This document shows, piece by piece, positions 1-64,000 of a stretch of DNA of 64,000 nucleotides. The translations under genes were made by a program, and so were the position numbers. The notes beneath the pieces are model-generated. The model saw nothing but the letters and a program-made list of their open reading frames with translations, was not told the origin of the DNA and searched no databases. The stretch covers positions 50,723 through 114,722 of the forward strand of contig CACYWN010000015.1 in the NCBI GenBank assembly GCA_902778105.1. Reading direction: 5' to 3'. This DNA is from an uncultured Bacteroidia bacterium (GTDB lineage: Bacteria; Bacteroidota; Bacteroidia; Bacteroidales; UBA932). How positions within the stretch are numbered: position 1 is the first letter of the stretch; every line of letters starts with the position of its first letter.

Positions 1-288
1 GAGCCCGTTCCGGGAGATGAGCAGGAAATCCCCGCGCCGGTTGGACACCAGTCCGCCGGCGGCGTTCACTTCCCTGAACTCCGCGCACAGCCGGCGGTAT
101 GTCCGTTCCGTGTCTTCGGAAGGGATATAGATCCGCGAAAGGGTATCCTGGACCTCGAACATCCGGACCAGGGAATGGATGTGTACGGTCTCTCCCACGT
201 GGAACTCCACCGAATTGGGGTCGGAAAGCGCCTCGTCGTCCGGGGCACAGATGACGATACAGCGTTTCTCGAAGTAAATCTTGTGCAT
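1..288 (-). CDS. NUDIX hydrolase, N-terminal part (runs off the left edge)
   Basis: This 96-residue fragment begins at the ATG on the minus strand at 288 and is cut by the window edge. Its start (MHKIYFEKRCIVICAPDD) and the following 'NSVEFHVGE' stretch resemble the N-terminal extension of a Bacteroidota NUDIX family. The last residues, 'EVNAAGGLVSNRRGDFLLISRNG', look like the first strand of a NUDIX fold, which in the family is usually followed by a W-DLPKGK segment and the Nudix box GX5EX7REUXEEXGU; both lie outside the window. NUDIX enzymes hydrolyse nucleoside diphosphates linked to another moiety, but the substrate cannot be told here. It is divergent from the SRPBCC-like gene and shares a palindromic promoter region with it. 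Confidence 0.75.
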   Translation of the reverse strand, partial: MHKIYFEKRCIVICAPDDEALSDPNSVEFHVGETVHIHSLVRMFEVQDTLSRIYIPSEDTERTYRRLCAEFREVNAAGGLVSNRRGDFLLISRNGL

Positions 289-296
289 AATATTTG

Positions 297-319
297 TATA
301 TTTGCAGACTGCAAAGTTA
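297..319. promoter_or_regulatory. Overlapping divergent promoters within a perfect palindrome
   Basis: On the + strand TATATTTG (297-304) fits the Bacteroidota -7 consensus TAnnTTTG for the gene at 327. On the - strand TAACTTTG (319 to 312) fits it for the NUDIX gene. The two TTTG ends form the arms of the perfect inverted repeat TTTGCAG-A-CTGCAAA (301-315). No convincing -33 TTTG is seen for either. The symmetry could be an operator or simply two back-to-back promoters. Confidence 0.55.
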
Positions 320-326
320 ATGTATT

Positions 327-773
327 ATGACCGAAATTGAAAGCAAGCACGGAATCGTTTCCCGCCAGCCATACGAATTGTACATGTCCTTCGTGGACAT
401 GCGGAACTTCCTCCAGATGCTGCCTGAGGACAAGAAGCAGGGGGTCGAGGCCGACTTCGACACCATCACCGCGACGGTACAGGGATTCAACATCGGCGTG
501 AAGGTCCATGAGCGGGTGCCCTATTCCCGCATCGAGCTGGTGGACTACGGTGCCCCCTTCGCCTTCCATATCGAACTGCATTTCGATCCGGCTTCCGCCG
601 ACCCGTACAAGACCGACTTCTGGATCAAGCTGGAGGCCGACCTCAACCTCATGATGAAAATGATGCTGGGCGGCAAGCTCAAGGACGCCCTGAACAAGGT
701 GGTGGACGGCCTCGTAGACGCCTCCAACGGCAAGATGCCCGAAGGCTTCGACCCTTCCAAGTTCGGCCTGTGA
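327..773 (+). CDS. SRPBCC-like conserved Bacteroidales protein
   Basis: A 148-residue soluble protein with no signal peptide or membrane segment. The pattern (ESKHGIVSRQPYELYMSFVDMRNF near the start, a middle stretch of alternating beta strands such as 'YSRIELVDYGAPFAFHIELHF', and a long C-terminal helix 'LNLMMKMMLGGKLKDALNKVVDGL') fits the SRPBCC/START-like helix-grip fold, a small hydrophobic-ligand cavity fold. I recognise it as a conserved Bacteroidales family of unknown function. Its stop TGA overlaps the ATG of the downstream RNA methyltransferase (TGATG), so the two are probably co-translated. The ligand is unknown. Confidence 0.7.
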   Translation: MTEIESKHGIVSRQPYELYMSFVDMRNFLQMLPEDKKQGVEADFDTITATVQGFNIGVKVHERVPYSRIELVDYGAPFAFHIELHFDPASADPYKTDFWIKLEADLNLMMKMMLGGKLKDALNKVVDGLVDASNGKMPEGFDPSKFGL

Positions 774-1918
774 TGCTGCCGGAGGCATTCATCCGGATGC
801 TGCCGGAGGAAATCGGCCCCGAGCGGGCACGGACGGTGCTTGATGCGCTGTCCGGCGATCCCTCCGTGTCCATCCGCCTGAATCCGTCCAAACTCACGGA
901 ATGCCCTTTTCCCGAAGCGGAACCCATTTTCTGGAGTCCCTATGGCTTCCTGCTGAAGGAGCGCCCCAACTTTACGCTGGATCCCCTGTTCCACGCCGGA
1001 TGCTACTATGTGCAGGATTCTTCCGCCATGTTCGTCGGGGCACTTTTCCGCCGGGTACTGGACCGTTTCGGTGCCGGCGTCTCCGTCCTGGACCTCTGCG
1101 CGGCCCCCGGCGGCAAGACCACCGATCTCGCCGCCTCGCTCCGTGAAAGCTTCGGCGATGGTTTCTCCCTGCTTGCCAACGAAGTGATGCACAGCCGTTT
1201 CAGCATTCTCCGCTCCAATGTCCGCACGTGGGGCGACCCCCGTGTGGGCGTGGTGTCCCGCGACCCTTCCGCCTTTTCCGGCAAGCCCGTTTTCGACATC
1301 GTCGTCGCCGACGTACCCTGCTCCGGCGAAGGGATGTTCCGGAAGGATGAAAAGGCCGTAGAGGACTGGTCTCCGGAGACGGTGGATTTCTGTGCTGCCC
1401 GCAGCCGCCGGATCCTTTCGGATGTCTGGTCTTCCCTGAAAGAAGGCGGCATCCTGATTTATTCCACCTGCACATTCAACCGGAAGGAGAATGACGGGAC
1501 CGTGGCGTGGATCGCGTCCGAACTGGGTGCGGAAATCCTCGACCTCGGTGACTTTTCCCCCGTTCTCCGCACGGAACACGGCTACGCCCTGCTGCCCGGA
1601 TTTGTACCCGGGGAAGGCCAGTATGCCGCCGTCCTCGTCAAACACGGGACATCCGAAAACATCCGGCGTGCCGATGTGTTCTCCATCTTCAAGGCAGACC
1701 TTCCCGTCTCGCCTCCCGACCCGTATCCGGCCTGGAATCTGGACAGGAAAACCGCCCTCCAGTATCTCCACGGCGATGCCATCCGCATTCCGGACGCCCC
1801 CGTCGGCCTGCTTACCCTGAGTTATCAGGGACACCCCCTCGGCCCCGGCAAGAACCTCGGCAGCCGGTGCAACAACCTCTATCCCAAAGACCGAAGAATC
1901 AGAATGGATATCCGATGA
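773..1918 (+). CDS. RsmF/NOL1-NOP2-sun family 5-methylcytosine RNA methyltransferase
   Basis: About 381 residues. It carries the SAM-binding motif I 'LDLCAAPGGKTTDLA' (about residues 105-119), motif IV 'DVPCSGEGMF' (about 180-189, with Cys183) and motif VI 'STCTF' (about 231-235, Cys233). The two cysteines are the catalytic and product-release pair of RNA m5C methyltransferases. The N-terminal part resembles the RsmF/YebU RNA-binding region ('SIRLNPSKL') and the C-terminal third resembles the small PUA-like domain of that group ('NLYPKDRRIRMDIR' at the end). The expected substrate is 16S rRNA, but the exact site is not readable from sequence. GTG at 770 is an alternative start; ATG 773 in a TGATG overlap with the upstream stop is preferred. 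The stop overlaps the next ATG. Confidence 0.85.
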   Translation: MLPEAFIRMLPEEIGPERARTVLDALSGDPSVSIRLNPSKLTECPFPEAEPIFWSPYGFLLKERPNFTLDPLFHAGCYYVQDSSAMFVGALFRRVLDRFGAGVSVLDLCAAPGGKTTDLAASLRESFGDGFSLLANEVMHSRFSILRSNVRTWGDPRVGVVSRDPSAFSGKPVFDIVVADVPCSGEGMFRKDEKAVEDWSPETVDFCAARSRRILSDVWSSLKEGGILIYSTCTFNRKENDGTVAWIASELGAEILDLGDFSPVLRTEHGYALLPGFVPGEGQYAAVLVKHGTSENIRRADVFSIFKADLPVSPPDPYPAWNLDRKTALQYLHGDAIRIPDAPVGLLTLSYQGHPLGPGKNLGSRCNNLYPKDRRIRMDIR

Positions 1919-2844
1919 AACGCATCCTCACCCTCCTTGCAGCGGTCCTGCTGCCCCTCTCCCTCCTCGCCCAGACCACTACGCAGGAGGAATACATCCG
2001 CCGTTACAACAACCTCGTTTCCCGGGTCGGCTCCGCCGGCGTGGGTGTCGAAACGCTCCTGGACAAGTGGGCTGCGGATTACCCCGACGACATCTCCCAA
2101 TGCATCGCCCGCTTCTCCTTCTGGTTCACCAAGTCCCAGACCACCAAGGTTATCCAGCTTCCGCAAGACCGCTATCTGGGCCGGGATCCCTTGCTTCCCA
2201 TGACCGATTCCCTCGGGAGGAAGAACAATTTCTTCGAGGACATCGAATATGACGACGAGTCGTTCGGGAAGGCACTCGAAGCCCTGGACCGGGCAGTCTC
2301 GCTGGCTCCGGAAAAGCTCGATGTCCGGTTCCTGCGGATCGACGCCCTCACCGCCTACGAGAAGGGAAGCCCGGACATGGCCCTCTCCGCCCTCAAGGCG
2401 CTGGTGGACGAACATTACCGGCAGCACCCCGCCTGGACCCATGAAACCGTGGAAAAGATCGACGACGAAGTCTTCAAGGCCCTCATCCAGGACTACTGCT
2501 TCACCTTCTTCCGGCTCGGGACCGACTCCTCGGCCGAAGCCTTCAAGAGCCTGTCGGAGCATATGCTCACCTACTGCAAGGACGATCCGCTGTTCCTGGA
2601 CAACATCGGCTCCTATTGGCTGGTGTGCAAAAAGGACTACAAGAAGGCCCTCAAGTACTACAACCAGGTCCTCAAGAAGCATCCCGCCGACGTAACCGCC
2701 ATCCGCAACTGCATCCTCCTCGCCCGGAACAAGAAGGATGTCAAGTTGGAGAAGAAATACCTCGCGATGATGGCGCAGTACGGCGAAACCGAGACGGACA
2801 GGGCTTCCGCTGCCGCCCGGCTGGAGGCGATGGGGAAAAAGTAA
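1915..2844 (+). CDS. Secreted tetratricopeptide-repeat protein
   Basis: A 309-residue protein starting at an ATG that overlaps the upstream methyltransferase stop (ATGA). Residues 1-19 (MKRILTLLAAVLLPLSLLAQ) are a clear Sec signal peptide, so it is periplasmic or outer-membrane facing. The rest is helical with TPR-like repeats: 'GKALEALDRAVSLAPEKLDVRFLRIDAL' in the middle and 'YKKALKYYNQVLKKHPADVTAIRNCILL' near the C-terminus. There is no catalytic motif. TPR proteins usually scaffold protein complexes; the partner is unknown. Co-transcription with rsmF-like and SRPBCC-like genes gives no obvious functional clue. Confidence 0.7.
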   Translation: MKRILTLLAAVLLPLSLLAQTTTQEEYIRRYNNLVSRVGSAGVGVETLLDKWAADYPDDISQCIARFSFWFTKSQTTKVIQLPQDRYLGRDPLLPMTDSLGRKNNFFEDIEYDDESFGKALEALDRAVSLAPEKLDVRFLRIDALTAYEKGSPDMALSALKALVDEHYRQHPAWTHETVEKIDDEVFKALIQDYCFTFFRLGTDSSAEAFKSLSEHMLTYCKDDPLFLDNIGSYWLVCKKDYKKALKYYNQVLKKHPADVTAIRNCILLARNKKDVKLEKKYLAMMAQYGETETDRASAAARLEAMGKK

Positions 2845-2872
2845 CAGATTCCCGCCCAGTAATCTGATCGTC

Positions 2873-3015
2873 ACCGATATAATTGTGCGGAACACCCCTG
2901 CTCTGCACAATTATCGGTCATTGCAACGGACAAATGTGCGAAACACCCATGTTTTACACAATTATCGATGAAAATCGATCATAAATGTGTAGAAGCGGTC
3001 GTTTTACACATTTTT
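2873..3015. repeat. Three successive imperfect inverted repeats with TGTG/CACA arms
   Basis: Three related hairpins fill this gap. Unit 1 (2873-2918) pairs ATAATTGTGC with GCACAATTAT. Unit 2 (2932-2964) pairs AAATGTGCGAAAC with GTTTTACACAATT. Unit 3 (2983-3015) pairs AAATGTGTAGAA with TTTTACACATTT and runs into a T-rich tail, so it could terminate the upstream operon. Units 1 and 2 share 'GnAACACCCnTG' in the loop. A fourth small hairpin ATCGAT-GAAA-ATCGAT lies at 2964-2979. The remaining bases of 2845-3040 show nothing else. Confidence 0.6.
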
Positions 3016-3040
3016 CTTCTAAGAGACCCAACCGTATACG

Positions 3041-4009
3041 TCATGACCGGTCAGCCTGGCCATCGGGATGGGCATGTTCGTACAGCTCCCAGCTGTTGAA
3101 CAGGTTCTGCCAGATCGCGTAGAGACCGCCGGCGACGGAAGTCACGGGGGTCAGATAATTGTATCCGAGCCAGATGAGGAAGCCGGTGTTCTTCTGGCCG
3201 AGGGACTGCCCGGCGGTGATCGCGTTGATCCGTCCCTTGCCGATCCGGCGGCCGGCGAAGAACTGCAGGAAGCAGGTGGACACCGAGACGAGGATGATCC
3301 CGATGAGGGCGCCGTCCCCGGGATAGTTCGTGAACAGGGCGTGGGAGGCGAGAACCATGGCCAGGGACAAGCCGAAGAACCAGATATAGAATGAGTTGGG
3401 TGCAAAACGCATCAGCCGGCGCTGCAGTTTGTGCGTCGTGTACCGGATGACCCAGGCCAGAAGGCCCGGAAGGACCAGGATCGGGAACACCTTCAGGGCG
3501 ATCCTGAGGACATAGGCCCAGAAACCCAGGTCGGAGGCAGGCCGGATCATCGGGATGACCATCGGGATGAGGAAGGTGGCGGCCAGGTTGGTCAGGCACA
3601 GGTAGGTCACCGTGCCGGCCAGGTCTCCGTCCAGCTTCCGGGTGATGACGCCCGCCGCGGCCGCGCAGGGGCAGATCAGGCAGATCATCGCGCATTCCAG
3701 CAGGATGCGGACCGGTCCCTCCGGCGTGAGGGCCGACAGGGCGGCGAAGAGGATGAATCCCAGCACCTGGAACAGCAGGGCCCCGAGATGCCACCGGTGC
3801 AGCCGGATGTCATGCGGGGAAATCTGTACGAACTGGAAGAACAGCAACAGGGCGATGACGAGCCGCTGCCCCTCGGACGCAACCTTGTGAAGGACGGGTC
3901 CCCAGGGCTTCAGAAGGGGGGTGAAATGGTAGAAGAGGTACAGGCCGATGCCTGTCGCGATGGCGAGCGGCAGCATCCAGTCCTTGAACAGCTGAACGGC
4001 TTTATTCAT
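3041..4009 (-). CDS. Bile acid:sodium symporter (BASS)-like membrane transporter
   Basis: A 322-residue, highly hydrophobic protein with about nine to ten predicted membrane helices and no cleavable signal. It has the SBF/BASS-like features 'CLICPCAAAAGVITRKLDGDLAGTVTY' in the first half and 'AGQSLGQKNTGFLIWLGYNYLTP' in the second half, where the family has its crossing helices. BASS members transport organic anions such as bile acids, pantoate or pyruvate with sodium; the substrate here is unknown. The ATG at 4009 overlaps the stop of the upstream YczE-like gene by 8 nt, so the two membrane proteins are translationally coupled. Confidence 0.75.
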   Translation of the reverse strand: MNKAVQLFKDWMLPLAIATGIGLYLFYHFTPLLKPWGPVLHKVASEGQRLVIALLLFFQFVQISPHDIRLHRWHLGALLFQVLGFILFAALSALTPEGPVRILLECAMICLICPCAAAAGVITRKLDGDLAGTVTYLCLTNLAATFLIPMVIPMIRPASDLGFWAYVLRIALKVFPILVLPGLLAWVIRYTTHKLQRRLMRFAPNSFYIWFFGLSLAMVLASHALFTNYPGDGALIGIILVSVSTCFLQFFAGRRIGKGRINAITAGQSLGQKNTGFLIWLGYNYLTPVTSVAGGLYAIWQNLFNSWELYEHAHPDGQADRS

Positions 4010-4670
4010 GGAGCAGGGGCTTGAACAGCCTGTCCACCAGCGGGTCCGTGAGTTTCATGCACAGGCCGGTCAGGGCGGCCAGGATGAGAGTTCCCTCGCG
4101 GATGACGATCTGGTCGCCGTGCCCCCACGGGGAACCGAAGCAGATCCACGCGAAGGCGGCGGAAAGGGCCACAAGGATGATGTCTTCCCCGATCTTGGCG
4201 TTGCTGAACTTGATGCCGGTCACCTCCGAGAAGACGTCGACCACCTTGTCGCCGGCGAGGATCCAGGCTTTGCCGATGACCTCGAGGCGGATGCCGATGG
4301 CGGTGAGGAGGACGGACATGAGAATGAGGACGATCTTCATCAGGTAGGAAGTGATTTCCACGTCGTTGAGGATCCAGATGCAGGCGTCACATAAATATCC
4401 GAAAACGAAGGCGGCAAGGAGCTGGAGGAGATAATGGATATCCAGCACTTTGCGGCGCATCGCCATCTGCAGGGCGATGAACAGCAGGTGCATTATCCAG
4501 GTGAAGGTGCCGAAGGAAATGGCGGTCCATTTCAGGTTCAGGACGGCGGGCGGGCAGGAGACCGGCGCCGTGCCCAGGTTGGATTTCAGGGAAAGCGCCA
4601 CGCCCAGCGCCACGAGGACCAGCCCCAGGGTGGCGACAAGGTAGCGGGCGACGATATTGCTTTTGGCCAT
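4002..4670 (-). CDS. YczE/YitT-type membrane protein
   Basis: About 222 residues with five to six membrane helices, matching the YczE/YyaS/YitT-like group ('GLVLVALGVALSLKSNLGTAPVSCPPAVLNL' near the N-terminus is the family's characteristic first repeat; 'GKAWILAGDKVVDVFSEVTG' follows later). The function of the family is not established. I start it at the ATG at 4670 (MAKSN). A longer reading from 4724 is possible, but a near-consensus -7 element (CATCTTTG, minus strand 4701-4694) lies between the two starts and would exclude the longer one. It is followed directly by the BASS-like gene. Confidence 0.65.
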   Translation of the reverse strand: MAKSNIVARYLVATLGLVLVALGVALSLKSNLGTAPVSCPPAVLNLKWTAISFGTFTWIMHLLFIALQMAMRRKVLDIHYLLQLLAAFVFGYLCDACIWILNDVEITSYLMKIVLILMSVLLTAIGIRLEVIGKAWILAGDKVVDVFSEVTGIKFSNAKIGEDIILVALSAAFAWICFGSPWGHGDQIVIREGTLILAALTGLCMKLTDPLVDRLFKPLLHE

Positions 4671-4713
4671 AAAAAAACTTGTCAATGCAAATACAAAGAT
4701 GCATAATAATGTG

Positions 4714-4721
4714 TAAATTTG
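4714..4721 (+). promoter_or_regulatory. -7 promoter element of the M13 peptidase gene
   Basis: TAAATTTG matches TAnnTTTG and lies 35 nt upstream of the ATG at 4757. No clear -33 TTTG at the usual spacing. Confidence 0.45.
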
Positions 4722-4756
4722 CAAACTGTGCTTTATGACAAATCAACCATAAGTAT

Positions 4757-6766
4757 ATGAAAAAGTTATCTGTTCTCATGTTTTCCATCCTCGCCCTTGC
4801 GGCGTGCAACCAGCGCGGAAAGGGAGCCCTGGACCTGACGGACCTCGACCCCTCCACCTCCCCGAAAGTGGATTTCTACCAGTATGCCACCGGCGGCTGG
4901 CAGGCCAAGAATCCCCTCAAAGACGAATTCTCCCGGTATGGCTCCTTCGACGCCATCGCGGAAACCACCCAGAAGAACCTGAACGAGCTCTTCGAGAGCA
5001 TGGCCACCCTCCAGGCGGAGCCCGGTACCGTGGACCAGAAGATCGCCGACCTGTACAGGATGGCCCTCGACTCCACCACCCGCAACGCCCTGGGTGCCGA
5101 GCCCATCAAGCCTTACATCGCTGAGATCCAGGCCGTCGGCTCCAAGGACGCTCTCGCCGACCTTCTCGGAAAGATGAACCTCTACGGAGAGGGCGGTTTC
5201 TTCGGCGCGGGTGTGGCGGCAGACCTCACCGACAGTGACATGCAGGTCCTTTACCTGGGCCAGGGCGGCCTGGGCATGGGCGACCGCGACTACTATCTCC
5301 TGGAGACCAATGCCGCCCTCAAGGCCGGCTACAAGGACTTCCTCGTGAAGGCCCTCACCCTCGCCGGTCTGGAGAATGCCGCGGAACTTGCGGAGAAGGA
5401 CATGCAGGTCGAGGATGCGATGGCTCCCATCTTCTGGAGCCGTGAGCAGAACCGCGACGTGCAGGCCGGCTACAACCCGATGTCCTCCGCGGAGATCGAC
5501 GCCCGCTGGCCCGAGCTCCGCTTCGGCCGCGTCTGCGCCGCCGCGGGCATTCCCGCCCAGGACAAGGTCATCGTCGAACAGCCTTCCTATTTCGACGGCC
5601 TGAACAAACTCTTCCAGCAGTGCGACCTCGAGACCCTCAAGGCCTACGTCCTCGCCCAGTTCGTCTCCGGTTCCTGCGGCGCCCTCTCCGATGACTTCTA
5701 CACGGCCTCCTGGGAGTTCTTCTCCCACCAGATGGCCGGTGCCCAGGAGCAGCGTCCGCGCTGGAAGCGTGCGATGAGCGTTCCGAACAGCCTCCTCGGC
5801 GAGGCCGTGGGCCAGATGTATGTCGAGCGCTATTTCCCGGCCTCTTCCAAGGAGAAGATGGTCACCCTCGTGGAGAATCTCCGCACCGCCCTGGGCCAGC
5901 ACATCGACGCCCTCGAGTGGATGAGCGACACCACCAAGGTCCGCGCCCACGAGAAACTGGCCGCCTTCACCGTGAAGATCGGTTATCCGGACAAGTGGAA
6001 GGATTACAGCACCCTGGCCATCAACCCGGAGAACACCTATTATGAGAATCTCCGCAATGCCAGCGCCTGGTATGTGCAGGACAACCTTTCCAAGCTGGGC
6101 AAGCCCACGGACAGGACCGAGTGGGGGATGACCCCGCAGACGGTGAACGCCTACTACAACCCCACCACCAACGAGATCTGCTTCCCGGCCGGTATCCTCC
6201 AGAAGCCGTTCTTCGACCCGGAGGCCGACGACGCGGTGAACTATGGCGGCATCGGCGTGGTGATCGGCCACGAGATGTCCCACGGCTTTGACGACCAGGG
6301 CTCCATGTTCGATGCGAAGGGCAATATGGTGAACTGGTGGACCGAGGCCGACAAGGCCAAGTTCGATGCGCTCGGTGACAAGCTCGCCGCCCAGTTCGAC
6401 GCGGTGGAGGTCCTTCCCGGCGTCCACGCCAACGGCCGTTTCACCCTGGGTGAGAACATCGGTGACCACGGCGGTCTCTCCATCGCTTACTCCGCCCTGG
6501 AGAACGCCCTGGGCGGCAGGATGGACAAGCCCGTCATCGACGGATTCACGCCCCAGCAGCGTTTCTACCTGTCCTACGGAAACATCTGGGCCCAGAACAT
6601 CCGCGACGAGGAGAAGGCCCGTCTGACGAACATGGATCCGCACTCGCTGGCCGTGAACCGCGTCAACGTGTCCGTCCGCAACTTCCAGACCTTCTTCGAC
6701 GCCTTCGACATCCACGAGGGTGATCCGATGTTCCGTCCGGAAGTGGAGCGCGTCCACATCTGGTAA
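4757..6766 (+). CDS. M13 (neprilysin/PepO-like) zinc metallopeptidase lipoprotein
   Basis: 669 residues. The N-terminus MKKLSVLMFSILALAAC is a lipoprotein signal with lipobox LAAC (Cys16/17 region), so the enzyme is anchored in a membrane facing the periplasm. The N-terminal M13 domain begins with 'KVDFYQYATGGW'. The catalytic C-terminal domain has the zinc motif HEMSH (residues 505-509), the third ligand motif GENIGDHGG (Glu566, Asp570) and the substrate-binding 'NAYYNP' stretch. The C-terminus ends '...RVHIW', as M13 enzymes end in a conserved W. The expected role is periplasmic oligopeptide degradation. The downstream permease gene starts 2 nt after the stop. Confidence 0.93.
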   Translation: MKKLSVLMFSILALAACNQRGKGALDLTDLDPSTSPKVDFYQYATGGWQAKNPLKDEFSRYGSFDAIAETTQKNLNELFESMATLQAEPGTVDQKIADLYRMALDSTTRNALGAEPIKPYIAEIQAVGSKDALADLLGKMNLYGEGGFFGAGVAADLTDSDMQVLYLGQGGLGMGDRDYYLLETNAALKAGYKDFLVKALTLAGLENAAELAEKDMQVEDAMAPIFWSREQNRDVQAGYNPMSSAEIDARWPELRFGRVCAAAGIPAQDKVIVEQPSYFDGLNKLFQQCDLETLKAYVLAQFVSGSCGALSDDFYTASWEFFSHQMAGAQEQRPRWKRAMSVPNSLLGEAVGQMYVERYFPASSKEKMVTLVENLRTALGQHIDALEWMSDTTKVRAHEKLAAFTVKIGYPDKWKDYSTLAINPENTYYENLRNASAWYVQDNLSKLGKPTDRTEWGMTPQTVNAYYNPTTNEICFPAGILQKPFFDPEADDAVNYGGIGVVIGHEMSHGFDDQGSMFDAKGNMVNWWTEADKAKFDALGDKLAAQFDAVEVLPGVHANGRFTLGENIGDHGGLSIAYSALENALGGRMDKPVIDGFTPQQRFYLSYGNIWAQNIRDEEKARLTNMDPHSLAVNRVNVSVRNFQTFFDAFDIHEGDPMFRPEVERVHIW

Positions 6767-6768
6767 GG

Positions 6769-7929
6769 ATGTCTCCGGACCGCTTCATAGCGCGGAAACT
6801 CAAGTTTCAGGGGAAACTCGCGGCGGTGTCCATCGCCGTGAGTTTCCTCATTATTATCGTGGCCGTCGCCGTCTCGTCGGGATTCCGCCATTCCGTTCGG
6901 GACGGGGTGTCCACGCTGACCGGAGATGTGCGGATCGCCCGTTCCACCGCCTTTGCGTCGGAGGGCGATTCCATCCCCGTCCATCTGCCGTCCGAGGAGG
7001 CCATCCTGGCCCTTGCGGGCGTGCAGGCCATCCGTCCGGTCGCCGTCCGGGCGGGTATCGTCCGCAGCGGCGATGTCATCCACGGCGTGCTGGTGAAGGG
7101 GCTCCCGGACCGTCCCGATTCCAGCCTTTGCGTCTCCATCCCCACCCGCCTGGCCGCCATCACGGGCCTGAAGGAAGGGGATGACATGACCACCTATTTC
7201 ATAGGGGAAAGGGTCCGGGTGCGCAAGTTCCACGTGACGGAGGTCCATCGGGACATGCTGGAACTGGATGACAACCTGGTGGTGTATGCGAACCTCCAGG
7301 ACATCCAGCGCCTGAACGGTTGGGGGTCCGGCGGGGCTTCCGCCCTGGAGGTCACCGTGTCCCCGGGATACCGTTCCAACCTGGCCGTGAACGATCTGAC
7401 CGACGCGATCGGCATGCGGCTCCTCCTGAGCGGAGACCAGACGGAAGAGGAACTGGTCGCCACTTCCTCCGTCCGTTCCTACCCCCAGATCTTCGACTGG
7501 CTGGACCTGCTGGATTTCAATGTCCTCGTCATCCTGGTCCTGATGATCGTCGTGGCGGGGTTCAACATGATCTCAGGCCTGTTGATCGTCCTGTTCCGCA
7601 ACATTGCGACGATCGGCACCCTCAAGACGCTGGGCATGTCCGACCGGGCCATCGGCAAGGTGTTCCTGCGCGTGGCCGGCGGCGTTGTCTTGAAAGGAAT
7701 GCTTGCGGGGAATGTGCTGGGGCTTCTGTTCTGCATCATCCAGCGCACCACCCATTTTCTGAAGCTGGATCCGGCCAACTATTTCGTCTCTTTCGTGCCG
7801 GTCCACATCGACCTGCCCTGGATCCTGGCGGCCGACCTCGTGGCCTTCGTGGCCATCATGCTGCTCCTGCTCCTTCCCACGATGTTCATCGCGCGGGTGG
7901 ACCCGGCCGTTTCGGTCCGGGCGGAATGA
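6769..7929 (+). CDS. FtsX/LolC-LolE-type ABC transporter permease
   Basis: 386 residues. It has one membrane helix near the N-terminus (about 18-42, preceded by the LolC/E-like 'FIARKLKF'), a large periplasmic domain (about 43-240), and three membrane helices in the C-terminal FtsX domain ('FNVLVILVLMIVVAGFNMISGLLIVLF', 'VAGGVVLKGMLAGNVLGLLF', 'WILAADLVAFVAIMLLLLLP'). This 1+3 arrangement is that of LolC/LolE, the permeases that release outer-membrane lipoproteins from the inner membrane. 'ATIGTLKTLGMSDRAIGKVF' is the cytoplasmic coupling segment. The ATPase partner is not next to it. It directly follows the M13 lipoprotein gene, so they are likely one operon. Confidence 0.85.
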   Translation: MSPDRFIARKLKFQGKLAAVSIAVSFLIIIVAVAVSSGFRHSVRDGVSTLTGDVRIARSTAFASEGDSIPVHLPSEEAILALAGVQAIRPVAVRAGIVRSGDVIHGVLVKGLPDRPDSSLCVSIPTRLAAITGLKEGDDMTTYFIGERVRVRKFHVTEVHRDMLELDDNLVVYANLQDIQRLNGWGSGGASALEVTVSPGYRSNLAVNDLTDAIGMRLLLSGDQTEEELVATSSVRSYPQIFDWLDLLDFNVLVILVLMIVVAGFNMISGLLIVLFRNIATIGTLKTLGMSDRAIGKVFLRVAGGVVLKGMLAGNVLGLLFCIIQRTTHFLKLDPANYFVSFVPVHIDLPWILAADLVAFVAIMLLLLLPTMFIARVDPAVSVRAE

Positions 7930-7933
7930 CGGA

Positions 7934-8905
7934 TTACCGGGGATAGACTTCGGCGTATTCTTCGTAGGTGTCCAGGACTTCCCGGACAAAGGCGATCGTC
8001 TCCCTTCCTCCGAAGCCCGGCACCTTGGGAAGGATGCTCACGATGCTGTCCCAGTGGGAAGGATCCGTACCGAGGTCCTCTGCCGTATGGATGCATTTCA
8101 GGAGGGTTCCTTCCCCGGCGTTGTAGGAGGCGAGGGTGAATTTCACGTTTTCGACGGAATCGGCCGCATATTCGGCGAACATCCTGGAAAGACGGCTCAG
8201 GTAGTCGGTTCCGATGGCGATGTTCACCGCCGGGTCCAGAAGCGTGTCCACACTGTATTTCTCCCCGCTGAGCACCTGCATCAGGCCGACGGCACCGGCG
8301 TCGGAACAGGATTCGTTGATGAAACGGGATTCCTTGTAGATGACGGCGCAGACCAGGCGCCAGTCCAGACCGTTCTTTTCGGCGTTCTGCTTGATCAGGT
8401 GGTCGTAGGGGCTGATGGAAGTCAGGCTGCTTCCGACCCGGCGGAGATAGGTCTTGCCGATCTTCACCAGTCCGCCGTTGGCCGTCATCGAGGTGAGCCA
8501 GGTATTGAGTCTCCTGATTTCGGGCGCCTGGGCTTCGGAAAGGACCCAGACGGTGCTGTCACGGTAGGGGAGCGTGCTGATCAGTCCGTCTTCATGCAGG
8601 CTGTCGGCCCGGTACATCACCAGGAGGTCCACCGTCCCGTCGCGGAGGGAATCCAGGTAATCGGAACTGTCGGCGGGAGTGAGGAATTCCAGGTCCAGGC
8701 CGTATTCGTCGGCGAATTCCCGGAGGATAATCCTGTTCATCCCGACGGTGAGCCCGCGGATCGGTTCCCCTTTGAGGTCGATGACACAGCGCAGCGAAGT
8801 GACCGGCTTCTGCCACTCCGTCTTCCGGGTGGTCAGGGGTGCAAGTACCAAGGCGGCGATTGTCGCGATGCAGAGGACGATGTATTTGTGGACCGTCGAT
8901 TTCAT
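7934..8905 (-). CDS. MltF-like membrane-bound lytic transglycosylase
   Basis: 323 residues. An N-terminal hydrophobic segment (about 8-25) may anchor it or serve as signal peptide. Residues about 36-140 resemble a truncated periplasmic substrate-binding (SBP_bac_3) domain ('GLTVGMNRIILREFADEYGLDLEFL'). The C-terminal SLT domain contains the catalytic Glu192 in 'YKESRF', then 'AGAVGLMQV' and 'ASYNAGEGT', the three signature blocks of family 1 lytic transglycosylases. It should cleave peptidoglycan glycan strands to 1,6-anhydromuropeptides. The gene follows the large porin gene by 6 nt and is probably co-transcribed with it. Confidence 0.87.
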   Translation of the reverse strand: MKSTVHKYIVLCIATIAALVLAPLTTRKTEWQKPVTSLRCVIDLKGEPIRGLTVGMNRIILREFADEYGLDLEFLTPADSSDYLDSLRDGTVDLLVMYRADSLHEDGLISTLPYRDSTVWVLSEAQAPEIRRLNTWLTSMTANGGLVKIGKTYLRRVGSSLTSISPYDHLIKQNAEKNGLDWRLVCAVIYKESRFINESCSDAGAVGLMQVLSGEKYSVDTLLDPAVNIAIGTDYLSRLSRMFAEYAADSVENVKFTLASYNAGEGTLLKCIHTAEDLGTDPSHWDSIVSILPKVPGFGGRETIAFVREVLDTYEEYAEVYPR

Positions 8906-8911
8906 GGGAGC

Positions 8912-11593
8912 TTACCGGTTTCCGCCCAGCATGCCGCCCAGGCCTCCGCCCAGACCGCCGCGGCCGCCGCCTCCACCGCTTCCACCTCCGCCCAGATTGC
9001 CGGAGCTGGCCCTGTCGGACATCTTCTTGTTGTTCCCCAGGCTCGGATAGAACGGCCACCAGATGCCGAACTTGAGCACGCGCGAGGGATGGATGTAATG
9101 ATGTGCGCTGAAATAGTCGTGCTGCTTGCTGGGCCATCCCTGTCCGGCGTTCTCCATCTTGAGGAAGATGCAGGCCTGTTTCCACTGCATGTTCAGGAAG
9201 ACGTCGAAATACGGGCAGTTCCCATATTTTTCCTCGCGCTGGTTATAGAAGGTACCGGTGACGGGATTGAAACCGGGCGCATACCAGAGCGTCTGGTAGC
9301 GGGCATCCACGCCTATCTGCATTTTCAGGACGTCCTCCCGGACAATGGGGAACTGGAGGTACCAGCGGAGATTGACGGCGACTTTCGGCAGCGGGACGAC
9401 TTCCTCCTTGGAAGCAAGCTGGAACAGGACGCTGTTCTCCGTCCGGAAGATCCCCAGGTGGAGGTCCTTGCGCAGGGCGGCGGTCAGGACGCTCATCGGA
9501 TCCGGATTCTGCCGGACGATGCCCAGGGTGTCATAGTAGATGTTGTTCGCAAGGAGGGCATAGCCCGCGGAAGCATAGAGCTTCCAGTGCGGGATGTCCA
9601 GGGAGGCCTGGATCTTCGTCGTGGACACCTTGGAAAAGTCGTTCTCCCACATATAGTGGTTGCTGTACAGGTGCTGCTCGTAGAAGTCCGGCTCCTTGAG
9701 GTTGGTCTCGAAACGGGCCGACAGGCTGATGGGGCTGTCCGGATGGCGGCGGAACGGGTATACGTTCAGGCGGGCGTTTCCGCGGATGAAGAAGTCTCCC
9801 GCCTCCGCTCCGGCGAAATTGACCAGTCCGAGGGCGTCCCATTCCAGGTACCGGCCGATCCGGCCTTCCGCTCCGGCATAGGTGTAGAGTGAATTCCACC
9901 GGACGGGCGACGGCTTCCGGAGATAGTCCCCGGGAGTGAAGGAGTGGAAGGATTGGAGACGGTCTCCGACGCCGCCTTCCACCTTGGAAACGACGGCATC
10001 CTCATGCCAGGGCTGGAAGCGGAGGAAAATCCGGTTGTCCAGCCGGGAGGTATGCATCGAGTCGGCGCTTTGGGTCGGGTTGATGAAGAACTGGTTGTGA
10101 TAGAAGGCGCTGCCGGCCGCGTCGGAAGAGTTGACGGCGTCGACATACATCTTGTTATAGACAGACCATTCGTGGGACGATCCGATGAACACGGAGGTCA
10201 GGTCCTTGTTCAGGGTGTCCTTGCGGACATAGGCGGTGTCCCCCCGGTGCTTGAGGTCCTCGATGAAGGAGAACGGGATCCGGAAGGACTGGTCCAGGAA
10301 GAGCGTCCGCTTGGTGTATTTGTTGGTGGCCGAGGACAGGGAAATCTCGATTTCCCGCACGTCCACGGTCGTATCCCGGACCATCTTGTTGTCGATGATG
10401 CCGCCGTTCTCGGCCCGGTTGACGGAATTCCAGATGAGACCGGCGTGGGCGAGATAGCGCTTTCCCAGATAGTTGCCCGCGACATAGCCGGTCTTGTTGC
10501 GGGCCTTCGAGTTCCGCAGGATGCCGGCGCCGCCGTAAGACTTGAACTCCAGGGCGAAGTTCAGCGACGGCAGGACGTTCTGGGTCGTGAAGATCCGGAT
10601 GTCGTCGTTGGCGCTGGTCTCCGAATTGAAGAGGTTTCCCGCATAGGAGAGTTCCGTGTACGGCGTCTTCGTATTGAACATCGGAATCGAGGATACCGAA
10701 TGGGTCCAGCTCTCGTATGGCGCGTAGTAGCTGACGGTGGAGGACGGGTCGGTACGCTTGAAGAAATTGTACGTCTGGACGGCCGATCCCGTCAGTCCCA
10801 GCGAGGTGCCGCCGATGTCCTCCTTCAGGTACGGATAGTCGTGGAAATGATAGTTGAAGGTGGTGTCCCAGTCGACCACGTCCACCCGGTTGAAATACCG
10901 GTCGTGCTTCCAGGCAACCAGCCGCTTGTAGTAGAGGCTGTCCGGGAGATAGGCGGTTTCCAGGATCCGCGGGGTGTTCTCCAGGATGCTGTCCTTGATA
11001 TGCTTGAGGCTGTCCTTGACCTGCTGGATGGAATCCTGCCGGTGCAGGATGGCGGGGAGTTTCTGCTCGTAGTCATACCGCTTCCGTTCGGCCTTGGACA
11101 GGCCGGCGTACCAGCGGCGGAATTTCTCCTGGGCGATGGCGGAAGAATCGGCGAGGTACAGGGAGTCGATGACGGGCCAGTCCAGGCTGTCTCCCGCCGC
11201 CTTGAGCGAATCGATGACGATGCGGTGCGTGAGGGAATCCTTCGTGGCTACGTACCAGCGGTACAGGAACGGGTTGACGGTGCGGAGGCTGTCGGGCACC
11301 TTCATCGTATCCCGGGCGAAAATCCTGGGCAGGGTGTCTTCCACCGCGTCCCCGAAGAAATCGAAATCCTCTTCCGCAATGCCGGTCGCCACGGTATCTT
11401 TCCCGGGAGCGGCTTTCGCGACCGTATCCTTCCCGAGGGTGTCGCGGACGAGGGTGTCCAGCCGTACTTCCCGCAGAAGGCGGAACCGGGTATCCGGCCG
11501 GACCGTCCGGGAAGTTTCCATCCCGACCGTTCCCACCAGTGTCAGCGAGGCCACGACGGCCGGCACCACTATTTCGGACCACAGGTTTTTCAT
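8912..11593 (-). CDS. Putative large outer-membrane porin (Porin_10-like) with Gly-rich tail
   Basis: 893 residues, initiating at the ATG at 11593. After an N-terminal hydrophobic segment, residues up to about 230 are charged and rich in Asp-Ser-Leu ('DSIQQVKDSLKHIKDSI'). From about 240 on the sequence alternates as a large beta barrel ('YHFHDYPYLKEDIGGTSLGLTGSAVQ', 'YMWENDFSKVSTTKIQASLDIPHWKLYASAGYAL'). This order matches the Bacteroidales 'putative porin' family. The last about 30 residues are almost pure Gly/Ser with a few Arg and Leu, an unusual low-complexity tail that replaces the aromatic residue expected at a barrel end. What it transports is unknown. It heads a two-gene unit with the lytic transglycosylase. 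Confidence 0.75.
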   Translation of the reverse strand: MKNLWSEIVVPAVVASLTLVGTVGMETSRTVRPDTRFRLLREVRLDTLVRDTLGKDTVAKAAPGKDTVATGIAEEDFDFFGDAVEDTLPRIFARDTMKVPDSLRTVNPFLYRWYVATKDSLTHRIVIDSLKAAGDSLDWPVIDSLYLADSSAIAQEKFRRWYAGLSKAERKRYDYEQKLPAILHRQDSIQQVKDSLKHIKDSILENTPRILETAYLPDSLYYKRLVAWKHDRYFNRVDVVDWDTTFNYHFHDYPYLKEDIGGTSLGLTGSAVQTYNFFKRTDPSSTVSYYAPYESWTHSVSSIPMFNTKTPYTELSYAGNLFNSETSANDDIRIFTTQNVLPSLNFALEFKSYGGAGILRNSKARNKTGYVAGNYLGKRYLAHAGLIWNSVNRAENGGIIDNKMVRDTTVDVREIEISLSSATNKYTKRTLFLDQSFRIPFSFIEDLKHRGDTAYVRKDTLNKDLTSVFIGSSHEWSVYNKMYVDAVNSSDAAGSAFYHNQFFINPTQSADSMHTSRLDNRIFLRFQPWHEDAVVSKVEGGVGDRLQSFHSFTPGDYLRKPSPVRWNSLYTYAGAEGRIGRYLEWDALGLVNFAGAEAGDFFIRGNARLNVYPFRRHPDSPISLSARFETNLKEPDFYEQHLYSNHYMWENDFSKVSTTKIQASLDIPHWKLYASAGYALLANNIYYDTLGIVRQNPDPMSVLTAALRKDLHLGIFRTENSVLFQLASKEEVVPLPKVAVNLRWYLQFPIVREDVLKMQIGVDARYQTLWYAPGFNPVTGTFYNQREEKYGNCPYFDVFLNMQWKQACIFLKMENAGQGWPSKQHDYFSAHHYIHPSRVLKFGIWWPFYPSLGNNKKMSDRASSGNLGGGGSGGGGGRGGLGGGLGGMLGGNR

Positions 11594-11601
11594 CCAACCT
11601 G

Positions 11602-11609
11602 CAAATATA
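11602..11609 (-). promoter_or_regulatory. -7 promoter element of the porin gene, very close to the start
   Basis: Minus strand TATATTTG (11609 to 11602) ends 8 nt before the ATG at 11593, leaving almost no 5' untranslated region. Confidence 0.5.
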
Positions 11610-11621
11610 CGAATAATAATT

Positions 11622-12539
11622 TTAATAGGTTATCCGGCTCAGGAACAGGGCATGCCCGGGGACCGATTCACCCGCGTCCCCGCGCGTTCCGCTATCGATG
11701 AGTTCCTTGACCCAGACCGGGTCATGCTTTCCGCGTCCCACTTCGATGAGCGTCCCCACGATCGCCCGGACCATGTTCCGAAGGAACCGGTCCGCACTGA
11801 CCCTGAAATACCAGTAGGGCGGTTCTTCTCCGGAGGAGGGTGTTGTTCCGGAAACCGCCTCCGCTTCGCTCCGGCCCCTCCCACAGCCCCGTTCCGGGTC
11901 TGCGGGCCCCTCCCTCTTATACGGCCGAGGGTGGCCATAGGTTTCCGGAACAACACCCTCCTCCTCCGGCCGCCCATAACACATCAAGGAGACGTGTGTG
12001 GGGACATAGGGTTTCCAGAAGGCTTCGGTGATGGTGCAGAGGGAGGTTTTGTTGTCGCCGCCGGTTTTTTCGAAGCAGGAGAAGTCGTGCTTTCCCAAGA
12101 GGTACTGGCAGGCTTCGTTCATGGCGGCGAAATCGAGGCCGGGATAGCCGCATTGCCAGGAGTAGGCGGCCACGAAGGGGTCCTTCTTCCGGTGGATGAA
12201 GTAGGTATAGGAACGCTGCGTGGCGCTGAAGCGGGCATGGAAATCGGCAGGTGCCGGAAGGACCGAATGAACTACGATTCCACGGGGCAGGATGGCATTT
12301 AATTTGTAGCAAAAATCGGATGCCTCAAAAGGAAGGTTTCCTGCCAGGTCGAAATGGGCGACGTAGTCGGCCGCGTGGACACCCGTGTCAGTGCGGCCGG
12401 CGCCCGTGACAGCCACCGGGCCTCCGCAGAGTTTTCCCAGCGCCTCCTCCAGGCACTGCTGGACCGAGGGGGACGAAGGTTGGATCTGCCAGCCGCAGAA
12501 CGCGGAACCGTCATAGGAGAGGCTGAGAATGTAACGCAT
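11622..12539 (-). CDS. truA: tRNA pseudouridine(38-40) synthase TruA with an in-frame insertion
   Basis: 305 residues from the ATG at 12539 (MRYILSLSYDG). TruA converts uridines 38-40 of tRNA anticodon stems to pseudouridine. The catalytic aspartate is in 'GAGRTDTGVHAADY', and the C-terminal block 'FRVSADRFLRNMVRAIVGTLIEVGRGKHD' is the family signature. About residues 189-241, rich in Gly, Glu, Pro and Arg ('EEEGVVPETYGHPRPYKREG'), have no counterpart in ordinary TruA proteins and coincide with a long inverted repeat in the DNA. Without it the length would be about 250, the family norm. The insertion sits just before the catalytic-domain 'WYFRVSADRF' block, presumably in a surface loop, and leaves the reading frame intact. 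Confidence 0.9.
   Translation of the reverse strand: MRYILSLSYDGSAFCGWQIQPSSPSVQQCLEEALGKLCGGPVAVTGAGRTDTGVHAADYVAHFDLAGNLPFEASDFCYKLNAILPRGIVVHSVLPAPADFHARFSATQRSYTYFIHRKKDPFVAAYSWQCGYPGLDFAAMNEACQYLLGKHDFSCFEKTGGDNKTSLCTITEAFWKPYVPTHVSLMCYGRPEEEGVVPETYGHPRPYKREGPADPERGCGRGRSEAEAVSGTTPSSGEEPPYWYFRVSADRFLRNMVRAIVGTLIEVGRGKHDPVWVKELIDSGTRGDAGESVPGHALFLSRITY
11817..11975. repeat. Long inverted repeat inserted in frame inside truA
   Basis: The left arm at 11830-11855 (GAGGGTGTTGTTCCGGAAAC at its core) pairs with the right arm at 11941-11969 (GTTTCCGGAACAACACCCTC), 20 or more bases without mismatch apart from an extra GAG triplet in the right arm. Outer GGGCGG (11817-11822) and CCGCCC (11970-11975) extend the symmetry. 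The loop contains a direct repeat GGCCCCTCCC (11873-11882 and 11905-11914). The full span is 159 nt, exactly 53 codons. It is translated within TruA. Confidence 0.75.
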
Positions 12540-12543
12540 GGTG

Positions 12544-12551
12544 CAAATGTA
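12544..12551 (-). promoter_or_regulatory. -7 promoter element of truA, 4 nt from the start codon
   Basis: Minus strand TACATTTG (12551 to 12544) followed by CACC and ATG. With a start point a few bases downstream of TTTG the mRNA would be leaderless or nearly so. Confidence 0.5.
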
Positions 12552-12560
12552 ACAAAATAT

Positions 12561-13552
<992 letters not shown>

Positions 13553-13553
<1 letters not shown>

Positions 13554-14434
13554 TGACCCCCCAGGAACTCCTCAAGCGCGTCCGTAAGATCGAGATCAAG
13601 ACCAAGGCGGTCTCCCACCAGATCTTTGCCGGTGAATACCATTCGGCCTTCAAGGGCCGTGGCATGGCGTTCAGCGAGGTCCGGGAGTACCAGTACGGGG
13701 ACGACGTGCGGAATATGGACTGGAACGTAACGGCGCGGATGAGCGCCCCTTACGTCAAGGTGTTCGAAGAAGAGCGCGAGCTCACGGTGGTCCTCCTGAT
13801 CGACATCAGCCGTTCCGGCCTGTTCGGCACGGTGGGGGAGACCAAGCGGGAACTGGTGGCCGAAATCGCCGCCACCCTGGCCTTTTCCGCGATGCTCAAC
13901 AACGACAAGGTCGGCGCCCTGTTCTTCAGCGACCGGGTCGAAAAGTTCATCCCGCCCAAAAAAGGACGCAGCCATCTGCTCCATATCATCCGTGAAATCC
14001 TGGAATACACACCCGAGAATGACGGTACTGACATCAGCGAGGCCCTGCGTTATCTGACCAACGCCATCAAGCGCCGCTGTACGGCCTTCATTCTCAGTGA
14101 TATGCTGGATGTCGACGAAAACGGCGCCCCCCGTTACGAGGAGGCCATGAAAGTCGCCGTAAACCGGCATGACCTGTCCGTCATCCGGGTTTACGACCCG
14201 CGGGAACGGACGATCCCGGATGTGGGCCTGGTCCACGTCAAGGACTCCGAGACCGGCCGGGCGGCCTGGGTGAACACTTCCTCCAGGAGCACCCGCGCAG
14301 CGTATGAAAAATGGTTCCGGACCGCGTCGGAGTGTGCCGTGAAACTGTTCAACCGTTATCAGGTGGACAGTGTGGACACTTCCACGGGCGAGGATTATGT
14401 CAAGAACCTGATTTCCCTATTCCACAAGCGATGA
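13553..14434 (+). CDS. DUF58 protein (VWA-like) of the Bat operon
   Basis: 293 residues, no signal peptide. The DUF58 signature is clear: 'GRGMAFSEVREYQYGDDVRNMDWNVTAR' (about residues 37-64), then a VWA-like Rossmann domain starting 'TVVLLIDISRSGLFG' with a metal-site Asp-x-Ser-x-Ser (DISRSG). DUF58 genes almost always lie next to moxR, as here, and are thought to work with the ATPase; the molecular activity is not known. It is cytoplasmic by sequence. It overlaps both neighbours by 1-4 nt, placing it firmly in the operon. Confidence 0.9.
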
Positions 14435-15513
14435 AAGGAATAAGCCTCATAGCCGCCCTTCTCCTGGGAGCCGTCACGGTTTCGGCCCAGGAGGCGTGGC
14501 GTGACTCCACCGCGGGGGACACCGGCGGCCGGGTCATCCTCAAGGAAGGCTCGTTCATCCGTCCGGTCACGCCCCGTGACTCCATCCTCGTGGCCGACCG
14601 GCTGCTGTATGGTTTCGAGTTGGACAACCTTCCCGATTCCACGGTCCTGGCTTTCCCGCAGGTGGCGAATCCCTTGATGCAGGATGTCCTCGCGCTTCCC
14701 GGATGGAACATCGATACCCTGAAGGTCCAGAAGATCCGGGCGGCGAACACGCGCCTGCTGAACATCCGCGCCCAGATCGCCATCCAGCCTTTCGAGGAAG
14801 GAACCTATGAACTTCCGCCCCTGTTCGTCCAGCGGATCCACGCGGACGGTACGGTGGACACGCTCCAGTTTGAATCCCAGACCATCCAGGTCTTCACGAT
14901 GCCGGTGGATACCGCCACCTTCGTCCCGCACGACCTGCGGGGACAGGCCGGTTATCCGCTGACCGTCTCCGAGGTCCTGCCCTGGGTGATGGGCTTTTGG
15001 CTGGCCGTGCTGCTGGTCGCCGGGCTCGTTTCCTGGATCCTGAGCCGGAAACACGCCGCGGAAGGTCCCGCTTTCCGCGAGCCGGCCCATATCACGGCCC
15101 TCCGCAAGCTGGACAAGTTCCGCGGGGACAAGTACTGGGCACCGGAAAAACAGAAGCAGTTCTATTCCGGCGTGACGGACGCGCTCCGCGAGTATATCGT
15201 GGCCCGGTACGGTGTCGGTGCGATGGAGATGACGACGGCCGAAATATTCTCGGATCTCCGCAAGACCGACGTTCCGGCCGACTTGTACGAGGAGATGAAG
15301 GATCTCTTCGAACGGGCGGATTTCGTGAAGTTCGCGAAGTTCGTCGCTTCGCCCGAAGACAATGCGACGGTCCTTCCGCAGGCCGTCCGTTTCGTGACGG
15401 CCACCTATCAATCCCAGGTGGAGGAAGAGGCCGCCTCGGAGGCCCCGGAGGGGGAGGAAGCCCCGAAACCGGCGCCCCACGAGGAAAAAGATGAAGATTA
15501 TATGCCCCGGTAA
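14431..15513 (+). CDS. BatD-like membrane protein between DUF58 and batA
   Basis: 360 residues. Start ATG 14431 overlaps the DUF58 stop (ATGA). A signal peptide (MKGISLIAALLLGAVTVSAQ) leads to a periplasmic region of about 155 residues with beta-rich Ig-like pattern ('YELPPLFVQRIHADGTVDTLQFESQTIQVF'), then one membrane helix (about residues 184-206, 'VLPWVMGFWLAVLLVAGLVSWIL') and a cytoplasmic helical part ending in an acidic, Pro/Glu-rich tail. The layout mirrors a short BatD. Position in the Bat operon suggests a structural partner of the VWA proteins. I do not recognise a named gene. Confidence 0.7.
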   Translation: MKGISLIAALLLGAVTVSAQEAWRDSTAGDTGGRVILKEGSFIRPVTPRDSILVADRLLYGFELDNLPDSTVLAFPQVANPLMQDVLALPGWNIDTLKVQKIRAANTRLLNIRAQIAIQPFEEGTYELPPLFVQRIHADGTVDTLQFESQTIQVFTMPVDTATFVPHDLRGQAGYPLTVSEVLPWVMGFWLAVLLVAGLVSWILSRKHAAEGPAFREPAHITALRKLDKFRGDKYWAPEKQKQFYSGVTDALREYIVARYGVGAMEMTTAEIFSDLRKTDVPADLYEEMKDLFERADFVKFAKFVASPEDNATVLPQAVRFVTATYQSQVEEEAASEAPEGEEAPKPAPHEEKDEDYMPR

Positions 15514-15516
15514 GCG

Positions 15517-16500
15517 ATGTATTTCGAGTATCCCTATCTGCTTTGGCTGCTGCTGGTTCCGGCCCTTCTCCTGGCACTGTACCTGTACCGGGAGCTAAGG
15601 GAACGCCAGCCGCACATGCGGGTTTCCACCGTCGCCCCCTGGACGTCGGGCGGGAAATCCGTCCTGGGTTTTGTCAGGCATTTGCCGGAGGCGCTTCGGA
15701 TCGCCGCCCTGTGCCTGCTCGTCATCTGCATTGCCCGTCCCCGTTCCCGGAGCGAAATGGAGCGGGTGGATTCGGAAGGTATCGACATCGTCATCGCCGT
15801 GGACGTGTCCACCAGTATGCTGGCGCAGGATTTCAAGCCGGACCGCCTGTCCGCCGCGAAAGACATTTCCATCGAGTTCATCGCCCAGCGTCCCACCGAC
15901 CGGATGGGTATCGTGGTGTTCGCGGGTGAAAGCTATACCCAGTGCCCCCTGACGACGGACCGGGCTACCCTGATCAACTTGATGAAGGAAGTCCAGACCG
16001 ACCTCATCGAGGATGGTACCGCCATCGGAAACGGACTGGCGACGGCCGTGGCGCGGATGAAGGATTCCGACGCCAAGAGCCGCGTGGTCATCCTTCTGAC
16101 CGATGGTGTGAACAACCGCGGTGAGGTGGATCCGGCGATGGCCGCCGAAATTGCGAAGACCTACGGGATCCGCGTCTATACCATCGGTGTGGGCCGGCAG
16201 GGCGAGGCCCCGTATCCGGTCCAGACACCCTGGGGCCCGGATGTCCAGATGATGCCGGTCCAGATCGACGAGGACCTGCTGAAACAGATCGCCGCCGAAA
16301 CGGGCGGCCGGTATTTCCGGGCCGATGACAATACCAAGCTGGCGGAAATCTACAGCGAGATCGGCAAGATGGAGAAAACCCGCACCACCGTGGACAGTTT
16401 CCCCATCTACAAGGACCTCTTCCCCCGGTACGCTGTGTGGGCACTGGTCTGCCTGCTGCTCGAGATCCTGATCCGCGCCCTATTGAGAAGATTGCCTTAG
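15517..16500 (+). CDS. batA: BatA, VWA-domain membrane protein
   Basis: 327 residues. Two N-terminal membrane helices ('YPYLLWLLLVPALLLALYLY' and 'ALRIAALCLLVICIARP') precede a von Willebrand factor A domain with an intact metal-ion-dependent adhesion site: DVSTS near residue 96, the Thr in 'EDGTAIGNGL', and 'LLTDGVNNRG'. A C-terminal helix ('YAVWALVCLLLEILIRALL') returns to the membrane, so the VWA domain faces the periplasm. BatA is part of the Bacteroides aerotolerance (Bat) system, historically linked to oxygen tolerance; its direct partner is not settled. It begins 3 nt after the upstream stop. Confidence 0.88.
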   Translation: MYFEYPYLLWLLLVPALLLALYLYRELRERQPHMRVSTVAPWTSGGKSVLGFVRHLPEALRIAALCLLVICIARPRSRSEMERVDSEGIDIVIAVDVSTSMLAQDFKPDRLSAAKDISIEFIAQRPTDRMGIVVFAGESYTQCPLTTDRATLINLMKEVQTDLIEDGTAIGNGLATAVARMKDSDAKSRVVILLTDGVNNRGEVDPAMAAEIAKTYGIRVYTIGVGRQGEAPYPVQTPWGPDVQMMPVQIDEDLLKQIAAETGGRYFRADDNTKLAEIYSEIGKMEKTRTTVDSFPIYKDLFPRYAVWALVCLLLEILIRALLRRLP

Positions 16501-16503
16501 CGT

Positions 16504-17508
16504 ATGTTGATGTTCGCCCAATACAGGTATCTGTACCTGCTGCTGCTGGTTCCGCTGCTGCTGGTCGGCTACGGCGTCTGGCGGTCCCTGCGTACCCGTC
16601 GCCTCCGCAAGTTCGGCGATGAGTCCATGGTGAAGGCCCTGATGCCTTCCTGGTCCGGTCCCAAGGGATGGGTCCGGATGGTGCTGTTCTCCCTGGCTTT
16701 CGCGTTTTTCGTGATCGGCCTTGCCCGGCCGCAGATCGGTGCCAAGCTCTCCGAGCACAAGACCCGGGGCGCGGAGATCGTCATCTGCCTGGATGTTTCC
16801 AATTCGATGCTCTCCGAGGATTATTCCCCGAACCGTCTGGAACGTGCCAAACTTGCGATTTCCCGGTTGACCGACCGGCTGAAGGACGACCGGATCGGCC
16901 TTATCGTCTTCGCCGGTACCTCCTTCGTCCAGCTTCCGGTCACGACGGACTATGTGTCTGCCAAGATGTTCCTGGGAAGCATCGACACCGGCTCGGTCCC
17001 CGTGCAGGGAACGGCCATGGGGGATGCCATCTTCACGGCCATCAAGAGCTTCAGCGCCCAGAGCGAAAAGAGCCGGGTGATTATCGTCATCTCCGACGGC
17101 GAGAATCACGAGGATGATCCGGTGGCTGCGGCGAAGGAAGCCGCCGAGAACGGAATCCGGGTTTACACGATCGGCGTCGGCTCTTCCGAGGGACAGCCGA
17201 TTCCGTTCGAGGGTGGTCTGCTGAAGGACAAGGACGGGGAGATCGTCGTCACCAAACTGGATGAGGACATCCTCCGGCAGGTGGCCAAGGCCGGAAACGG
17301 AGCCTATGTCCATGCCGGGAATGACGAGTTCGGCCTGACCCCGATTGTCGAGGACATCCGCCGCCTGGAAGACGAGGAATTCGGCTCGCTCGTGTTCGAG
17401 GAGTATGACGAACAGTACATGTATTTCTTCGGGATTGCGCTGGCGCTGCTGGTCATCGAGATGCTCATCGGTGAGCGCCGTCCCAAACGGAAATGGTTCG
17501 ATCAATGA
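16504..17508 (+). CDS. batB: BatB, VWA-domain membrane protein
   Basis: 334 residues, a paralogue of the preceding BatA with the same plan: membrane helices at about 7-25 and 56-75, VWA domain with DVSNS near residue 96, 'VQGTAMGDAIF' and 'VISDGENHED', and a C-terminal helix 'YFFGIALALLVIEMLIG'. The acidic MIDAS is intact. BatA and BatB are expected to form a complex in the inner membrane with the TPR proteins encoded just downstream. Start ATG 16504 is 3 nt after batA; the stop overlaps the batC start (ATGA). Confidence 0.88.
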   Translation: MLMFAQYRYLYLLLLVPLLLVGYGVWRSLRTRRLRKFGDESMVKALMPSWSGPKGWVRMVLFSLAFAFFVIGLARPQIGAKLSEHKTRGAEIVICLDVSNSMLSEDYSPNRLERAKLAISRLTDRLKDDRIGLIVFAGTSFVQLPVTTDYVSAKMFLGSIDTGSVPVQGTAMGDAIFTAIKSFSAQSEKSRVIIVISDGENHEDDPVAAAKEAAENGIRVYTIGVGSSEGQPIPFEGGLLKDKDGEIVVTKLDEDILRQVAKAGNGAYVHAGNDEFGLTPIVEDIRRLEDEEFGSLVFEEYDEQYMYFFGIALALLVIEMLIGERRPKRKWFDQ

Positions 17509-18239
17509 AGAAGTGTTTGATACTCATAGGATTGCTGGTGAGTGTGATGGCTTCCGCCCAGGTGGACAGGAAGGATGTCCGCCGGGGAAACCGTCAATTC
17601 TCCCACGCAAGGTACAGTGATGCCGACATCAGCTACCGGAAGGGGCTGAATGCCGACAGCACGTCCGTCCCGGCCGCCTACGACCTGGGAAACAACCTGT
17701 ACCGCCAGGGCGATTTCGCTGGGGCAGGGAAGTTTTACGAGCAGGCGCTCCGCCATGTTCCCGAGGCTTCGCCCCGGAAGCAGGCCGGCTATGCCTTCGA
17801 CACATTCTTCAATGCGGGTGACGCCGCCTTGCAGCAGAAACAATACCGGGCGGCGATGGAGGCTTTCGTCCAGGCGCTTCTGATCGACCCCGACAACCTG
17901 GAGGCAAAGGAAAACTACGTGTACGCCCGCAAGATGCTGGAGAACAATCCGGACGGCGGTGGCGGCAATGACCAGAATCAGGACCAGAACCAGAATCAGG
18001 ATCAGAACCAGGATCAGCAGGATCAGAATCAGGATAATCAGGATCAGAATCAGGATAATCAGGACCAGAACCAGGATCAGGGCCAGGAGCCCAAGCCGTA
18101 CGGCGGTTCGGAGATATCTCCCCAGCAGGCCCAGCAGATGCTCCAGGCCATCCAGGCCAAGGAGAAGGAGACCCAGGACAAGGTGAACAAGGAGAAGGCG
18201 GCGGTGCTCAAGTCCCGCCAGAAAGAGAAGAATTGGTAG
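17505..18239 (+). CDS. batC: BatC, TPR protein with a Gln/Asn/Asp repeat tract
   Basis: About 244 residues from the ATG at 17505 (MKKCLILIGLL); a start at 17493 is possible but would place extra residues before a good signal peptide. Three TPR-like repeats follow ('AYDLGNNLYRQGDFAGAGKFYEQAL', 'FNAGDAALQQKQYRAAMEAFVQAL'). Residues about 155-195 are a low-complexity run built from NQDQ/DNQD units, encoded by repeated CAGGATCAGAAT-type codons at about 17970-18085. The C-terminus is a charged helix. The periplasmic TPR domain likely binds the VWA proteins; the repeat tract may vary in length between strains. Confidence 0.85.
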   Translation: MKKCLILIGLLVSVMASAQVDRKDVRRGNRQFSHARYSDADISYRKGLNADSTSVPAAYDLGNNLYRQGDFAGAGKFYEQALRHVPEASPRKQAGYAFDTFFNAGDAALQQKQYRAAMEAFVQALLIDPDNLEAKENYVYARKMLENNPDGGGGNDQNQDQNQNQDQNQDQQDQNQDNQDQNQDNQDQNQDQGQEPKPYGGSEISPQQAQQMLQAIQAKEKETQDKVNKEKAAVLKSRQKEKNW

Positions 18240-18241
18240 TT

Positions 18242-20869
18242 ATGAAAAGGTGGACAGCAGTCTTTGTGGCATTGTTTGCAGCCCTCGCCGAATGGGCCCA
18301 GTCGACCATCCGCGTGGAGGTGCACAATATCGTGGAATTGTCGGAGCGCTTCAACGTCGTCTTCGTCGTGGAAGGCGAGCACGCCCCTTCTGATTTCCAG
18401 TGGGAGGCCGGTGACGACTTCACCCTGGTCTGGGGACCGCAGAAGGGCACGTCCACCAGTGTGTCCATCGTCAATGGAAAGACTTCCCGGTCCTCCCAGA
18501 CATCCTACACCTATATCCTTCAGCCCAAGAAAACGGGTACGTTCCAGCTTTCGGCCGCCACGGCGACCGTCAAGGGGACGGAAATCCGTTCAAAGGCTCC
18601 CCAGATTACCGTCGTTGACAATGGACAAGGGGGAGCGGGCAGCCAGAGCGGTTCCGGCGGCAACGGGAATTCCCAGGGAAATGCGCAGGAATCAAGGCCT
18701 TCCTCCTCTTCCAACACCGGAGAAATCTTCATGCGGCTGAATCTCAGCCGGCGTGAAGCCGTGGTTGGGGAGCCCATCACCGCGACGCTCAAGATTTACC
18801 AGATGGCCAACCTGACCGGTTTCGAGGATGCCAGGTTCCCTTCATTCAACGGGTTCTGGAGCCAGGAGGTGGATACTCCGCAGAACATCACGTTCCAGCG
18901 GGAGCAGGTGGGTGACAAGATGTACAATTCGGCCGTTCTGCGCCGCTGGGTGCTGATACCCCAGAAGGCGGGGACCCTGACCATCGACCCTTCCGAAGTC
19001 GTCTGCCTGGTCAATGTGCGGGCGCAGCGCCCCCGGACGGGTTCCATCTTCGACGATTTCTTCGAGAACGACTATGTGACCCAGCGCCAGCGGGTGACCA
19101 CTCCTTCCGTCGCCGTCAAGGTCTCTTCCTTGCCGGCCGGCGCCCCCGCCGGTTTCTCCGGAGCGGTGGGCGAATACAGCGTGAGCGCGAAACTCAGCAA
19201 GGACGCTTTGAAGACACATGATGCCGCGTCGCTCATCGTTACGGTCACCGGCAAGGGCAATGTCTCCCTGGTAGAGGCCCCCAAGCTGGATTTCCCGCCG
19301 GACTTCGAAGTCTATGACGTCAAGGCTACCTCGTCGACGGACAGGAGCGGTACCAGCGGCTCCAAGACCTTCGAGTATCCTTTCATTCCCCGCAGTCCCG
19401 GTGATTTCACCCTTCCTCCGGTCAGTTTTGCCTATTATGACGTGAATGGACACCGGTATGCCACCGCCTCCACGGATTCGCTGCACCTGACGGTGGAGCG
19501 GAGTGCAACGGCAGGCAACCAGCCTGTCCAGGATGGGTCCGGGACCCTGACTGTCGACCGCAAGGACGTAAGGAACCTTGGCGAGGACATCCGTTTCATC
19601 AAGACGAAGACTTCGCTGAGCGAAGACAAGGGCTTCTTTGTGGGTAAACCGGCCTATTGGATCCTTGTCGGCCTGCTCTTCCTCGCTGCTGCGGCCGTAT
19701 GGCTGTCCCTGAGAAAACTGGCGGCCCGCCGCGCCGACGTCGCCGGCAGCCGCAACCGGGAGGCGACGCGTCAGGCGCTCAAGCGGCTCAAACTCGCCGG
19801 AGACTTCCTGGGCAAGAACCTCTACACGGCCTTCTATGAGGAACTGCACCGCGCCCTCATCGGCTTCGTGGCCGACAAGCTCACGATGGACATGGCCGAC
19901 CAGAGCAAGGAGAACATCGCCGCGGCCCTGTCTTCCCGCGGTGTCCCAGCGGAAACGGTTACTTCCTTTACCGACCTGCTGGATGCCTGTGAGTACGCCC
20001 GTTATGCGCCGGACGCCGGACATGAGGCCATGAATGCCCATTACCAGCAGGCTGTCGCCGTCATCACCGCCATCGATTCTTCCATGAAAAAAGGTATCTC
20101 CGCGGCGTCTGCCGCTCCACTCCTGGCCTTGCTGCTGGCTCTTCCTCTCGGCGCACAGGCAGCGGAAAGTTATCCGGATTCCCTTTGGAAAGCCGGTGTG
20201 GAGGCTTATTCGGCCGGCAATTGGAACCAGGCCCTGGAGGACTGGAACGGTGTCGCCGCCACCGGCCTTCGTTCCAAGGAACTGTATTTCAATCTGGGAA
20301 ATGCGTATTACAAGGCAGGGGAAATCGCCTCGGCCATCCTGAATTATGAACGCGCCCTGCGTCTGGATCCCTCCGATTCAGATGTGCGCTACAACCTGGA
20401 ATTTGCCCGCAATCTCACGCAGGACCGCATCGACGAGGTTCCGGAATTCATCCTCAAGACCTGGCTCCGGAAGGTGAACTATCTGTTGTCCTCCAATGCC
20501 TGGGCCGTTCTGTCGCTGGTGCTGCTGGCCCTTGCGCTTGCCCTGGCCTTGCTGTACCTCCTCGGACCCTCTTCCGGCGCCCGCCGGACCGGTTTCTTCA
20601 CGGGAATCGCCGCCCTGCTCCTCGCCCTGACGGCCTGGGGCTTCGCCCGTTCCCAAAAGACCGATGCCGCCCGGCACGACGCGGCTATCGTGATGCGTCC
20701 GGTCTCTTCCGTGACCAGTTCTCCTTCTTCTGATGCCACCAAGTCCCTGTTCATCCTGCACGAAGGAACGAAAGTGAAGGTCCTGGACGAGGTGTCGGGC
20801 TATACCGACATTGAACTCTCCGACGGCCGTCGCGGCTGGATTGCCACCCGGGACATTGAAAGGATCTGA
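18242..20869 (+). CDS. BatD-BatE fusion protein
   Basis: 875 residues in one open frame. The N-terminal part is BatD: signal peptide, a periplasmic beta-rich region (about 25-465) and a membrane helix (about 468-490, 'PAYWILVGLLFLAAAAVWL') followed by a cytoplasmic helical segment. At residue 615 a typical BatE begins (MKKGISAASAAPLLALLLALPLGAQA, which looks like a complete signal peptide), followed by TPR repeats ('AYYKAGEIASAILNYERALRLDPSDSDVRYNL'), two membrane helices and an SH3-like end ('LHEGTKVKVLDEVSGYTDIELSDGRRGWI'). In most Bacteroidota batD and batE are separate. Here no stop separates them (ATG at 20084 is in frame), so the internal signal would become a membrane span. Independent initiation at 20084 is also possible. 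Confidence 0.85.
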   Translation: MKRWTAVFVALFAALAEWAQSTIRVEVHNIVELSERFNVVFVVEGEHAPSDFQWEAGDDFTLVWGPQKGTSTSVSIVNGKTSRSSQTSYTYILQPKKTGTFQLSAATATVKGTEIRSKAPQITVVDNGQGGAGSQSGSGGNGNSQGNAQESRPSSSSNTGEIFMRLNLSRREAVVGEPITATLKIYQMANLTGFEDARFPSFNGFWSQEVDTPQNITFQREQVGDKMYNSAVLRRWVLIPQKAGTLTIDPSEVVCLVNVRAQRPRTGSIFDDFFENDYVTQRQRVTTPSVAVKVSSLPAGAPAGFSGAVGEYSVSAKLSKDALKTHDAASLIVTVTGKGNVSLVEAPKLDFPPDFEVYDVKATSSTDRSGTSGSKTFEYPFIPRSPGDFTLPPVSFAYYDVNGHRYATASTDSLHLTVERSATAGNQPVQDGSGTLTVDRKDVRNLGEDIRFIKTKTSLSEDKGFFVGKPAYWILVGLLFLAAAAVWLSLRKLAARRADVAGSRNREATRQALKRLKLAGDFLGKNLYTAFYEELHRALIGFVADKLTMDMADQSKENIAAALSSRGVPAETVTSFTDLLDACEYARYAPDAGHEAMNAHYQQAVAVITAIDSSMKKGISAASAAPLLALLLALPLGAQAAESYPDSLWKAGVEAYSAGNWNQALEDWNGVAATGLRSKELYFNLGNAYYKAGEIASAILNYERALRLDPSDSDVRYNLEFARNLTQDRIDEVPEFILKTWLRKVNYLLSSNAWAVLSLVLLALALALALLYLLGPSSGARRTGFFTGIAALLLALTAWGFARSQKTDAARHDAAIVMRPVSSVTSSPSSDATKSLFILHEGTKVKVLDEVSGYTDIELSDGRRGWIATRDIERI

Positions 20870-20909
20870 CATTCAGGGGAACCGGATTAGGATATTTCGG
20901 ATTATTGCT

Positions 20910-20917
20910 TATCTTTG
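20910..20917 (+). promoter_or_regulatory. -7 promoter element, 4 nt from the start of the plug lipoprotein gene
   Basis: TATCTTTG is followed by CCAT and ATG (20922). The mRNA is predicted leaderless. Confidence 0.5.
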
Positions 20918-20921
20918 CCAT

Positions 20922-21356
20922 ATGAAACGACTGATTTACATATTCTTACCGGTTCTTTTACTGGTTGGCTGCGGGGCACCGCGGGCTGTTCCCTATGAAG
21001 ACGAGGAAGTGAATGTCGGATATGGGAGCATGAAGCGGAAGGATATCACCTCCTCTGTTTCTTCCCTTCAGGTGAACGAAAAGGAGGTGACTACCTATAC
21101 CAATATGTACGATTATCTTCGGGGCAGGGTCTCGGGGGTACAGGTCACTTCGGACAACCGGATCCTTATCCGCGGGATCAATTCCATCAACCTGTCCACC
21201 GATCCGCTGATCATCCTGGACGGGGCGGAGATCACCGACCTTTCCGTCATCAACCCCAATGACGTGGAATCCGTGACAGTCCTCAAGGACGGTTCCGCTT
21301 CCATCTACGGCGTTCGCGGGGCCAACGGCGTGATCATCATTACGACCCGCCGCTGA
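20922..21356 (+). CDS. Stand-alone TonB-plug-domain lipoprotein
   Basis: 144 residues. The lipoprotein signal is MKRLIYIFLPVLLLVGC with Cys17. The remaining part is a TonB-dependent receptor plug domain: 'YDYLRGRVSGVQVTSDNRILIRGINSINLSTDPLIILDGAEI' and 'INPNDVESVTVLKDGSASIYGVRGANGVIIITTRR', which is exactly the plug motif of SusC-type receptors. The beta-barrel is entirely absent and the gene ends normally. Such plug-only lipoproteins occur in Bacteroidales; their role is not known and they may modulate another receptor or bind TonB-box regions. It is a monocistronic gene convergent with glyA. Confidence 0.8.
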   Translation: MKRLIYIFLPVLLLVGCGAPRAVPYEDEEVNVGYGSMKRKDITSSVSSLQVNEKEVTTYTNMYDYLRGRVSGVQVTSDNRILIRGINSINLSTDPLIILDGAEITDLSVINPNDVESVTVLKDGSASIYGVRGANGVIIITTRR

Positions 21357-21392
21357 CCCCGGAAACATTCTTCCATTGTGTTGATTTGAACC

Positions 21393-22736
21393 CTAGTAGC
21401 GGTTCAGCGGACGTCCGGCGGTCATCATGTTGACCTTGCGGACCACGTCCTTGAGCACTTTCTCGTGGGCTGCACGCTCGGCGAGCTGCTCCTCCGTAGG
21501 CTCTTTCGCCGTCAAGGCGGCGAAGTGGGCGTTGGCGGAAGAAAGGACGGTGTCGATGAGTTCCACGATGTCCAGCATGTCCTTCTCCACGAAACCGCGG
21601 GAGGTGATGGCCGGGGTGCCGATGCGGAGGCCGGAGGTCTGGAAAGCGCTGCGGCTGTCGAACGGAACCATGTTCTTGTTCACGGTGATGTCGGCCTTCA
21701 CGAGTTCCTTCTCGGCGACGCGACCGGTGAGGTCCGGGAACTTGGTGCGGAGGTCGATGAGCATCAGGTGGTTGTCCGTACATCCGGAAATGATCTTGTA
21801 GCCCCTGCGGAGGAATTCGGCGCACATGGTGGCCGCATTGGCAATCACCTGCTTCTGGTAGGCGACATACTCCGGCTGGGCGGCCTCGTAGAAGGCCACG
21901 GCCTTGGCGGCGATCACATGCTCGAGCGGTCCGCCCTGAATGCCCGGGAACACGCTGGAGTTCAGGATGGCGCTCATCTTCTTGATCTCGCCCTTCGGGG
22001 TGGTAAGGCCCCACGGGTTGTCGAAGTCCTTCCCCATCAGGATGATACCGCCGCGGGGACCGCGGAGGGTCTTGTGGGTGGTGGAGGTGACGATATGCGC
22101 GTACTTGACGGGGTTCTTCAGGAGACCGGCGGCGATGAGGCCAGCGGTATGGGCCATGTCGATCCAGAGGATGGCGCCCACCTCGTCGGCGATCTTGCGC
22201 ATCCGCTCGTAGTCCCATTCGCGGGAATAGGCCGAAGCACCGCCGATAATGAGCTTCGGCTTGCATTCGAGGGCCTTGCGCTCCATTTCGTCATAGTCCA
22301 CGCGACCGGTTTCCGGGTTCAGGCCGTAAGCGACCGGCTTGTACAGGATGCCGGAGGCATTGACGGGGGAGCCGTGGGTGAGGTGTCCGCCCATCGACAG
22401 GTCCAGGCCCATGAAGACGTCGCCGGGACGCAGGCAGGCCATGGTGACGGCCATGTTGGCCTGGGCGCCGGAGTGCGGCTGGACATTGGCATATTCCGCG
22501 TCGTAGAGCTTGCACAGGCGGTCGATGGCGATCTGTTCGATCTGGTCCACCACTTCGCAGCCGCCGTAGTAACGCTTGCCGGGATAGCCCTCGGCGTACT
22601 TGTTGGTGCAGATGGAGCCCATGGCGGCCATTACCTGGTCGGAGACGTAGTTCTCGGATGCGATGAGTTCCAGGCCGGAAGCCTGGCGTTCGTGTTCTTT
22701 CTTGATGAGGTCGAAAACCTGAAGATCCTGTTTCAT
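21393..22736 (-). CDS. glyA: Serine hydroxymethyltransferase
   Basis: 447 residues from the ATG at 22736 ([18 protein letters not shown]). The enzyme interconverts serine and glycine with tetrahydrofolate using PLP. Diagnostic parts are '[19 protein letters not shown]', '[19 protein letters not shown]', '[12 protein letters not shown]' and the PLP lysine (about Lys222) in '[14 protein letters not shown]'. A more upstream start at 22784 is excluded because the -7 promoter element lies inside it. The length is slightly over the usual 420-430 owing to a C-terminal helical extension. Confidence 0.96.
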
Positions 22737-22783
22737 AAAAGTATTGATTCCGTGTTGTCCGGCCTGGATGGCCGATGTATCCA

Positions 22784-22811
22784 CAAATATACGCCTTTTT
22801 TCTTAACTTTG
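22784..22811. promoter_or_regulatory. Divergent promoters of glyA and the SpoU-family gene
   Basis: Minus strand TATATTTG (22791 to 22784) gives glyA a leader of about 40 nt. Plus strand TAACTTTG (22804-22811) ends 5 nt before the ATG at 22817, so the methyltransferase mRNA would be leaderless. Both match TAnnTTTG. Confidence 0.55.
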
Positions 22812-22816
22812 CGGAC

Positions 22817-23341
22817 ATGAAGGACAGAAAATTGCTCAACATCGAACTGGGCCGGATATCCCCTGCTGAGTATAAGGAACTTCCCCCTTCCGGGCTGGCC
22901 GTAGTCCTGGACAATATCCGCAGTGCGCACAATGTGGGCAGCGCTTTCCGCACGGCCGATTCCTTTGGAATTGACCGGGTTTTCCTGTGCGGAATCTCCG
23001 CCGTTCCTCCTTCCGCCGAGATCCATAAATCGGCTTTGGGAGCGGAGGATTCGGTGCCCTGGGAGCATGTCGATGATACGCTGGAGGCCGTCCGTCGCCT
23101 GCAGGCCGACGGCTGGACCGTCGTTGCCGTGGAGCAGACCGTGCACTCGGTGAAACTGGGTGCTTTCCGTCGCGAGCCCGGCCGGAAGTACGCCCTGGTC
23201 TTCGGCAACGAGGTCTCCGGTGTCCGGCAGGATGTCGTGGACGCCTGTGATTTGTCGCTGGAAATACCCCAGTACGGCACGAAGCACTCGCTGAACGTGA
23301 GCGTGAGCACAGGCGTTGTCCTCTGGGAGTTTGTCCGTTGA
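22817..23341 (+). CDS. SpoU/TrmH-family 2'-O-ribose RNA methyltransferase
   Basis: 174 residues from ATG 22817 (MKDRKLLNIELG). The three SPOUT motifs are present: motif 1 'NIRSAHNVGSAFRTAD' (with the conserved Asn and Arg), motif 2 'YALVFGNEVSGV' and motif 3 'LEIPQYGTKHSLNVSVSTGVVLWE', which forms the SAM-binding trefoil knot. The protein is short, lacking an extra N-terminal substrate domain, so it could act on tRNA (TrmH/TrmL type) or rRNA; the target cannot be decided. The start choice follows the -7 box that sits 5 nt upstream. Confidence 0.88.
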   Translation: MKDRKLLNIELGRISPAEYKELPPSGLAVVLDNIRSAHNVGSAFRTADSFGIDRVFLCGISAVPPSAEIHKSALGAEDSVPWEHVDDTLEAVRRLQADGWTVVAVEQTVHSVKLGAFRREPGRKYALVFGNEVSGVRQDVVDACDLSLEIPQYGTKHSLNVSVSTGVVLWEFVR

Positions 23342-23499
23342 TTATCAATGTTTTCAAAGGAAATGCCATCTTTGCATTCAATGGAAGGCATTGCCTCATG
23401 ACACTCGCCCGGACCGTCACGCAGTCCGCATACAACGAACCGGAGGGGGAGTAGATGTCCCGAAAAAAGGTTATATTTGCCTCTCAAAGCGATTGTGAT
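23342..23499. other. Intergenic stretch with a small hairpin and a -7 promoter element
   Basis: A weak hairpin pairs AATGCC with GGCATT at about 23361-23391. TATATTTG at 23472-23479 is a good -7 element for the peroxiredoxin gene and decides its start at 23500. No gene is apparent. Confidence 0.4.
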
Positions 23500-23952
23500 A
23501 TGCTCAAGATCGGAGACAAGATGCCGTCCTTCGAAGTGCTGGACCAGGACGGAAACACGGTGAAGTCCGAGGATTTCATCGGCAAGGGCCGCAAGACCAT
23601 CATTTATTTCTACCCGAAGGACAATACTTCCGGCTGCACGTCGGAAGCCTGCTCGTTCCGCGACAATTATGCGGAACTCACCGCCGCCGGCTACAATGTC
23701 GTGGGCGTGAGCAAGGACAGCGCCAAGTCCCATACGGGTTTCCGGGCCAAGTATGAACTCCCGTTCCGCCTGCTGGCCGATCCATCCACGCAGATGCTGC
23801 AGGACTTCGGCGCCTGGGGCGAAAAGAAAATGTACGGCAAGACCACGATGGGCACCCTCCGCCGCACCTTCATCTTCGACGAAGACGGCATCCTCCTGCG
23901 CATCATCGAGAAAGTCGACACCAAAAACGCCGCCGGGCAGATCCTGGGATGA
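23500..23952 (+). CDS. bcp: Bcp-type thioredoxin-dependent peroxiredoxin
   Basis: 150 residues from ATG 23500. The peroxidatic cysteine is Cys46 in 'DNTSGCTSEACSFRDNY' and the resolving cysteine is Cys51, the atypical 2-Cys BCP/PrxQ arrangement. The rest follows the thioredoxin-like fold ('TIIYFYPKDNTSGC', 'GVSKDSAKSHTGF', 'RRTFIFDEDGILLRIIEKVDTKNAAGQIL'). It reduces hydrogen and organic peroxides in the cytoplasm. An upstream in-frame start at 23455 lies before the -7 box and is unlikely. The stop overlaps the psuG start, so the two are co-transcribed. Confidence 0.93.
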   Translation: MLKIGDKMPSFEVLDQDGNTVKSEDFIGKGRKTIIYFYPKDNTSGCTSEACSFRDNYAELTAAGYNVVGVSKDSAKSHTGFRAKYELPFRLLADPSTQMLQDFGAWGEKKMYGKTTMGTLRRTFIFDEDGILLRIIEKVDTKNAAGQILG

Positions 23953-24869
23953 TGAACAGGCACTTGGACCTGTCCCCGGAAGTGGCGGAAGCCCTTCGGG
24001 CGGGGAAACCGGTCGTCGCGCTGGAATCGACCATCATCTCTCACGGAATGCCGTATCCGCAGAACGTGGAGACGGCCCTGAAGGTGGAGGGGACGGTCCG
24101 GGAGAACGGCGCCGTGCCGGCCACCATCGCTGTCATCGGCGGTCGCCTGAAAGCCGGACTCACGCCGGAGGAAATAGAGTATCTCGGAAAGAAAGGCCGG
24201 GGTGTTGCCAAGGCTTCCCGGCGTGACCTGCCTGTTCTGGTTGCCCAGGGGCGGGACGGTGCAACCACCGTCGCCACCACGATGATCATCGCGGCGATGG
24301 CCGGGATCAAGGTCTTCGCCACCGGCGGTGTGGGCGGCGTGCACCGCGGCGCAGAAACCACCATGGACATTTCCGCCGACCTTGAGGAATTGGCGCAGAC
24401 TCCCGTGATGGTCATCTGCGCAGGAGCCAAGAGCATCCTGGACCTGGGGCTTACGCTGGAGTACCTGGAAACCAAGGGGGTACCGGTCATCGGTTACGGG
24501 ACGGAGGAACTTCCGGCTTTCTACACGCGTAGGAGCGGCTTCAAGGTCGATTACCGGTTGGACACGCCGGAAGAACTGGCGGCGGCTTTCCGCGCCAAGA
24601 TGGAGATGGGCCTGAAAGGCGGAATGCTGGTTACGAACCCCATCCCGGAGGAGTATTCGATGGATCCGGACCGCATCAACGCGGCCATCGACGAGGCGGT
24701 TGCCGAAGCAAAGGCGCAGGGCATCCAGGGGAAGGAAACGACACCTTTCCTGCTCGCGCGCATCAAGGACCTGACCGGGGGTGATTCCCTGGCGTCGAAC
24801 ATCCAGCTGGTACTCAACAACGCCCGTCTGGCTGCCCGCACGGCCGCTTTGTTGGCATATTCCGGGTAA
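23949..24869 (+). CDS. psuG: Pseudouridine-5'-phosphate glycosidase
   Basis: 306 residues. The enzyme reversibly cleaves pseudouridine 5'-phosphate to uracil and ribose 5-phosphate. Family blocks visible are 'VVALESTIISHGMPYPQNVETA', 'DGATTVATTMIIAAMAGIKVFATGGVGGVHRGAETTMDISADLEEL', 'GAKSILDLGLTLEYLET' and 'LVTNPIPEEYSMD'. The Lys in 'CAGAKSILD' corresponds to the catalytic lysine that forms the ring-opened intermediate. Two ATGs in tandem (23949 and 23952) overlap the bcp stop. The usual partner pseudouridine kinase PsuK is not adjacent. Confidence 0.92.
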   Translation: MMNRHLDLSPEVAEALRAGKPVVALESTIISHGMPYPQNVETALKVEGTVRENGAVPATIAVIGGRLKAGLTPEEIEYLGKKGRGVAKASRRDLPVLVAQGRDGATTVATTMIIAAMAGIKVFATGGVGGVHRGAETTMDISADLEELAQTPVMVICAGAKSILDLGLTLEYLETKGVPVIGYGTEELPAFYTRRSGFKVDYRLDTPEELAAAFRAKMEMGLKGGMLVTNPIPEEYSMDPDRINAAIDEAVAEAKAQGIQGKETTPFLLARIKDLTGGDSLASNIQLVLNNARLAARTAALLAYSG

Positions 24870-25125
24870 ATGGTTTGTAAGTGCTTAGAAGATTCTTCGA
24901 GTCGGGTTGAGCCTGTACTTGGAGTTCAGGAGGGGAGCGTTGAAACGCTCCCTTTTGTTCACCCGGCGGAACCGTCGGGTGAAATCGATTGATATACAAT
25001 ACCTTATAAAACAGTCACCCGCAGGCCTTGTAGAAAAACAAGGAGCCTGCGGGTGACTGGTTCGTAAGTGCTTGTCAATGAGCGCACTGCGGGAAGAACT
25101 CCCGCAGGCCTCACGGAAAGGATGC
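24870..25125. repeat. Stem-loop-rich intergenic region between psuG and ppdK
   Basis: Four hairpins are readable. GGGAGCGT-TGAA-ACGCTCCC plus TTTT (24933-24956) is a convincing terminator for psuG. CACCCG...CGGGTG spans 24960-24981. A long stem CAGTCACCCGCAGGC...GCCTGCGGGTGACTG spans 25012-25059 and CTGCGGGA...TCCCGCAG spans 25087-25107 just after the ppdK stop, a possible terminator region for ppdK. A short direct repeat GTAAGTGCTT occurs at 24877-24886 and 25064-25073. Confidence 0.6.
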
Positions 25126-27795
25126 TTACGCGTTCTGCTTGATCTCGGCCTGGGCCGCGGCGAGGCGGGCGATGGGCACGCGGAACGGGGAGCAGGAGAC
25201 GTAGTCGATGCCGATCGTGTTGAAGAACTCGATGGACTTCGGATCGCCGCCGTGCTCGCCGCAGATGCCGCACATCGCCTTGGTGTCGATGGTCTGGAAC
25301 GGGTCGGCGTCGAGAATCTTGTTCCCGAGGTAGTCGCCCATGAAGGTACCGATGTCATCACGGCTGAAGCCGAAGGTCATCTGGGTAAGGTCGTTCGTGC
25401 CGAAGCTGAAGAACTGGGCCTCACGGGCCATGCGGTCGGCGGTGAGGGCAGCACGCGGGATTTCGATCATCGTACCGAACTGGTAGTCGATGAGCGTACC
25501 CACCATGGCCTGGACCTCGGCCTTGATCTTCTCGCAGATGGCCTTCTGGAAGCTGAGCTCACGGGCGGAGATGGTGACCGGGATCATGATCTCCGGGTGC
25601 GGGTGCAGACCTTCCTTCTGGAGTTCGGCGGTGGCGGTGAAGATGGCGCGGTACTGGGTCTCGGCGATCAGCGGGAAGCTGACGTGCAGACGGACGCCGC
25701 GGTGTCCCATCATCGGGTTCACCTCGTGGAGGGAAGCGCCCCTCTTCTCGACTTCCTTGACGGAAATGCCCAGATCCTTGGCCAGTTCCTTCTTCTTGTC
25801 CTCACCCTGCGGGACGAACTCGTGGAGCGGCGGATCCAGGAGGCGGAACACGACGGGTTTGCCGTCCATGACGCGGAGCGTATCCTTGACGGCGGCCTTC
25901 ATGAAGGGCTCGAGTTCGGCGAGGGCGGCCTTGCGCTCGGCGTCGGTGTCGCAGAGGATCATCTTGCGGAGCTTGGACAGGGGAATTTCGCTGTTGCGGC
26001 CATAGAACATGTGCTCGATACGGAACAGGCCGATGCCCTGGGCACCGAACTTGAGGGCGCGGGCGGCGTCCTCCGGCGTGTCGGCGTTGGTGCGGATTCC
26101 CAGCTTGCGGAACTTGTCGCACATGCCCATGAACTTGGCGAAAAGCGGGTTCTCGGAGGCATCCATCGTGTCGATGGCGCAGCCGTAGACGAGACCCTTG
26201 GCACCGTTGAGGCTCAGGAAGTCACCTTCCTTGAAGGTCTTGTCGATACCGGCGAAGGCGACGGTCTTCTCCTTGAAGTTGATCTTCAGGGCGTCGCAGC
26301 CCACGATGCAGCACTTGCCCCAGCCGCGGGCCACGAGGGCCGCGTGGGAGGTCATGCCGCCGCGTTCGGTCAGGATGCCGACGGAGGCGTGCATGCCGTC
26401 TATGTCTTCCGGGGAGGTCTCCTCACGGACGAGGATGCATTTCTTGCCGGCGAGGGCGTACTTGATGGCGTCCTCGGACGTGAAGACGATCTGGCCAACG
26501 GCGCCGCCCGGGGAAGCCGGAAGGCCCTGGGCCAGGACTTCGGCCTTCTTTTCGGAAGCCGGATCGAGAATCGGGTGAAGGACCTCGTCAAGCTGGGCCG
26601 GAGCCACGCGCATGACGGCGGTCTTCTCGTCGATCAGGCCTTCGTCCACCATGTCCACCGCCATCTGCAGGGCGGCAAGGCCGGTGCGCTTGCCGATCCG
26701 GCACTGGAGCATCCACAGCTTGCCTTCCTGGATGGTGAACTCGATATCCTGCATGTCCTGGAAATGCTGTTCCAGACGGACGCGGATGTCGTCAAGCTCC
26801 TTGTATACCTCGGGCATGGCGGTCTCGAGGGAGGCGAGGTTCTTGTTCTTCTCGCTCTTGGTGGCCTCGTTCAGGGGGTTCGGGGTGCGGATACCGGCGA
26901 CCACATCCTCGCCCTGGGCGTTGATGAGCCATTCGCCGTAGAATTTGTTGTCACCGTTGGCCGGGTTGCGGGAGAAGGCCACGCCGGTGGCGGAGGTGTC
27001 GCCCATGTTGCCGAACACCATGGACTGGACGTTCACGGCCGTGCCCCAGTCGTCCGGAATGTGCTCGATCTGGCGGTACCGGATGGCGCGCTTGCCGTTC
27101 CAGGACTTGAAGACGCCGCCGATGGAGCCCCAGAGCTGGGCCTTGGCATCGTCCGGGAAATCCACTCCCAGAACTTCCTTGATCCGGACCTTGAAGGCCT
27201 CGGCGAGGTCCTTCAGCTGGTCGGCGGTGAGTTCGGTATCGCTCTTGTAGCCGTTGGCTTTCTTGACCTCGTCCATCATCCGGTCCAGCTGCTGGCGGAT
27301 GCCCTGGCCGTCGGCCGGCTCGATGCCCTCGGCCTTCTCCATGACGACGTCGGAGTACATCATGATGAGACGGCGGTAGGCGTCATAGACGAACCGCGGG
27401 TTCTGGGTCTTCTCGATGAGGCCCGGGATGGTCTTGGAGCAGAGGCCGATATTGAGGATGGTGTCCATCATGCCCGGCATGGAGGAACGGGCACCGGAAC
27501 GGCAGCTCACCAGGAGCGGATCCTTCGGGTCGCCGAACTTCTTGCCCATGATCTTTTCCGTGGCTTCGAGGGCGGCGGCAACTTCCGTCCTGAGTTCCGG
27601 GGTATATCCGCCACCGAGACGGTAGTACTCGGTGCAGCATTCGGTCGTGATCGTGAATCCGGCGGGGACAGGCATCCCCAGGAGGTTCATTTCGGCGAGG
27701 TTCGCACCTTTGCCGCCGAGCAGTTCGCGCATCTTGCCGTCGCCCTCAGCGGTCTTTCCACCAAAACGGTAGACTCTTTTCTTGATTGCTTTCAT
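25126..27795 (-). CDS. ppdK: Pyruvate, phosphate dikinase
   Basis: 889 residues, the full family length. The enzyme interconverts pyruvate, ATP and phosphate with PEP, AMP and pyrophosphate. The ATP-grasp N-terminal domain starts 'KRVYRFGGKTAEGDGKMRELLGGKGANLAEM'. The swivelling domain carries the phosphohistidine (about His484) in 'GGMTSHAALVARGWGKCCIVG'. The C-terminal TIM-barrel contains 'HGGDPKSIEFF', 'CGICGEHGG' and 'SFGTNDLTQMTFGFSRDD'. Nothing is missing. The gene stands alone with its own promoter and is probably central to PEP-pyruvate balance in this anaerobe. Confidence 0.97.
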   Translation of the reverse strand: MKAIKKRVYRFGGKTAEGDGKMRELLGGKGANLAEMNLLGMPVPAGFTITTECCTEYYRLGGGYTPELRTEVAAALEATEKIMGKKFGDPKDPLLVSCRSGARSSMPGMMDTILNIGLCSKTIPGLIEKTQNPRFVYDAYRRLIMMYSDVVMEKAEGIEPADGQGIRQQLDRMMDEVKKANGYKSDTELTADQLKDLAEAFKVRIKEVLGVDFPDDAKAQLWGSIGGVFKSWNGKRAIRYRQIEHIPDDWGTAVNVQSMVFGNMGDTSATGVAFSRNPANGDNKFYGEWLINAQGEDVVAGIRTPNPLNEATKSEKNKNLASLETAMPEVYKELDDIRVRLEQHFQDMQDIEFTIQEGKLWMLQCRIGKRTGLAALQMAVDMVDEGLIDEKTAVMRVAPAQLDEVLHPILDPASEKKAEVLAQGLPASPGGAVGQIVFTSEDAIKYALAGKKCILVREETSPEDIDGMHASVGILTERGGMTSHAALVARGWGKCCIVGCDALKINFKEKTVAFAGIDKTFKEGDFLSLNGAKGLVYGCAIDTMDASENPLFAKFMGMCDKFRKLGIRTNADTPEDAARALKFGAQGIGLFRIEHMFYGRNSEIPLSKLRKMILCDTDAERKAALAELEPFMKAAVKDTLRVMDGKPVVFRLLDPPLHEFVPQGEDKKKELAKDLGISVKEVEKRGASLHEVNPMMGHRGVRLHVSFPLIAETQYRAIFTATAELQKEGLHPHPEIMIPVTISARELSFQKAICEKIKAEVQAMVGTLIDYQFGTMIEIPRAALTADRMAREAQFFSFGTNDLTQMTFGFSRDDIGTFMGDYLGNKILDADPFQTIDTKAMCGICGEHGGDPKSIEFFNTIGIDYVSCSPFRVPIARLAAAQAEIKQNA

Positions 27796-27839
27796 TGGTA
27801 GTATTATTAGGTTTTTAACTCAATTGCACACTAAGTCCG

Positions 27840-27847
27840 CAAATTTA
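27840..27847 (-). promoter_or_regulatory. -7 promoter element of ppdK
   Basis: Minus strand TAAATTTG (27847 to 27840), 44 nt before the ATG at 27795. Upstream bases are A/T rich. Confidence 0.5.
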
Positions 27848-27890
27848 CAATAAAATCTGCGGAAAAACGAAAAAATGTGACGGTATGGCC

Positions 27891-29216
27891 CTACAAAAGC
27901 TTCGCGGCGATGTCGGAAAGCTCGGAACGTTCTCCCTTCCGGAGGAAGATATGCTGGAAAAGGGCCTGTCCGGTCATCTTCTCGCCGAGGTGCGTAAGGC
28001 CGTTGGACCACTGGTCCAGATAGGGCTGGTCAATCTGGAAGATGTCGCCCGTGAAAACCATCTTCGTGCCTTCTCCGGCCCGGGTAATGATGGTCTTGAC
28101 TTCGTGCGGGGTGAGGTTCTGCGCCTCATCCACAATGAAATATACATTTCCGAGGGACCGGCCGCGGATGTAGGCGAGGGGCGAGATGAGGAGTTTTTCC
28201 TCCTTGAGCATCGCTTCGATCTTGAGGGCCTGCTTGGAGCCGGGCCTGAAGCAGCGCTTGATCACGTCCAGATTGTCCATCAGCGGCTGGACATAGGGGC
28301 TCATCTTGCTCTTCTGGTCGCCCGGCAGGAAACCGATGTCCTGGCCGCCGAGCACCACGGTGGGTCGGCTGAGGATGATCTGGTCGAAGTCCTTTTCCTG
28401 CTCCAGGGCCGCCGCGAGGGCGATGAGGGTCTTGCCCGTTCCAGCTCCGCCGGTCAGGGAGACGAGCGGGATTTCCGGGTTCAGGCAGGCGTCCAGGGCG
28501 AAGCGCTGCTCGTCGTTGCGCGGACGGATGCCGTAGGCCTCCTTCGAGCGGACGAGTACGATCCGGTTCTTTTTCGTATCATAGCGTCCGAGGATGGTCG
28601 TACCGCCCAGGTCGAACTTGTACATCTGGTTGGCCCGGGGCTCCTTCCGGGAGATTTCCTGCCAGTCGATGCTGTTGTCCTGCCCGTAGGCCAGCTGCTG
28701 GATAACCTGCGGGTCGGCTTCCTCGGTCAGGACTTCCCGTTCGAGGTCGTAGAGGGTCTCATCCTCCACCCGGTCTTTCAGGTAGTCCTGGGCGGGCATG
28801 CCGGCGGCCTTCGCCTTGAGCCTGAGGTTGATGTCCTTGGTCACGAGGGCGACGAACCGGTTGGGATTCTGCTCCCGCACCCACATCGCCGTGGACAGGA
28901 TCCGGTGGTCCTGGGTGTCGTCGCGGAAAAGGTCGGCGAATTCGGGGGCGAAGGGGTGGTTGGGTTCGATCTTGATGCGGCCGAGCCGTTTGCCGAGGGA
29001 GATCCCTTCCGGCCCGAACTCCCGCTTGTCGGTGAGTTTGTTGATGTCGCGCATGAAGGCGCGCGCGTTGAAAGAAAGGGCGTCGTTGCCCTTCTTGAAC
29101 TTGTCCAGTTCCTCGATGACGGCAATCGGAATCACCAGGTCGTTGTCCTGGAAACTCCGGATGGCATTGTGGTCGTGCAGGATGATGTTGGTGTCGAGGA
29201 TGAAAATCTTGGCCAT
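27891..29216 (-). CDS. PIN-PhoH fusion protein (PhoH2/YlaK-like)
   Basis: 441 residues. Residues 1-140 form a PIN-like ribonuclease domain ('KIFILDTNIILHDHNAI', 'VIPIAVIEELDKFKKG', 'DHRILSTAMWV', 'VALVTKDINLRLKAKA') with the acidic residues in place. The C-terminal PhoH domain has Walker A 'GGAGTGKT' (256-263), the 'SRPTVVLGGQDIGFLPGD' block and Walker B 'VYFIVDEAQN' (about residue 350). Characterised PhoH2 proteins act as ATP-dependent RNA helicases/ribonucleases; the same is likely here. It follows the PurL-like gene by 14 nt and may be co-transcribed with it. Confidence 0.9.
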   Translation of the reverse strand: MAKIFILDTNIILHDHNAIRSFQDNDLVIPIAVIEELDKFKKGNDALSFNARAFMRDINKLTDKREFGPEGISLGKRLGRIKIEPNHPFAPEFADLFRDDTQDHRILSTAMWVREQNPNRFVALVTKDINLRLKAKAAGMPAQDYLKDRVEDETLYDLEREVLTEEADPQVIQQLAYGQDNSIDWQEISRKEPRANQMYKFDLGGTTILGRYDTKKNRIVLVRSKEAYGIRPRNDEQRFALDACLNPEIPLVSLTGGAGTGKTLIALAAALEQEKDFDQIILSRPTVVLGGQDIGFLPGDQKSKMSPYVQPLMDNLDVIKRCFRPGSKQALKIEAMLKEEKLLISPLAYIRGRSLGNVYFIVDEAQNLTPHEVKTIITRAGEGTKMVFTGDIFQIDQPYLDQWSNGLTHLGEKMTGQALFQHIFLRKGERSELSDIAAKLL

Positions 29217-29230
29217 GGGTTTTTCAGTGT

Positions 29231-30355
29231 TTAGTCTTCCCCTTCCAGGGAGTTCATCAGGGATTCGAGGATACCGGTGATGCTGTTCCCACCCGAGAGG
29301 ACGGAGATGCCGGGCGTTCCCGGGACCGGATGGCCCAGGGGAAAGTAGGCGATGTCCTGGAGCAGGAGTTCCGCATCCACATAGTCGTAGTCGATGTCGG
29401 CGATCTGGATCACCACGCCCGGAACTTCACCGAAAAGTACGCGGACCTGGAGTTCGCCGCCGTAGGCGCGGCAGATGTCGTTGACGGTGATCTCGGCCCC
29501 GTTCACGGAAGCCATCGACCGCAGGGCCTGCATCAGGCCGCCTTCGAGGACCGTCGCACCGGCCTTGACGATCCCGTCCTCCACCAGTTCCCGGACGATC
29601 TCGTATCCGTCGATGAAATAGTCGGCGTCACCCACATCGGGGGCAGTTCCCCGGCGTTCGCCGGTCGCGGCGGCGAGCAGGGACCCGCCGAGCCGGTAGT
29701 CGCAGGTGTCCATCGGGATGTAGATGATCCAGTCGGATGCCTCGCCCTGCAGCGCAGCCGGACAGCGGCGGCGCCGGGAAATGCGCGGATTCGTCGTGCG
29801 GAAGGGGAGTTCGCGAATGATGGAATCCTCCTCGTCCGGCGCCTCTTCCTCCGCCGTCGTAGTCGCTTTGAACGAGGCGGAACAAGGGCCGCACGACACT
29901 TTCACTTCATTGATCTTGAGTCCCAGGGCGTCGATATAGTCGGCGGCACCCTCGACCGAGGCGTAGAAGGCCGCCTGATTTCCGATGGCGCCGTCGTTCC
30001 AGCGCCAGTCGGCTTTCAGCGTGAGATCGCCGAGACGGAAGTGACCGCCCATCCAGATGGCGTCCAGCAGGGCCTTGGCCACCCGGGCCCGGGTGGCCGG
30101 GGCGGCAAACGGCAGCGGGAACGGAGGACGGGGAGCGGAAGCGACGGCATCGGAATAGGCGTCGATGGCTTCATCCCGGAAGTCAAAGGGCGTCGGGGCG
30201 ATGTCCACCGTCTCGTCAGCTACGGTCCCGGAATCGGTCCGGGGCGGGAGGGCACCCGGAAGGGTGCATTCCTGCAACAGTCCGGCGGGGGTCAGGGCCT
30301 GGGGGATGCCGTCAATGATGTAAGCGTCGTGGAGGTTGGGTGCTTTGTCAGCCAT
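29231..30355 (-). CDS. Degenerate PurL (FGAM synthase)-like paralogue
   Basis: 374 residues from the ATG at 30355; an ATG at 30376 next to the promoter is an alternative. The sequence follows the second PurM-like half of Bacteroidales PurL: 'TRARVAKALLDAIWMGGHFRLGDLTLKADWRW' and 'QAAFYASVEGAADYIDALGLKINEVK' match the region PurL uses for its second ATP-grasp-like fold, 'IYIPMDTCDYRLGGSLLA' and 'YEIVRELVEDGIVKAG-ATVLEGGLMQALRSMA' match the following strands. The catalytic-loop sequence HDxSxGG is changed to TVLEGG, the 'GKDS' phosphate loop is absent, and the glutaminase domain is missing. It is therefore probably not an enzyme of purine synthesis. A hypothetical or regulatory role is possible. 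Confidence 0.55.
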   Translation of the reverse strand: MADKAPNLHDAYIIDGIPQALTPAGLLQECTLPGALPPRTDSGTVADETVDIAPTPFDFRDEAIDAYSDAVASAPRPPFPLPFAAPATRARVAKALLDAIWMGGHFRLGDLTLKADWRWNDGAIGNQAAFYASVEGAADYIDALGLKINEVKVSCGPCSASFKATTTAEEEAPDEEDSIIRELPFRTTNPRISRRRRCPAALQGEASDWIIYIPMDTCDYRLGGSLLAAATGERRGTAPDVGDADYFIDGYEIVRELVEDGIVKAGATVLEGGLMQALRSMASVNGAEITVNDICRAYGGELQVRVLFGEVPGVVIQIADIDYDYVDAELLLQDIAYFPLGHPVPGTPGISVLSGGNSITGILESLMNSLEGED

Positions 30356-30376
30356 TCTTCCGTTTTTATTTGTCAT

Positions 30377-30407
30377 CAAAAATAGGTAATTTTGTGTTGA
30401 AAACAAA
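30377..30407 (-). promoter_or_regulatory. Promoter of the PurL-like/phoH unit (full -33/-7)
   Basis: Minus strand -33 TTTG (30407 to 30404), 19-nt spacer, -7 TATTTTTG (30384 to 30377). This is the best-matched promoter among the protein-coding genes of the window. Confidence 0.65.
30387..30394 (+). promoter_or_regulatory. -7 promoter element of folC, back to back with the previous one
   Basis: TAATTTTG on the + strand, only 2 bp away from the minus strand -7 box, so the pair CAAAAATA-GG-TAATTTTG is nearly palindromic. The folC ATG is 25 nt downstream. Confidence 0.5.
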
Positions 30408-30419
30408 AAAACGCGGTAT

Positions 30420-31796
30420 ATGGAGTATTCGGAGTCCGCCTACGGACGGCTTTTGGAGGAGATTTTCCGGCGGTTTCCGTCGGTGCAGAAGACGGATTTC
30501 GCGGCGGCCTACAAGCCGGGACTGGAGGGGATGGAATCCTTCTGCGCCGCCCTGGGGCATCCCGAACGCGCCTTCCGGTCCATCCATATCGCCGGTACCA
30601 ACGGAAAGGGTTCCGTCGCCAGCCTGCTTGCATCGGCCCTTTCTTCCGTCGGCCTGAAGACCGGTCTGTACACCTCCCCCCATCTCCTGGATTTCCGCGA
30701 AAGGGCGCGCATCATCCCCGGCCGGGAATCCTATGGCCTCATTCCGAAAGCGTACGTTTTCGAGTTCCTGTCGGCCTGGAAACCGTATTTCGAGGAACAT
30801 AACCTTTCCTTCTTCGAGATTACCACCGGCCTCGCCTTCAAATGGTTCGCCGACGAGGGCGTGGACGTGGCCGTCATCGAGACGGGCCTCGGCGGCCGGC
30901 TGGATTCCACGAACGTCCTTACGCCGGAGCTGGCCGTCGTCACCACCATCGGCCTGGACCATTGCGCCCAGCTGGGCGATACCCTTGAAGCGATTGCCGG
31001 AGAGAAAGCGGGCATCTTCAAGCCCGGCATTCCCGCGCTCGTGGGGGAGAGCGATCCGGAGACCGATCCGGTGTTCGACGACAAGGCCTGGATGAACTGC
31101 CCCCTCACGTATGCCGACCGGGTCCGTCCGTCCCTGTGGCACCGCCGGCAGGAGATCCTCCGCAAGATGGACCTGCAGGCGACGGTCCAGGAGAAAAACC
31201 TCCGGACAGTCCTTGCCGCCGTGGATATCCTGAGGGGAATCCCCGGATTCAAAGCCCTTTCCGACGTGCAGGCGGTTTTGGACGGAATCATCCATGCCGC
31301 CCGCCGGACCGGCTTCCGCGGACGCTGGGAACGCCTTTCCGACCTTCCCTTCGTCCTGGCGGACATCGGCCACAATCCCCAGGCGCTCCGGTACAGTTTC
31401 GACCAGCTCCGCCACTATGTGGAGGAGGGCCGCTGCAGTTCCCTTATCATCGTGTACGGGGTGATGGCCGACAAAGACCTGGATTCCATCCTTCCCCTGA
31501 TGCCCGTCGACGCCACCTACATCTTCACGGCGCCGGATACGCCCCGGGCCCTTCCCGCCGCCGAGATCCTGAAACGCTATACCGCCGTCGCGAAAAACCG
31601 GCCGGCCGGTTCCCCGCCGGTCCGGGCCTTTGAAGTGGGCACGGTGCGCCAGGCCGTCCAGATGGCCGTCCAGCTCGCCCAGAACGTTGCCGGGCAGCCG
31701 GCTCGCTCAGCCTCTGCCGTGAAACCCGCCCCGCCGCTGGTATTCATCGGCGGTTCCGCCTTCGTCGTCGCCGAAGCCCTGCCCCTGTTCCGGTAA
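30420..31796 (+). CDS. folC: Bifunctional dihydrofolate/folylpolyglutamate synthase
   Basis: 458 residues. The enzyme adds glutamates to folates and, in bacteria, also makes dihydrofolate from dihydropteroate. The Mur-ligase P-loop 'GTNGKGS' is at about residues 59-65, followed by 'KTGLYTSPHLLDFRERARI', 'FFEITTGLAFKWF', 'VAVIETGLGGRLDSTNV' with the Mg-binding residues, and 'LADIGHNPQALRYSF' in the C-terminal domain. The length exceeds the usual 420-430 because of an Ala/Pro-rich stretch ('AQNVAGQPARSASAVKPAP') before the last strand. Confidence 0.93.
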   Translation: MEYSESAYGRLLEEIFRRFPSVQKTDFAAAYKPGLEGMESFCAALGHPERAFRSIHIAGTNGKGSVASLLASALSSVGLKTGLYTSPHLLDFRERARIIPGRESYGLIPKAYVFEFLSAWKPYFEEHNLSFFEITTGLAFKWFADEGVDVAVIETGLGGRLDSTNVLTPELAVVTTIGLDHCAQLGDTLEAIAGEKAGIFKPGIPALVGESDPETDPVFDDKAWMNCPLTYADRVRPSLWHRRQEILRKMDLQATVQEKNLRTVLAAVDILRGIPGFKALSDVQAVLDGIIHAARRTGFRGRWERLSDLPFVLADIGHNPQALRYSFDQLRHYVEEGRCSSLIIVYGVMADKDLDSILPLMPVDATYIFTAPDTPRALPAAEILKRYTAVAKNRPAGSPPVRAFEVGTVRQAVQMAVQLAQNVAGQPARSASAVKPAPPLVFIGGSAFVVAEALPLFR

Positions 31797-31840
31797 CGGT
31801 ACGGTTGTTGAAGGGTACGTCTTCAGATTAATAGAATGTT

Positions 31841-34800
31841 ATGTTACGCTATTTCCGGACAGCCCTTGCGGCCGTCGCTTTCTTATTGACAGCCCCTATG
31901 ATGAACGCCCTTCCCGCGCCCGACCAGGACGGCCACGTGCTCACCGCCCTGTGGAAACAGTATGAAGAAGCCTCCAAGGCCGACCGCCCCCAGAAGGAAG
32001 CGGAAATCCTGTCGAAGATCAAGGCGGAAGCGCAGAAACAGCACCTCGCCGCCGACTTTTATGATGCGGCGGTGAAATACGTGGAATCGGTGCAGCGCCG
32101 CGACTGGAAAAAGCGGGACGAACTCCGGACGAACCTGCAGAAGGAAGTGGAGGCGTTCGCCGATCCGATGGTTACCTATCTCTGGATGGGCGACTATGGC
32201 AATGCTTCCTCCGATGAACGCTGGGCTTTCGTGAGGGACCGGTCCGATGCGTTCCGCACCGGTCACAACCCTTCCCTGTACCGCGGCATCGGCGGTTTGA
32301 TGGGTGGCGCTTTGAAGGATTTCGTAGCCTCAGACTATGAATATGTCCTGTGGCATCTGCTGGGGGCACGCCGGTATGAGGATCCGGAGAAGGATGAAAT
32401 CTACCGGACCCTGAAGGACGAAGTCGCCGGCAGATATCCCGGCGAAGGCTATCTGGCCTATTATCTGGCTGCGCGGACTTCCGACAAGGACGCCCGGAAA
32501 GCCGCCCTGGAGGCGGTTGCGTCGAAATATGCCGGCAAGGCCGTCGCCCTCTGGCCCCGCCAGGACCTGCTCCGGATGGAATTCGATGCGTTGAACGAGG
32601 AAAAGGCCGGCCAGGCCGCCTACCAGGCCCTGTATCGCAAATGCCTGGATTATGAGAAGGAGCGCACGGCCCTCCGGGGGGACGAGGCGAAGATCGCCAA
32701 GGCGTGCGAAGCCGTGAAGAACCTGTCAAAGGCGCTCACCTCGCAGGCAGTCCAGGTCCAGGTCGTGGACCAGGAAGCCGTGGTTACCTTCCGTAATCTG
32801 GACAAGGCGACCCTGACCCTCCGGCAGGACAAGAAATCCCTGAAGTCCTGGAATCTCTCCAATCCCGCCCGGAGTTTCTATGTGATGGACACCGTCAAGG
32901 TGGCCCTGCCGGAACTGGGGGACGGGTCATATTCCCTGGAAGCCGTGAACGGCAAACTCAGCGGTACGGCTTACTACAACCAGCATACGCTTTCCCTGGC
33001 GGTCCGGCGGGAGTCGGAAGGATACGCCGCTTATGTGGCCGATTATGTTTCCGGCAAGCCCTTGGACAAGGTGAAACTGATCCTTTGGAAGGGGGACACC
33101 CAGGTCGTCAGCGAAACGGTCCGGCTGGACGGTTTCACCCAGCTTCCGAAGAAGTTCCAGCAGACGGTCGGGAACAGCCGGAATGTCTATTACACCCTTT
33201 CGGCGGAAACCGGTTCCGGGAAGGACCTGCGCGGGAGCCGGAAGCTGGGCATCCGAGACTATGGCTATTCCCCGGATTCCGACGACCGTTCCGACGAAAT
33301 CTTCTGCAATGTCTACAGGGACCGCGGCGCCTATAATCCCGGCGACGTCCTTCAGTTCAAGGCGGTTGTCTATCAGGGCAACCTCGTGGACAAGGTCTCC
33401 GTCGTCCCGGACAGGGAAGTCCAGGTTTCCCTCTTCAATACCGAAGGAAAGGCCATCGAACGTTTGAAACTCAAGACCAATGCTTTCGGCTCGGTCTCCG
33501 GTTCTTTCACCCTTCCAAAAGGTGAGCGCAACGGGTATTTCAACATCCAGGTCACTTCCGGGAAGAAACACCTCGCCACCGACGATTTCCGCGTGGACGA
33601 GTTCGTCCTTCCTACCTTCGCCCTCTCCTTCGATTCCAACGACAGGCTTTACCTGCGCGGGGACGAGGTGGTCGTGAGCGGGAAGGTGAAAAGCTATTCC
33701 GGCCATTCCCTTACCGGCGCCGACCTTTCCGTGAAGGTGGACCATTGGGGGAATGTGGTCCTGGAACAACATGTTACGCCCGCGGCGGACGGCACCTTCT
33801 CCTTCGCTTTCAAGGCGGAGGAAACCGGCTGGTACAGCATCGGGGTAACCGCGACCGACGCGACCGGCGAGATGCAGGAGTTTGGCGCCGGTGTGTATGT
33901 GAGCGAACACATTTCCGTGTCCCTGTCGATGGAAAATGCCGCCGAAGGGGAATTCGTGACCCTGGAGGAGAAAGACCTGAACGGTCCGGTCCGGTATATC
34001 GGCCGCCGCTGGCGTCCGTCCCCGTCGAAATACATCGCGACTGAAAAAGTCGCCCGCGTCAGGATGCAGGTGGACAACAGCGACGGGAACCGGATCGACG
34101 TTCCGGTGACGTATAAACTGCTCGCGGAAGATAATTCCGTCGTCCGGGAAGGGAAGGCGGCTTCCGGAGAAGTGGTCTCCCTGGATCTTGGCGGACTTCC
34201 CGACGGCCTCTATACCCTGCAGGGAAGCGCTTCCGAAAGGGGAGTGGAGGATGAGGTGAAATGCTTCATCCTGAAGATGTCCCCGGGCGGGAAGGTCCTG
34301 GACGCTCCGGTCCGCCGCGTCTTTCTGACCGGTCCTTCCGACGTGCCGGTGGGAGAGAAGATCCATCTGACGATGGGGACCGCTGACGGAGCCGAATATG
34401 CCATCGTCACCCTCTTTGGCAAGAGCCGGCAGGTGCTGGAGACTCAGAAGGTCGTCCTGAAGGGCGAGCGCGCCAAAGAAGGATCCCTTATAAGTGTCGA
34501 CCTGGACTATAAGGCGGAATATCCCGATGCCGTACGGCTTCAGGTCTTCTATTTCAAGCGGGGGGAATCCATTACCTTCGACAAGGAGTATTCTCGCACC
34601 CGTACCCGCCTGGCGCTGCCTTTGCAGTTCGACCGCTTCGTGGACAAGGCTTTCCCGGGGACATCCTATACCTTCACCCTCAAGACCGATCCGGACGTTG
34701 AAGCCCTGGCGGCGGTGTACGACAAGAGCATCGACGCCATCTCGGGGAATTACTGGCCTGTGGTCACGTTGCGGGAATTCAGCGTAGCATACGTGGATAT

Positions 34801-37207
34801 CAATTCCGTGTGTGGCCGGGTGCAGGGGGATGACCCGTATGATGACGACCTGGTCCTGGAGGAATCCGTCGTCGCCTATGGCGCGGCGCCCATGATGAAG
34901 GCCACCCGTTCCGCTTCCGTCAACATGGCTACGATGGACATGGCAGCAGAGGCCGCAGAGGAAGAATCCATTCCTTTCCAACTGGTCGAGACAAAGCCAG
35001 GGTTTGCTCCCGGGGACGATGTCACCGTCCGCTCCAAGTTCGAAAACTCCCTGACTTTCCAGCCGCACCTGGTCTCCGATGCTGCCGGCAAGCTGTCTTT
35101 CTCCTTCCAGACGTCCGACAAGCTGTCCACGTATTATGTGGCGCTCTATGCGCATGACAAGGGGATGCGCAACGCGTATCTCCGGGAGGAGATGGTTGTC
35201 AGCATCCCGGTGAAGGTGGCCGTCCAGGAACCGCAGTTCCTCTATGTGGGCGATACGTATGAGGTGGCCGCCACCGTATCTTCCAACTCCGACAAACCGG
35301 TGGAAGGCTGGCTGTACCTGTACACCTATCCGTCTGCGGAATATGAAGGCGTCGAGCCGACGGGCGTCCAGCGCGTGGCCGTCACTGTCCCGGCCGGCGG
35401 CGTGGAAAGCCATCGTTTCCCGGTCCGGGTTCCGGCCGTTGAGACCCTGGGCATCAAGGCGGTCTTCACCGCCTCCGACTTCTCCGACGCCGTCTTCCTG
35501 CCGATTACGGTAAAGAAGCCTGTCCAGACCCTCACCGAGGCCCATTCCGCCGTCCTCCGCTCCGGCATGAGCCGCGAGACGCTCCTGGCGGAACTTCGGA
35601 ACCGTTTCGTCAACGTTCCCGCTCCCGAGGCGGCATTGACCGAAACGACCCTCCTGGACCTCGTCCGTGCCGCCATCCCCGCCAAGGTGGATCCCGCCGG
35701 GATGGATGTCCTCTCCCTCTCAGAGGCGTACTATGTACGGATGCTTTTGCAGATTCCTTCACTTGCTTCGCAAGTTCGGAATGACAAGGACGAACTGCTT
35801 GGTCGGAATGACAAGGACGAACTGTCTGGTCGGAATGACAATGGTGCTGTCATTCCGAGCGAAGCGAAGGAATCTCAAGCCCTTCTGGAGAAGGTCCTTG
35901 CCTGCCGCAATGCCGATGGCGGTTTCGGCTGGTTCGAAGGGATGGATTCCTCGCCGGTGATTACGGCGGTGCTGCTTTCCCGCTTTGCGAAACTCCGCGA
36001 CCGGGGATTCGAGGTGCCGGACCTGACTTCGTCCGTCAAGTTCTTGGACAACAACCATTTCGCGACGGAACTGCCTTATTGGCGCGGCTATCTGTCGGAT
36101 GCCCAGTACCTCTTTGTCCGGTCGCTCTACCCGTCTGTCCCGTTCGAAGTCAAGCCGGTGACGAAGGAAGGGAAAAAGCGCTTTGCCGATTTCCAGAAAT
36201 ACGTGAAGGGTTATCTCGTTCCTTCCGCCAAGGATGGCCGCGGCCTGCAGGGCCAGATCATGACCAAGGCCCGTCGGGTCCAGACCCTCCTGAACCTGTC
36301 CGGTTCCTCCGAGGGCGTCGCGCTTGCCAAGGCCTGGGGCGTCAAGCTCGCCGCCAAGTCCCGGATGGAATCCTCCCTGAAGGCCGATATCGCCTCCCTG
36401 AAGGAATACGCCGTGGAGCATCGTGACGGTGGCTGGTACTACCCGAACGCAGTCATGCCCTGGCGCGGCCTCCTGGAGACCGAAGCCGATGCGCACGCCC
36501 TCCTGTGCGGCCTGATGAACCCCTATGCGCCGGAGGTTTCCGACGGCATCCGCCTGTGGCTCATGCTCCAGAAGGAGACGCAGAAATGGGACGAGAGCCC
36601 GGCTTTCGTGGATGCCATCACAGCCATCCTGGACGGCTCCGACGAGATCCTGTCCACCTCCATCCTGTCCTACTCCGCCACGTACGCGAAGCCTTTCGCC
36701 GACATCAAGGCGGCGGGCAACGGATTCACCATCGAACGGAAGTTCTTCCGGGAAAAGACGGTGGAAAAGGTCTATGACGACCGTACCTCCGACAAGAACG
36801 ACCAGGTGACCGAGCGCGAGGAAATCAAGCCCGGTACGCCGGTGGCCGTGGGAGACAAGATCATCGCCGAGTACCGGATCTGGAACCAGGAGAACCGCAG
36901 TTTCGTGAAGGTCGACGCCTTCCGCGAGGCCGCCCTCCGTCCTGTCGAGCAGCTGTCCGGCCGGACCGGCTGGGGCTGGTGGAACTGGCGCCGCCTCACC
37001 TTCACCCCGCAGGGCTACCGCAACGTGAAGGCCGACCGCACCGAGTACTACTTCGACTCCTTCCCGGAGGAGAACACGACCTTGACCGAGGAATTCTTCG
37101 TCACCCAGGCCGGTACCTTCACGGCGCCCGTCCTCACCGTCGAATCCCTCTACGCCCCGCACTACCGCGCCAACGACGCCTTCCGCGGCGTGCTTTCGGT
37201 AGAGTAA
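31841..37207 (+). CDS. Giant alpha-2-macroglobulin-like protein without thioester, with a repeat insertion
   Basis: 1788 residues. A signal peptide (MLRYFRTALAAVAFLLTAPMMNA) leads to an N-terminal helical region (about 25-280), then MG2-type beta domains ('RSDEIFCNVYRDRGAYNPGDVLQFKAVVYQGN' is the typical start of MG2, 'VDEFVLPTFALSFDSNDRLYLRGDEV' the following domain), a bait-like/A2M domain ('RSKFENSLTFQPHLVSDAAGKLSFSFQTSDKLSTYYVALYAHD') and a C-terminal helical toroid-like part ('NADGGFGWFEGMDSSPVITAVLLSRFAKL'). No CxEQ thioester is visible. Residues about 1305-1345 are encoded by an inserted palindromic repeat. A periplasmic or outer-surface location is expected. Members of this Bacteroidota group may trap proteases or structurally support the envelope. 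Confidence 0.8.
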   Translation: MLRYFRTALAAVAFLLTAPMMNALPAPDQDGHVLTALWKQYEEASKADRPQKEAEILSKIKAEAQKQHLAADFYDAAVKYVESVQRRDWKKRDELRTNLQKEVEAFADPMVTYLWMGDYGNASSDERWAFVRDRSDAFRTGHNPSLYRGIGGLMGGALKDFVASDYEYVLWHLLGARRYEDPEKDEIYRTLKDEVAGRYPGEGYLAYYLAARTSDKDARKAALEAVASKYAGKAVALWPRQDLLRMEFDALNEEKAGQAAYQALYRKCLDYEKERTALRGDEAKIAKACEAVKNLSKALTSQAVQVQVVDQEAVVTFRNLDKATLTLRQDKKSLKSWNLSNPARSFYVMDTVKVALPELGDGSYSLEAVNGKLSGTAYYNQHTLSLAVRRESEGYAAYVADYVSGKPLDKVKLILWKGDTQVVSETVRLDGFTQLPKKFQQTVGNSRNVYYTLSAETGSGKDLRGSRKLGIRDYGYSPDSDDRSDEIFCNVYRDRGAYNPGDVLQFKAVVYQGNLVDKVSVVPDREVQVSLFNTEGKAIERLKLKTNAFGSVSGSFTLPKGERNGYFNIQVTSGKKHLATDDFRVDEFVLPTFALSFDSNDRLYLRGDEVVVSGKVKSYSGHSLTGADLSVKVDHWGNVVLEQHVTPAADGTFSFAFKAEETGWYSIGVTATDATGEMQEFGAGVYVSEHISVSLSMENAAEGEFVTLEEKDLNGPVRYIGRRWRPSPSKYIATEKVARVRMQVDNSDGNRIDVPVTYKLLAEDNSVVREGKAASGEVVSLDLGGLPDGLYTLQGSASERGVEDEVKCFILKMSPGGKVLDAPVRRVFLTGPSDVPVGEKIHLTMGTADGAEYAIVTLFGKSRQVLETQKVVLKGERAKEGSLISVDLDYKAEYPDAVRLQVFYFKRGESITFDKEYSRTRTRLALPLQFDRFVDKAFPGTSYTFTLKTDPDVEALAAVYDKSIDAISGNYWPVVTLREFSVAYVDINSVCGRVQGDDPYDDDLVLEESVVAYGAAPMMKATRSASVNMATMDMAAEAAEEESIPFQLVETKPGFAPGDDVTVRSKFENSLTFQPHLVSDAAGKLSFSFQTSDKLSTYYVALYAHDKGMRNAYLREEMVVSIPVKVAVQEPQFLYVGDTYEVAATVSSNSDKPVEGWLYLYTYPSAEYEGVEPTGVQRVAVTVPAGGVESHRFPVRVPAVETLGIKAVFTASDFSDAVFLPITVKKPVQTLTEAHSAVLRSGMSRETLLAELRNRFVNVPAPEAALTETTLLDLVRAAIPAKVDPAGMDVLSLSEAYYVRMLLQIPSLASQVRNDKDELLGRNDKDELSGRNDNGAVIPSEAKESQALLEKVLACRNADGGFGWFEGMDSSPVITAVLLSRFAKLRDRGFEVPDLTSSVKFLDNNHFATELPYWRGYLSDAQYLFVRSLYPSVPFEVKPVTKEGKKRFADFQKYVKGYLVPSAKDGRGLQGQIMTKARRVQTLLNLSGSSEGVALAKAWGVKLAAKSRMESSLKADIASLKEYAVEHRDGGWYYPNAVMPWRGLLETEADAHALLCGLMNPYAPEVSDGIRLWLMLQKETQKWDESPAFVDAITAILDGSDEILSTSILSYSATYAKPFADIKAAGNGFTIERKFFREKTVEKVYDDRTSDKNDQVTEREEIKPGTPVAVGDKIIAEYRIWNQENRSFVKVDAFREAALRPVEQLSGRTGWGWWNWRRLTFTPQGYRNVKADRTEYYFDSFPEENTTLTEEFFVTQAGTFTAPVLTVESLYAPHYRANDAFRGVLSVE
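35752..35874. repeat. Palindromic repeat inserted in frame in the A2M-like gene
   Basis: Left arm 35752-35786 begins GATTCCTTC and ends TTCGGAATGACA. Right arm 35848-35874 is TGTCATTCCGAGCGAAGCGA plus AGGAATC, complementary to it. Between them lie two copies of a 27-nt direct repeat (35780-35806 and 35807-35833, differing at two bases) plus a partial third. The whole element is 123 nt, exactly 41 codons, and stays open. Halves of the same family recur at 57666-57694 and 58878-58904. Confidence 0.8.
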
Positions 37208-37248
37208 CCTTCCTGGTGACGCTTAACTTGCTGATAATCAGTGCTATG

Positions 37249-37290
37249 AGGGGTGTTGCCCTGTGATTACAATCACAGGGCAACACCCCT
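37249..37290. repeat. Perfect 20-bp-arm palindrome downstream of the A2M-like gene
   Basis: AGGGGTGTTGCCCTGTGATT (37249-37268) is an exact reverse complement of the bases at 37271-37290, with only AC between. No T-run follows directly, so it is an unusual terminator if it is one. The rest of 37208-37350 shows nothing recognisable. Confidence 0.75.
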
Positions 37291-37351
37291 TAAAACGTTG
37301 TGAAACAGGCAGTTAAGTGCCACTGGAGCGGTCTACTCCGCAGCGGGTAGG

Positions 37352-37534
37352 ATGTTCATGGGATGCAGCAGTTTATGGTTTACGACGACACCAGATAATC
37401 TTTATACGCAGGAATGGGTATACGGTGTCTCTGACTCCGGGAAGTTTGTAAAGAATGCCAATGCGGAATGGTCGGTTTTTTATTCAACGTATGCGATTCC
37501 TTCCGGTTGGAGAATGTATGTCATTGACCTGTAA
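37352..37534 (+). pseudogene. Remnant of the C-terminus of a BspA-like leucine-rich-repeat protein
   Basis: A 60-residue open frame. 'MFMGCSSLW' resembles the end of a BspA-type leucine-rich repeat (AFxGCSSL) and 'YTQEWVYGVSDSGKFVKNANAEW...IPSGWRMYVID' resembles the conserved C-terminal block of such Bacteroidales surface proteins (W-x2-GVS-x-SG-x-FVKN ... GIPSGW). All preceding repeats and the signal peptide are absent, and the frame has no promoter or good start context, so it is most likely the 3' relic of a deleted surface-protein gene. It could instead be a very small expressed protein. Confidence 0.5.
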
Positions 37535-37535
37535 G

Positions 37536-39689
37536 TTAACCAGCCACCGTAAATCCGACTGAAACCGTATTGCCGTCACCGTCCACCACGGTGACGGCGT
37601 GTTTTCCGGGGGCGGGACGCAGTTTCATCTGGTGGATAAGGCGGGTCTCGCCCAGATATTCATCATCCAGATGCCAGTAGAGGGTGGCGTCCGCATCCCG
37701 GTGGACGACTTGGAAAACGGCTCCTCCGAGGCTGCCGTCCAGTTGGCGCGGGAGGGAGAGGATACTGCCGGATTCAGGGTACAGGAATTCCATCAGGGAT
37801 TCATTTCGCGCCGGTTTGCTTACTTGATATTCAGGATGATAGGCCTTATAGTACCATTCCATGGCGGGGGGCAGGCGGAAGGTTCCGTCCTGGTGATAAG
37901 GGCAGACCGCGCTCTCCGCGGCCCGTTCCGGCAGCCGGATGCTCTCGGCATCGGGACAACCGGGACTCCGGAGCATGCCCGATGCCGGGCAGACCTCCAG
38001 GAACACGCCTCCTTCAAGCGGTTCGTCGAACCAGTCGGCAGAAGGGGGCAGCAGGTTCAGCAGGTCGAACAGGACGGGCCCTGCCGTGGCGGCGCCGGTC
38101 ATGCCGGCAACTCCGTGCCCGTCGGCGTTTCCGCACCAGACGCCTACCGCATAGTCGGGGGTCACGCCCACGGCCCAGGCGTCACGGGAGCCGTAACTGG
38201 TGCCCGTCTTCCAGGCGGCTTTCCGGACGGAGCGGATGAGTCTCCAGTCCATTTCATCCGGCCGGTTGACCTCTTTCAGGGCTTCGAAGGTGTACCAGAG
38301 GGCGATCCGGTCCCGGAACGGAGTCGTGGCGGGCAACCCTTCGTAACTGCGGGCCATCCCGGCGTAAGCCCGGGTGATGTCCTGCAGCGTCCCTTCGCCG
38401 CCGCCGAGAATCAGGGACAGTCCGTAATGGGCGGCATCTTTGGTCAAGGTGGACAGTCCGGCCTCCTGCAGCACTTCCAGGAACCGTGGCGACCCGTACG
38501 CGCGGAGGAGGTGTACGGCGGGAACGTTGAGTGACCGGGCCAGGGCCTCGGCCGCAGGTACGGCCCCGTGGAACTGGAGGTCATAGTTCTGAGGCGTGAA
38601 ACCATTGAGGTTCACGGGGGTATCCTGCAGCAGTGTCCGGGGCAGAATGGTCCCCTCCTGGAGGGCGGCACAGTAAAGGAAGGGTTTCAGGATGCTGCCT
38701 GTGCTGCGGGGAGACGTGGCGATATCCACTTCGGAGCCGTGCCTGGGACGAAGCGGAGAGGAATTGCCCACATAAGCGATCGTTTCACCGCTCCGGATAT
38801 CCAGGATGACGGCAGAAAGGTCTGCGATTCCGCTTAGGGCGAGTTCGTCCGACCAGCGCGTCGTCGCATCTTCCACCTGCCGTTGGAGCGGAAGGCTGAT
38901 CTCCGTCCGGGTTTCTACGCCATGAGGCTGTCGTTCAACCAATTGCCTGGCGTAGTTCGGCAGCGGATAAGGTGCCTCAGGAAGGGGCTCGGACAGTGCG
39001 TTTTCCAGGGTGGAGGCGTCGATGAAGCCGCGCTTGTGCAGCCGCTCCAGCAGGCGGTTCCGCTTTTCCAGGAGTTGTTCCCTTCCTTTCCCGGGGTGGA
39101 TGGAGGCAGGAGCGTTGGGAAGGACGGCAAGGGTGGCGGATTCCGCCCAGGACAGTTCTCCGGCCGGTCGTCCGAAATAGCGCCAGGCGGCGGCCTCCAG
39201 GCCCACGACATTTCCCCCGAACGGGGCATGGGACGCGTACAAGGCCAGGATTTCTTTCTTGGAGTGACGGAATTCCAGCCGGGTCGCCAGGACCGCCTCG
39301 ACCATTTTCTGCCAAAGCGTCCGGTCCTTTCCCCGGGACAGGCGGATCACCTGCATCGTGAGGGTGCTGCCGCCGCTGACCACGTGTCCCGCACGGAGGT
39401 TGCTGACCACCGCCCGGCCGAGCGCGGCCGGATCGACCCCCGGATGCCAGCGGAAGTGCCTGTCCTCGAACTGGATCAGGGCCGTGGCGCAACGGTAGGG
39501 TACGGTGTCGCACGGCGGGAAGCGCCACTGCCCGTCATCGGCGATGCGGGCGCCCAGCAGTTCGCCGTTCCGGTCCGTGACGACGGTGGCATAGGATACA
39601 CCTTTGAAAAGGTCCCTCGGCAGGCAGCATAGCCAGCCTGCCAGAAGGACCTCGAAAACCAGGAGAAATACTGCCTTCCGCCGGCTCAT
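37536..39689 (-). CDS. pbpC: Penicillin-binding protein 1C
   Basis: 717 residues. An N-terminal membrane anchor (about 6-23) is followed by a GT51 glycosyltransferase domain ('FEDRHFRWHPGVDPAALGRAV' and 'GGSTLTMQVIRL') with the catalytic Glu, a transpeptidase domain with the active-site SxxK in 'RSTGSILKPFLY', 'RSLN' and 'KTGTSYGSRDAWAVG', and the C-terminal PBP1C beta-domain (BiPBP_C, 'YPESGSILSLPRQLDG' to the end). It polymerises and crosslinks peptidoglycan in the periplasm. Its start ATG overlaps the stop of the preceding alpha-2-macroglobulin gene (ATGA), the classic A2M-pbpC pair. Confidence 0.94.
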   Translation of the reverse strand: MSRRKAVFLLVFEVLLAGWLCCLPRDLFKGVSYATVVTDRNGELLGARIADDGQWRFPPCDTVPYRCATALIQFEDRHFRWHPGVDPAALGRAVVSNLRAGHVVSGGSTLTMQVIRLSRGKDRTLWQKMVEAVLATRLEFRHSKKEILALYASHAPFGGNVVGLEAAAWRYFGRPAGELSWAESATLAVLPNAPASIHPGKGREQLLEKRNRLLERLHKRGFIDASTLENALSEPLPEAPYPLPNYARQLVERQPHGVETRTEISLPLQRQVEDATTRWSDELALSGIADLSAVILDIRSGETIAYVGNSSPLRPRHGSEVDIATSPRSTGSILKPFLYCAALQEGTILPRTLLQDTPVNLNGFTPQNYDLQFHGAVPAAEALARSLNVPAVHLLRAYGSPRFLEVLQEAGLSTLTKDAAHYGLSLILGGGEGTLQDITRAYAGMARSYEGLPATTPFRDRIALWYTFEALKEVNRPDEMDWRLIRSVRKAAWKTGTSYGSRDAWAVGVTPDYAVGVWCGNADGHGVAGMTGAATAGPVLFDLLNLLPPSADWFDEPLEGGVFLEVCPASGMLRSPGCPDAESIRLPERAAESAVCPYHQDGTFRLPPAMEWYYKAYHPEYQVSKPARNESLMEFLYPESGSILSLPRQLDGSLGGAVFQVVHRDADATLYWHLDDEYLGETRLIHQMKLRPAPGKHAVTVVDGDGNTVSVGFTVAG

Positions 39690-42600
39690 CGGGTGACGGC
39701 CGTCGTTCCGGAAGCCGTGTTGGCGGCTACGTTCGGGCTGTACATCGCCGAGCAGGTGATGGCCGGAAGGGTATAGGAGCCCTCATAGGCGGCACGGAGC
39801 TTCAGTGTAAAGGTCTTTGTCGCGCCATGGGGCAGGTCGAAGAACCAGTCGCAGCGGTCGTCCCGGATGTCCCGGTAGTCTTCGGAACGGTTTCCGCCGC
39901 CCCGCAGCCGGTCATTGAGGATTTCCCAGCCGGACGGAATCCGCTCGCTGAGGGCGAGGGAGCGGTAGTCGTTCGTGGTAGGATTCGTCACCTTCACGAC
40001 GGCGGTGAACTCTTTGCCCTGCGGAATGGCATCGGTCTTGATGGAAGTTCCGTCGGCCTGCTGATAGCTGACGGCCAGTTTGAGCCCTGACGCGGCCGCG
40101 GTGACCGGTGTCCCGGCGGGTGCCTGCCCGACGGTTGTCAACGTGGCATACAGGATGTCTCCGGCCGTATTCTTCACCTCGACTGTTCCGGAAACCGGTT
40201 CACTGTACACCGACTTGGCAGAAACGATTTCCTTCCCACCCACGGTGGCCTTGATGGCCTGGGTGCCCACTTTGCCGAACAGCCGGTCCATCGCCATGGC
40301 CGCAAAGGCGGCCTCCTGGGTGGAATAATAGCCCTTGTTGATGCTTTCAGCCACTTCCAGGGCTGTCGGGAGGGCCTGTCCCAGATTGCCGGACAGGGCC
40401 AGAACCTGGAGGACGACGGCCTTGTCGCGGAGGCTGGAGCCGAAGGTAAAGTCGGCGTAACCGTATTCCCCGGTGGCGGTGCCGCCCTTATTGACGATTT
40501 CCTGTGCCTGCTTGGTCTTGCCGCTGACGGCATAGGCTGCGGCGAGCATCCAGTCGGCCCGGGTATCCAGACCGCCGGATTCCTTGAGGCGGTTCATCGC
40601 CGCCTGGGAAGGAGCGCCCGCAACGGCCAGGGAGTAAAGCCGGTAGCATTCGTCCAGCTGGCTGAAGGCGGCATTGCCGGCGAAGCGGTAGGCCTGGCTC
40701 AGGTTCGTCTGGAACCGTTTCCAGCGGCCCAGGACGTCGGCCTGGACCTCGAAACCGGCCGCAGAAGCCTCTGCAAGGAACTGTCCGGCCATGGAACTGG
40801 CCCAACTGTCGGAGACGTTCCCGCCGGTCCAGTAGGAGAAGCCGCCGTCGCTCCGCTGCCGGGTGTAAAGCTGGTGGATCAGGCCCGGGATGAGTTCCCT
40901 GGCCTCCTTCGCATCAGTCTCGGAAAGCTGCGGGAGCAGATGCAGGAACACGAGTCCGCGGGCGGAGATCTGTTCGGTACAGGCGTACGGGTAGTTCTTC
41001 ATGGTCCGGAACAGGCCGGCCGCATCGACGGCGGGGAATCCGGCCAGCGCGAGGGTGGAACCGGCACCGGCGTCGAAGCTCACGGTCTTACCGGCATCAA
41101 TCTTCCTCGAGCGCACCGTGACGGTCTCGGGATTCGGGTTGACGACTTCGATGTCGATGGTTTCGGATGCCTTGCGGGAGGCGCCGGCTGCCGAGACGGT
41201 CACCTTGGCAGAACCTTCACCCGTGGTCTTGAGGGCGAAGTGGACCACCGTGTCGCCGGGCTTGTCGAAGTGTGCCGTCGCCGTGGAGGAGCCGTCTACC
41301 TGGAGAGCACCCTCAACTTTCACGGTCACCTGCGCGTCCTTGACCTGATCCTCGAGGGCGAAGACATTGACCGGGAGGACGACGCTTTCGCCGGCACAGA
41401 TCTGCCGGGGCAGGCTGGCAAGCACCATCAGCGGGGATTTCACCGCAACGGTTTTCGCGGCGTTCCCATAGGCACCGTCATGGCCGGCGACCACCATGAC
41501 ACGGAGGCTGCCGACATACATCGGAAGCTTGATTTCGTGCTTGCCGGTTCCCTTGTTCAGGGTGAACGGTCCGAAGAACTGGACCACCGGGTTGAACCGG
41601 TTGTCCTTCCTGGCGGCGCGGATGTTCTCCTGGTCACCGCCCACGGAAAGGGTCGGTGTGAGGCGGCCGGAATAGGCCCCGAACACCTGGTCGAACAGGT
41701 CCCAGGTCCTGACTCCCAGCGCTTCCGTCCGGTACATTTCCTCCCAGGGAGCCGGCGTCTTGAAGGCCGTCAGGTCCAGGAGGCCCTCATCCACGACGGC
41801 GAGGGTATAGGTCATGGGCTTGCCCGATTTCTCGGAAACCTGGATGGTGAACCGCTCCTCCGGCGCCACGGAATCGGCCACTTTGATGACCGGTTCCAGG
41901 TGCGAAGCCGGATTCTCCACGGCCAGCCGTTTCACGCCGTACAGGCGGAGCGGAAGGTCGTTCGCCGTGTTCTGGTAGGGTTGGACCAGGGTGATGTGCA
42001 CGTAGAAGTTCGGCGCCATCTCCGGGGTGACGGTAAAAGTCCAGGGCGTGTCTTTGTATGCATGCGTGGGAACCCATTCGCGGGAAATCACGCCGGAACC
42101 GTTCTCCAGGCTCACGAGCGCCTGCCCGCCCTTTGCAGCAGGAATGTATACCGTAGCCTTCTCTCCGGCCCGGTAACTCTCCTTGTCGGCGGAGAAGGCA
42201 AGGATGGTCTCGGCATTCGGATTCTCCCGTCCGGAGCGGCCGCGGTAGGCCGGCCAGTCGATGATGACGGACTTGCCGGAAATATGGCCCCCAGCAACAT
42301 CGCGGACGACCACGAGATAGCGTCCCCATTCCTCCTCGGAGGCGCGCAGGGTGAAGGTGGCATCCTGTTCGCCGGACGTGAGGACGCCGGAGGCGACCGG
42401 TTTGGCCTCGTTGCCGTTCACGTAACCGGCGAGTTCATCCGGATTGCTTTCCCACCACCAGCTCCAGTTCAGCTTGAACACGCGGTATTCCAGCTGCCGG
42501 CCGGCGAGGCGTTTGCCGGCCGCATCCACTACGGCAACGCGGACCGTATGGTCCTTGTCGGTTTCCAGCTCGCCGTCGGTCGGGAACTTGACGCCCACAT

Positions 42601-45061
42601 AGGCGGGGAACGGGGAGTAGGGGACCGTCTGGGTCGTGAAGCTCTCGTCGCCGCCGCTTTCCAGGACGGACGTCACGATGAAAGCCTGGAGCAGACCCGG
42701 AGCATCCTTTGCAGCCGGCAGGTCAAAGGTCGTCTTGGCCGTTCCCTCGCCCGAGAGGGTGGTCTCGAACAGGGGATGCTCGCTGGCCTCGAAAGCAGTC
42801 GCCGGGTTGCGGAAGACATAGCCGTCAAATCCCTTGAAGGAAGCGGGTCCCTTGCTCAGGGTCATCGTCGCGTGCGCTTTGAGTCCGGAAGCAGGGACAC
42901 CCGTAAGCCAGGATGACGTCACCTGGGCGGACGTCCTGGTGCCGCCCTGGAGGAAGTCGCCCGGCAAGTCGAGCGCCACCTTGAGGCGGTTGGGCTTGAC
43001 GGTCTCGATATGGAGGCTCTTGTGGAAGGCGGATCCGCCCACCTTGACATAGGCGTTCCACCAGCCGGTGGGATCCTCGGTGGAAGTGACGATCGGGAAG
43101 GTGTAGAATCCGTCCTGCCCGGTCGATACCATGCGCGTATAGAACTGTCCTTCCGGCGAATAGAGCTCCAGGGAGGCCGGATGGCCCTCCGGCAGGCGCT
43201 GCATCTTGTCGGCGAGGATCATGGTTACGTGGAGGGTGTCGCCCGGGCGCCAGACGCCGCGTTCGCCGTAAATGAAGCCCTTCAATCCCTTGGCAACCGC
43301 CTGTCCGCCCACGTCGAACCGGCTCATGGATTTTTCCTGGCCGTCGGCGAGGCGGAGGTAGCCCGTCGTCCGGCCCTTGCGGGCGAGGAGGACGAAGGGT
43401 TTGCGGGAGACCTTGATTTCGGCGAGGCCCTTTCCGTCGGTCTTGGCCGATCCGACACGCTGGAGCTGGTAGTCATAGGCTTCCAGTTCCACCCCTGCAT
43501 AGGGCTTGGCGCTCCCGATATCGGTAACCGCCGCCCAGAGGGTGTTGCCGTCGGCATACTGGGCAAGGAGGCCCAGGTCGGAGGAAAGCAGGTTCACCGA
43601 AGGGAACCGGCTGGATATCATATAGTAAGTCGGGGTTTCTGGATTGTCCCGGTCTTCCCATTCGTAGTAATCCCAGTCGGTGAAGTTGTCCCACCAGTAG
43701 CTCTCCTGCACGTCCCATACGGCGTTCTCCTCTTCGGAGGGTTTCCCGCTTTGGACAGGGATCATCTTCGGCGCTTCCTTGCCGCCGTACAGGGAGTATT
43801 CCTGCCGGAAGGACAGGAGGATGCGGTAGATGGCCCCCGGCTCCTGCCTGAACAGGCCGGACAGGTCGATGCTGAAGGTATTCCATTCGTGCAGGTTCCT
43901 GGTGCCGTCTTCCGTCAGGGGAATTTGCCGGCTGTACACCAGGCGTCCCGCCCGGCGGAGGTCGGAGGAACCGCCGAGGTCATTCTCCTGCAGGAACAGG
44001 AGCATATTGTTCTCATAGACCTTGATGATCCGCAGGTCCACGGCCGACAGGTTCACGGCGTTGAAGGGGAGGACGAGGCGGCTGTCGTCAGGAAGGATGT
44101 TCCCGTCGATGGGAATGGTTACCGCGGGCGCCGGGTCGACGGCGGGGAACTGCGTGCGGAAATCCTGCGCAAGATCCTGTCCGTCAGCGCTTTTGACCCC
44201 ACGGTGAACAGTCAGGGTCAGGTCGCCGGGATTTCCTTCGAAATACACCCGTGCGCAGTTGTCCCGGATGTCCACGGTCTGCCGGAGCGCGCCGTCGAGT
44301 TCGATGAGTCCTTCCCGGGACGCGGCGGGCGAGAGCGGTTCGCTGAACCGGACTTCCACACAGGGGTTGCCGCTCCGGATGATCCGGGTGTCGACAACCT
44401 TGAAGGCGCCGGCGGCCGGGATGACGGCCTTGAGTTCCGGCTCGTTGCTGAAGCCGTCGACCTTCAGATGGAACTTGACATTCCTGTCGGATTGGGAACG
44501 GGCGATCGGTGCGGTCTCGAACCGGTACAGGCTCCCCTCGCCGGAAAGGGTGACGGCTGTCTGGGGATCCATGGTCAGGGAGATGTCCTCCATCGGGGCC
44601 GGAACGCTCAGGCGGACGGTTCCTTCCAGAACGGCGTCATCCCGGATGGTGATGCCCTCCAGGGACAAGGAAGCCGTCTTGGGGGCGACCTGGACGCGGA
44701 AAGGGAACTGCTGGCAGTTGTTTTCCTTGACAGGAAGCACTTTGCCCACGTTGAAAGTACCTTCGTACACGGTTCCGGGCTTCCAGGTGTCGGGCACGAA
44801 CTCGACCACGGTCGGGCTCAGCCACCGCTCGGTTCCGGACAGGGCGGGCCGGAAGGAGAACAGGCCGTCGGTCTGGCGGTCCATCGGCACCGGGGTCGCC
44901 AGTTCGATGCGGAGGGCCGACCCTTCGGAGACGACACCTCCCGTATAGGCTTGGACATAAGCGGCAAAGGCTGGATCCGGGTTCGGACCCGACCGCTTGG
45001 GACTGCACGCCGCGAGGACGGCGAAAAGGGCTGCAAAGCCCCAGAGACGGAAACTGCGCAT
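39686..45061 (-). CDS. Bacterial alpha-2-macroglobulin lipoprotein with thioester
   Basis: 1791 residues from the ATG at 45061 (MRSFRLWGFAALFAVLAAC); the lipobox Cys is followed by SPKRSG, so it is a lipoprotein. The order is MG1-MG2 ('PYAGVELEAYDYQ', 'RGVWRPGDTLHVTMILAD'), bait region, then the thioester motif CTEQ at about residues 1361-1364 in 'YPYACTEQISARGLVFLHLLP', which forms the Cys-Gln bond that covalently traps attacking proteases. The C-terminal domain ends with MG10-like strands. It is paired and translationally coupled with pbpC, as in many bacteria, where A2M is thought to protect the cell when the wall is breached. An upstream ATG at 45082 is less likely because it precedes a weaker signal. 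Confidence 0.92.
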   Translation of the reverse strand: MRSFRLWGFAALFAVLAACSPKRSGPNPDPAFAAYVQAYTGGVVSEGSALRIELATPVPMDRQTDGLFSFRPALSGTERWLSPTVVEFVPDTWKPGTVYEGTFNVGKVLPVKENNCQQFPFRVQVAPKTASLSLEGITIRDDAVLEGTVRLSVPAPMEDISLTMDPQTAVTLSGEGSLYRFETAPIARSQSDRNVKFHLKVDGFSNEPELKAVIPAAGAFKVVDTRIIRSGNPCVEVRFSEPLSPAASREGLIELDGALRQTVDIRDNCARVYFEGNPGDLTLTVHRGVKSADGQDLAQDFRTQFPAVDPAPAVTIPIDGNILPDDSRLVLPFNAVNLSAVDLRIIKVYENNMLLFLQENDLGGSSDLRRAGRLVYSRQIPLTEDGTRNLHEWNTFSIDLSGLFRQEPGAIYRILLSFRQEYSLYGGKEAPKMIPVQSGKPSEEENAVWDVQESYWWDNFTDWDYYEWEDRDNPETPTYYMISSRFPSVNLLSSDLGLLAQYADGNTLWAAVTDIGSAKPYAGVELEAYDYQLQRVGSAKTDGKGLAEIKVSRKPFVLLARKGRTTGYLRLADGQEKSMSRFDVGGQAVAKGLKGFIYGERGVWRPGDTLHVTMILADKMQRLPEGHPASLELYSPEGQFYTRMVSTGQDGFYTFPIVTSTEDPTGWWNAYVKVGGSAFHKSLHIETVKPNRLKVALDLPGDFLQGGTRTSAQVTSSWLTGVPASGLKAHATMTLSKGPASFKGFDGYVFRNPATAFEASEHPLFETTLSGEGTAKTTFDLPAAKDAPGLLQAFIVTSVLESGGDESFTTQTVPYSPFPAYVGVKFPTDGELETDKDHTVRVAVVDAAGKRLAGRQLEYRVFKLNWSWWWESNPDELAGYVNGNEAKPVASGVLTSGEQDATFTLRASEEEWGRYLVVVRDVAGGHISGKSVIIDWPAYRGRSGRENPNAETILAFSADKESYRAGEKATVYIPAAKGGQALVSLENGSGVISREWVPTHAYKDTPWTFTVTPEMAPNFYVHITLVQPYQNTANDLPLRLYGVKRLAVENPASHLEPVIKVADSVAPEERFTIQVSEKSGKPMTYTLAVVDEGLLDLTAFKTPAPWEEMYRTEALGVRTWDLFDQVFGAYSGRLTPTLSVGGDQENIRAARKDNRFNPVVQFFGPFTLNKGTGKHEIKLPMYVGSLRVMVVAGHDGAYGNAAKTVAVKSPLMVLASLPRQICAGESVVLPVNVFALEDQVKDAQVTVKVEGALQVDGSSTATAHFDKPGDTVVHFALKTTGEGSAKVTVSAAGASRKASETIDIEVVNPNPETVTVRSRKIDAGKTVSFDAGAGSTLALAGFPAVDAAGLFRTMKNYPYACTEQISARGLVFLHLLPQLSETDAKEARELIPGLIHQLYTRQRSDGGFSYWTGGNVSDSWASSMAGQFLAEASAAGFEVQADVLGRWKRFQTNLSQAYRFAGNAAFSQLDECYRLYSLAVAGAPSQAAMNRLKESGGLDTRADWMLAAAYAVSGKTKQAQEIVNKGGTATGEYGYADFTFGSSLRDKAVVLQVLALSGNLGQALPTALEVAESINKGYYSTQEAAFAAMAMDRLFGKVGTQAIKATVGGKEIVSAKSVYSEPVSGTVEVKNTAGDILYATLTTVGQAPAGTPVTAAASGLKLAVSYQQADGTSIKTDAIPQGKEFTAVVKVTNPTTNDYRSLALSERIPSGWEILNDRLRGGGNRSEDYRDIRDDRCDWFFDLPHGATKTFTLKLRAAYEGSYTLPAITCSAMYSPNVAANTASGTTAVTR

Positions 45062-45079
45062 GATGCAATACTTTTGATA

Positions 45080-45087
45080 CAAAGATA
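45080..45087 (-). promoter_or_regulatory. -7 promoter element of the alpha-2-macroglobulin/pbpC operon
   Basis: Minus strand TATCTTTG (45087 to 45080), 18 nt before the ATG at 45061. Confidence 0.5.
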
Positions 45088-45143
45088 CGAAAAAATATAG
45101 GCTCCCTGTCAGGTAGAGGTGTATTAGTTTAGATAAATTCTTT

Positions 45144-45151
45144 TAAATTTG
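45144..45151 (+). promoter_or_regulatory. -7 promoter element of the sulfonolipid/Hdr-like operon
   Basis: TAAATTTG lies 23 nt upstream of ATG 45175. It is the only clear promoter seen before the ten-gene unit. A TTG at 45157 could be a start, but lies at the expected transcription start and is less likely. Confidence 0.45.
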
Positions 45152-45174
45152 CATGTTTGAAAAGAAAAATCATC

Positions 45175-46260
45175 ATGGCGGACAAGTGCGGATTCAATAT
45201 CTCCGGCATCCAGCAGGTGGGCGTCGGAACGGAAAACTTCAGGAAATCCTGGAACTGGTTCATCGAAATGTTCGGTACGGACATCCGGATTCTGGAAGAT
45301 GACACGGTAGCGGAGCGCATGCTTCCCTACACGGGCGGGCAGCCGCAGAAACGGCATGCCTGCATCGCCGTAAACCTGCAGGGAGGCGGCGGTTTCGAGA
45401 TCTGGCAGTATTCGGAAAGGAAACCGCAGCCGGCCGGTTTTGATGTCGCAGCCGGCGACCTGGGCGTTTTCGCCGCCAAGGTCAACTGCCGTGACGTGGC
45501 CGCCTGCCAGAAGGCCCTTTCCGCCAAGTGGGAAGCGGTGAGTGCTCCGTCCACTCTTCCGGACGGGACGCCTTGTTTCTACGTGAAGGACCTGTACGGC
45601 AACTGTTTCCAGCTGGTAGAGACGGATTTCCTGTACATCGACGAAGGAAAACTGACCGGCGGGATGGCAGGCACCGTGGTCGGAGTGACCGACATGGAGA
45701 AATCCATCGCCTTCTACCGCGGGATCCTGGGTTATGATTCCGTGAAATACGATGAGACCGGGGTGTTCGGAGACTGGTCCCTCCTCCCCGGTGCCGACGG
45801 AAGGTTCCGCCGGGTGCTCCTGGCCCCGTCGAAGCCCCGCCACGGCGCCTTCTCCGGACTGATGGGTCCGGACTGCATCGAACTGGTGCAGGCTTTGGAC
45901 CGCACTCCCCGGAAAATTTACGAAGGACGCTACTGGGGCGATCCCGGCTTCATCCAGATCTGCTATGACGTTACCGGGATGCGGGAACTGGAGAAGTTCT
46001 GCGCGGAAAAGGGCCATCCCTTCACCGTGGACAGCTGCCCGGGCGGCATCACTTTCGACATGGGCGACGCTTCCGGCCACTTCACCTACATCGAGGATCC
46101 GGACGGCACGCTCATCGAGTTCGTCGAGACCCACAAGGTACCGGTCGTGAAGAAGCTGGGCTGGTACATCGACATGAAAAAGCGCAATCCTTTGAAGCCC
46201 CTCCCGAAGTTCCTGTTCCGGGCGATGGGGCTCGTATCCCGTGAAAAAGTAAAACCTTAA
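45175..46260 (+). CDS. Two-domain VOC (glyoxalase/dioxygenase fold) protein
   Basis: 361 residues from ATG 45175 (MADKCGFNISGIQQVGVG). Two vicinal-oxygen-chelate domains are visible: the first starts 'QQVGVGTENFRKSWNWFIEMFG' and ends 'GNCFQLVETDFLY', the second starts 'GTVVGVTDMEKSIAFYRGILGYDSV' and ends 'TYIEDPDGTLIEFVETHKVP'. VOC proteins bind metal and act as isomerases, dioxygenases or lyases; no specific member is recognised. The C-terminal 'DMKKRNPLKPLPKFLFRAMGLVSRE' is basic and may contact a membrane or acyl substrate. It is the first gene of the operon with the acyltransferase and SDR genes, so a role in the same lipid pathway is plausible. Confidence 0.75.
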   Translation: MADKCGFNISGIQQVGVGTENFRKSWNWFIEMFGTDIRILEDDTVAERMLPYTGGQPQKRHACIAVNLQGGGGFEIWQYSERKPQPAGFDVAAGDLGVFAAKVNCRDVAACQKALSAKWEAVSAPSTLPDGTPCFYVKDLYGNCFQLVETDFLYIDEGKLTGGMAGTVVGVTDMEKSIAFYRGILGYDSVKYDETGVFGDWSLLPGADGRFRRVLLAPSKPRHGAFSGLMGPDCIELVQALDRTPRKIYEGRYWGDPGFIQICYDVTGMRELEKFCAEKGHPFTVDSCPGGITFDMGDASGHFTYIEDPDGTLIEFVETHKVPVVKKLGWYIDMKKRNPLKPLPKFLFRAMGLVSREKVKP

Positions 46261-46271
46261 CCATAACTGCT

Positions 46272-47487
46272 ATGCAGACAGATATTTTTGAGAAAATACG
46301 CCGTTCCACCGGCGGCCCCATCGGCCAGTATCGCGACAAGGCTGACGGTTATTTCGCATTTCCCAAACTCGAAGGCGAACTCGGTCCCCACATGCGCTTC
46401 GCCGGGAAGGAAGTCCTGTGCTGGAGCCTGAACAACTACCTGGGCCTCGCGAACCATCCCGAGATCCGCAAGGTCGATGCCGAGGCCGCCGCCCGCTGGG
46501 GTATGGCCTACCCGATGGGAAGCCGCATGATGACCGGCCAGACGGTCCTCCACGAGAAGTTCGAGCGGATGCTCGCCGATTTCGAGAAGAAAGAAGCCGC
46601 ATTCCTGTTCAACTTCGGCTATCAGGGCATCCTGTCCACGATCGATTCCCTGGTGAGCCGTCACGACGTCATCGTCTATGATGCCGAATGTCACGCCTGC
46701 CTGCTGGACGGTATCCGCCTCCATATCGGCGCCAAGTTCAAGTTCCGTCACAACGACGCGAAGGACTGCGACCGCGTCCTCGCCCGCGCCACCAAGGTGG
46801 CCGAGGAAAGCGGCGGCGGCATCCTCGTGATCACCGAGGGCGTGTTCGGCATGACCCTTCCGCTTCATGATCGACGACGCCCATGGCTTCGGCGTGATGG
46901 GCCCCCACGGCCGCGGTACCTCCGAGCACTTCGGCGTGATGGACGGCGTGGACCTGTACATCGGTGCCTACGCGAAGGCGATGGCTACCATCGGCGGCTT
47001 CGTCGCTTCCGACAAGGACATCATCGACTACCTGCGCTACAACATGCGCTCCCAGATCTATGCGAAGTCCCTGCCGATGCCCATTGTGGAAGGCTGCATC
47101 AAGCGTCTTGAGATCATCGACAGCCCCGAAGGGGACGAGCGCCGCGCCCACCTGTGGAAGGTGACCCGCCGCCTGCAGGAAGGCTTCCGCGAGCTGGGCT
47201 ACGACATCGGCCCGGCCGAGGCCTGCGTGACCCCGGTCCACATGGAGGCCGGCCTGGAGCAGGCGACGAACATCGTCGTGGACCTCCGGCAGAACTACCG
47301 CATCTTCTGCTCGGTCGTCATCTATCCGGTCATCCCGCTGGGCATGGTCATCTTCCGTATCATTCCGACGGCCGCCCATTCGATGGAGGATGTCGAGCGA
47401 ACCCTCGCCGCCTTCAAGGAGATCAAGGAGCGGCTGGACCGTGGCGAATACGACAAGCCCATTCCGGACATCTCCCTGTACAAGTAG
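46272..47487 (+). pseudogene. SPT/AONS-family PLP acyltransferase, likely cysteate acyltransferase (CAT/SulA-like), broken by a frameshift deletion
   Basis: Two frames together make one alpha-oxoamine synthase: 'SLNNYLGLANHPEIRK', 'MAYPMGSRMMTGQTVLHEKFER', 'HDVIVYDAECHACLLDGIRLHIG', 'ITEGVFGM' in the first, then 'RFMIDDAHGFGVMGPHGRGTSEH', the PLP lysine in 'AYAKAMATIGGF' and the C-terminal domain in the second, which reads through to 47487. At about 46851-46866 GVFGM is joined almost directly to the FMIDDAHG block; about 17-20 residues are missing and the frame shifts. The family condenses an acyl-thioester with an amino acid; beside a cysteate synthase, cysteate is the likely substrate. Either a true pseudogene or an assembly/sequencing error. 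Confidence 0.8.
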
Positions 47488-48273
47488 ATGGAGAGGGTCT
47501 GGATTACAGGTGGTTCTTCCGGGATCGGGGAAGCCTGTGCATACCGCTGGGCCGAAGGAGGGGCGCGTCTCGTGCTGACGGCCCCTACCACGGAGGAACT
47601 GGAGCCGGTGGCCGCCAGGTGCCGGGAGAAAGGTGCTCCCGAGGTGGTTGTCCTGCCCTATGACCTCAGCCGTCCGGAGGGGATTCCGTCCCTGGTCCAG
47701 GCGGCCTGGCAGGCTTTCGGGGGTCTGGATATCACCTATCTGAACGCCGGTATCAGCCAGCGCACGTCCGTGGAGGACACGTCCATGGAAATGCTCCGGA
47801 CCCTGATGGAAATCGATTATTTCGCCCCGGCCGGCATCGCAAAGGAACTTCTCCCGCGCATGGTGGAGTGCGGCGGCGGCCATATCGCCGTGACGACCTC
47901 CATCGCCGGCAAGTTCGGTTTCCGGCTCCGGTGCGGCTACTGTTCCGCCAAGGCCGCCCTGTACGGGTTCTTCGAGACCCTGCAGGCGGAATCCTATGAC
48001 AAGGGCATCCGGGTGACGATCGTCTGTCCGGGCCGTGTCCGGACGAACATTTCCCTCCGCGCCCTGGACAAGGGCGGGAAGCCCCATGGGAAGATGGATC
48101 CCGGCCAGGCGGGCGGCATCACCGTCGAAAAGGCCTCCCGGATCATTGTGAAGGCTGTCCGCAAGGGACGCCGCGAGGTGCTCGTGGGCAGCAAGGAGTT
48201 GATCATGGTGTATATCAAGCGCTTCTTCCCGGGCCTCTGCGCCCGTCTGGCGAGAGTCATCAAGCCGATGTAG
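47488..48273 (+). CDS. SDR oxidoreductase, likely 3-ketocapnine/3-ketosphinganine reductase
   Basis: 261 residues, beginning directly after the acyltransferase stop. The Rossmann motif is 'WITGGSSGIGEA' (residues about 5-16) and the catalytic triad Ser about 138, Tyr151, Lys155 sits in 'TTSIAGKFGF...GYCSAK' ('YxxxK'). The C-terminus 'IMVYIKRFFPGLCARLARVI' is a hydrophobic, basic helix, as in membrane-associated short-chain reductases that act on 3-keto lipids. Next to a serine-palmitoyltransferase-like enzyme, reduction of the 3-keto intermediate to a 3-hydroxy long-chain base is the natural job. Substrate identity (cysteate- or serine-derived) is inferred from context. Confidence 0.75.
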   Translation: MERVWITGGSSGIGEACAYRWAEGGARLVLTAPTTEELEPVAARCREKGAPEVVVLPYDLSRPEGIPSLVQAAWQAFGGLDITYLNAGISQRTSVEDTSMEMLRTLMEIDYFAPAGIAKELLPRMVECGGGHIAVTTSIAGKFGFRLRCGYCSAKAALYGFFETLQAESYDKGIRVTIVCPGRVRTNISLRALDKGGKPHGKMDPGQAGGITVEKASRIIVKAVRKGRREVLVGSKELIMVYIKRFFPGLCARLARVIKPM

Positions 48274-48275
48274 CC

Positions 48276-48971
48276 ATGGACCATCTTTTCGAGGAACTGG
48301 AGAAAGACTACCGCTTCAAGGAAGGGTATCACACGTGCATCAACTGTGGCACGTGCACGGCCATCTGTCCGGCCGCGGAGTTCTACCGGTACGACCCCCG
48401 GAAGATCGTCACCATTGTCCAGACACGGGATGACGCGCAGATCGAGGCGCTCCTCAAGTCCGATACGATCTGGTACTGCGGGGAATGCATGAGCTGCGTC
48501 ACGCGCTGTCCCCGGAAAAACGGTCCGGGCATGGTGATCATGGCCCTGCGGGACCTGAGCATCCGGCTGGGTTTTTTCGCCGAATCCGAAAAGGGCCGTC
48601 AGATGCTTCCACTTACCCGCACCTTCGCCCGGAACATCCTGGAATACGGTTACTGCGTATATCCGGAGACCTTTGACTGGAACGACCACAAGGAGTCCGG
48701 TCCGGTTTGGAAATGGCATATGGACCACCTGGACAAGAGTCTGGCGCGGCAGGGTGCCAACTATAAGGGAGATGGCCCCGGTGTCCTCCGGAAGATTCCG
48801 CAGGAGTCCCTGGATGAACTTCAGGCCATTTTCGACGTGACCGGTGCCACCCGGCGGATCGAACTGGTGGAGGAGTTCTCCCGCAAGAAGGCGGAGCAGA
48901 TGGGCCTCTCGATGGAAGAATATGCGAAAACGGCGTTCGAATACAGTTCGGACAAACATTTCAACGAATGA
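48276..48971 (+). CDS. HdrC-like 4Fe-4S ferredoxin subunit
   Basis: 231 residues. Two tetracysteine motifs are spaced as in HdrC: 'CINCGTCTAICPAAEF' (about residues 21-36) and 'CGECMSCVTRCPRKNGPG' (about 69-86). The rest is a helical C-terminal region without further cysteine motifs. HdrC passes electrons between HdrA-type flavoprotein and HdrB-type CCG-domain subunits. It sits 2 nt after the SDR gene and overlaps the following HdrB-like gene by 4 nt, marking the start of a five-gene Hdr-like unit. Confidence 0.85.
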   Translation: MDHLFEELEKDYRFKEGYHTCINCGTCTAICPAAEFYRYDPRKIVTIVQTRDDAQIEALLKSDTIWYCGECMSCVTRCPRKNGPGMVIMALRDLSIRLGFFAESEKGRQMLPLTRTFARNILEYGYCVYPETFDWNDHKESGPVWKWHMDHLDKSLARQGANYKGDGPGVLRKIPQESLDELQAIFDVTGATRRIELVEEFSRKKAEQMGLSMEEYAKTAFEYSSDKHFNE

Positions 48972-50038
48972 TCTACGAGGGAAAGCAGAAGATCTGGAAG
49001 GACTACCAGAAGGAGATCCCGGACGACCATTGGTACTATGTCCGGAGTTGCATCCGGCAGAATTTCTTCCCGGCCAGCGAGCGCAAGTTCACGGACATCA
49101 CGCAGCAGATGCTGGGAAAGGACGTCTATGAAACCCCTTACCACACCACCTGCGGAGGCATCGCCTATCACTGCGACGCCATCCCGCAGGAGACGGTGAT
49201 GACCATTGTCGCCCGCCAGTTCGCCCTGATGACGGAAGCCGGATACGAGAATTACGTACCGAGCTGTGTCACTTCGTTCGGCAATTATGTCGAAATCCTG
49301 GAGACCTGGCACGAATTCCCGGAACTGGAGACCCGCATCCGGGAGCAGCTGTGGAAAGCCTGCCGCCGCGAATTCAAGAAGCCCAAGTACCTGGCCCATA
49401 CGAGCGACCTCATCTACCATTGGCGGAATGAGATCGCGGAGAAGGCCAGGGTCCGTCTCATCGACAAGGAAACGGGCGAGCCGGTCCGGATGGCCGAGCA
49501 TATCGGCTGCCATTATGCCAAGATGTTCCCGTCCAAGGGAATCGGCGGCGCCGAGTACCCCTATGTCCTGGCGGGAATGATCGAGAGCTGGGGAGGTCAG
49601 GTCGTGGACTATCCCGAGCGCCGGCATTGCTGCGGCTATGGCTTCCGGCAGTACCATATGAAGGCGAACCGCGGCTACTGTGTCTCCAATACCCACAAGA
49701 AATTCGAGTCCATGGAGCCGTACGGGATCCAGGCCATCCTCACGAACTGCCCGGGATGCTGCTACTTCATGGACCGCTGGCAATATGTCATCGCCGAGCA
49801 GACCGGCAAGACCTACGGAAAGGACGGGTTCGGCATTCCGGTGTTCACCTACGAGGAACTCGCCGGTCTGGTGCTGGGCTACGATCCCTGGGACCTGGGC
49901 CTTCAGCTGCACCAGGTGGCCGTGGAGCCTTTCCTGGACCGGATCGGCGTGGAATACGACCCCAAGGCGAAATATCTGGGTCTCAACAGGGAGGATATCC
50001 TCCGGCCCGAACTTCCCACCAACCTCAAATGTTTTTAG
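48968..50038 (+). CDS. HdrB-like CCG-domain protein
   Basis: 356 residues with two cysteine-rich (CCG) blocks. The second is complete: 'HIGCHYAKMFP' near residue 180, then 'RHCCGYGFRQ', then 'TNCPGCCYFM'. The first is less well conserved: 'YHTTCGGIAYHCD' and 'YENYVPSCVTSFGNY'. HdrB holds noncubane 4Fe-4S clusters in such motifs and is where the disulfide is reduced in methanogens. The ATG overlaps the HdrC stop (ATGA). The second motif pattern fits a redox thiol/disulfide active site; the actual substrate in a bacterium without coenzyme M or B is unknown. Confidence 0.85.
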   Translation: MIYEGKQKIWKDYQKEIPDDHWYYVRSCIRQNFFPASERKFTDITQQMLGKDVYETPYHTTCGGIAYHCDAIPQETVMTIVARQFALMTEAGYENYVPSCVTSFGNYVEILETWHEFPELETRIREQLWKACRREFKKPKYLAHTSDLIYHWRNEIAEKARVRLIDKETGEPVRMAEHIGCHYAKMFPSKGIGGAEYPYVLAGMIESWGGQVVDYPERRHCCGYGFRQYHMKANRGYCVSNTHKKFESMEPYGIQAILTNCPGCCYFMDRWQYVIAEQTGKTYGKDGFGIPVFTYEELAGLVLGYDPWDLGLQLHQVAVEPFLDRIGVEYDPKAKYLGLNREDILRPELPTNLKCF

Positions 50039-50041
50039 AAG

Positions 50042-51055
50042 ATGAAGGAGAACGTTGTGGTCATCGGCGGCGGCGTAGCCGGAATGGAGGCAGCCAGACA
50101 GTTGCTGCTTCTGGGGTACAATCCCATCGTGGTGGAGCAGCAGGACCATCTGGGCGGCCATGTGGCGCAGTGGAACTGCCTGTTCCCGGACATGGCTTCC
50201 GCCGGGGACCTGGTCCGGAACCTTGGTGACGGGATCACCGACGCGAACATCTTCCTGGAGACGCGGGTGACCTTTGTCAACCGTCTCCAGGAAGGCTATC
50301 TGGTCATGCTCAGCAACGGCGTGAACATAGCCTGCCGCGCCATCCTGGTCGCTACCGGCTTCAAGCTGTTCGACGCGGCCCGGAAAGAGGAGTACGGGTA
50401 TGGCGTATATGACCATGTCGTGACGAACGCCGACCTGGAGTCGTGGTTCAACGGAAATACCAGCGACCGTTTCCCCGAGGCCCCCAGGAGCATCGGGTTC
50501 GTCCATTGTGTCGGTTCGCGGGATCTCAAGGCCGGGAACAGCCAGTGCTCGAAAGTGTGCTGCATCACGGCGGTCAAGCAGGCGATCGAGATGAAGGAGC
50601 GTTTTCCGGACGCCCGGGTTTTCTGCTTCTACATGGACCTCCGCCTGTTCGGCAAGAAGTACGAGGACTTCTACATCCGGGCCCAGCAGGAATTCGGAAT
50701 CCAGTTCATCCGGGGACGTGTCTCCGAGGTAGGCGAGACCCTGGACGGCCGTCTGCAGGTCAAAGCGGAGGATACCCTGTCCGGGAAGCCGCTGAAAGTG
50801 CAGCTCGACCTGCTGGTCCTGATGGCCGGGATGTCCTGCAACCCGGACGTGGCCGATCTGGCGCGGATGGCCCGGCTGGACATTGACAGCGACGGCTTCC
50901 TGAGGAGCCGGGACAACCTGGGCGGAATCAACGCCTCGAACCGCCCCGGCATTTTCTATGCCGGTGCCTGCACGGGCGCGAAAACGGTTCCGGAAGTCTT
51001 GGCCGAGGCCCGTTCGGCCGCTTTGGCCATTCACCGATACATGACAGGACGATGA
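50042..51055 (+). CDS. HdrA-like FAD-binding protein (short form)
   Basis: 337 residues. The FAD-binding motif is 'VVVIGGGVAGMEAARQL' at the N-terminus; the HdrA-type unusual cluster block is 'FVHCVGSRDLKAGNSQCSKVCCITAVKQA' (about residues 153-181); the C-terminal FAD block is 'NRPGIFYAGACTGAKTVPEVLAEARSAALAI'. Methanogen HdrA is roughly twice this length, with an extra domain and terminal ferredoxins that are missing, so this is QmoA/short-HdrA-like. It should transfer electrons between NAD(P)H or ferredoxin-linked donors and the HdrB/C subunits. It is 3 nt after HdrB and overlaps the next gene. Confidence 0.85.
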   Translation: MKENVVVIGGGVAGMEAARQLLLLGYNPIVVEQQDHLGGHVAQWNCLFPDMASAGDLVRNLGDGITDANIFLETRVTFVNRLQEGYLVMLSNGVNIACRAILVATGFKLFDAARKEEYGYGVYDHVVTNADLESWFNGNTSDRFPEAPRSIGFVHCVGSRDLKAGNSQCSKVCCITAVKQAIEMKERFPDARVFCFYMDLRLFGKKYEDFYIRAQQEFGIQFIRGRVSEVGETLDGRLQVKAEDTLSGKPLKVQLDLLVLMAGMSCNPDVADLARMARLDIDSDGFLRSRDNLGGINASNRPGIFYAGACTGAKTVPEVLAEARSAALAIHRYMTGR

Positions 51056-51369
51056 CGGATTTCGGATTCAAGCTTTCCAAGAGCGCCACCCTGGACCTGG
51101 ACAAGGCGGACACCGGACTGTACGAAAGACTGTGCAGCCTGGAACCAGATGCACGCATCTGCATGAACTGCGGTTCCTGCAGCGCTACCTGTACTGCCGC
51201 CCCGTTCAGCGGGATGAGTCTCCGGAAGGTCATCCTGGGACTCCAGCGCGGGCAGGACGTCCGGCCCATGCTTCAAGGTTGCATGCTCTGCGGAAAATGC
51301 TCCATGGTATGTCCCCGCGGCATCAATACCCGTCATTTGCTATTGACTTTGTGCAGGATCTATGATTGA
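51052..51369 (+). CDS. Second, small HdrC-like 4Fe-4S protein
   Basis: 105 residues. It has two tetracysteine motifs: 'CMNCGSCSATCTAAPF' and 'CMLCGKCSMVCPRG'. It is about half the length of the first HdrC-like protein, lacking the C-terminal helical extension. It overlaps HdrA by 4 nt and the membrane subunit by 8 nt. The natural role is to wire HdrA to the membrane HdrE-D fusion, while the first HdrC serves HdrB. Confidence 0.85.
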   Translation: MTDFGFKLSKSATLDLDKADTGLYERLCSLEPDARICMNCGSCSATCTAAPFSGMSLRKVILGLQRGQDVRPMLQGCMLCGKCSMVCPRGINTRHLLLTLCRIYD

Positions 51370-53191
51370 GCGCTTCTCATCCGGCTTCCATCCGTTCGTG
51401 CTCCCTTTCCTGGCGGGCATGGTCTTCGTGCTGGGCTATTGCGTCTACGGCATCGTCCGGATCCTGTTCCAGTTGACGGGGGAGGACCGCCGCCGATTCT
51501 TTCTGTCCCTCGTCACGCCCAGGACGGCGCTGAAGAATGTCAAGGACATTTTCTGTGACTGTCTTCTCCATGTGAAACTGTGGAAGCGGAACCGGATGCT
51601 GGGTTTCATGCATTCGAGCATCGCTTTCGGGTGGTTCATGATCATCGTCCTGGGCCACGTGGAGGTGATGCTGTTCCTCCCCGAGCGCATCCGCTTGTTC
51701 TACTATCCGATCTTTTTCAACTTTTTCGTGGCGGAAACGGATTCCACCATCCAGGGGTCGCTCCTGTTCTTCCTGATGGACTTCTTCCTGCTGGTGATCC
51801 TGATCGGTATCGCCCTGGCGATGGTCAAGCGTGTCCGCTCCCGCCTGTTCGGCATGCGGCGCACGCCCCGTCCATCCCTGCTGAACCAGATCGGGCTCTA
51901 TTCCCTGTGGGCCATCTTCCCGCTCCGGCTGCTTGCCGAGAGCTTTACGGCCCATATCAGCGGCGGCTCTTTCCTGACCATTCCTGCCAACTGGGTATTC
52001 CGTCAGTTCCTGGGCAACGACCTGAACATGCTCCCGACCTGGTGGGCCTATTCCATCGCGCTGGGCGTGTTCATGTCCGTGCTGCCTTTTACGCGGTACA
52101 TGCACATCCCTGCCGAGATGATGCTCATTCCGATGCGGAATGCCGGGCTGAAGGTCCGGAATGCCCGCAAGGGATTTGCCCGTGTGCAGGTGTACTCCTG
52201 CCCGAACTGCGGCGTGTGCATCGACGCCTGCCCGATGAGCGTGGACAAGGCCAATCTCAAGGACTGCACCGTGTACCTGACCCGCCAGATGCGGCGGGGG
52301 AATGAGCGGCGGATTGCGGAGATCAGCGACAAATGCCTGCTGTGCGGAAAATGCGAGGCGGTCTGCCAGGTGGGCGTGGAAGGACCGAAGCTCCGGCTGT
52401 TGAACCGTGCTGAACGGAAGTACGCCGTGAAAGCCGATTATTCCGGGATTCCGGCCGCATCGCTGGCCGAGGCCGCGAAAGGCGGCAAAGTCCTGTATTA
52501 CGGCGGCTGCATGAGCCAGTTGGTGCCCTCTGTCGGCCGGAGCATGGAATCGATTTTCCGGAAAGCCGGCGTGGATTATACCTGGATGGACCGGGACGGC
52601 GGCGTCTGCTGCGGCAGGCCGATGCTGACGGCCGGGCGCCTGGAGGAGGCGCGGAAAATCGTCCGGAAGAATACGGAGGTCATCCTGGGATCCGGGGCCG
52701 AAACGATGGTGGTCAGCTGCCCCATCTGCTACAAGATGTTCACGGAGGAATACGCGCTGCCGGGTATCCGGGTAGTCCATTATGCCGGCTATATGGAGGA
52801 ACTGCTGAAGGAGGGCCTTCTGGTCCCTTCCCGGAGCGACCTCTGCTATGTATACCACGACCCTTGCGAATTGGGACGGGGCTGCGGTATCTACGAAGAG
52901 CCCCGACGCTTGCTGGGCAAGCTGGCAGGCATCGCCGAAGCCGAGAAAAACCGCGCCGAGAGCGTCTGCTGCGGTGGCTCCCTGGGCTCCTTGACGCTTT
53001 CTTTCGCCAAACGCGAGAAGATCACGCGGGCAGCCCTGGAGAATCTGTATACCAGCAAGGCGGATGCCATCGCGACCGCCTGCCCGCTCTGCACGGCCAC
53101 CTTCGCCCGCTATGCCGACCGCCCGGTCCGGGACCTGGCGGAGATCGTGGACAGGCAGACCGTTGGAAAACTAAAACTTGAAACGATATGA
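51362..53191 (+). CDS. HdrE-HdrD-like fusion (membrane quinone-linked CCG protein; DsrMK/HmeCD/TmcB-like)
   Basis: 609 residues. The first about 240 residues hold five membrane helices with conserved His ('FHPFVLPFLAGMVF', 'MHSSIAFGWFMIIVLGHVEV', 'LLFFLMDFFLLVILIGIALAMV', 'YSLWAIFPLRLLAESF', 'WWAYSIALGVFMSVLPFTRYMH'), like the cytochrome-b-type HdrE/DsrM subunit. Then come two 4Fe-4S motifs ('CPNCGVCIDACPM' from Cys280; 'CLLCGKCEAVCQVG' from about 325) and two CCG domains ('YYGGCMSQLV...GGVCCGRPM...VSCPICYKMF' from about 378; 'YHDPCELGRGC...SVCCGGSLG...ATACPLCTATF' from about 497), as in HdrD/DsrK. It is expected to couple the menaquinone pool to a cytoplasmic thiol/disulfide or sulfur reaction. 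Its stop overlaps the cysteate synthase start. Confidence 0.85.
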   Translation: MIERFSSGFHPFVLPFLAGMVFVLGYCVYGIVRILFQLTGEDRRRFFLSLVTPRTALKNVKDIFCDCLLHVKLWKRNRMLGFMHSSIAFGWFMIIVLGHVEVMLFLPERIRLFYYPIFFNFFVAETDSTIQGSLLFFLMDFFLLVILIGIALAMVKRVRSRLFGMRRTPRPSLLNQIGLYSLWAIFPLRLLAESFTAHISGGSFLTIPANWVFRQFLGNDLNMLPTWWAYSIALGVFMSVLPFTRYMHIPAEMMLIPMRNAGLKVRNARKGFARVQVYSCPNCGVCIDACPMSVDKANLKDCTVYLTRQMRRGNERRIAEISDKCLLCGKCEAVCQVGVEGPKLRLLNRAERKYAVKADYSGIPAASLAEAAKGGKVLYYGGCMSQLVPSVGRSMESIFRKAGVDYTWMDRDGGVCCGRPMLTAGRLEEARKIVRKNTEVILGSGAETMVVSCPICYKMFTEEYALPGIRVVHYAGYMEELLKEGLLVPSRSDLCYVYHDPCELGRGCGIYEEPRRLLGKLAGIAEAEKNRAESVCCGGSLGSLTLSFAKREKITRAALENLYTSKADAIATACPLCTATFARYADRPVRDLAEIVDRQTVGKLKLETI

Positions 53192-54471
53192 GATTCGAAC
53201 CTACCAAGTACGTCCTGAAGAACGTCGGCACCGGCCGTGAATTCGAGGACAAGGGATGGACGATGAGCGACCCGGAAGGCGGCGCCCCTTCCCTCGTCCG
53301 GGCTGTCTATGACAACAAGCGGTTCGACCCGCGGGAAGACCAGGACGGCATCTACCGCTACGCGGACTGGATGCCCATCAAGCGGACACTCCGGAAGTCC
53401 TGTGCCCCGGTGACGTATAAGTCCAAGGGACTGGCCCAGTTCCTGGGCCTGGAGAACCTGTATATCACTTTCTCGGGGTGGAATCCCCGGATCGGCGCCA
53501 AGATGCGCACCTGTTCCTTCAAGGAGACGGAGGCGTACTCCGTCCTCGCCCGCATGGACGCTCGCGAGAAGCGGATCCTGATCGTCCAGTCAGCCGGCAA
53601 CACCGCCCGGGCCTTCGCCCAGGTATGCTCGGACAACCGTATTCCCATCGTCATCTGCGTGCCGGAAGACAGCCTGCACGACCTTTGGTTCCGCCGTCCG
53701 CTCCGCTCCTGCGTGAAGCTGATCGCCGTTCCGCACGGATGCGACTACTACGACGCCATCACCCTGGGCGAGAAACTGGCTTCCGATCCCCGCTATATGC
53801 TGGAGGGCGGCGCCAAGAACGTGGCCCGGCGTGACGGCATGGGTACGACCGTCCTCAGCTGCGTGGAGAAGATGGGCCGCATCCCCGACGCCTATTTCCA
53901 GGCCGTGGGTTCCGGTACCGGCGCCATCGCCGCTTGGGAGAATGCCTGCCGCCTGGCCGAAGACGGCCGCTTCGGGGAGAACAGGATGCGCGTGTATGTG
54001 GCCCAGAATGAGCCATTTACACTGATGTACGACTCCTGGAAGGCCGGCTCCCGTGCGCTCGTGGACCTGGATCCCGAGAAGGGACGGCACGAGGCCGAGG
54101 TGGTCCTCGCCAGCGTCCTTTCCAACCGGAAACCGCCTTACAGCCTCGCCGGTGGCCTGTATGACACGCTCAAGGCCAGCGGCGGCGACTTCTATCTCGC
54201 CAGCAACAACGACATCATCTACTGGCTCCTCCAGTTCCGGAACCGGGAAGGGTATGACCTCCTTCCGGCGTCCTGCGTGGCCGTGACCGCCCTCGCCAAG
54301 GCCGTCCGGGAAGGGGCCGTGAAAAAAGACGAATACATCATGCTCAACTGCACCGGCGGCGGTGTCCTCGGGGCCATGGCCCGCGGTTTCACCCTCAAGG
54401 ATCCCGACCTGGTCCTTTCCCCGGACCTCCCGGCCGAAGAGATCGTCTCCCGCGTGAGCGCCCTGTTTTAA
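53188..54471 (+). CDS. Cysteate synthase (threonine-synthase-like PLP enzyme)
   Basis: 427 residues. I recognise the cysteate synthase family, a threonine synthase paralogue that makes L-cysteate and phosphate from O-phospho-L-serine and sulfite (the first step to coenzyme M in Methanosarcina and to sulfonolipids in some Bacteroidota). The N-terminus has the family's 'TKYVLKNVGTGREFEDKGWTM' and 'QDGIYRYADWMP'. The PLP lysine is about Lys112 in 'TCSFKETEAYSV', phosphate-loop 'AVGSGTGAIAAWE' binds PLP phosphate, and 'LNCTGGGVLGAM' closes the site. It overlaps the membrane Hdr gene by 4 nt, making it part of the same translational unit. Threonine synthase proper is less likely because of the context and the SFK(E/D) pattern. 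Confidence 0.85.
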   Translation: MRFEPTKYVLKNVGTGREFEDKGWTMSDPEGGAPSLVRAVYDNKRFDPREDQDGIYRYADWMPIKRTLRKSCAPVTYKSKGLAQFLGLENLYITFSGWNPRIGAKMRTCSFKETEAYSVLARMDAREKRILIVQSAGNTARAFAQVCSDNRIPIVICVPEDSLHDLWFRRPLRSCVKLIAVPHGCDYYDAITLGEKLASDPRYMLEGGAKNVARRDGMGTTVLSCVEKMGRIPDAYFQAVGSGTGAIAAWENACRLAEDGRFGENRMRVYVAQNEPFTLMYDSWKAGSRALVDLDPEKGRHEAEVVLASVLSNRKPPYSLAGGLYDTLKASGGDFYLASNNDIIYWLLQFRNREGYDLLPASCVAVTALAKAVREGAVKKDEYIMLNCTGGGVLGAMARGFTLKDPDLVLSPDLPAEEIVSRVSALF

Positions 54472-54501
54472 ACCTTCGTCATTCTGATAATCCGAACCGA
54501 A

Positions 54502-55842
54502 ATGAAAACGAACCTCTCCAAACTTTACAAGACCGAAGACTGGCTGGCCGTCTGGATCGGCTTCGCCGTCATCGCCATCGCGTGCATCGCGGTGCTTACC
54601 GGCGCCTTTGATTTCGCCGCCGCCAAGTTCTCCACCTGGCACCTGTGGGAAGATGTCGCCGAGAAAAAATCGCTCCTGGCGCAGCTCAATGGTGCTTTTT
54701 GGGTGAAACTGCTCCGCACATTCCTGGTGCTGGGCGTCCTGTTCACCCTGGGCGTGAAGCTTCAGGGCGGCAAGGTGAAGGAATACATCCCCGCTTTCCT
54801 GTGCCTGTTCGTCCTTGCCGTCGTCGTCCGGCTCATCAGCGCCGAGTTCACCCTGAACCGGTATCTGGAATGGGCCTTCTGGGCGCTCATCGTTGGCCTG
54901 CTGATCTCCAATACCGTGGGCGTCCCCCAGTGGCTCCGGCCCGCTATCCGGACCGAGTTCTATATCAAGACCGGCCTCGTGATCATGGGCTTCTCGGTGC
55001 TGTTCAGCAACATCGCCAAGTTCGGCCTCTATGGACTGGGCATCGCCTGGATCGTCACGCCCATCGTCATCATCTTCATGTGGTGGTTCGGGACGAAGGT
55101 CCTGAAGATCGGCAACAAGCCGCTCGTCATCACCCTCGCGGCGGCTACCTCCGTCTGCGGCACCTCCGCGGCCATCGCCACGGGTGCGGCCGCCGGCGCC
55201 AAGAAGAATGATCTCGGGATCGCCATTTCCATCTCCATCATCTTCACCATCCTGATGATGGTGTTCGAGCCCATGATCATCCGGGCGACCGGCATGAGCC
55301 AGCTGATGGGCGGCGCCCTGATCGGCGGTACGGTCGATTCCACCGGTGCGGTGGTCCTCGCCGGCAACGCCCTGGGACCGGAGGCCGAGCAGGCCGCGGT
55401 TCTCGTCAAGAGCATCCAGAACATCCTCATCGGCTTCATCGCCTTCTTCGTGGCCCTGTTCTTCGCCACCCGCGTGGACAAGACCGAAGGGAAGAAAGTG
55501 GGCGCCGGCGAGATCTGGAACCGTTTCCCGAAATTCATCATCGGCTTCTTCGTGGCTTCCCTCGTGGCCTCCTTCCTGGTCCAGCCCCTGGCCGGGACCG
55601 ACAGCGTGAAGGCCATCAACGGCGTGCTGGACCAGTACAAGAACTGGTGCTTCGTGCTGGCGTTCACCTCCATCGGCCTGGATACCAACTTCCGGGAGAT
55701 TGCGAAGCAGATGCAGGGCGGCAAGGTCCTGTGGCTGTATGTCGTGGGCCAGCTCTTCAACATCGCCCTGACCTTCTTCGCGGTGTGGCTGCTCCTGTCC
55801 GGCGTCCTGTTCGAGATTCCGGTACTGGATCTGTACAAGTAA
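54502..55842 (+). CDS. YeiH-family (putative sulfate/sulfite exporter) membrane protein
   Basis: 446 residues and about eleven membrane helices. It belongs to the YeiH/PSE family (UPF0324), in which pairs of Gly-rich helices such as 'VCGTSAAIATGAAAGAKKNDLGIAISISIIFTI' and 'MGGALIGGTVDSTGAVVLAGNALG' are conserved. The family is annotated as putative sulfate exporters, with sulfite or other small sulfur oxyanions also discussed; direct evidence is thin. Lying directly after cysteate synthase, which consumes sulfite, transport of a sulfur oxyanion fits. It starts 30 nt after the cysteate synthase stop and overlaps the next gene by 1 nt. Confidence 0.8.
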   Translation: MKTNLSKLYKTEDWLAVWIGFAVIAIACIAVLTGAFDFAAAKFSTWHLWEDVAEKKSLLAQLNGAFWVKLLRTFLVLGVLFTLGVKLQGGKVKEYIPAFLCLFVLAVVVRLISAEFTLNRYLEWAFWALIVGLLISNTVGVPQWLRPAIRTEFYIKTGLVIMGFSVLFSNIAKFGLYGLGIAWIVTPIVIIFMWWFGTKVLKIGNKPLVITLAAATSVCGTSAAIATGAAAGAKKNDLGIAISISIIFTILMMVFEPMIIRATGMSQLMGGALIGGTVDSTGAVVLAGNALGPEAEQAAVLVKSIQNILIGFIAFFVALFFATRVDKTEGKKVGAGEIWNRFPKFIIGFFVASLVASFLVQPLAGTDSVKAINGVLDQYKNWCFVLAFTSIGLDTNFREIAKQMQGGKVLWLYVVGQLFNIALTFFAVWLLLSGVLFEIPVLDLYK

Positions 55843-56123
55843 TGGATAAACGGCGGCGGAATACGCTGTTCAAAGTGGTCACGGCCCTTGCGGTCGTGGC
55901 CATTTTGGGCTGTGCCGTCTATATCATGGTGAACCGGCTGGGCCTCTCTCCGGACTACGATTTCGGCGCCGGGGCCTACTATTATGCCGATATCCCCGGG
56001 TTCGACAAAGTGGTCCGGGACGACGTTTATCACACGAAGGTCCCGGTCTGGATCCATATCGTCCTTTTCCTGGCCTGGGGCTGGCTGATGTACCGGCTCT
56101 GGGTGTGGATTGACAATCGGTAG
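55842..56123 (+). CDS. Small two-helix membrane protein of the sulfonolipid/Hdr-like operon
   Basis: 93 residues beginning at an ATG in a TAATG overlap with the YeiH stop. Helix 1 is 'FKVVTALAVVAILGCAVYIMV' and helix 2 'VWIHIVLFLAWGWLMYRLWVWI', separated by a tyrosine- and aspartate-rich stretch ('DYDFGAGAYYYADIPGFDKVVRDDVYHTKVP'). No known family is recognised. It could be an accessory subunit of the transporter or of the membrane Hdr subunit. Tight coupling to YeiH suggests the former. Confidence 0.65.
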   Translation: MDKRRRNTLFKVVTALAVVAILGCAVYIMVNRLGLSPDYDFGAGAYYYADIPGFDKVVRDDVYHTKVPVWIHIVLFLAWGWLMYRLWVWIDNR

Positions 56124-56138
56124 CCCGGTACTTTCAAT

Positions 56139-56171
56139 TTTGTGGATATAGCGAAAGAATTGTTATATTTG
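56139..56171 (+). promoter_or_regulatory. Promoter of the BamA/TamA-like gene
   Basis: -33 TTTG (56139-56142), 21-nt spacer, -7 TATATTTG (56164-56171), 30 nt before ATG 56202. Confidence 0.6.
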
Positions 56172-56201
56172 TCTTTTGAATCGACCAAAACGATAACACA
56201 T

Positions 56202-57560
56202 ATGAAAAAATTGATGCTGACAACCTTTGCCCTGCTTGCTGCGGGCACGATGATCCTCTCCGCACAGGAGGAGGAAAAGGAAATGAAGACCGGCTGGAGC
56301 TTCGGCCTGCTTCCCACCGCCACCTATTCCGTGGACAACGGCTTCCAGGCCGGTGCCTTCGGCGATGTCTATTATTACGGTGACGGCGGCACCTATCCCG
56401 ATCCCCTCCACAAGATCAGCTGGGAGGCTTCCTATTTCACGCACAGCCACCGCATGCGCCTGTATCTGGCGTATGACTCCAAGTACCTGGTTCCCAACAT
56501 GCGTATCAACGCCTCGGTCACCTATATGAACGATCCTTTGTACAGCCTTTGGGGATTCAACGGCGGTGCTTCCCTGGCTCATCTGGACAGCCCCTATACC
56601 GAGTATTGGTCCAACCAGAAGACCGGCATCAACTATTTCGGCATGAGCCGTAACATGCTGCGCGTGCTGGCCAATGTCCAGGGCCGCATCGTGGATCACC
56701 TGAACTGGGCTGCCGGCATCAACTTCTGGAACTGGAAGCTCGGGGACATGAAGGATAACGGTTACAGCGTGGAAGGCTCTTCCGATAAGCAGTACTATGA
56801 CAAGGACAAGACTTTGTACAAGGATTATCAGAAGCTGGGTATCATCAATCCCGACGAGGCGGACGGCGGAAAGGCCCTGGAACTGAATGCCGGTCTCGTT
56901 TACGACACCCGTGACATGGAGGCCGCTCCGAACCGGGGAATCTGGGCGGAGGCCTACCTGAACGGCAATGTCCTGGACAAGCGCTACCTGAAAGCCTGCG
57001 TCTATTTCCGTCACTACATCGACATCCCCATCCACATCAAGGCGGGTGACCCGGTGTTTGCCTACCGTCTGGCCTGGCAGCAGACCATCGCCGGAGAGAC
57101 GCCCCTGTACATGATTCAGAACAATCCGCTTCTGGTCCAGCGCAACATGATTTCCGAGGGTTTCGGCTCCTCCAACACCATCCGCGGCCTGCGCGAAAAC
57201 CGCATCCTGACCGAGGGCTTTGCCTGGGCCAATACGGAACTGCGCGTGAAGCTGGTGAACTTCAAGCTCTTCAACCAGTACTTCTACATCGCCGTGAATC
57301 CGTTCTTCGATGCCGGTATCATCACCAAGCCTTACCGGGCCGAAGCCTTCGAAAAGGCGCTGGCAAACACGGAAACCTATATGCCGCTGACCAAGCTCTA
57401 TGACGCCTCCAAGGTCCGCGATATCATCTACAGCGGCGGTGCCGGCCTGAAGATCGCGATGAACCAGAACTTCATCGTTTCCGTGGAACTGGCCAAGTGT
57501 TTCTACAAGCCGCTGGATGCCGGCATGTGGCTGGGCATCGGTATCAACTACCAGTTCTAG
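56202..57560 (+). CDS. BamA/TamA-like outer-membrane barrel protein
   Basis: 452 residues. The signal peptide is MKKLMLTTFALLAAGTMILSAQ. The mature protein starts with 'TGWSFGLLPTATYSVDNGFQAGAFGDVYYYGDG' and continues as beta strands with periodic aromatic girdles; it ends '...GMWLGIGINYQF' with the C-terminal Phe expected for outer-membrane barrels. It lacks POTRA domains, so it is a barrel-only Omp85-like ('surface antigen, D15' type) protein. 'LVYDTRDMEAAPNRGIWAEAYLNGN' is the typical D15 strand pattern. Function unknown. Stands alone with its own promoter and is convergent with malY. Confidence 0.75.
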   Translation: MKKLMLTTFALLAAGTMILSAQEEEKEMKTGWSFGLLPTATYSVDNGFQAGAFGDVYYYGDGGTYPDPLHKISWEASYFTHSHRMRLYLAYDSKYLVPNMRINASVTYMNDPLYSLWGFNGGASLAHLDSPYTEYWSNQKTGINYFGMSRNMLRVLANVQGRIVDHLNWAAGINFWNWKLGDMKDNGYSVEGSSDKQYYDKDKTLYKDYQKLGIINPDEADGGKALELNAGLVYDTRDMEAAPNRGIWAEAYLNGNVLDKRYLKACVYFRHYIDIPIHIKAGDPVFAYRLAWQQTIAGETPLYMIQNNPLLVQRNMISEGFGSSNTIRGLRENRILTEGFAWANTELRVKLVNFKLFNQYFYIAVNPFFDAGIITKPYRAEAFEKALANTETYMPLTKLYDASKVRDIIYSGGAGLKIAMNQNFIVSVELAKCFYKPLDAGMWLGIGINYQF

Positions 57561-57622
57561 GATTCCTTCTCCGGCCGCGCCGGTTCGGAAAGACAGCCCT
57601 TCCTCAGTCGGGCGAATTAAAA

Positions 57623-57658
57623 AATTGTGCAGGACAACGGGCCCTGCACAATTTTTTT
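57623..57658. terminator. Bidirectional terminator between the BamA-like and MalY genes
   Basis: The stem AATTGTGCAGG (57623-57633) pairs with CCTGCACAATT (57643-57653). It is preceded by A residues and followed by T residues, so it can act on both convergent genes. Confidence 0.8.
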
Positions 57659-57665
57659 CATGGAT

Positions 57666-57694
57666 TGTCATTCCGGGCGCAGCGAAGGAATCTC
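57666..57694 (+). repeat. Half-copy of the dispersed repeat, right after the malY stop
   Basis: TGTCATTCCGGGCGCAGCGA followed by AGGAATCTC, the same right-arm sequence as in the A2M-like insertion with two base differences. It ends 1 nt before the malY stop codon (57696-57698, minus strand). Confidence 0.65.
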
Positions 57695-57695
57695 G

Positions 57696-58883
57696 TCAAT
57701 AGGAGAGGAAACCTTCCTTGAGCCGGCGGAGTCCTTCCATGAGGGTGGCGCGGGGGCAGGCGATGTTCAGGCGCTCGAAGCCTTCGGCGTCGGCCCCGTA
57801 GATGGTGCCGGTGGAGAGGACGAGCTTGGCACTGTGGCGCAGGTGGTTCGCAAAACGCTCGGAAAAGCCTTCGAAGGGTTCGCCCTCGTGGCGGGCGGCG
57901 CGGCAGTCCAGCCACATCAGGTAGGTGCCTTCCAGCGGAAGGGCCGATACCTGGGGCAGTTCCTGGGACAGGAAGGCATATACCGTCTGCGCATTCTCCC
58001 AGAGGTAGGCACGCAGCGCATCCAGCCACTGCTCCGACTCATTGTAGGCGGCTTCCAGGGCCGTGGCGCCGAACACGTTCACGTCGCAGCACTCGTTGTC
58101 GTTGATGGCCCGGTCGATGCGGCGGCACACGTCCGGATCCTCGGCGAAGATGTTGGCGATCTGGATGCCGGCGATGTTGAAGGACTTGGTGGGGGAGAAG
58201 CAGGTGGCGGAGTTCCGGACCAGTTCTTCCGGCAGGGTGGCCCACGGCGTATAGTCGTGACCGGGATAGGTGAGCTCGCAGTGGATCTCGTCGGAGATGA
58301 CGAACACCCCGTGCTTCAGGCAGATCCGACCGATGCGCTCCAGTTCCTCCCGGGTCCATACGCGGCCGGCCGGGTTGTGCGGGTTGCACACCAGCATGAC
58401 GGTCGTCTTGGGATCGGCGGCCTTCTTTTCCAGGTCCTCCCAGTCAATCGTATAAGTATTGTCCTTGTAAACCAGCGTGTTGCAAAGCTCCCGGCAGCCA
58501 TTGTTCCGGATGGCCGGGAAGAAGGCGTTGTACACCGGCGTCTGGACGATCACGTTGTCCCCGACGCGGGCCATCGCCTTGATGCAGGCGGAATAGGCCG
58601 GTATGACGCCGGTCGTGGGAATCAGCCGTTCCCGGGTGATGCCTTTCCATCCGTGCCGGCGGTCAAACCAGCTGGCGATGGCGTCAAAATACGACTGTGG
58701 CAGCAGTTCGTAACCGAAGACCCCATGGTCCAGCCGCCGCTGCAGGGCAGCCAGGATGGCCGGGGAGGCCTTGAAGTCCATGTCAGCCACCCAGAGGGGC
58801 AGGGCGTCGGGCTCGAACTCGTCCCATTTCACGCTCGCCGTTCCCAGGCGGGGGATGATTTCATCGAAGTTGTATTCTGTCAT
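57696..58883 (-). CDS. MalY/PatB-type PLP C-S lyase/aminotransferase
   Basis: 395 residues from the ATG at 58883 (MTEYNFDEIIPRLG). The MalY/PatB family cleaves the carbon-sulfur bond of cystathionine or similar. Diagnostic parts are 'VKWDEFEPDALPLWVADMDFKASPAILAAL', 'GVIPAYSACIKAMA', 'LVCNPHNPAGRVWTREELERI', 'FVISDEIHCELTYPGHDYTPW' and the PLP lysine in 'CFSPTKSFNIAGIQIAN'. The start codon itself (the ATG of ATGACA) lies inside the dispersed repeat copy at 58878-58904, and a longer reading from 58916 would translate the repeat as 'IRFFASLRMT'. Methionine or cysteine metabolism is likely. Confidence 0.88.
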   Translation of the reverse strand: MTEYNFDEIIPRLGTASVKWDEFEPDALPLWVADMDFKASPAILAALQRRLDHGVFGYELLPQSYFDAIASWFDRRHGWKGITRERLIPTTGVIPAYSACIKAMARVGDNVIVQTPVYNAFFPAIRNNGCRELCNTLVYKDNTYTIDWEDLEKKAADPKTTVMLVCNPHNPAGRVWTREELERIGRICLKHGVFVISDEIHCELTYPGHDYTPWATLPEELVRNSATCFSPTKSFNIAGIQIANIFAEDPDVCRRIDRAINDNECCDVNVFGATALEAAYNESEQWLDALRAYLWENAQTVYAFLSQELPQVSALPLEGTYLMWLDCRAARHEGEPFEGFSERFANHLRHSAKLVLSTGTIYGADAEGFERLNIACPRATLMEGLRRLKEGFLSY

Positions 58884-58904
58884 TCTGAGCGAAGCGAAGA
58901 ATCT
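58878..58904 (+). repeat. Copy of the dispersed repeat between malY and the DUF3737 gene
   Basis: TGTCATTCTGAGCGAAGCGA followed by AGAATCT. It is in the same orientation as the copy at 57666-57694. Its left end contains the malY start codon and its right end touches the stop codon of the DUF3737 gene (58903-58905). Confidence 0.75.
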
Positions 58905-59793
58905 AATATTCAACAATCTGGTTCTCCTGCGCCAGGTTCCGGTCCGGTTCGGACCAGGTGCGGATCTCGCAGTCGGCCGGGGCTTTGATGTTCCCGTCGA
59001 TGATCACCTCGCCGTAGCTGTCGGCCATGATCTGGCCGGAGCGGGGATTCTTCACGCTTGTGACCGGGCCGACGATGCTGGCTTCCACGTCGGAGTACTC
59101 GAACGCCAGGTCGGCGTCCTCCTCAAAGACGCAGTTCTCCAGGACCAGGTCCTCGCAGTAGCAGAGCGGCTGCGTACCGCCGATCCGGCAGTTGATGAGG
59201 CGGAGTTTCTTTGAATACCAACCCAGGAATTCACCGGTGATGCGGGAGTCGTAGACCGTCACGTTCTCGGACTCCCAGAAAGCGTCCTTGGTGTCCAGCT
59301 CCGCGTTCCGGATGACCACGTTCTTCGCGTACTGGAAGGAGTAGTTGCCCTGGAGCTTGAATCCGTCGATCCGGATGTCGGACGTATGCATGAAGATATA
59401 ATCGCCTTTTTCCGCCTCTACGTCCTTGAGCTCCACGTCCTTGCAGTCCCAGAAGGTTTCCAGGGCGTTGGGAAGTTTCACGTTCTCCAGGTACACGTCC
59501 TTGATGCGGCGGAACATCTTGGGAGCTTCCACCAGGGTGTCGAACATCTTGCAGCCTTCCGTGTACCAGAGGGCGGCGCGGGCCCCTTCGCGGAAGACAC
59601 AGTTGCGGATGGTGAATCCCTTGCACTCCCAGAAAGGATACTTGCCGTTGAATTCGCAGTTCTCGGCCTCGATGTCGGACCCTTCCTTGAGGGAGGATTC
59701 CCCGGGGCCGATTTTCACGTTCTCGAGCCGCAGTCCGTGGCGTACGTAAAGCGGGCGTTCACCCTCGAAATATTGGTCTTTGATGGTTTCCAT
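58903..59793 (-). CDS. DUF3737 family protein (right-handed beta-helix)
   Basis: 296 residues, no signal. The sequence is built of short repeats such as 'ENVKIGPGESSLKEGSDIEAENCEF', 'KDVELKDVEAEKGDYIFMHTSDIRIDGFKLQG', 'KNVVIRNAELDTKDAFWESENVTVYDSRITGEFLGWYSKKLRLINCRIGG', the stacked-strand pattern of a right-handed parallel beta-helix. DUF3737 is widespread in Firmicutes and Bacteroidota with no established function. It has its own promoter; the downstream malY starts 20 nt after the stop, within a repeat, so the two are probably co-transcribed. Confidence 0.85.
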   Translation of the reverse strand: METIKDQYFEGERPLYVRHGLRLENVKIGPGESSLKEGSDIEAENCEFNGKYPFWECKGFTIRNCVFREGARAALWYTEGCKMFDTLVEAPKMFRRIKDVYLENVKLPNALETFWDCKDVELKDVEAEKGDYIFMHTSDIRIDGFKLQGNYSFQYAKNVVIRNAELDTKDAFWESENVTVYDSRITGEFLGWYSKKLRLINCRIGGTQPLCYCEDLVLENCVFEEDADLAFEYSDVEASIVGPVTSVKNPRSGQIMADSYGEVIIDGNIKAPADCEIRTWSEPDRNLAQENQIVEY

Positions 59794-59817
59794 ATCGTCT
59801 CAGCGTTTTTGACGGCG

Positions 59818-59825
59818 CAAAGATA
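59818..59825 (-). promoter_or_regulatory. -7 promoter element of the DUF3737/malY unit
   Basis: Minus strand TATCTTTG (59825 to 59818), 24 nt before the ATG at 59793. Confidence 0.5.
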
Positions 59826-59847
59826 GGAATAATTCGGTACAATCCTA

Positions 59848-59889
59848 CTGCCAATTTGTCAGTCTGTCGGGGTTGGCACACGGATTGAT
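59848..59889 (+). promoter_or_regulatory. Candidate sigma-54-type promoter and operator-like palindrome upstream of groES
   Basis: TGGCACACGGATTGAT (59874-59889) resembles a -24/-12 element (TGGCAC-N5-TTGCW), with GA in place of the -12 GC. Just upstream CTGCCAATTTGTCAG (59848-59862) is an imperfect palindrome that could bind an activator. No good TAnnTTTG box is seen for groES. This is inferred; Bacteroidota stress genes can use such elements. Confidence 0.35.
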
Positions 59890-59950
59890 ATTATTCCGGC
59901 GTCACCGGGAAACCGGGTACGAACGAAGAAACATACAAAACACAATAATT

Positions 59951-60217
59951 ATGATCCGTCCGTTAGGAACAAGAGTCGTCATCGAGCCCAAGGAGGCCGA
60001 GACGATGACCGCCGGGGGTCTTTACATCCCGGACAATGCCAAAGAAAAACCGCAGCAGGGCGTCATTGTCGCCGTCGGCCCCGGCTCGAAGGATGAGCCG
60101 ATGGAGGTGAAGGTGGGCGAAACCGTCCTCTATGGCAAGTACGCCGGTACCGAGGTCACCGTGGACACCAAGAAGTACCTCATTGTGAAACAGTCTGATA
60201 TCCTTGCAATCCTGTAA
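59951..60217 (+). CDS. groS: Co-chaperonin GroES
   Basis: 88 residues from ATG 59951 ([17 protein letters not shown]). It has the mobile loop '[23 protein letters not shown]' and the roof strands '[52 protein letters not shown]'. The GroES heptamer caps GroEL and creates the folding chamber. It is followed by groEL at 3 nt distance. The leader upstream is about 50 nt. Confidence 0.97.
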
Positions 60218-61843
<1,626 letters not shown>

Positions 61844-61866
61844 TCCGTCGAACCATCATTTGAGAG

Positions 61867-61895
61867 AAAGTTGCGCGGGTTTTCCGGGCAACTTT
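61867..61895 (+). terminator. Terminator of the groESL operon
   Basis: AAAGTTGC (61867-61874) pairs with GCAACTTT (61888-61895) around a 13-nt loop, followed by a T-rich stretch that also contains the next -7 box. Confidence 0.6.
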
Positions 61896-61897
61896 CT

Positions 61898-61905
61898 TAT
61901 TTTTG
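61898..61905 (+). promoter_or_regulatory. -7 promoter element of the GH2 gene, 4 nt from the start
   Basis: TATTTTTG then TGTC then ATG (61910). Leaderless mRNA predicted. It overlaps the tail of the groESL terminator. Confidence 0.5.
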
Positions 61906-61909
61906 TGTC

Positions 61910-63787
61910 ATGATGAAGAATATGATGCTCCTGGCAGCTTCGTCGCTGCTCCTTGCGGTTGCCTGCGGCACCCAACCTGATGCCGGATCCTGGGCTCCGG
62001 CCGATGTCCCCATCCGGACCCCCTGGGCGGCCGAAGTCTCTCCTTCGAATGCGCACCCCGAATATCCGCGCCCCCAGCTGGTGCGGGAGGAATGGGCGTC
62101 GCTCAACGGTCTGTGGGACTATGCCGTCGTTCCGGCCGATTCGTCCCGGCCTGCGGAGTGGGAGGGACAGATTCTGGTCCCGTTCTGTATCGAGTCTTCG
62201 CTGTCCGGTGTCGGGCGGCGGGTATCTCCGGAGGAAGCGCTTTGGTACTCAACCACTTTCAAGATCCCGTCGGCGTGGAGGAAGCAGCGGGTGCTGCTTC
62301 ATTTCGAGGCGGTGGACTGGGCTGCGGAGGTCTATGTCAACGACCAGTTGGCCGGACACCATACCGGTGGATATACGGCATTCTCGTTCGACATCACGCC
62401 TTACCTTCAGGGAAAGGGAGAGCAGCGGCTGACCGTCAGGGTCCTGGACGGGACCGACAACGGGGAACAGCCCAGCGGCAAGCAGGTCTCGGAGCCTGGC
62501 GGTATCTGGTATACGCCGGTCACGGGTATCTGGCAGAGTGTCTGGATGGAGCCGGTCCGCGATGCTGCCGTTACCTCCTATCTGGCTGTACCCGACTTGG
62601 ATGCCGGTGCCGTGGATGTGACAGTCTATACCGAAGGAACTACCGGGGATGACCGGGTTGAAGTCTGGCTCCGCGAAGGGGGCGTGGGCTATTCCCCGGA
62701 ACATCCCGGGAAGACATCGACGGTGGCTTTCGCCTCGGTCGTTCCCGGAAAACCCGTGCGCCTGAAGGTGGACGAGGTAAAGGCCTGGTCACCGGAGCAC
62801 CCTTTCCTGTATGAGATGGAAATCCAGCTGAAACGGGGGAAGAAGGTCGTGGACCGCGCCCGGGGCTATACCGCTTTCCGGAAGTCCTCGGAGGTGGTGG
62901 ATGCGGCGGGGATCAAACGTATCGGCCTGAACAACGAACCCTGTTTCCAATATGGTCCGCTGGACCAGGGGTGGTGGCCGGACGGCCTGTATACGGCGCC
63001 GACCGACGAAGCCCTGAAGTTCGACCTCATGAAGACGAAGGATTTCGGGTTCAATATGATCCGCAAGCATATCAAGGTGGAACCGGCGCGCTGGTATTAC
63101 TGGTGCGACGTGCTGGGCATCCTGGTATGGCAGGATATGCCCTCCATCGGCGGGACTTCCGGAGGCCATTGGGAACAGTGGGAATGGGCCTCGCCTGAGG
63201 ACGACCGGAAATTGACCGATACGGCCAAGGGAACCTACTATAAGGAATGGGGAGAGATCATCCTCCAGTTGCGGAACCATCCCTCGATCGTTGTCTGGGT
63301 TCCGTTCAATGAATCCTGGTCCCAGTTCGACACGGAGAAGGTCGTCGAATTCACCCGGTCCTGCGATCCCACAAGGCTCATCAATTCCGCTTCGGGCGGC
63401 AACTCCTTCCCGGTGGGTGACATTTTTGACAGTCACAACTATCCCGACCCCGCGATGAAGTTCACTTCGGGCGGTCTCCAGATCGACGTGCTCGGCGAGT
63501 ATGGCGGCATCGGCTGGCCTGTGGAAGGACATTTGTGGCAGACGGACAAGAACTGGGGTTATATAGAATATAGGAGTGGGGAAGAGGTCCTAGCCCAGTA
63601 TGCCGCATACGCGGAGGCGCTGAAGGCTGCAGTGGCAAAGGGCGTTTCCGCCGCGGTCTACACCCAGACCACCGATGTGGAGGGGGAGGTGAACGGGCTG
63701 ATGACCTATGACCGAAAAGTGGTCAAAATGGACGAGGATAAGCTTCGCGCTGTGAATCAGGCGGTTATCGAAGCGCTCGGGAAATAA
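61910..63787 (+). CDS. Glycoside hydrolase family 2 lipoprotein (beta-galactosidase/glucuronidase-like)
   Basis: 625 residues. The signal is MMKNMMLLAASSLLLAVACG with lipobox LAVAC, giving a surface or periplasmic lipoprotein. The N-terminal GH2 sandwich domains start 'EYPRPQLVREEWASLNGLWDYAVV' and contain 'VLLHFEAVDWAAEVYVNDQLAGHHTGGYTAFSFDITPYL' and 'GIWQSVWMEPV'. The TIM-barrel has the acid/base Glu about 468 in 'PFNESW' and a nucleophile candidate Glu530 in 'LGEYGG'. The specificity (galactose, glucuronic acid, mannose) cannot be read off. There is no adjacent SusC/D pair, so it is not in an obvious polysaccharide locus. Confidence 0.88.
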   Translation: MMKNMMLLAASSLLLAVACGTQPDAGSWAPADVPIRTPWAAEVSPSNAHPEYPRPQLVREEWASLNGLWDYAVVPADSSRPAEWEGQILVPFCIESSLSGVGRRVSPEEALWYSTTFKIPSAWRKQRVLLHFEAVDWAAEVYVNDQLAGHHTGGYTAFSFDITPYLQGKGEQRLTVRVLDGTDNGEQPSGKQVSEPGGIWYTPVTGIWQSVWMEPVRDAAVTSYLAVPDLDAGAVDVTVYTEGTTGDDRVEVWLREGGVGYSPEHPGKTSTVAFASVVPGKPVRLKVDEVKAWSPEHPFLYEMEIQLKRGKKVVDRARGYTAFRKSSEVVDAAGIKRIGLNNEPCFQYGPLDQGWWPDGLYTAPTDEALKFDLMKTKDFGFNMIRKHIKVEPARWYYWCDVLGILVWQDMPSIGGTSGGHWEQWEWASPEDDRKLTDTAKGTYYKEWGEIILQLRNHPSIVVWVPFNESWSQFDTEKVVEFTRSCDPTRLINSASGGNSFPVGDIFDSHNYPDPAMKFTSGGLQIDVLGEYGGIGWPVEGHLWQTDKNWGYIEYRSGEEVLAQYAAYAEALKAAVAKGVSAAVYTQTTDVEGEVNGLMTYDRKVVKMDEDKLRAVNQAVIEALGK

Positions 63788-64000
63788 TTAAAACTTTTTT
63801 CAAAAAAAGTCGAAAAATAATTTGCCAGTTCAGAAAAAAGGTGTACCTTTGCAATCCCGTTCGGAAACGAGCGGGTTTTTAAGCGCCAAAGCCGAAAGGC
63901 TGGCGGCCCAAAAAGTTCATTGAAAAGACTGAAAGGAAAGTACAAGCAAGTACCGAGATATGTAACACATATCTACTTTAAACGAGCGTCGATTCTTTTT
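63788..64000 (+). ncRNA. Start of an rRNA operon: leader RNA upstream of a 16S gene beyond the window
   Basis: An A/T-rich UP-like stretch (63790-63820, including ACTTTTTT-C-AAAAAAAGT at 63793-63810) precedes the promoter. The transcript then has several hairpins: CCCGTTC...GAGCGGG plus TTTTT (63856-63880), a GAAA-tetraloop stem AGCC-GAAA-GGCT, GTAC-AAGCAA-GTAC and AGATATGT-AAC-ACATATCT (about 63953-63973), in the arrangement of Bacteroidales 16S leaders as I remember them. No rRNA sequence itself is in the window. A tRNA or other stable-RNA operon is the alternative. Confidence 0.55.
63821..63851 (+). promoter_or_regulatory. Strong rRNA-type promoter
   Basis: -33 TTTG (63821-63824), 19-nt spacer, -7 TACCTTTG (63844-63851), the full Bacteroidota consensus with an A/T-rich upstream region. 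Confidence 0.75.

Follow-up and report, generated by a model that had tools for sequence, protein, structure and literature searches.

In the biosynthesis of the sulfonolipid base, sulfite and phosphoserine are joined by cysteate synthase, the cysteate is condensed with an acyl group by SulA, and the ketone is finally reduced by a short-chain dehydrogenase (SDR). Two papers place sulfonolipids in the outer membrane of Bacteroidota, gut species among them, and suspect that they affect the host (PMC9304779, PMC11211663). The word “sulfite” is absent from the main text of both the SulA paper and the ketoreductase paper and, within the parts of the literature covered, we found no stated sulfite source for sulfonolipids in anaerobes lacking sulfate assimilation. 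A second system relevant here is the sulfur-oxidising heterodisulfide reductase (sHdr), for which the sections available propose the oxidation of persulfide to sulfite (PMC11582611, PMC6067878). As defined there, type I comprises shdrC1-B1-A-H-C2-B2 in one syntenic cluster (PMC11582611); for type II, the criterion used was shdrC1-B1-A-H-B3 together with etfAB in one cluster. No paper was found to contain both “sulfonolipid” and “heterodisulfide reductase”, or both “Cryptobacteroides” and “sulfonolipid”, and among the matches listed no title or abstract opening links Hdr to sulfonolipid synthesis.

Genes related to both systems meet in the window, that is, the whole stretch of 64,000 nucleotides analysed, in a plus-strand operon at positions 45175–56123 (Table 1). 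We propose, with a probability of roughly 0.6, that this operon makes the sulfonolipid base and that its Hdr complex would oxidise sulfane sulfur to sulfite for cysteate synthase, passing the electrons to quinone. All genes named in the earlier note are present in the order and on the strand given there, its count of ten being one short of the eleven genes listed. From the acyltransferase to cysteate synthase, intergenic distances range from −8 to +3 nt. Scans for Rfam families, tRNAs, promoters and terminators yielded nothing useful, and the small membrane reading frame, searched from position 55860 onwards, had no NCBIfam match.

Table 1. Genes of the operon in the window, with the main basis for each assignment.
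Feature	Position	Strand	Basis
VOC-superfamily protein	45175..46260	+	PF00903, 37.5 bits
Cysteate fatty acyltransferase (SulA/CAT) homologue, broken	46272..47487	+	pieces match SPT/BioF families
Short-chain dehydrogenase (SDR)	47488..48273	+	PF00106, 143.6 bits
HdrC1-like protein, two CxxCxxCxxxC motifs	48276..48971	+	NF041779, 83 bits (below cut-off of 350)
HdrB1-like protein, proposed catalytic subunit	48968..50038	+	structure model and conserved cysteines
Short HdrA-like flavoprotein, 337 aa	50042..51055	+	best PDB match 6tjr_A
Small HdrC2-like ferredoxin protein	51052..51369	+	Fer4 families
Membrane HdrE-HdrD (DsrM-DsrK-like) fusion	51362..53191	+	CCG (two stretches) and Fer4 families
Cysteate synthase	53188..54471	+	TIGR03844, 431 bits
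YeiH-family transporter	54502..55842	+	PF03601, 173 bits
Small membrane protein, 93 aa	55842..56123	+	reading frame only; start overlaps YeiH stop

The sulfonolipid character of the operon, as previously claimed, is borne out by two of its enzymes. Cysteate synthase exceeds the curated TIGR03844 cut-off of 324.9 bits and matches PDB entry 9k3c (“Cysteate synthase”) with 503 bits. The intact acyltransferase of the related locus L150 is closer to SulA (7u7h, 567 bits; 28eh, “Cysteate-C-fatty acyltransferase”, 545 bits) than to SPT (223 bits), and the position of SulA Lys281 is likewise occupied by lysine in the window copy. That copy lies in two frames (46272–47111 and 46867–47487), as the earlier note had seen, yet the cause is not the frameshift suggested there but a single 50-nt gap relative to all eight aligned relatives; the data here do not distinguish a genuine deletion from a fault of assembly, and intact SulA copies exist among the relatives. 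The SDR is a candidate 3-ketocapnine reductase, based on its position and family membership. For the VOC protein, the AlphaFold model has a mean pLDDT of 81.8 and resembles two-module structures of the glyoxalase and dioxygenase types, and the structure search revealed nothing beyond this general two-module VOC fold; in the loci of relatives, its gene adjoins SulA both with and without Hdr genes. The transporter surpasses the PF03601 cut-off of 24.5 bits and falls short of that of TIGR00698 (85.8 versus 232.6 bits); the YeiH family model carries the name putative sulfate exporter.

Among the Hdr subunits, the short HdrA aligns over 325 of its 337 residues with 6tjr_A (349 aa; E 3e-61), which we take to be the Hyphomicrobium sHdrA. 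The eight cluster cysteines of the HdrC1-like protein are conserved to at least 95% in 65 sequences, and the HdrC2-like protein has eight conserved cysteines in 53 sequences. The predicted structure of the HdrB1-like protein matches the HdrB chain 5odc_B (TM 0.84 by target length); cysteines 28, 62 and 100 as well as 181, 221, 222, 261 and 264 are conserved, with the C-terminal CCG motif intact and the N-terminal one reduced to three cysteines. In the HdrE-D fusion, all cluster cysteines are conserved, as are H70, H84 and H248 of the N-terminal part, which from the look of its sequence appears to be a membrane domain; matches to DsrK and TfrB are weak. The fusion is the probable quinone-reactive end of the complex.

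Within the window's family, Hdr and cysteate synthase are recurrent partners. In 149 genomes, short HdrA and cysteate synthase occur together in 53, the synthase alone in 20, HdrA alone in nine, and neither in 67. Of the 53 with both, 48 have them side by side and the other five on different contigs, so that chance neighbourhood was rejected. Its recurrence in the family shows that the arrangement is neither accidental nor an operon of one genome; confinement to this genome was what the earlier note had named as a refutation of its idea, which passes that test. Of 80 named cysteate synthase loci, 35 have Hdr beside them and 34 do not, while 11 are cut off or unscored. The Hdr set is dispensable for the operon, not obligatory: close relatives have the same operon with a clean 4.9-kb gap at the Hdr position—in L153 it is the block 48244–53173 that is absent—and the VOC-SulA-SDR set is complete without Hdr in seven loci. 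A strict requirement of Hdr for the pathway was rejected on these grounds: 15 genomes whose SulA-synthase locus lacks Hdr were searched for short HdrA, and 13 of them do not contain it at all. Eleven further family loci, fetched for this question, hold the Hdr set apart from both SulA and the synthase. Only in the window's family was Hdr observed next to cysteate synthase itself; outside it, the two occur together in 30 genomes and never within 10 kb of each other, the nearest distance being about 20 kb.

At the level of the order, the association is with SulA. In a sample of 295 genomes, with SulA called at E ≤ 1e-100, SulA is present in 85/91 genomes with short HdrA versus 124/204 without; taking one genome per family, the figures are 36/37 versus 52/82 (p = 3e-5), short HdrA being found in 37 of the 119 sampled families. 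As a control, genomes with only long HdrA carry SulA in 50 of 63 cases, and therefore part of the association is background. The TIGR03844 synthase is only weakly associated with Hdr at this level (33/47/58/157, p = 0.02); SulA serves better as a marker, since a different PLP lyase seems to be used in other lineages. Clusters that combine Hdr and SulA with a PLP lyase of another kind occur, in other gene orders, at three loci from other families, and the same combination is found at two loci from another genus of the window's family; in two further genomes (G081 and G141), SulA lies within 8 kb of Hdr by coordinates. Many Bacteroidales also have the Hdr set apart from SulA and the synthase (12 loci). 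Taken together, the linkage of Hdr to sulfonolipid synthesis is well supported.

A relation to sulfur supply is suggested by the distribution of PF01507, a rough marker of sulfate assimilation, given that the family holds other enzymes too. Among SulA-positive genomes, Hdr is present in 30/40 without a PF01507 match versus 55/169 with one (p = 1.5e-6), these 55 thus holding both; in the 88 SulA-positive families, represented by one genome each, the proportions are 14/18 versus 22/70 (p = 8e-4), and the enrichment holds with genome size in the model (p = 8e-4). Of 50 family genomes with cysteate synthase, three have a PF01507 match, none matches sulfite reductase (PF01077), and 49 possess at least one of Hdr, YeiH and a CysD/H-like pair; the last two are both missing from 11/29 Hdr-positive versus 1/21 Hdr-negative genomes (p = 0.008). 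Regarding the suggestion that Hdr supplies sulfite, two predictions—enrichment where PF01507 is missing, and family genomes nearly free of PF01507 of which almost all have one of the three alternatives—agreed with the data. YeiH as a strict alternative to Hdr proved weak: counts give p = 0.047, and on the tree the relation is non-significant (six independent pairs, p 0.25–0.5).

For the mechanism, the five Hdr genes would encode a membrane-anchored relative of sHdr, in which HdrB1/HdrA most likely oxidises a persulfide or another form of sulfane sulfur to sulfite, the electrons passing via HdrC1, HdrC2 and the HdrD portion to the cytochrome-like HdrE portion and on to the quinone pool. Cysteate synthase would consume the sulfite thus made, and YeiH may offer an alternative or additional membrane route for sulfite or a related anion. 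Gene content, conservation, the association with SulA and the enrichment without PF01507 are observed, whereas we infer which reaction takes place and in which direction, from which sulfur donor and with which quinone; the sHdr-like reading is favoured by the closeness of HdrA to 6tjr and by the resemblance of C1, B1 and A to a cyanobacterial cluster beside a sulfide:quinone reductase (SQR) gene. Against it speak the close relatives that have the operon without Hdr and the 55 SulA-positive genomes holding both Hdr and PF01507. In addition, sHdr as described needs a lipoate-binding protein; 68 small reading frames (85–200 aa, within 6 kb) at 29 Hdr loci matched 70 Pfam families, and the 25 most frequent of these do not include GCV_H (LbpA). 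More broadly, and at odds a little short of even, gut and rumen Bacteroidales may perform an anabolic, O2-independent sulfur oxidation, in which an LbpA-free, membrane-anchored sHdr variant converts sulfide-derived persulfide to sulfite, delivers electrons to menaquinone and feeds cysteate synthase, replacing sulfate assimilation for sulfonolipids.

The direction in which the complex runs is not readable from sequence. Were it reductive, electrons from the quinone pool would cleave a disulfide, thiosulfonate or S-sulfonate (RS-SO3-) to sulfite and thiol, serving cysteate synthase from an S-sulfonate or thiosulfate-like donor. The same SulA linkage and the same enrichment without PF01507 would follow, and the predicted HdrB fold resembles the disulfide-cleaving HdrB of methanogens; given that 6tjr and the cluster beside the SQR gene are what the core most resembles, and that the N-terminal CCG motif keeps just three cysteines, we regard this as the foremost competitor, albeit an unlikely one. 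It is rather improbable that the complex serves anaerobic electron transfer or thiol redox chemistry in general, its place near the sulfonolipid genes reflecting common regulation or lifestyle, and that it has no role in sulfite supply. Such a complex would fit the many operons without Hdr, the stand-alone sets in the family and in other Bacteroidales, and the SulA frequency in long-HdrA genomes; it is at variance with the repeated SulA clustering, which involves two kinds of PLP lyase and more than one gene order, with SulA in 36 of 37 short-HdrA families, and with the enrichment of Hdr where PF01507 genes are missing.

That enrichment would not be predicted either if Hdr gave or took electrons for a lipid-modifying step after SulA, for example acyl-chain or headgroup chemistry with the VOC protein. 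In many operons the Hdr genes come immediately after the SDR, and no role is known for the VOC protein, yet VOC-SulA-SDR is complete in Hdr-less relatives, leaving a small chance for this explanation. Removal of excess sulfite or maintenance of sulfur redox balance by Hdr, with YeiH exporting sulfur oxyanions, accords with the name of the YeiH model and is very improbable: as 47 of the 50 family genomes lack PF01507, there is little evident reason for sulfite to build up, and as none has a sulfite reductase match, sulfite disposal is no evident need of the group.

What emerges is that many uncultured gut and rumen bacteria have a five-protein redox complex next to or inside their sulfonolipid genes, which probably forms sulfite for these lipids from reduced sulfur in the absence of O2. 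If so, it would answer where sulfite originates in sulfonolipid-making anaerobes without sulfate assimilation, carry Hdr-type oxidation of sulfur beyond energy metabolism into biosynthesis, and connect sulfonolipids with the sulfide of the gut. The Hdr set, with its occurrence in about a third of the sampled families, is a concrete candidate source that is amenable to gene deletion and isotope labelling.

Compared with known systems, the operon resembles the sulfonolipid pathway of Alistipes and Chryseobacterium, which consists of cysteate synthase, SulA/CAT and 3-ketocapnine reductase, in that synthase, SulA homologue and SDR are united in one operon. The Hdr subunits stay below the curated cut-offs for HdrABC of methanogens (HdrA 247 versus 1100, HdrB 123 versus 450, HdrC 83 versus 350 bits) and for the DsrK equivalog (43.6 versus 400 bits). 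With HdrED of methanogens, DsrMK and QmoC-type modules, the fusion shares a membrane domain and an iron-sulfur protein with two CCG domains; unlike these, it is one polypeptide, and none of the NCBIfam models listed for it is matched above its threshold. A plasmid cluster of the cyanobacterium Picosynechococcus PCC 7003 is arranged C1-B1-A-C2-B2, followed by the adjacent SQR gene; the window's HdrC1, HdrB1 and HdrA are 45, 40 and 45% identical to its products, a soluble HdrB2 stands there in place of the HdrE-D fusion, and no lipid genes are among its 25 listed features.

With sHdr types I and II of Hyphomicrobium and other sulfur oxidisers, as portrayed in the accessible sections of PMC11582611 and PMC6067878, the window shares the C1-B1-A-C2 order, the short, 6tjr-like flavoprotein HdrA and an HdrB1-like subunit with a conserved CCG motif. 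It belongs to neither type: the A and C2 genes overlap, therefore no H lies between them, and there is no separate B2 as in type I, nor the H and etfAB of type II. In contrast to sHdr, the operon is devoid of the Hyp subunit, a separate HdrB2, EtfAB and LbpA, its D/B3-like part forms one protein with a membrane HdrE-like part, and, whereas sHdr serves energy metabolism, the Hdr set of the window goes with an anabolic lipid pathway.

The heterodisulfide-reductase-like (Hdr) genes of the window lie inside a sulfonolipid-type operon, and their pairing with cysteate synthase recurs within the window's family, UBA932 of the Bacteroidales. In order, the operon encodes a VOC protein, an SPT-family acyltransferase (counted once), an SDR, an HdrC-like and an HdrB-like protein, a short HdrA-like protein, a small HdrC-like ferredoxin, a membrane HdrE-D fusion, cysteate synthase, a YeiH-family transporter (PF03601) and a 93-aa membrane protein, with intergenic distances of -8 to +3 nt from the acyltransferase through cysteate synthase. 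The gene order and strand described in the earlier note hold, while its ten tightly spaced genes become eleven. The cysteate synthase scores 431 bits against TIGR03844 (cut-off 324.9), and its closest solved structure is 9k3c, 'Cysteate synthase'. The acyltransferase belongs to the family of the cysteate fatty acyltransferase SulA: a close relative's intact copy reaches 567 bits against 7u7h, described in PMC9304779 as SulA of Alistipes finegoldii, and 545 bits against 28eh ('Cysteate-C-fatty acyltransferase'), compared with 223 bits against serine palmitoyltransferase; the lysine corresponding to Lys281 of SulA is retained in the window protein. The window gene is split by a single 50-nt gap, which reflects either a deletion or an assembly fault; all eight aligned relatives are intact and free of it. 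The VOC gene recurs next to SulA in relatives both with and without Hdr, and we know of no role for its product in sulfonolipid synthesis. The nearest named relatives are rumen and gut Bacteroidales MAGs (locus L150, RUG12703; synthase 98% identical), with Candidatus Cryptobacteroides, Cacconaster and Colimorpha among the more distant ones.

Coordinates of features in the window and in loci or genomes of other bacteria
Feature	Source	Position	Strand
Operon, eleven genes	window	45175-56123	+
VOC protein	window	45175-46260	+
SulA homologue (split)	window	46272-47487	+
Segment without counterpart in L153	window	48244-53173	
MarR-family regulator	L111	6302-6745	
SulP-family permease	L111	12876-14651	
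Two neighbouring PF01507 genes	G469, C2	44439-47208	
Plasmid cluster C1-B1-A-C2-B2, then SQR gene	L262	11242-16982	

Among 149 genomes of the family, 62 have short HdrA, the marker of the Hdr set, 73 have cysteate synthase and 53 have the two together (Fisher p = 1e-14, without correction for kinship). The synthase start lies 2.0-5.7 kb downstream of HdrA, with both genes on one strand, in 48 of these 53 genomes, and in the remaining five the two lie on separate contigs; the arrangement is thus not confined to a single genome, the case that the earlier note had named as speaking against its proposal. The synthase was used to fetch 80 named loci; Hdr lies directly upstream of it in 35 and is missing there in 34, the other 11 being cut off at a contig end or unscored. 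Hdr-less loci with SulA show two arrangements, VOC-SulA-SDR-synthase-YeiH and VOC-SulA-synthase-SDR-YeiH. In one relative's locus, L153, a whole segment of the operon is absent (Table), with the flanking genes continuing at about 86% identity. In locus L240 (genome G450) an operon of the kind seen in the window has decayed: the Hdr set is intact, while the SulA, SDR and cysteate synthase genes on its flanks are reduced to fragments. Short HdrA, sought in 40 genomes at E <= 1e-30, was present in 15: the L150 genome as positive control, two of the 15 genomes whose SulA-synthase locus lacks Hdr (the L171 and L186 genomes, where it is encoded away from that locus; at this threshold it was not found in the other 13), and 12 of the 24 with neither Hdr nor SulA beside the synthase. 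For 11 of these 12 the Hdr locus was fetched, and it stands apart from SulA and synthase (L230-L239, L242). SulA was present in 39 of the 40 genomes, the exception being G468. A FastTree phylogeny of the synthase (94 rows) requires at least seven changes for the Hdr neighbour and at least three for YeiH.

Across the order, 295 genomes were sampled, with short HdrA picked by hand from the matches listed as full-length frames near 340 aa. It was present in 91, SulA (E <= 1e-100) in 209 and the TIGR03844 synthase above cut-off in 80. SulA accompanies 85/91 Hdr-positive vs 124/204 Hdr-negative genomes (p = 1e-9) and, with one genome for each of 119 families, 36/37 vs 52/82 (p = 3e-5). Part of this association is background, since genomes carrying only the long HdrA, a separate control class, have SulA in 50 of 63 cases; the difference between short and long-only HdrA gives p = 0.012. 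The TIGR03844 synthase itself is weakly associated with Hdr over the order (p = 0.02), and in none of the 30 genomes outside the family that hold it together with short HdrA do the two lie within 10 kb, the nearest pairs being about 20 kb (G156) and 35 kb (G231) apart. By coordinates, SulA lies within 8 kb of HdrA in the genomes G081 and G141. In loci of other families (L144, L145, L147) and of a further genus in the family of the window (L126, L248), SulA and Hdr genes occur with a different PLP lyase next to SulA; its start, judged by eye, resembles a zinc ribbon. The lyase scores 149 bits against NF006050 and 109 against TIGR03844 (cut-off 324.9); an SDR or VOC gene is present at some of these loci, and gene orders differ. 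Replacing TIGR03844 next to SulA and Hdr, this lyase is a candidate second type of cysteate synthase.

Cysteate synthase requires sulfite, and most likely, we infer, the Hdr set provides it by oxidising sulfane sulfur. HdrB1 would bind the sulfane sulfur for oxidation to sulfite, electrons would pass through HdrA and the HdrC proteins to the D part of the fusion and on through its HdrE part to menaquinone, and the sulfite would be used by the synthase encoded next to the set in the window. The main rival reading is reductive, with Hdr freeing sulfite from an S-sulfonate; the potentials of HSO3-/HS- (about -116 mV) and menaquinone (about -74 mV) permit the oxidative direction. The window HdrA (337 aa) matches 6tjr (349 aa) across 325 residues. 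HdrB is strongly conserved, being 58-84% identical to 15 relatives from several families; its predicted model aligns with HdrB 5odc_B (TM 0.84, normalised by target length). Of the two CCG motifs of the window HdrB, the C-terminal one is complete (C181, C221, C222, C261, C264) and the N-terminal one is reduced to C28, C62 and C100. In the HdrE-D fusion, all 25 sequences aligned retain the CCG and ferredoxin cysteines; the N-terminal part also retains histidines 70, 84 and 248. 'Sulfonolipid' and 'heterodisulfide reductase' were not found together in the literature searched, and 'sulfite' is absent from the main text of the papers on SulA (PMC9304779) and the ketoreductase (PMC11211663).

If Hdr makes sulfite, it should be favoured where sulfate cannot become sulfite. 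PF01507, a family that includes CysD, CysH and some other enzymes, was scored at E <= 1e-20 in the 209 SulA-positive genomes of the order: Hdr occurs in 30/40 without PF01507 vs 55/169 with it (p = 1.5e-6), in 14/18 vs 22/70 with one genome per family (p = 8e-4), and the relation persists when the model includes genome size (p = 8e-4). Within the family, 50 synthase genomes were surveyed (G000 plus 49 of 72 chosen loci), the Hdr state coming from the locus in 19 and otherwise from the 40-genome search. PF01507 matches occur in three, G469, G467 (one gene) and G444 (one, weak), those of G469 being two genes of CysH and CysD length; the sulfite reductase domain (PF01077, E <= 1e-6) was found in none of the 50. 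YeiH, present in 37, is missing from 11/29 Hdr-positive vs 2/21 Hdr-negative genomes (p = 0.047), and neither YeiH nor a CysD/CysH-like pair is present in 11/29 vs 1/21 (p = 0.008). On the synthase tree, this complementarity of YeiH and Hdr involves few changes and is not significant. The two Hdr-negative genomes without YeiH are G469, with the sole CysD/CysH-like pair among the 50, and G446, whose contig stops inside the synthase, just before the expected place of YeiH.

Other genes also recur at these loci in relatives. A MarR-family gene, likely a local regulator, adjoins the Hdr/synthase genes in L111 and about 20 other loci, on either strand; none was seen next to the operon in the window. 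Directly after cysteate synthase, L111 and, by clustering, L104, L106, L118 and L122 carry a SulP-family permease, possibly another anion supply. In a further group (L174, L190, L192-L194, L201-L203 and others), genes resembling cation exchangers and RNA methyltransferases precede the synthase, and SulA lies elsewhere in the genome.

Among known systems, the sulfur-oxidising heterodisulfide reductases (sHdr) comprise type I, C1B1AHC2B2, and type II, C1B1AHB3 with etfAB (PMC11582611), and are accompanied, with very few exceptions, by the lipoate-binding protein LbpA (PMC10332631). The window set lacks H, B2 and etfAB, and no LbpA-like gene was seen near the Hdr loci among the 25 commonest of the 70 Pfam families matched by nearby small ORFs; it is therefore not classed as sHdr, although it may function like one. 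A plasmid cluster of Picosynechococcus PCC 7003 (L262), with no LbpA among its listed features, has the order C1-B1-A-C2-B2 and is followed by a gene for sulfide:quinone reductase (SQR; 333 bits to 3hyv), and its C1, B1 and A proteins are 45, 40 and 45% identical to those of the window.
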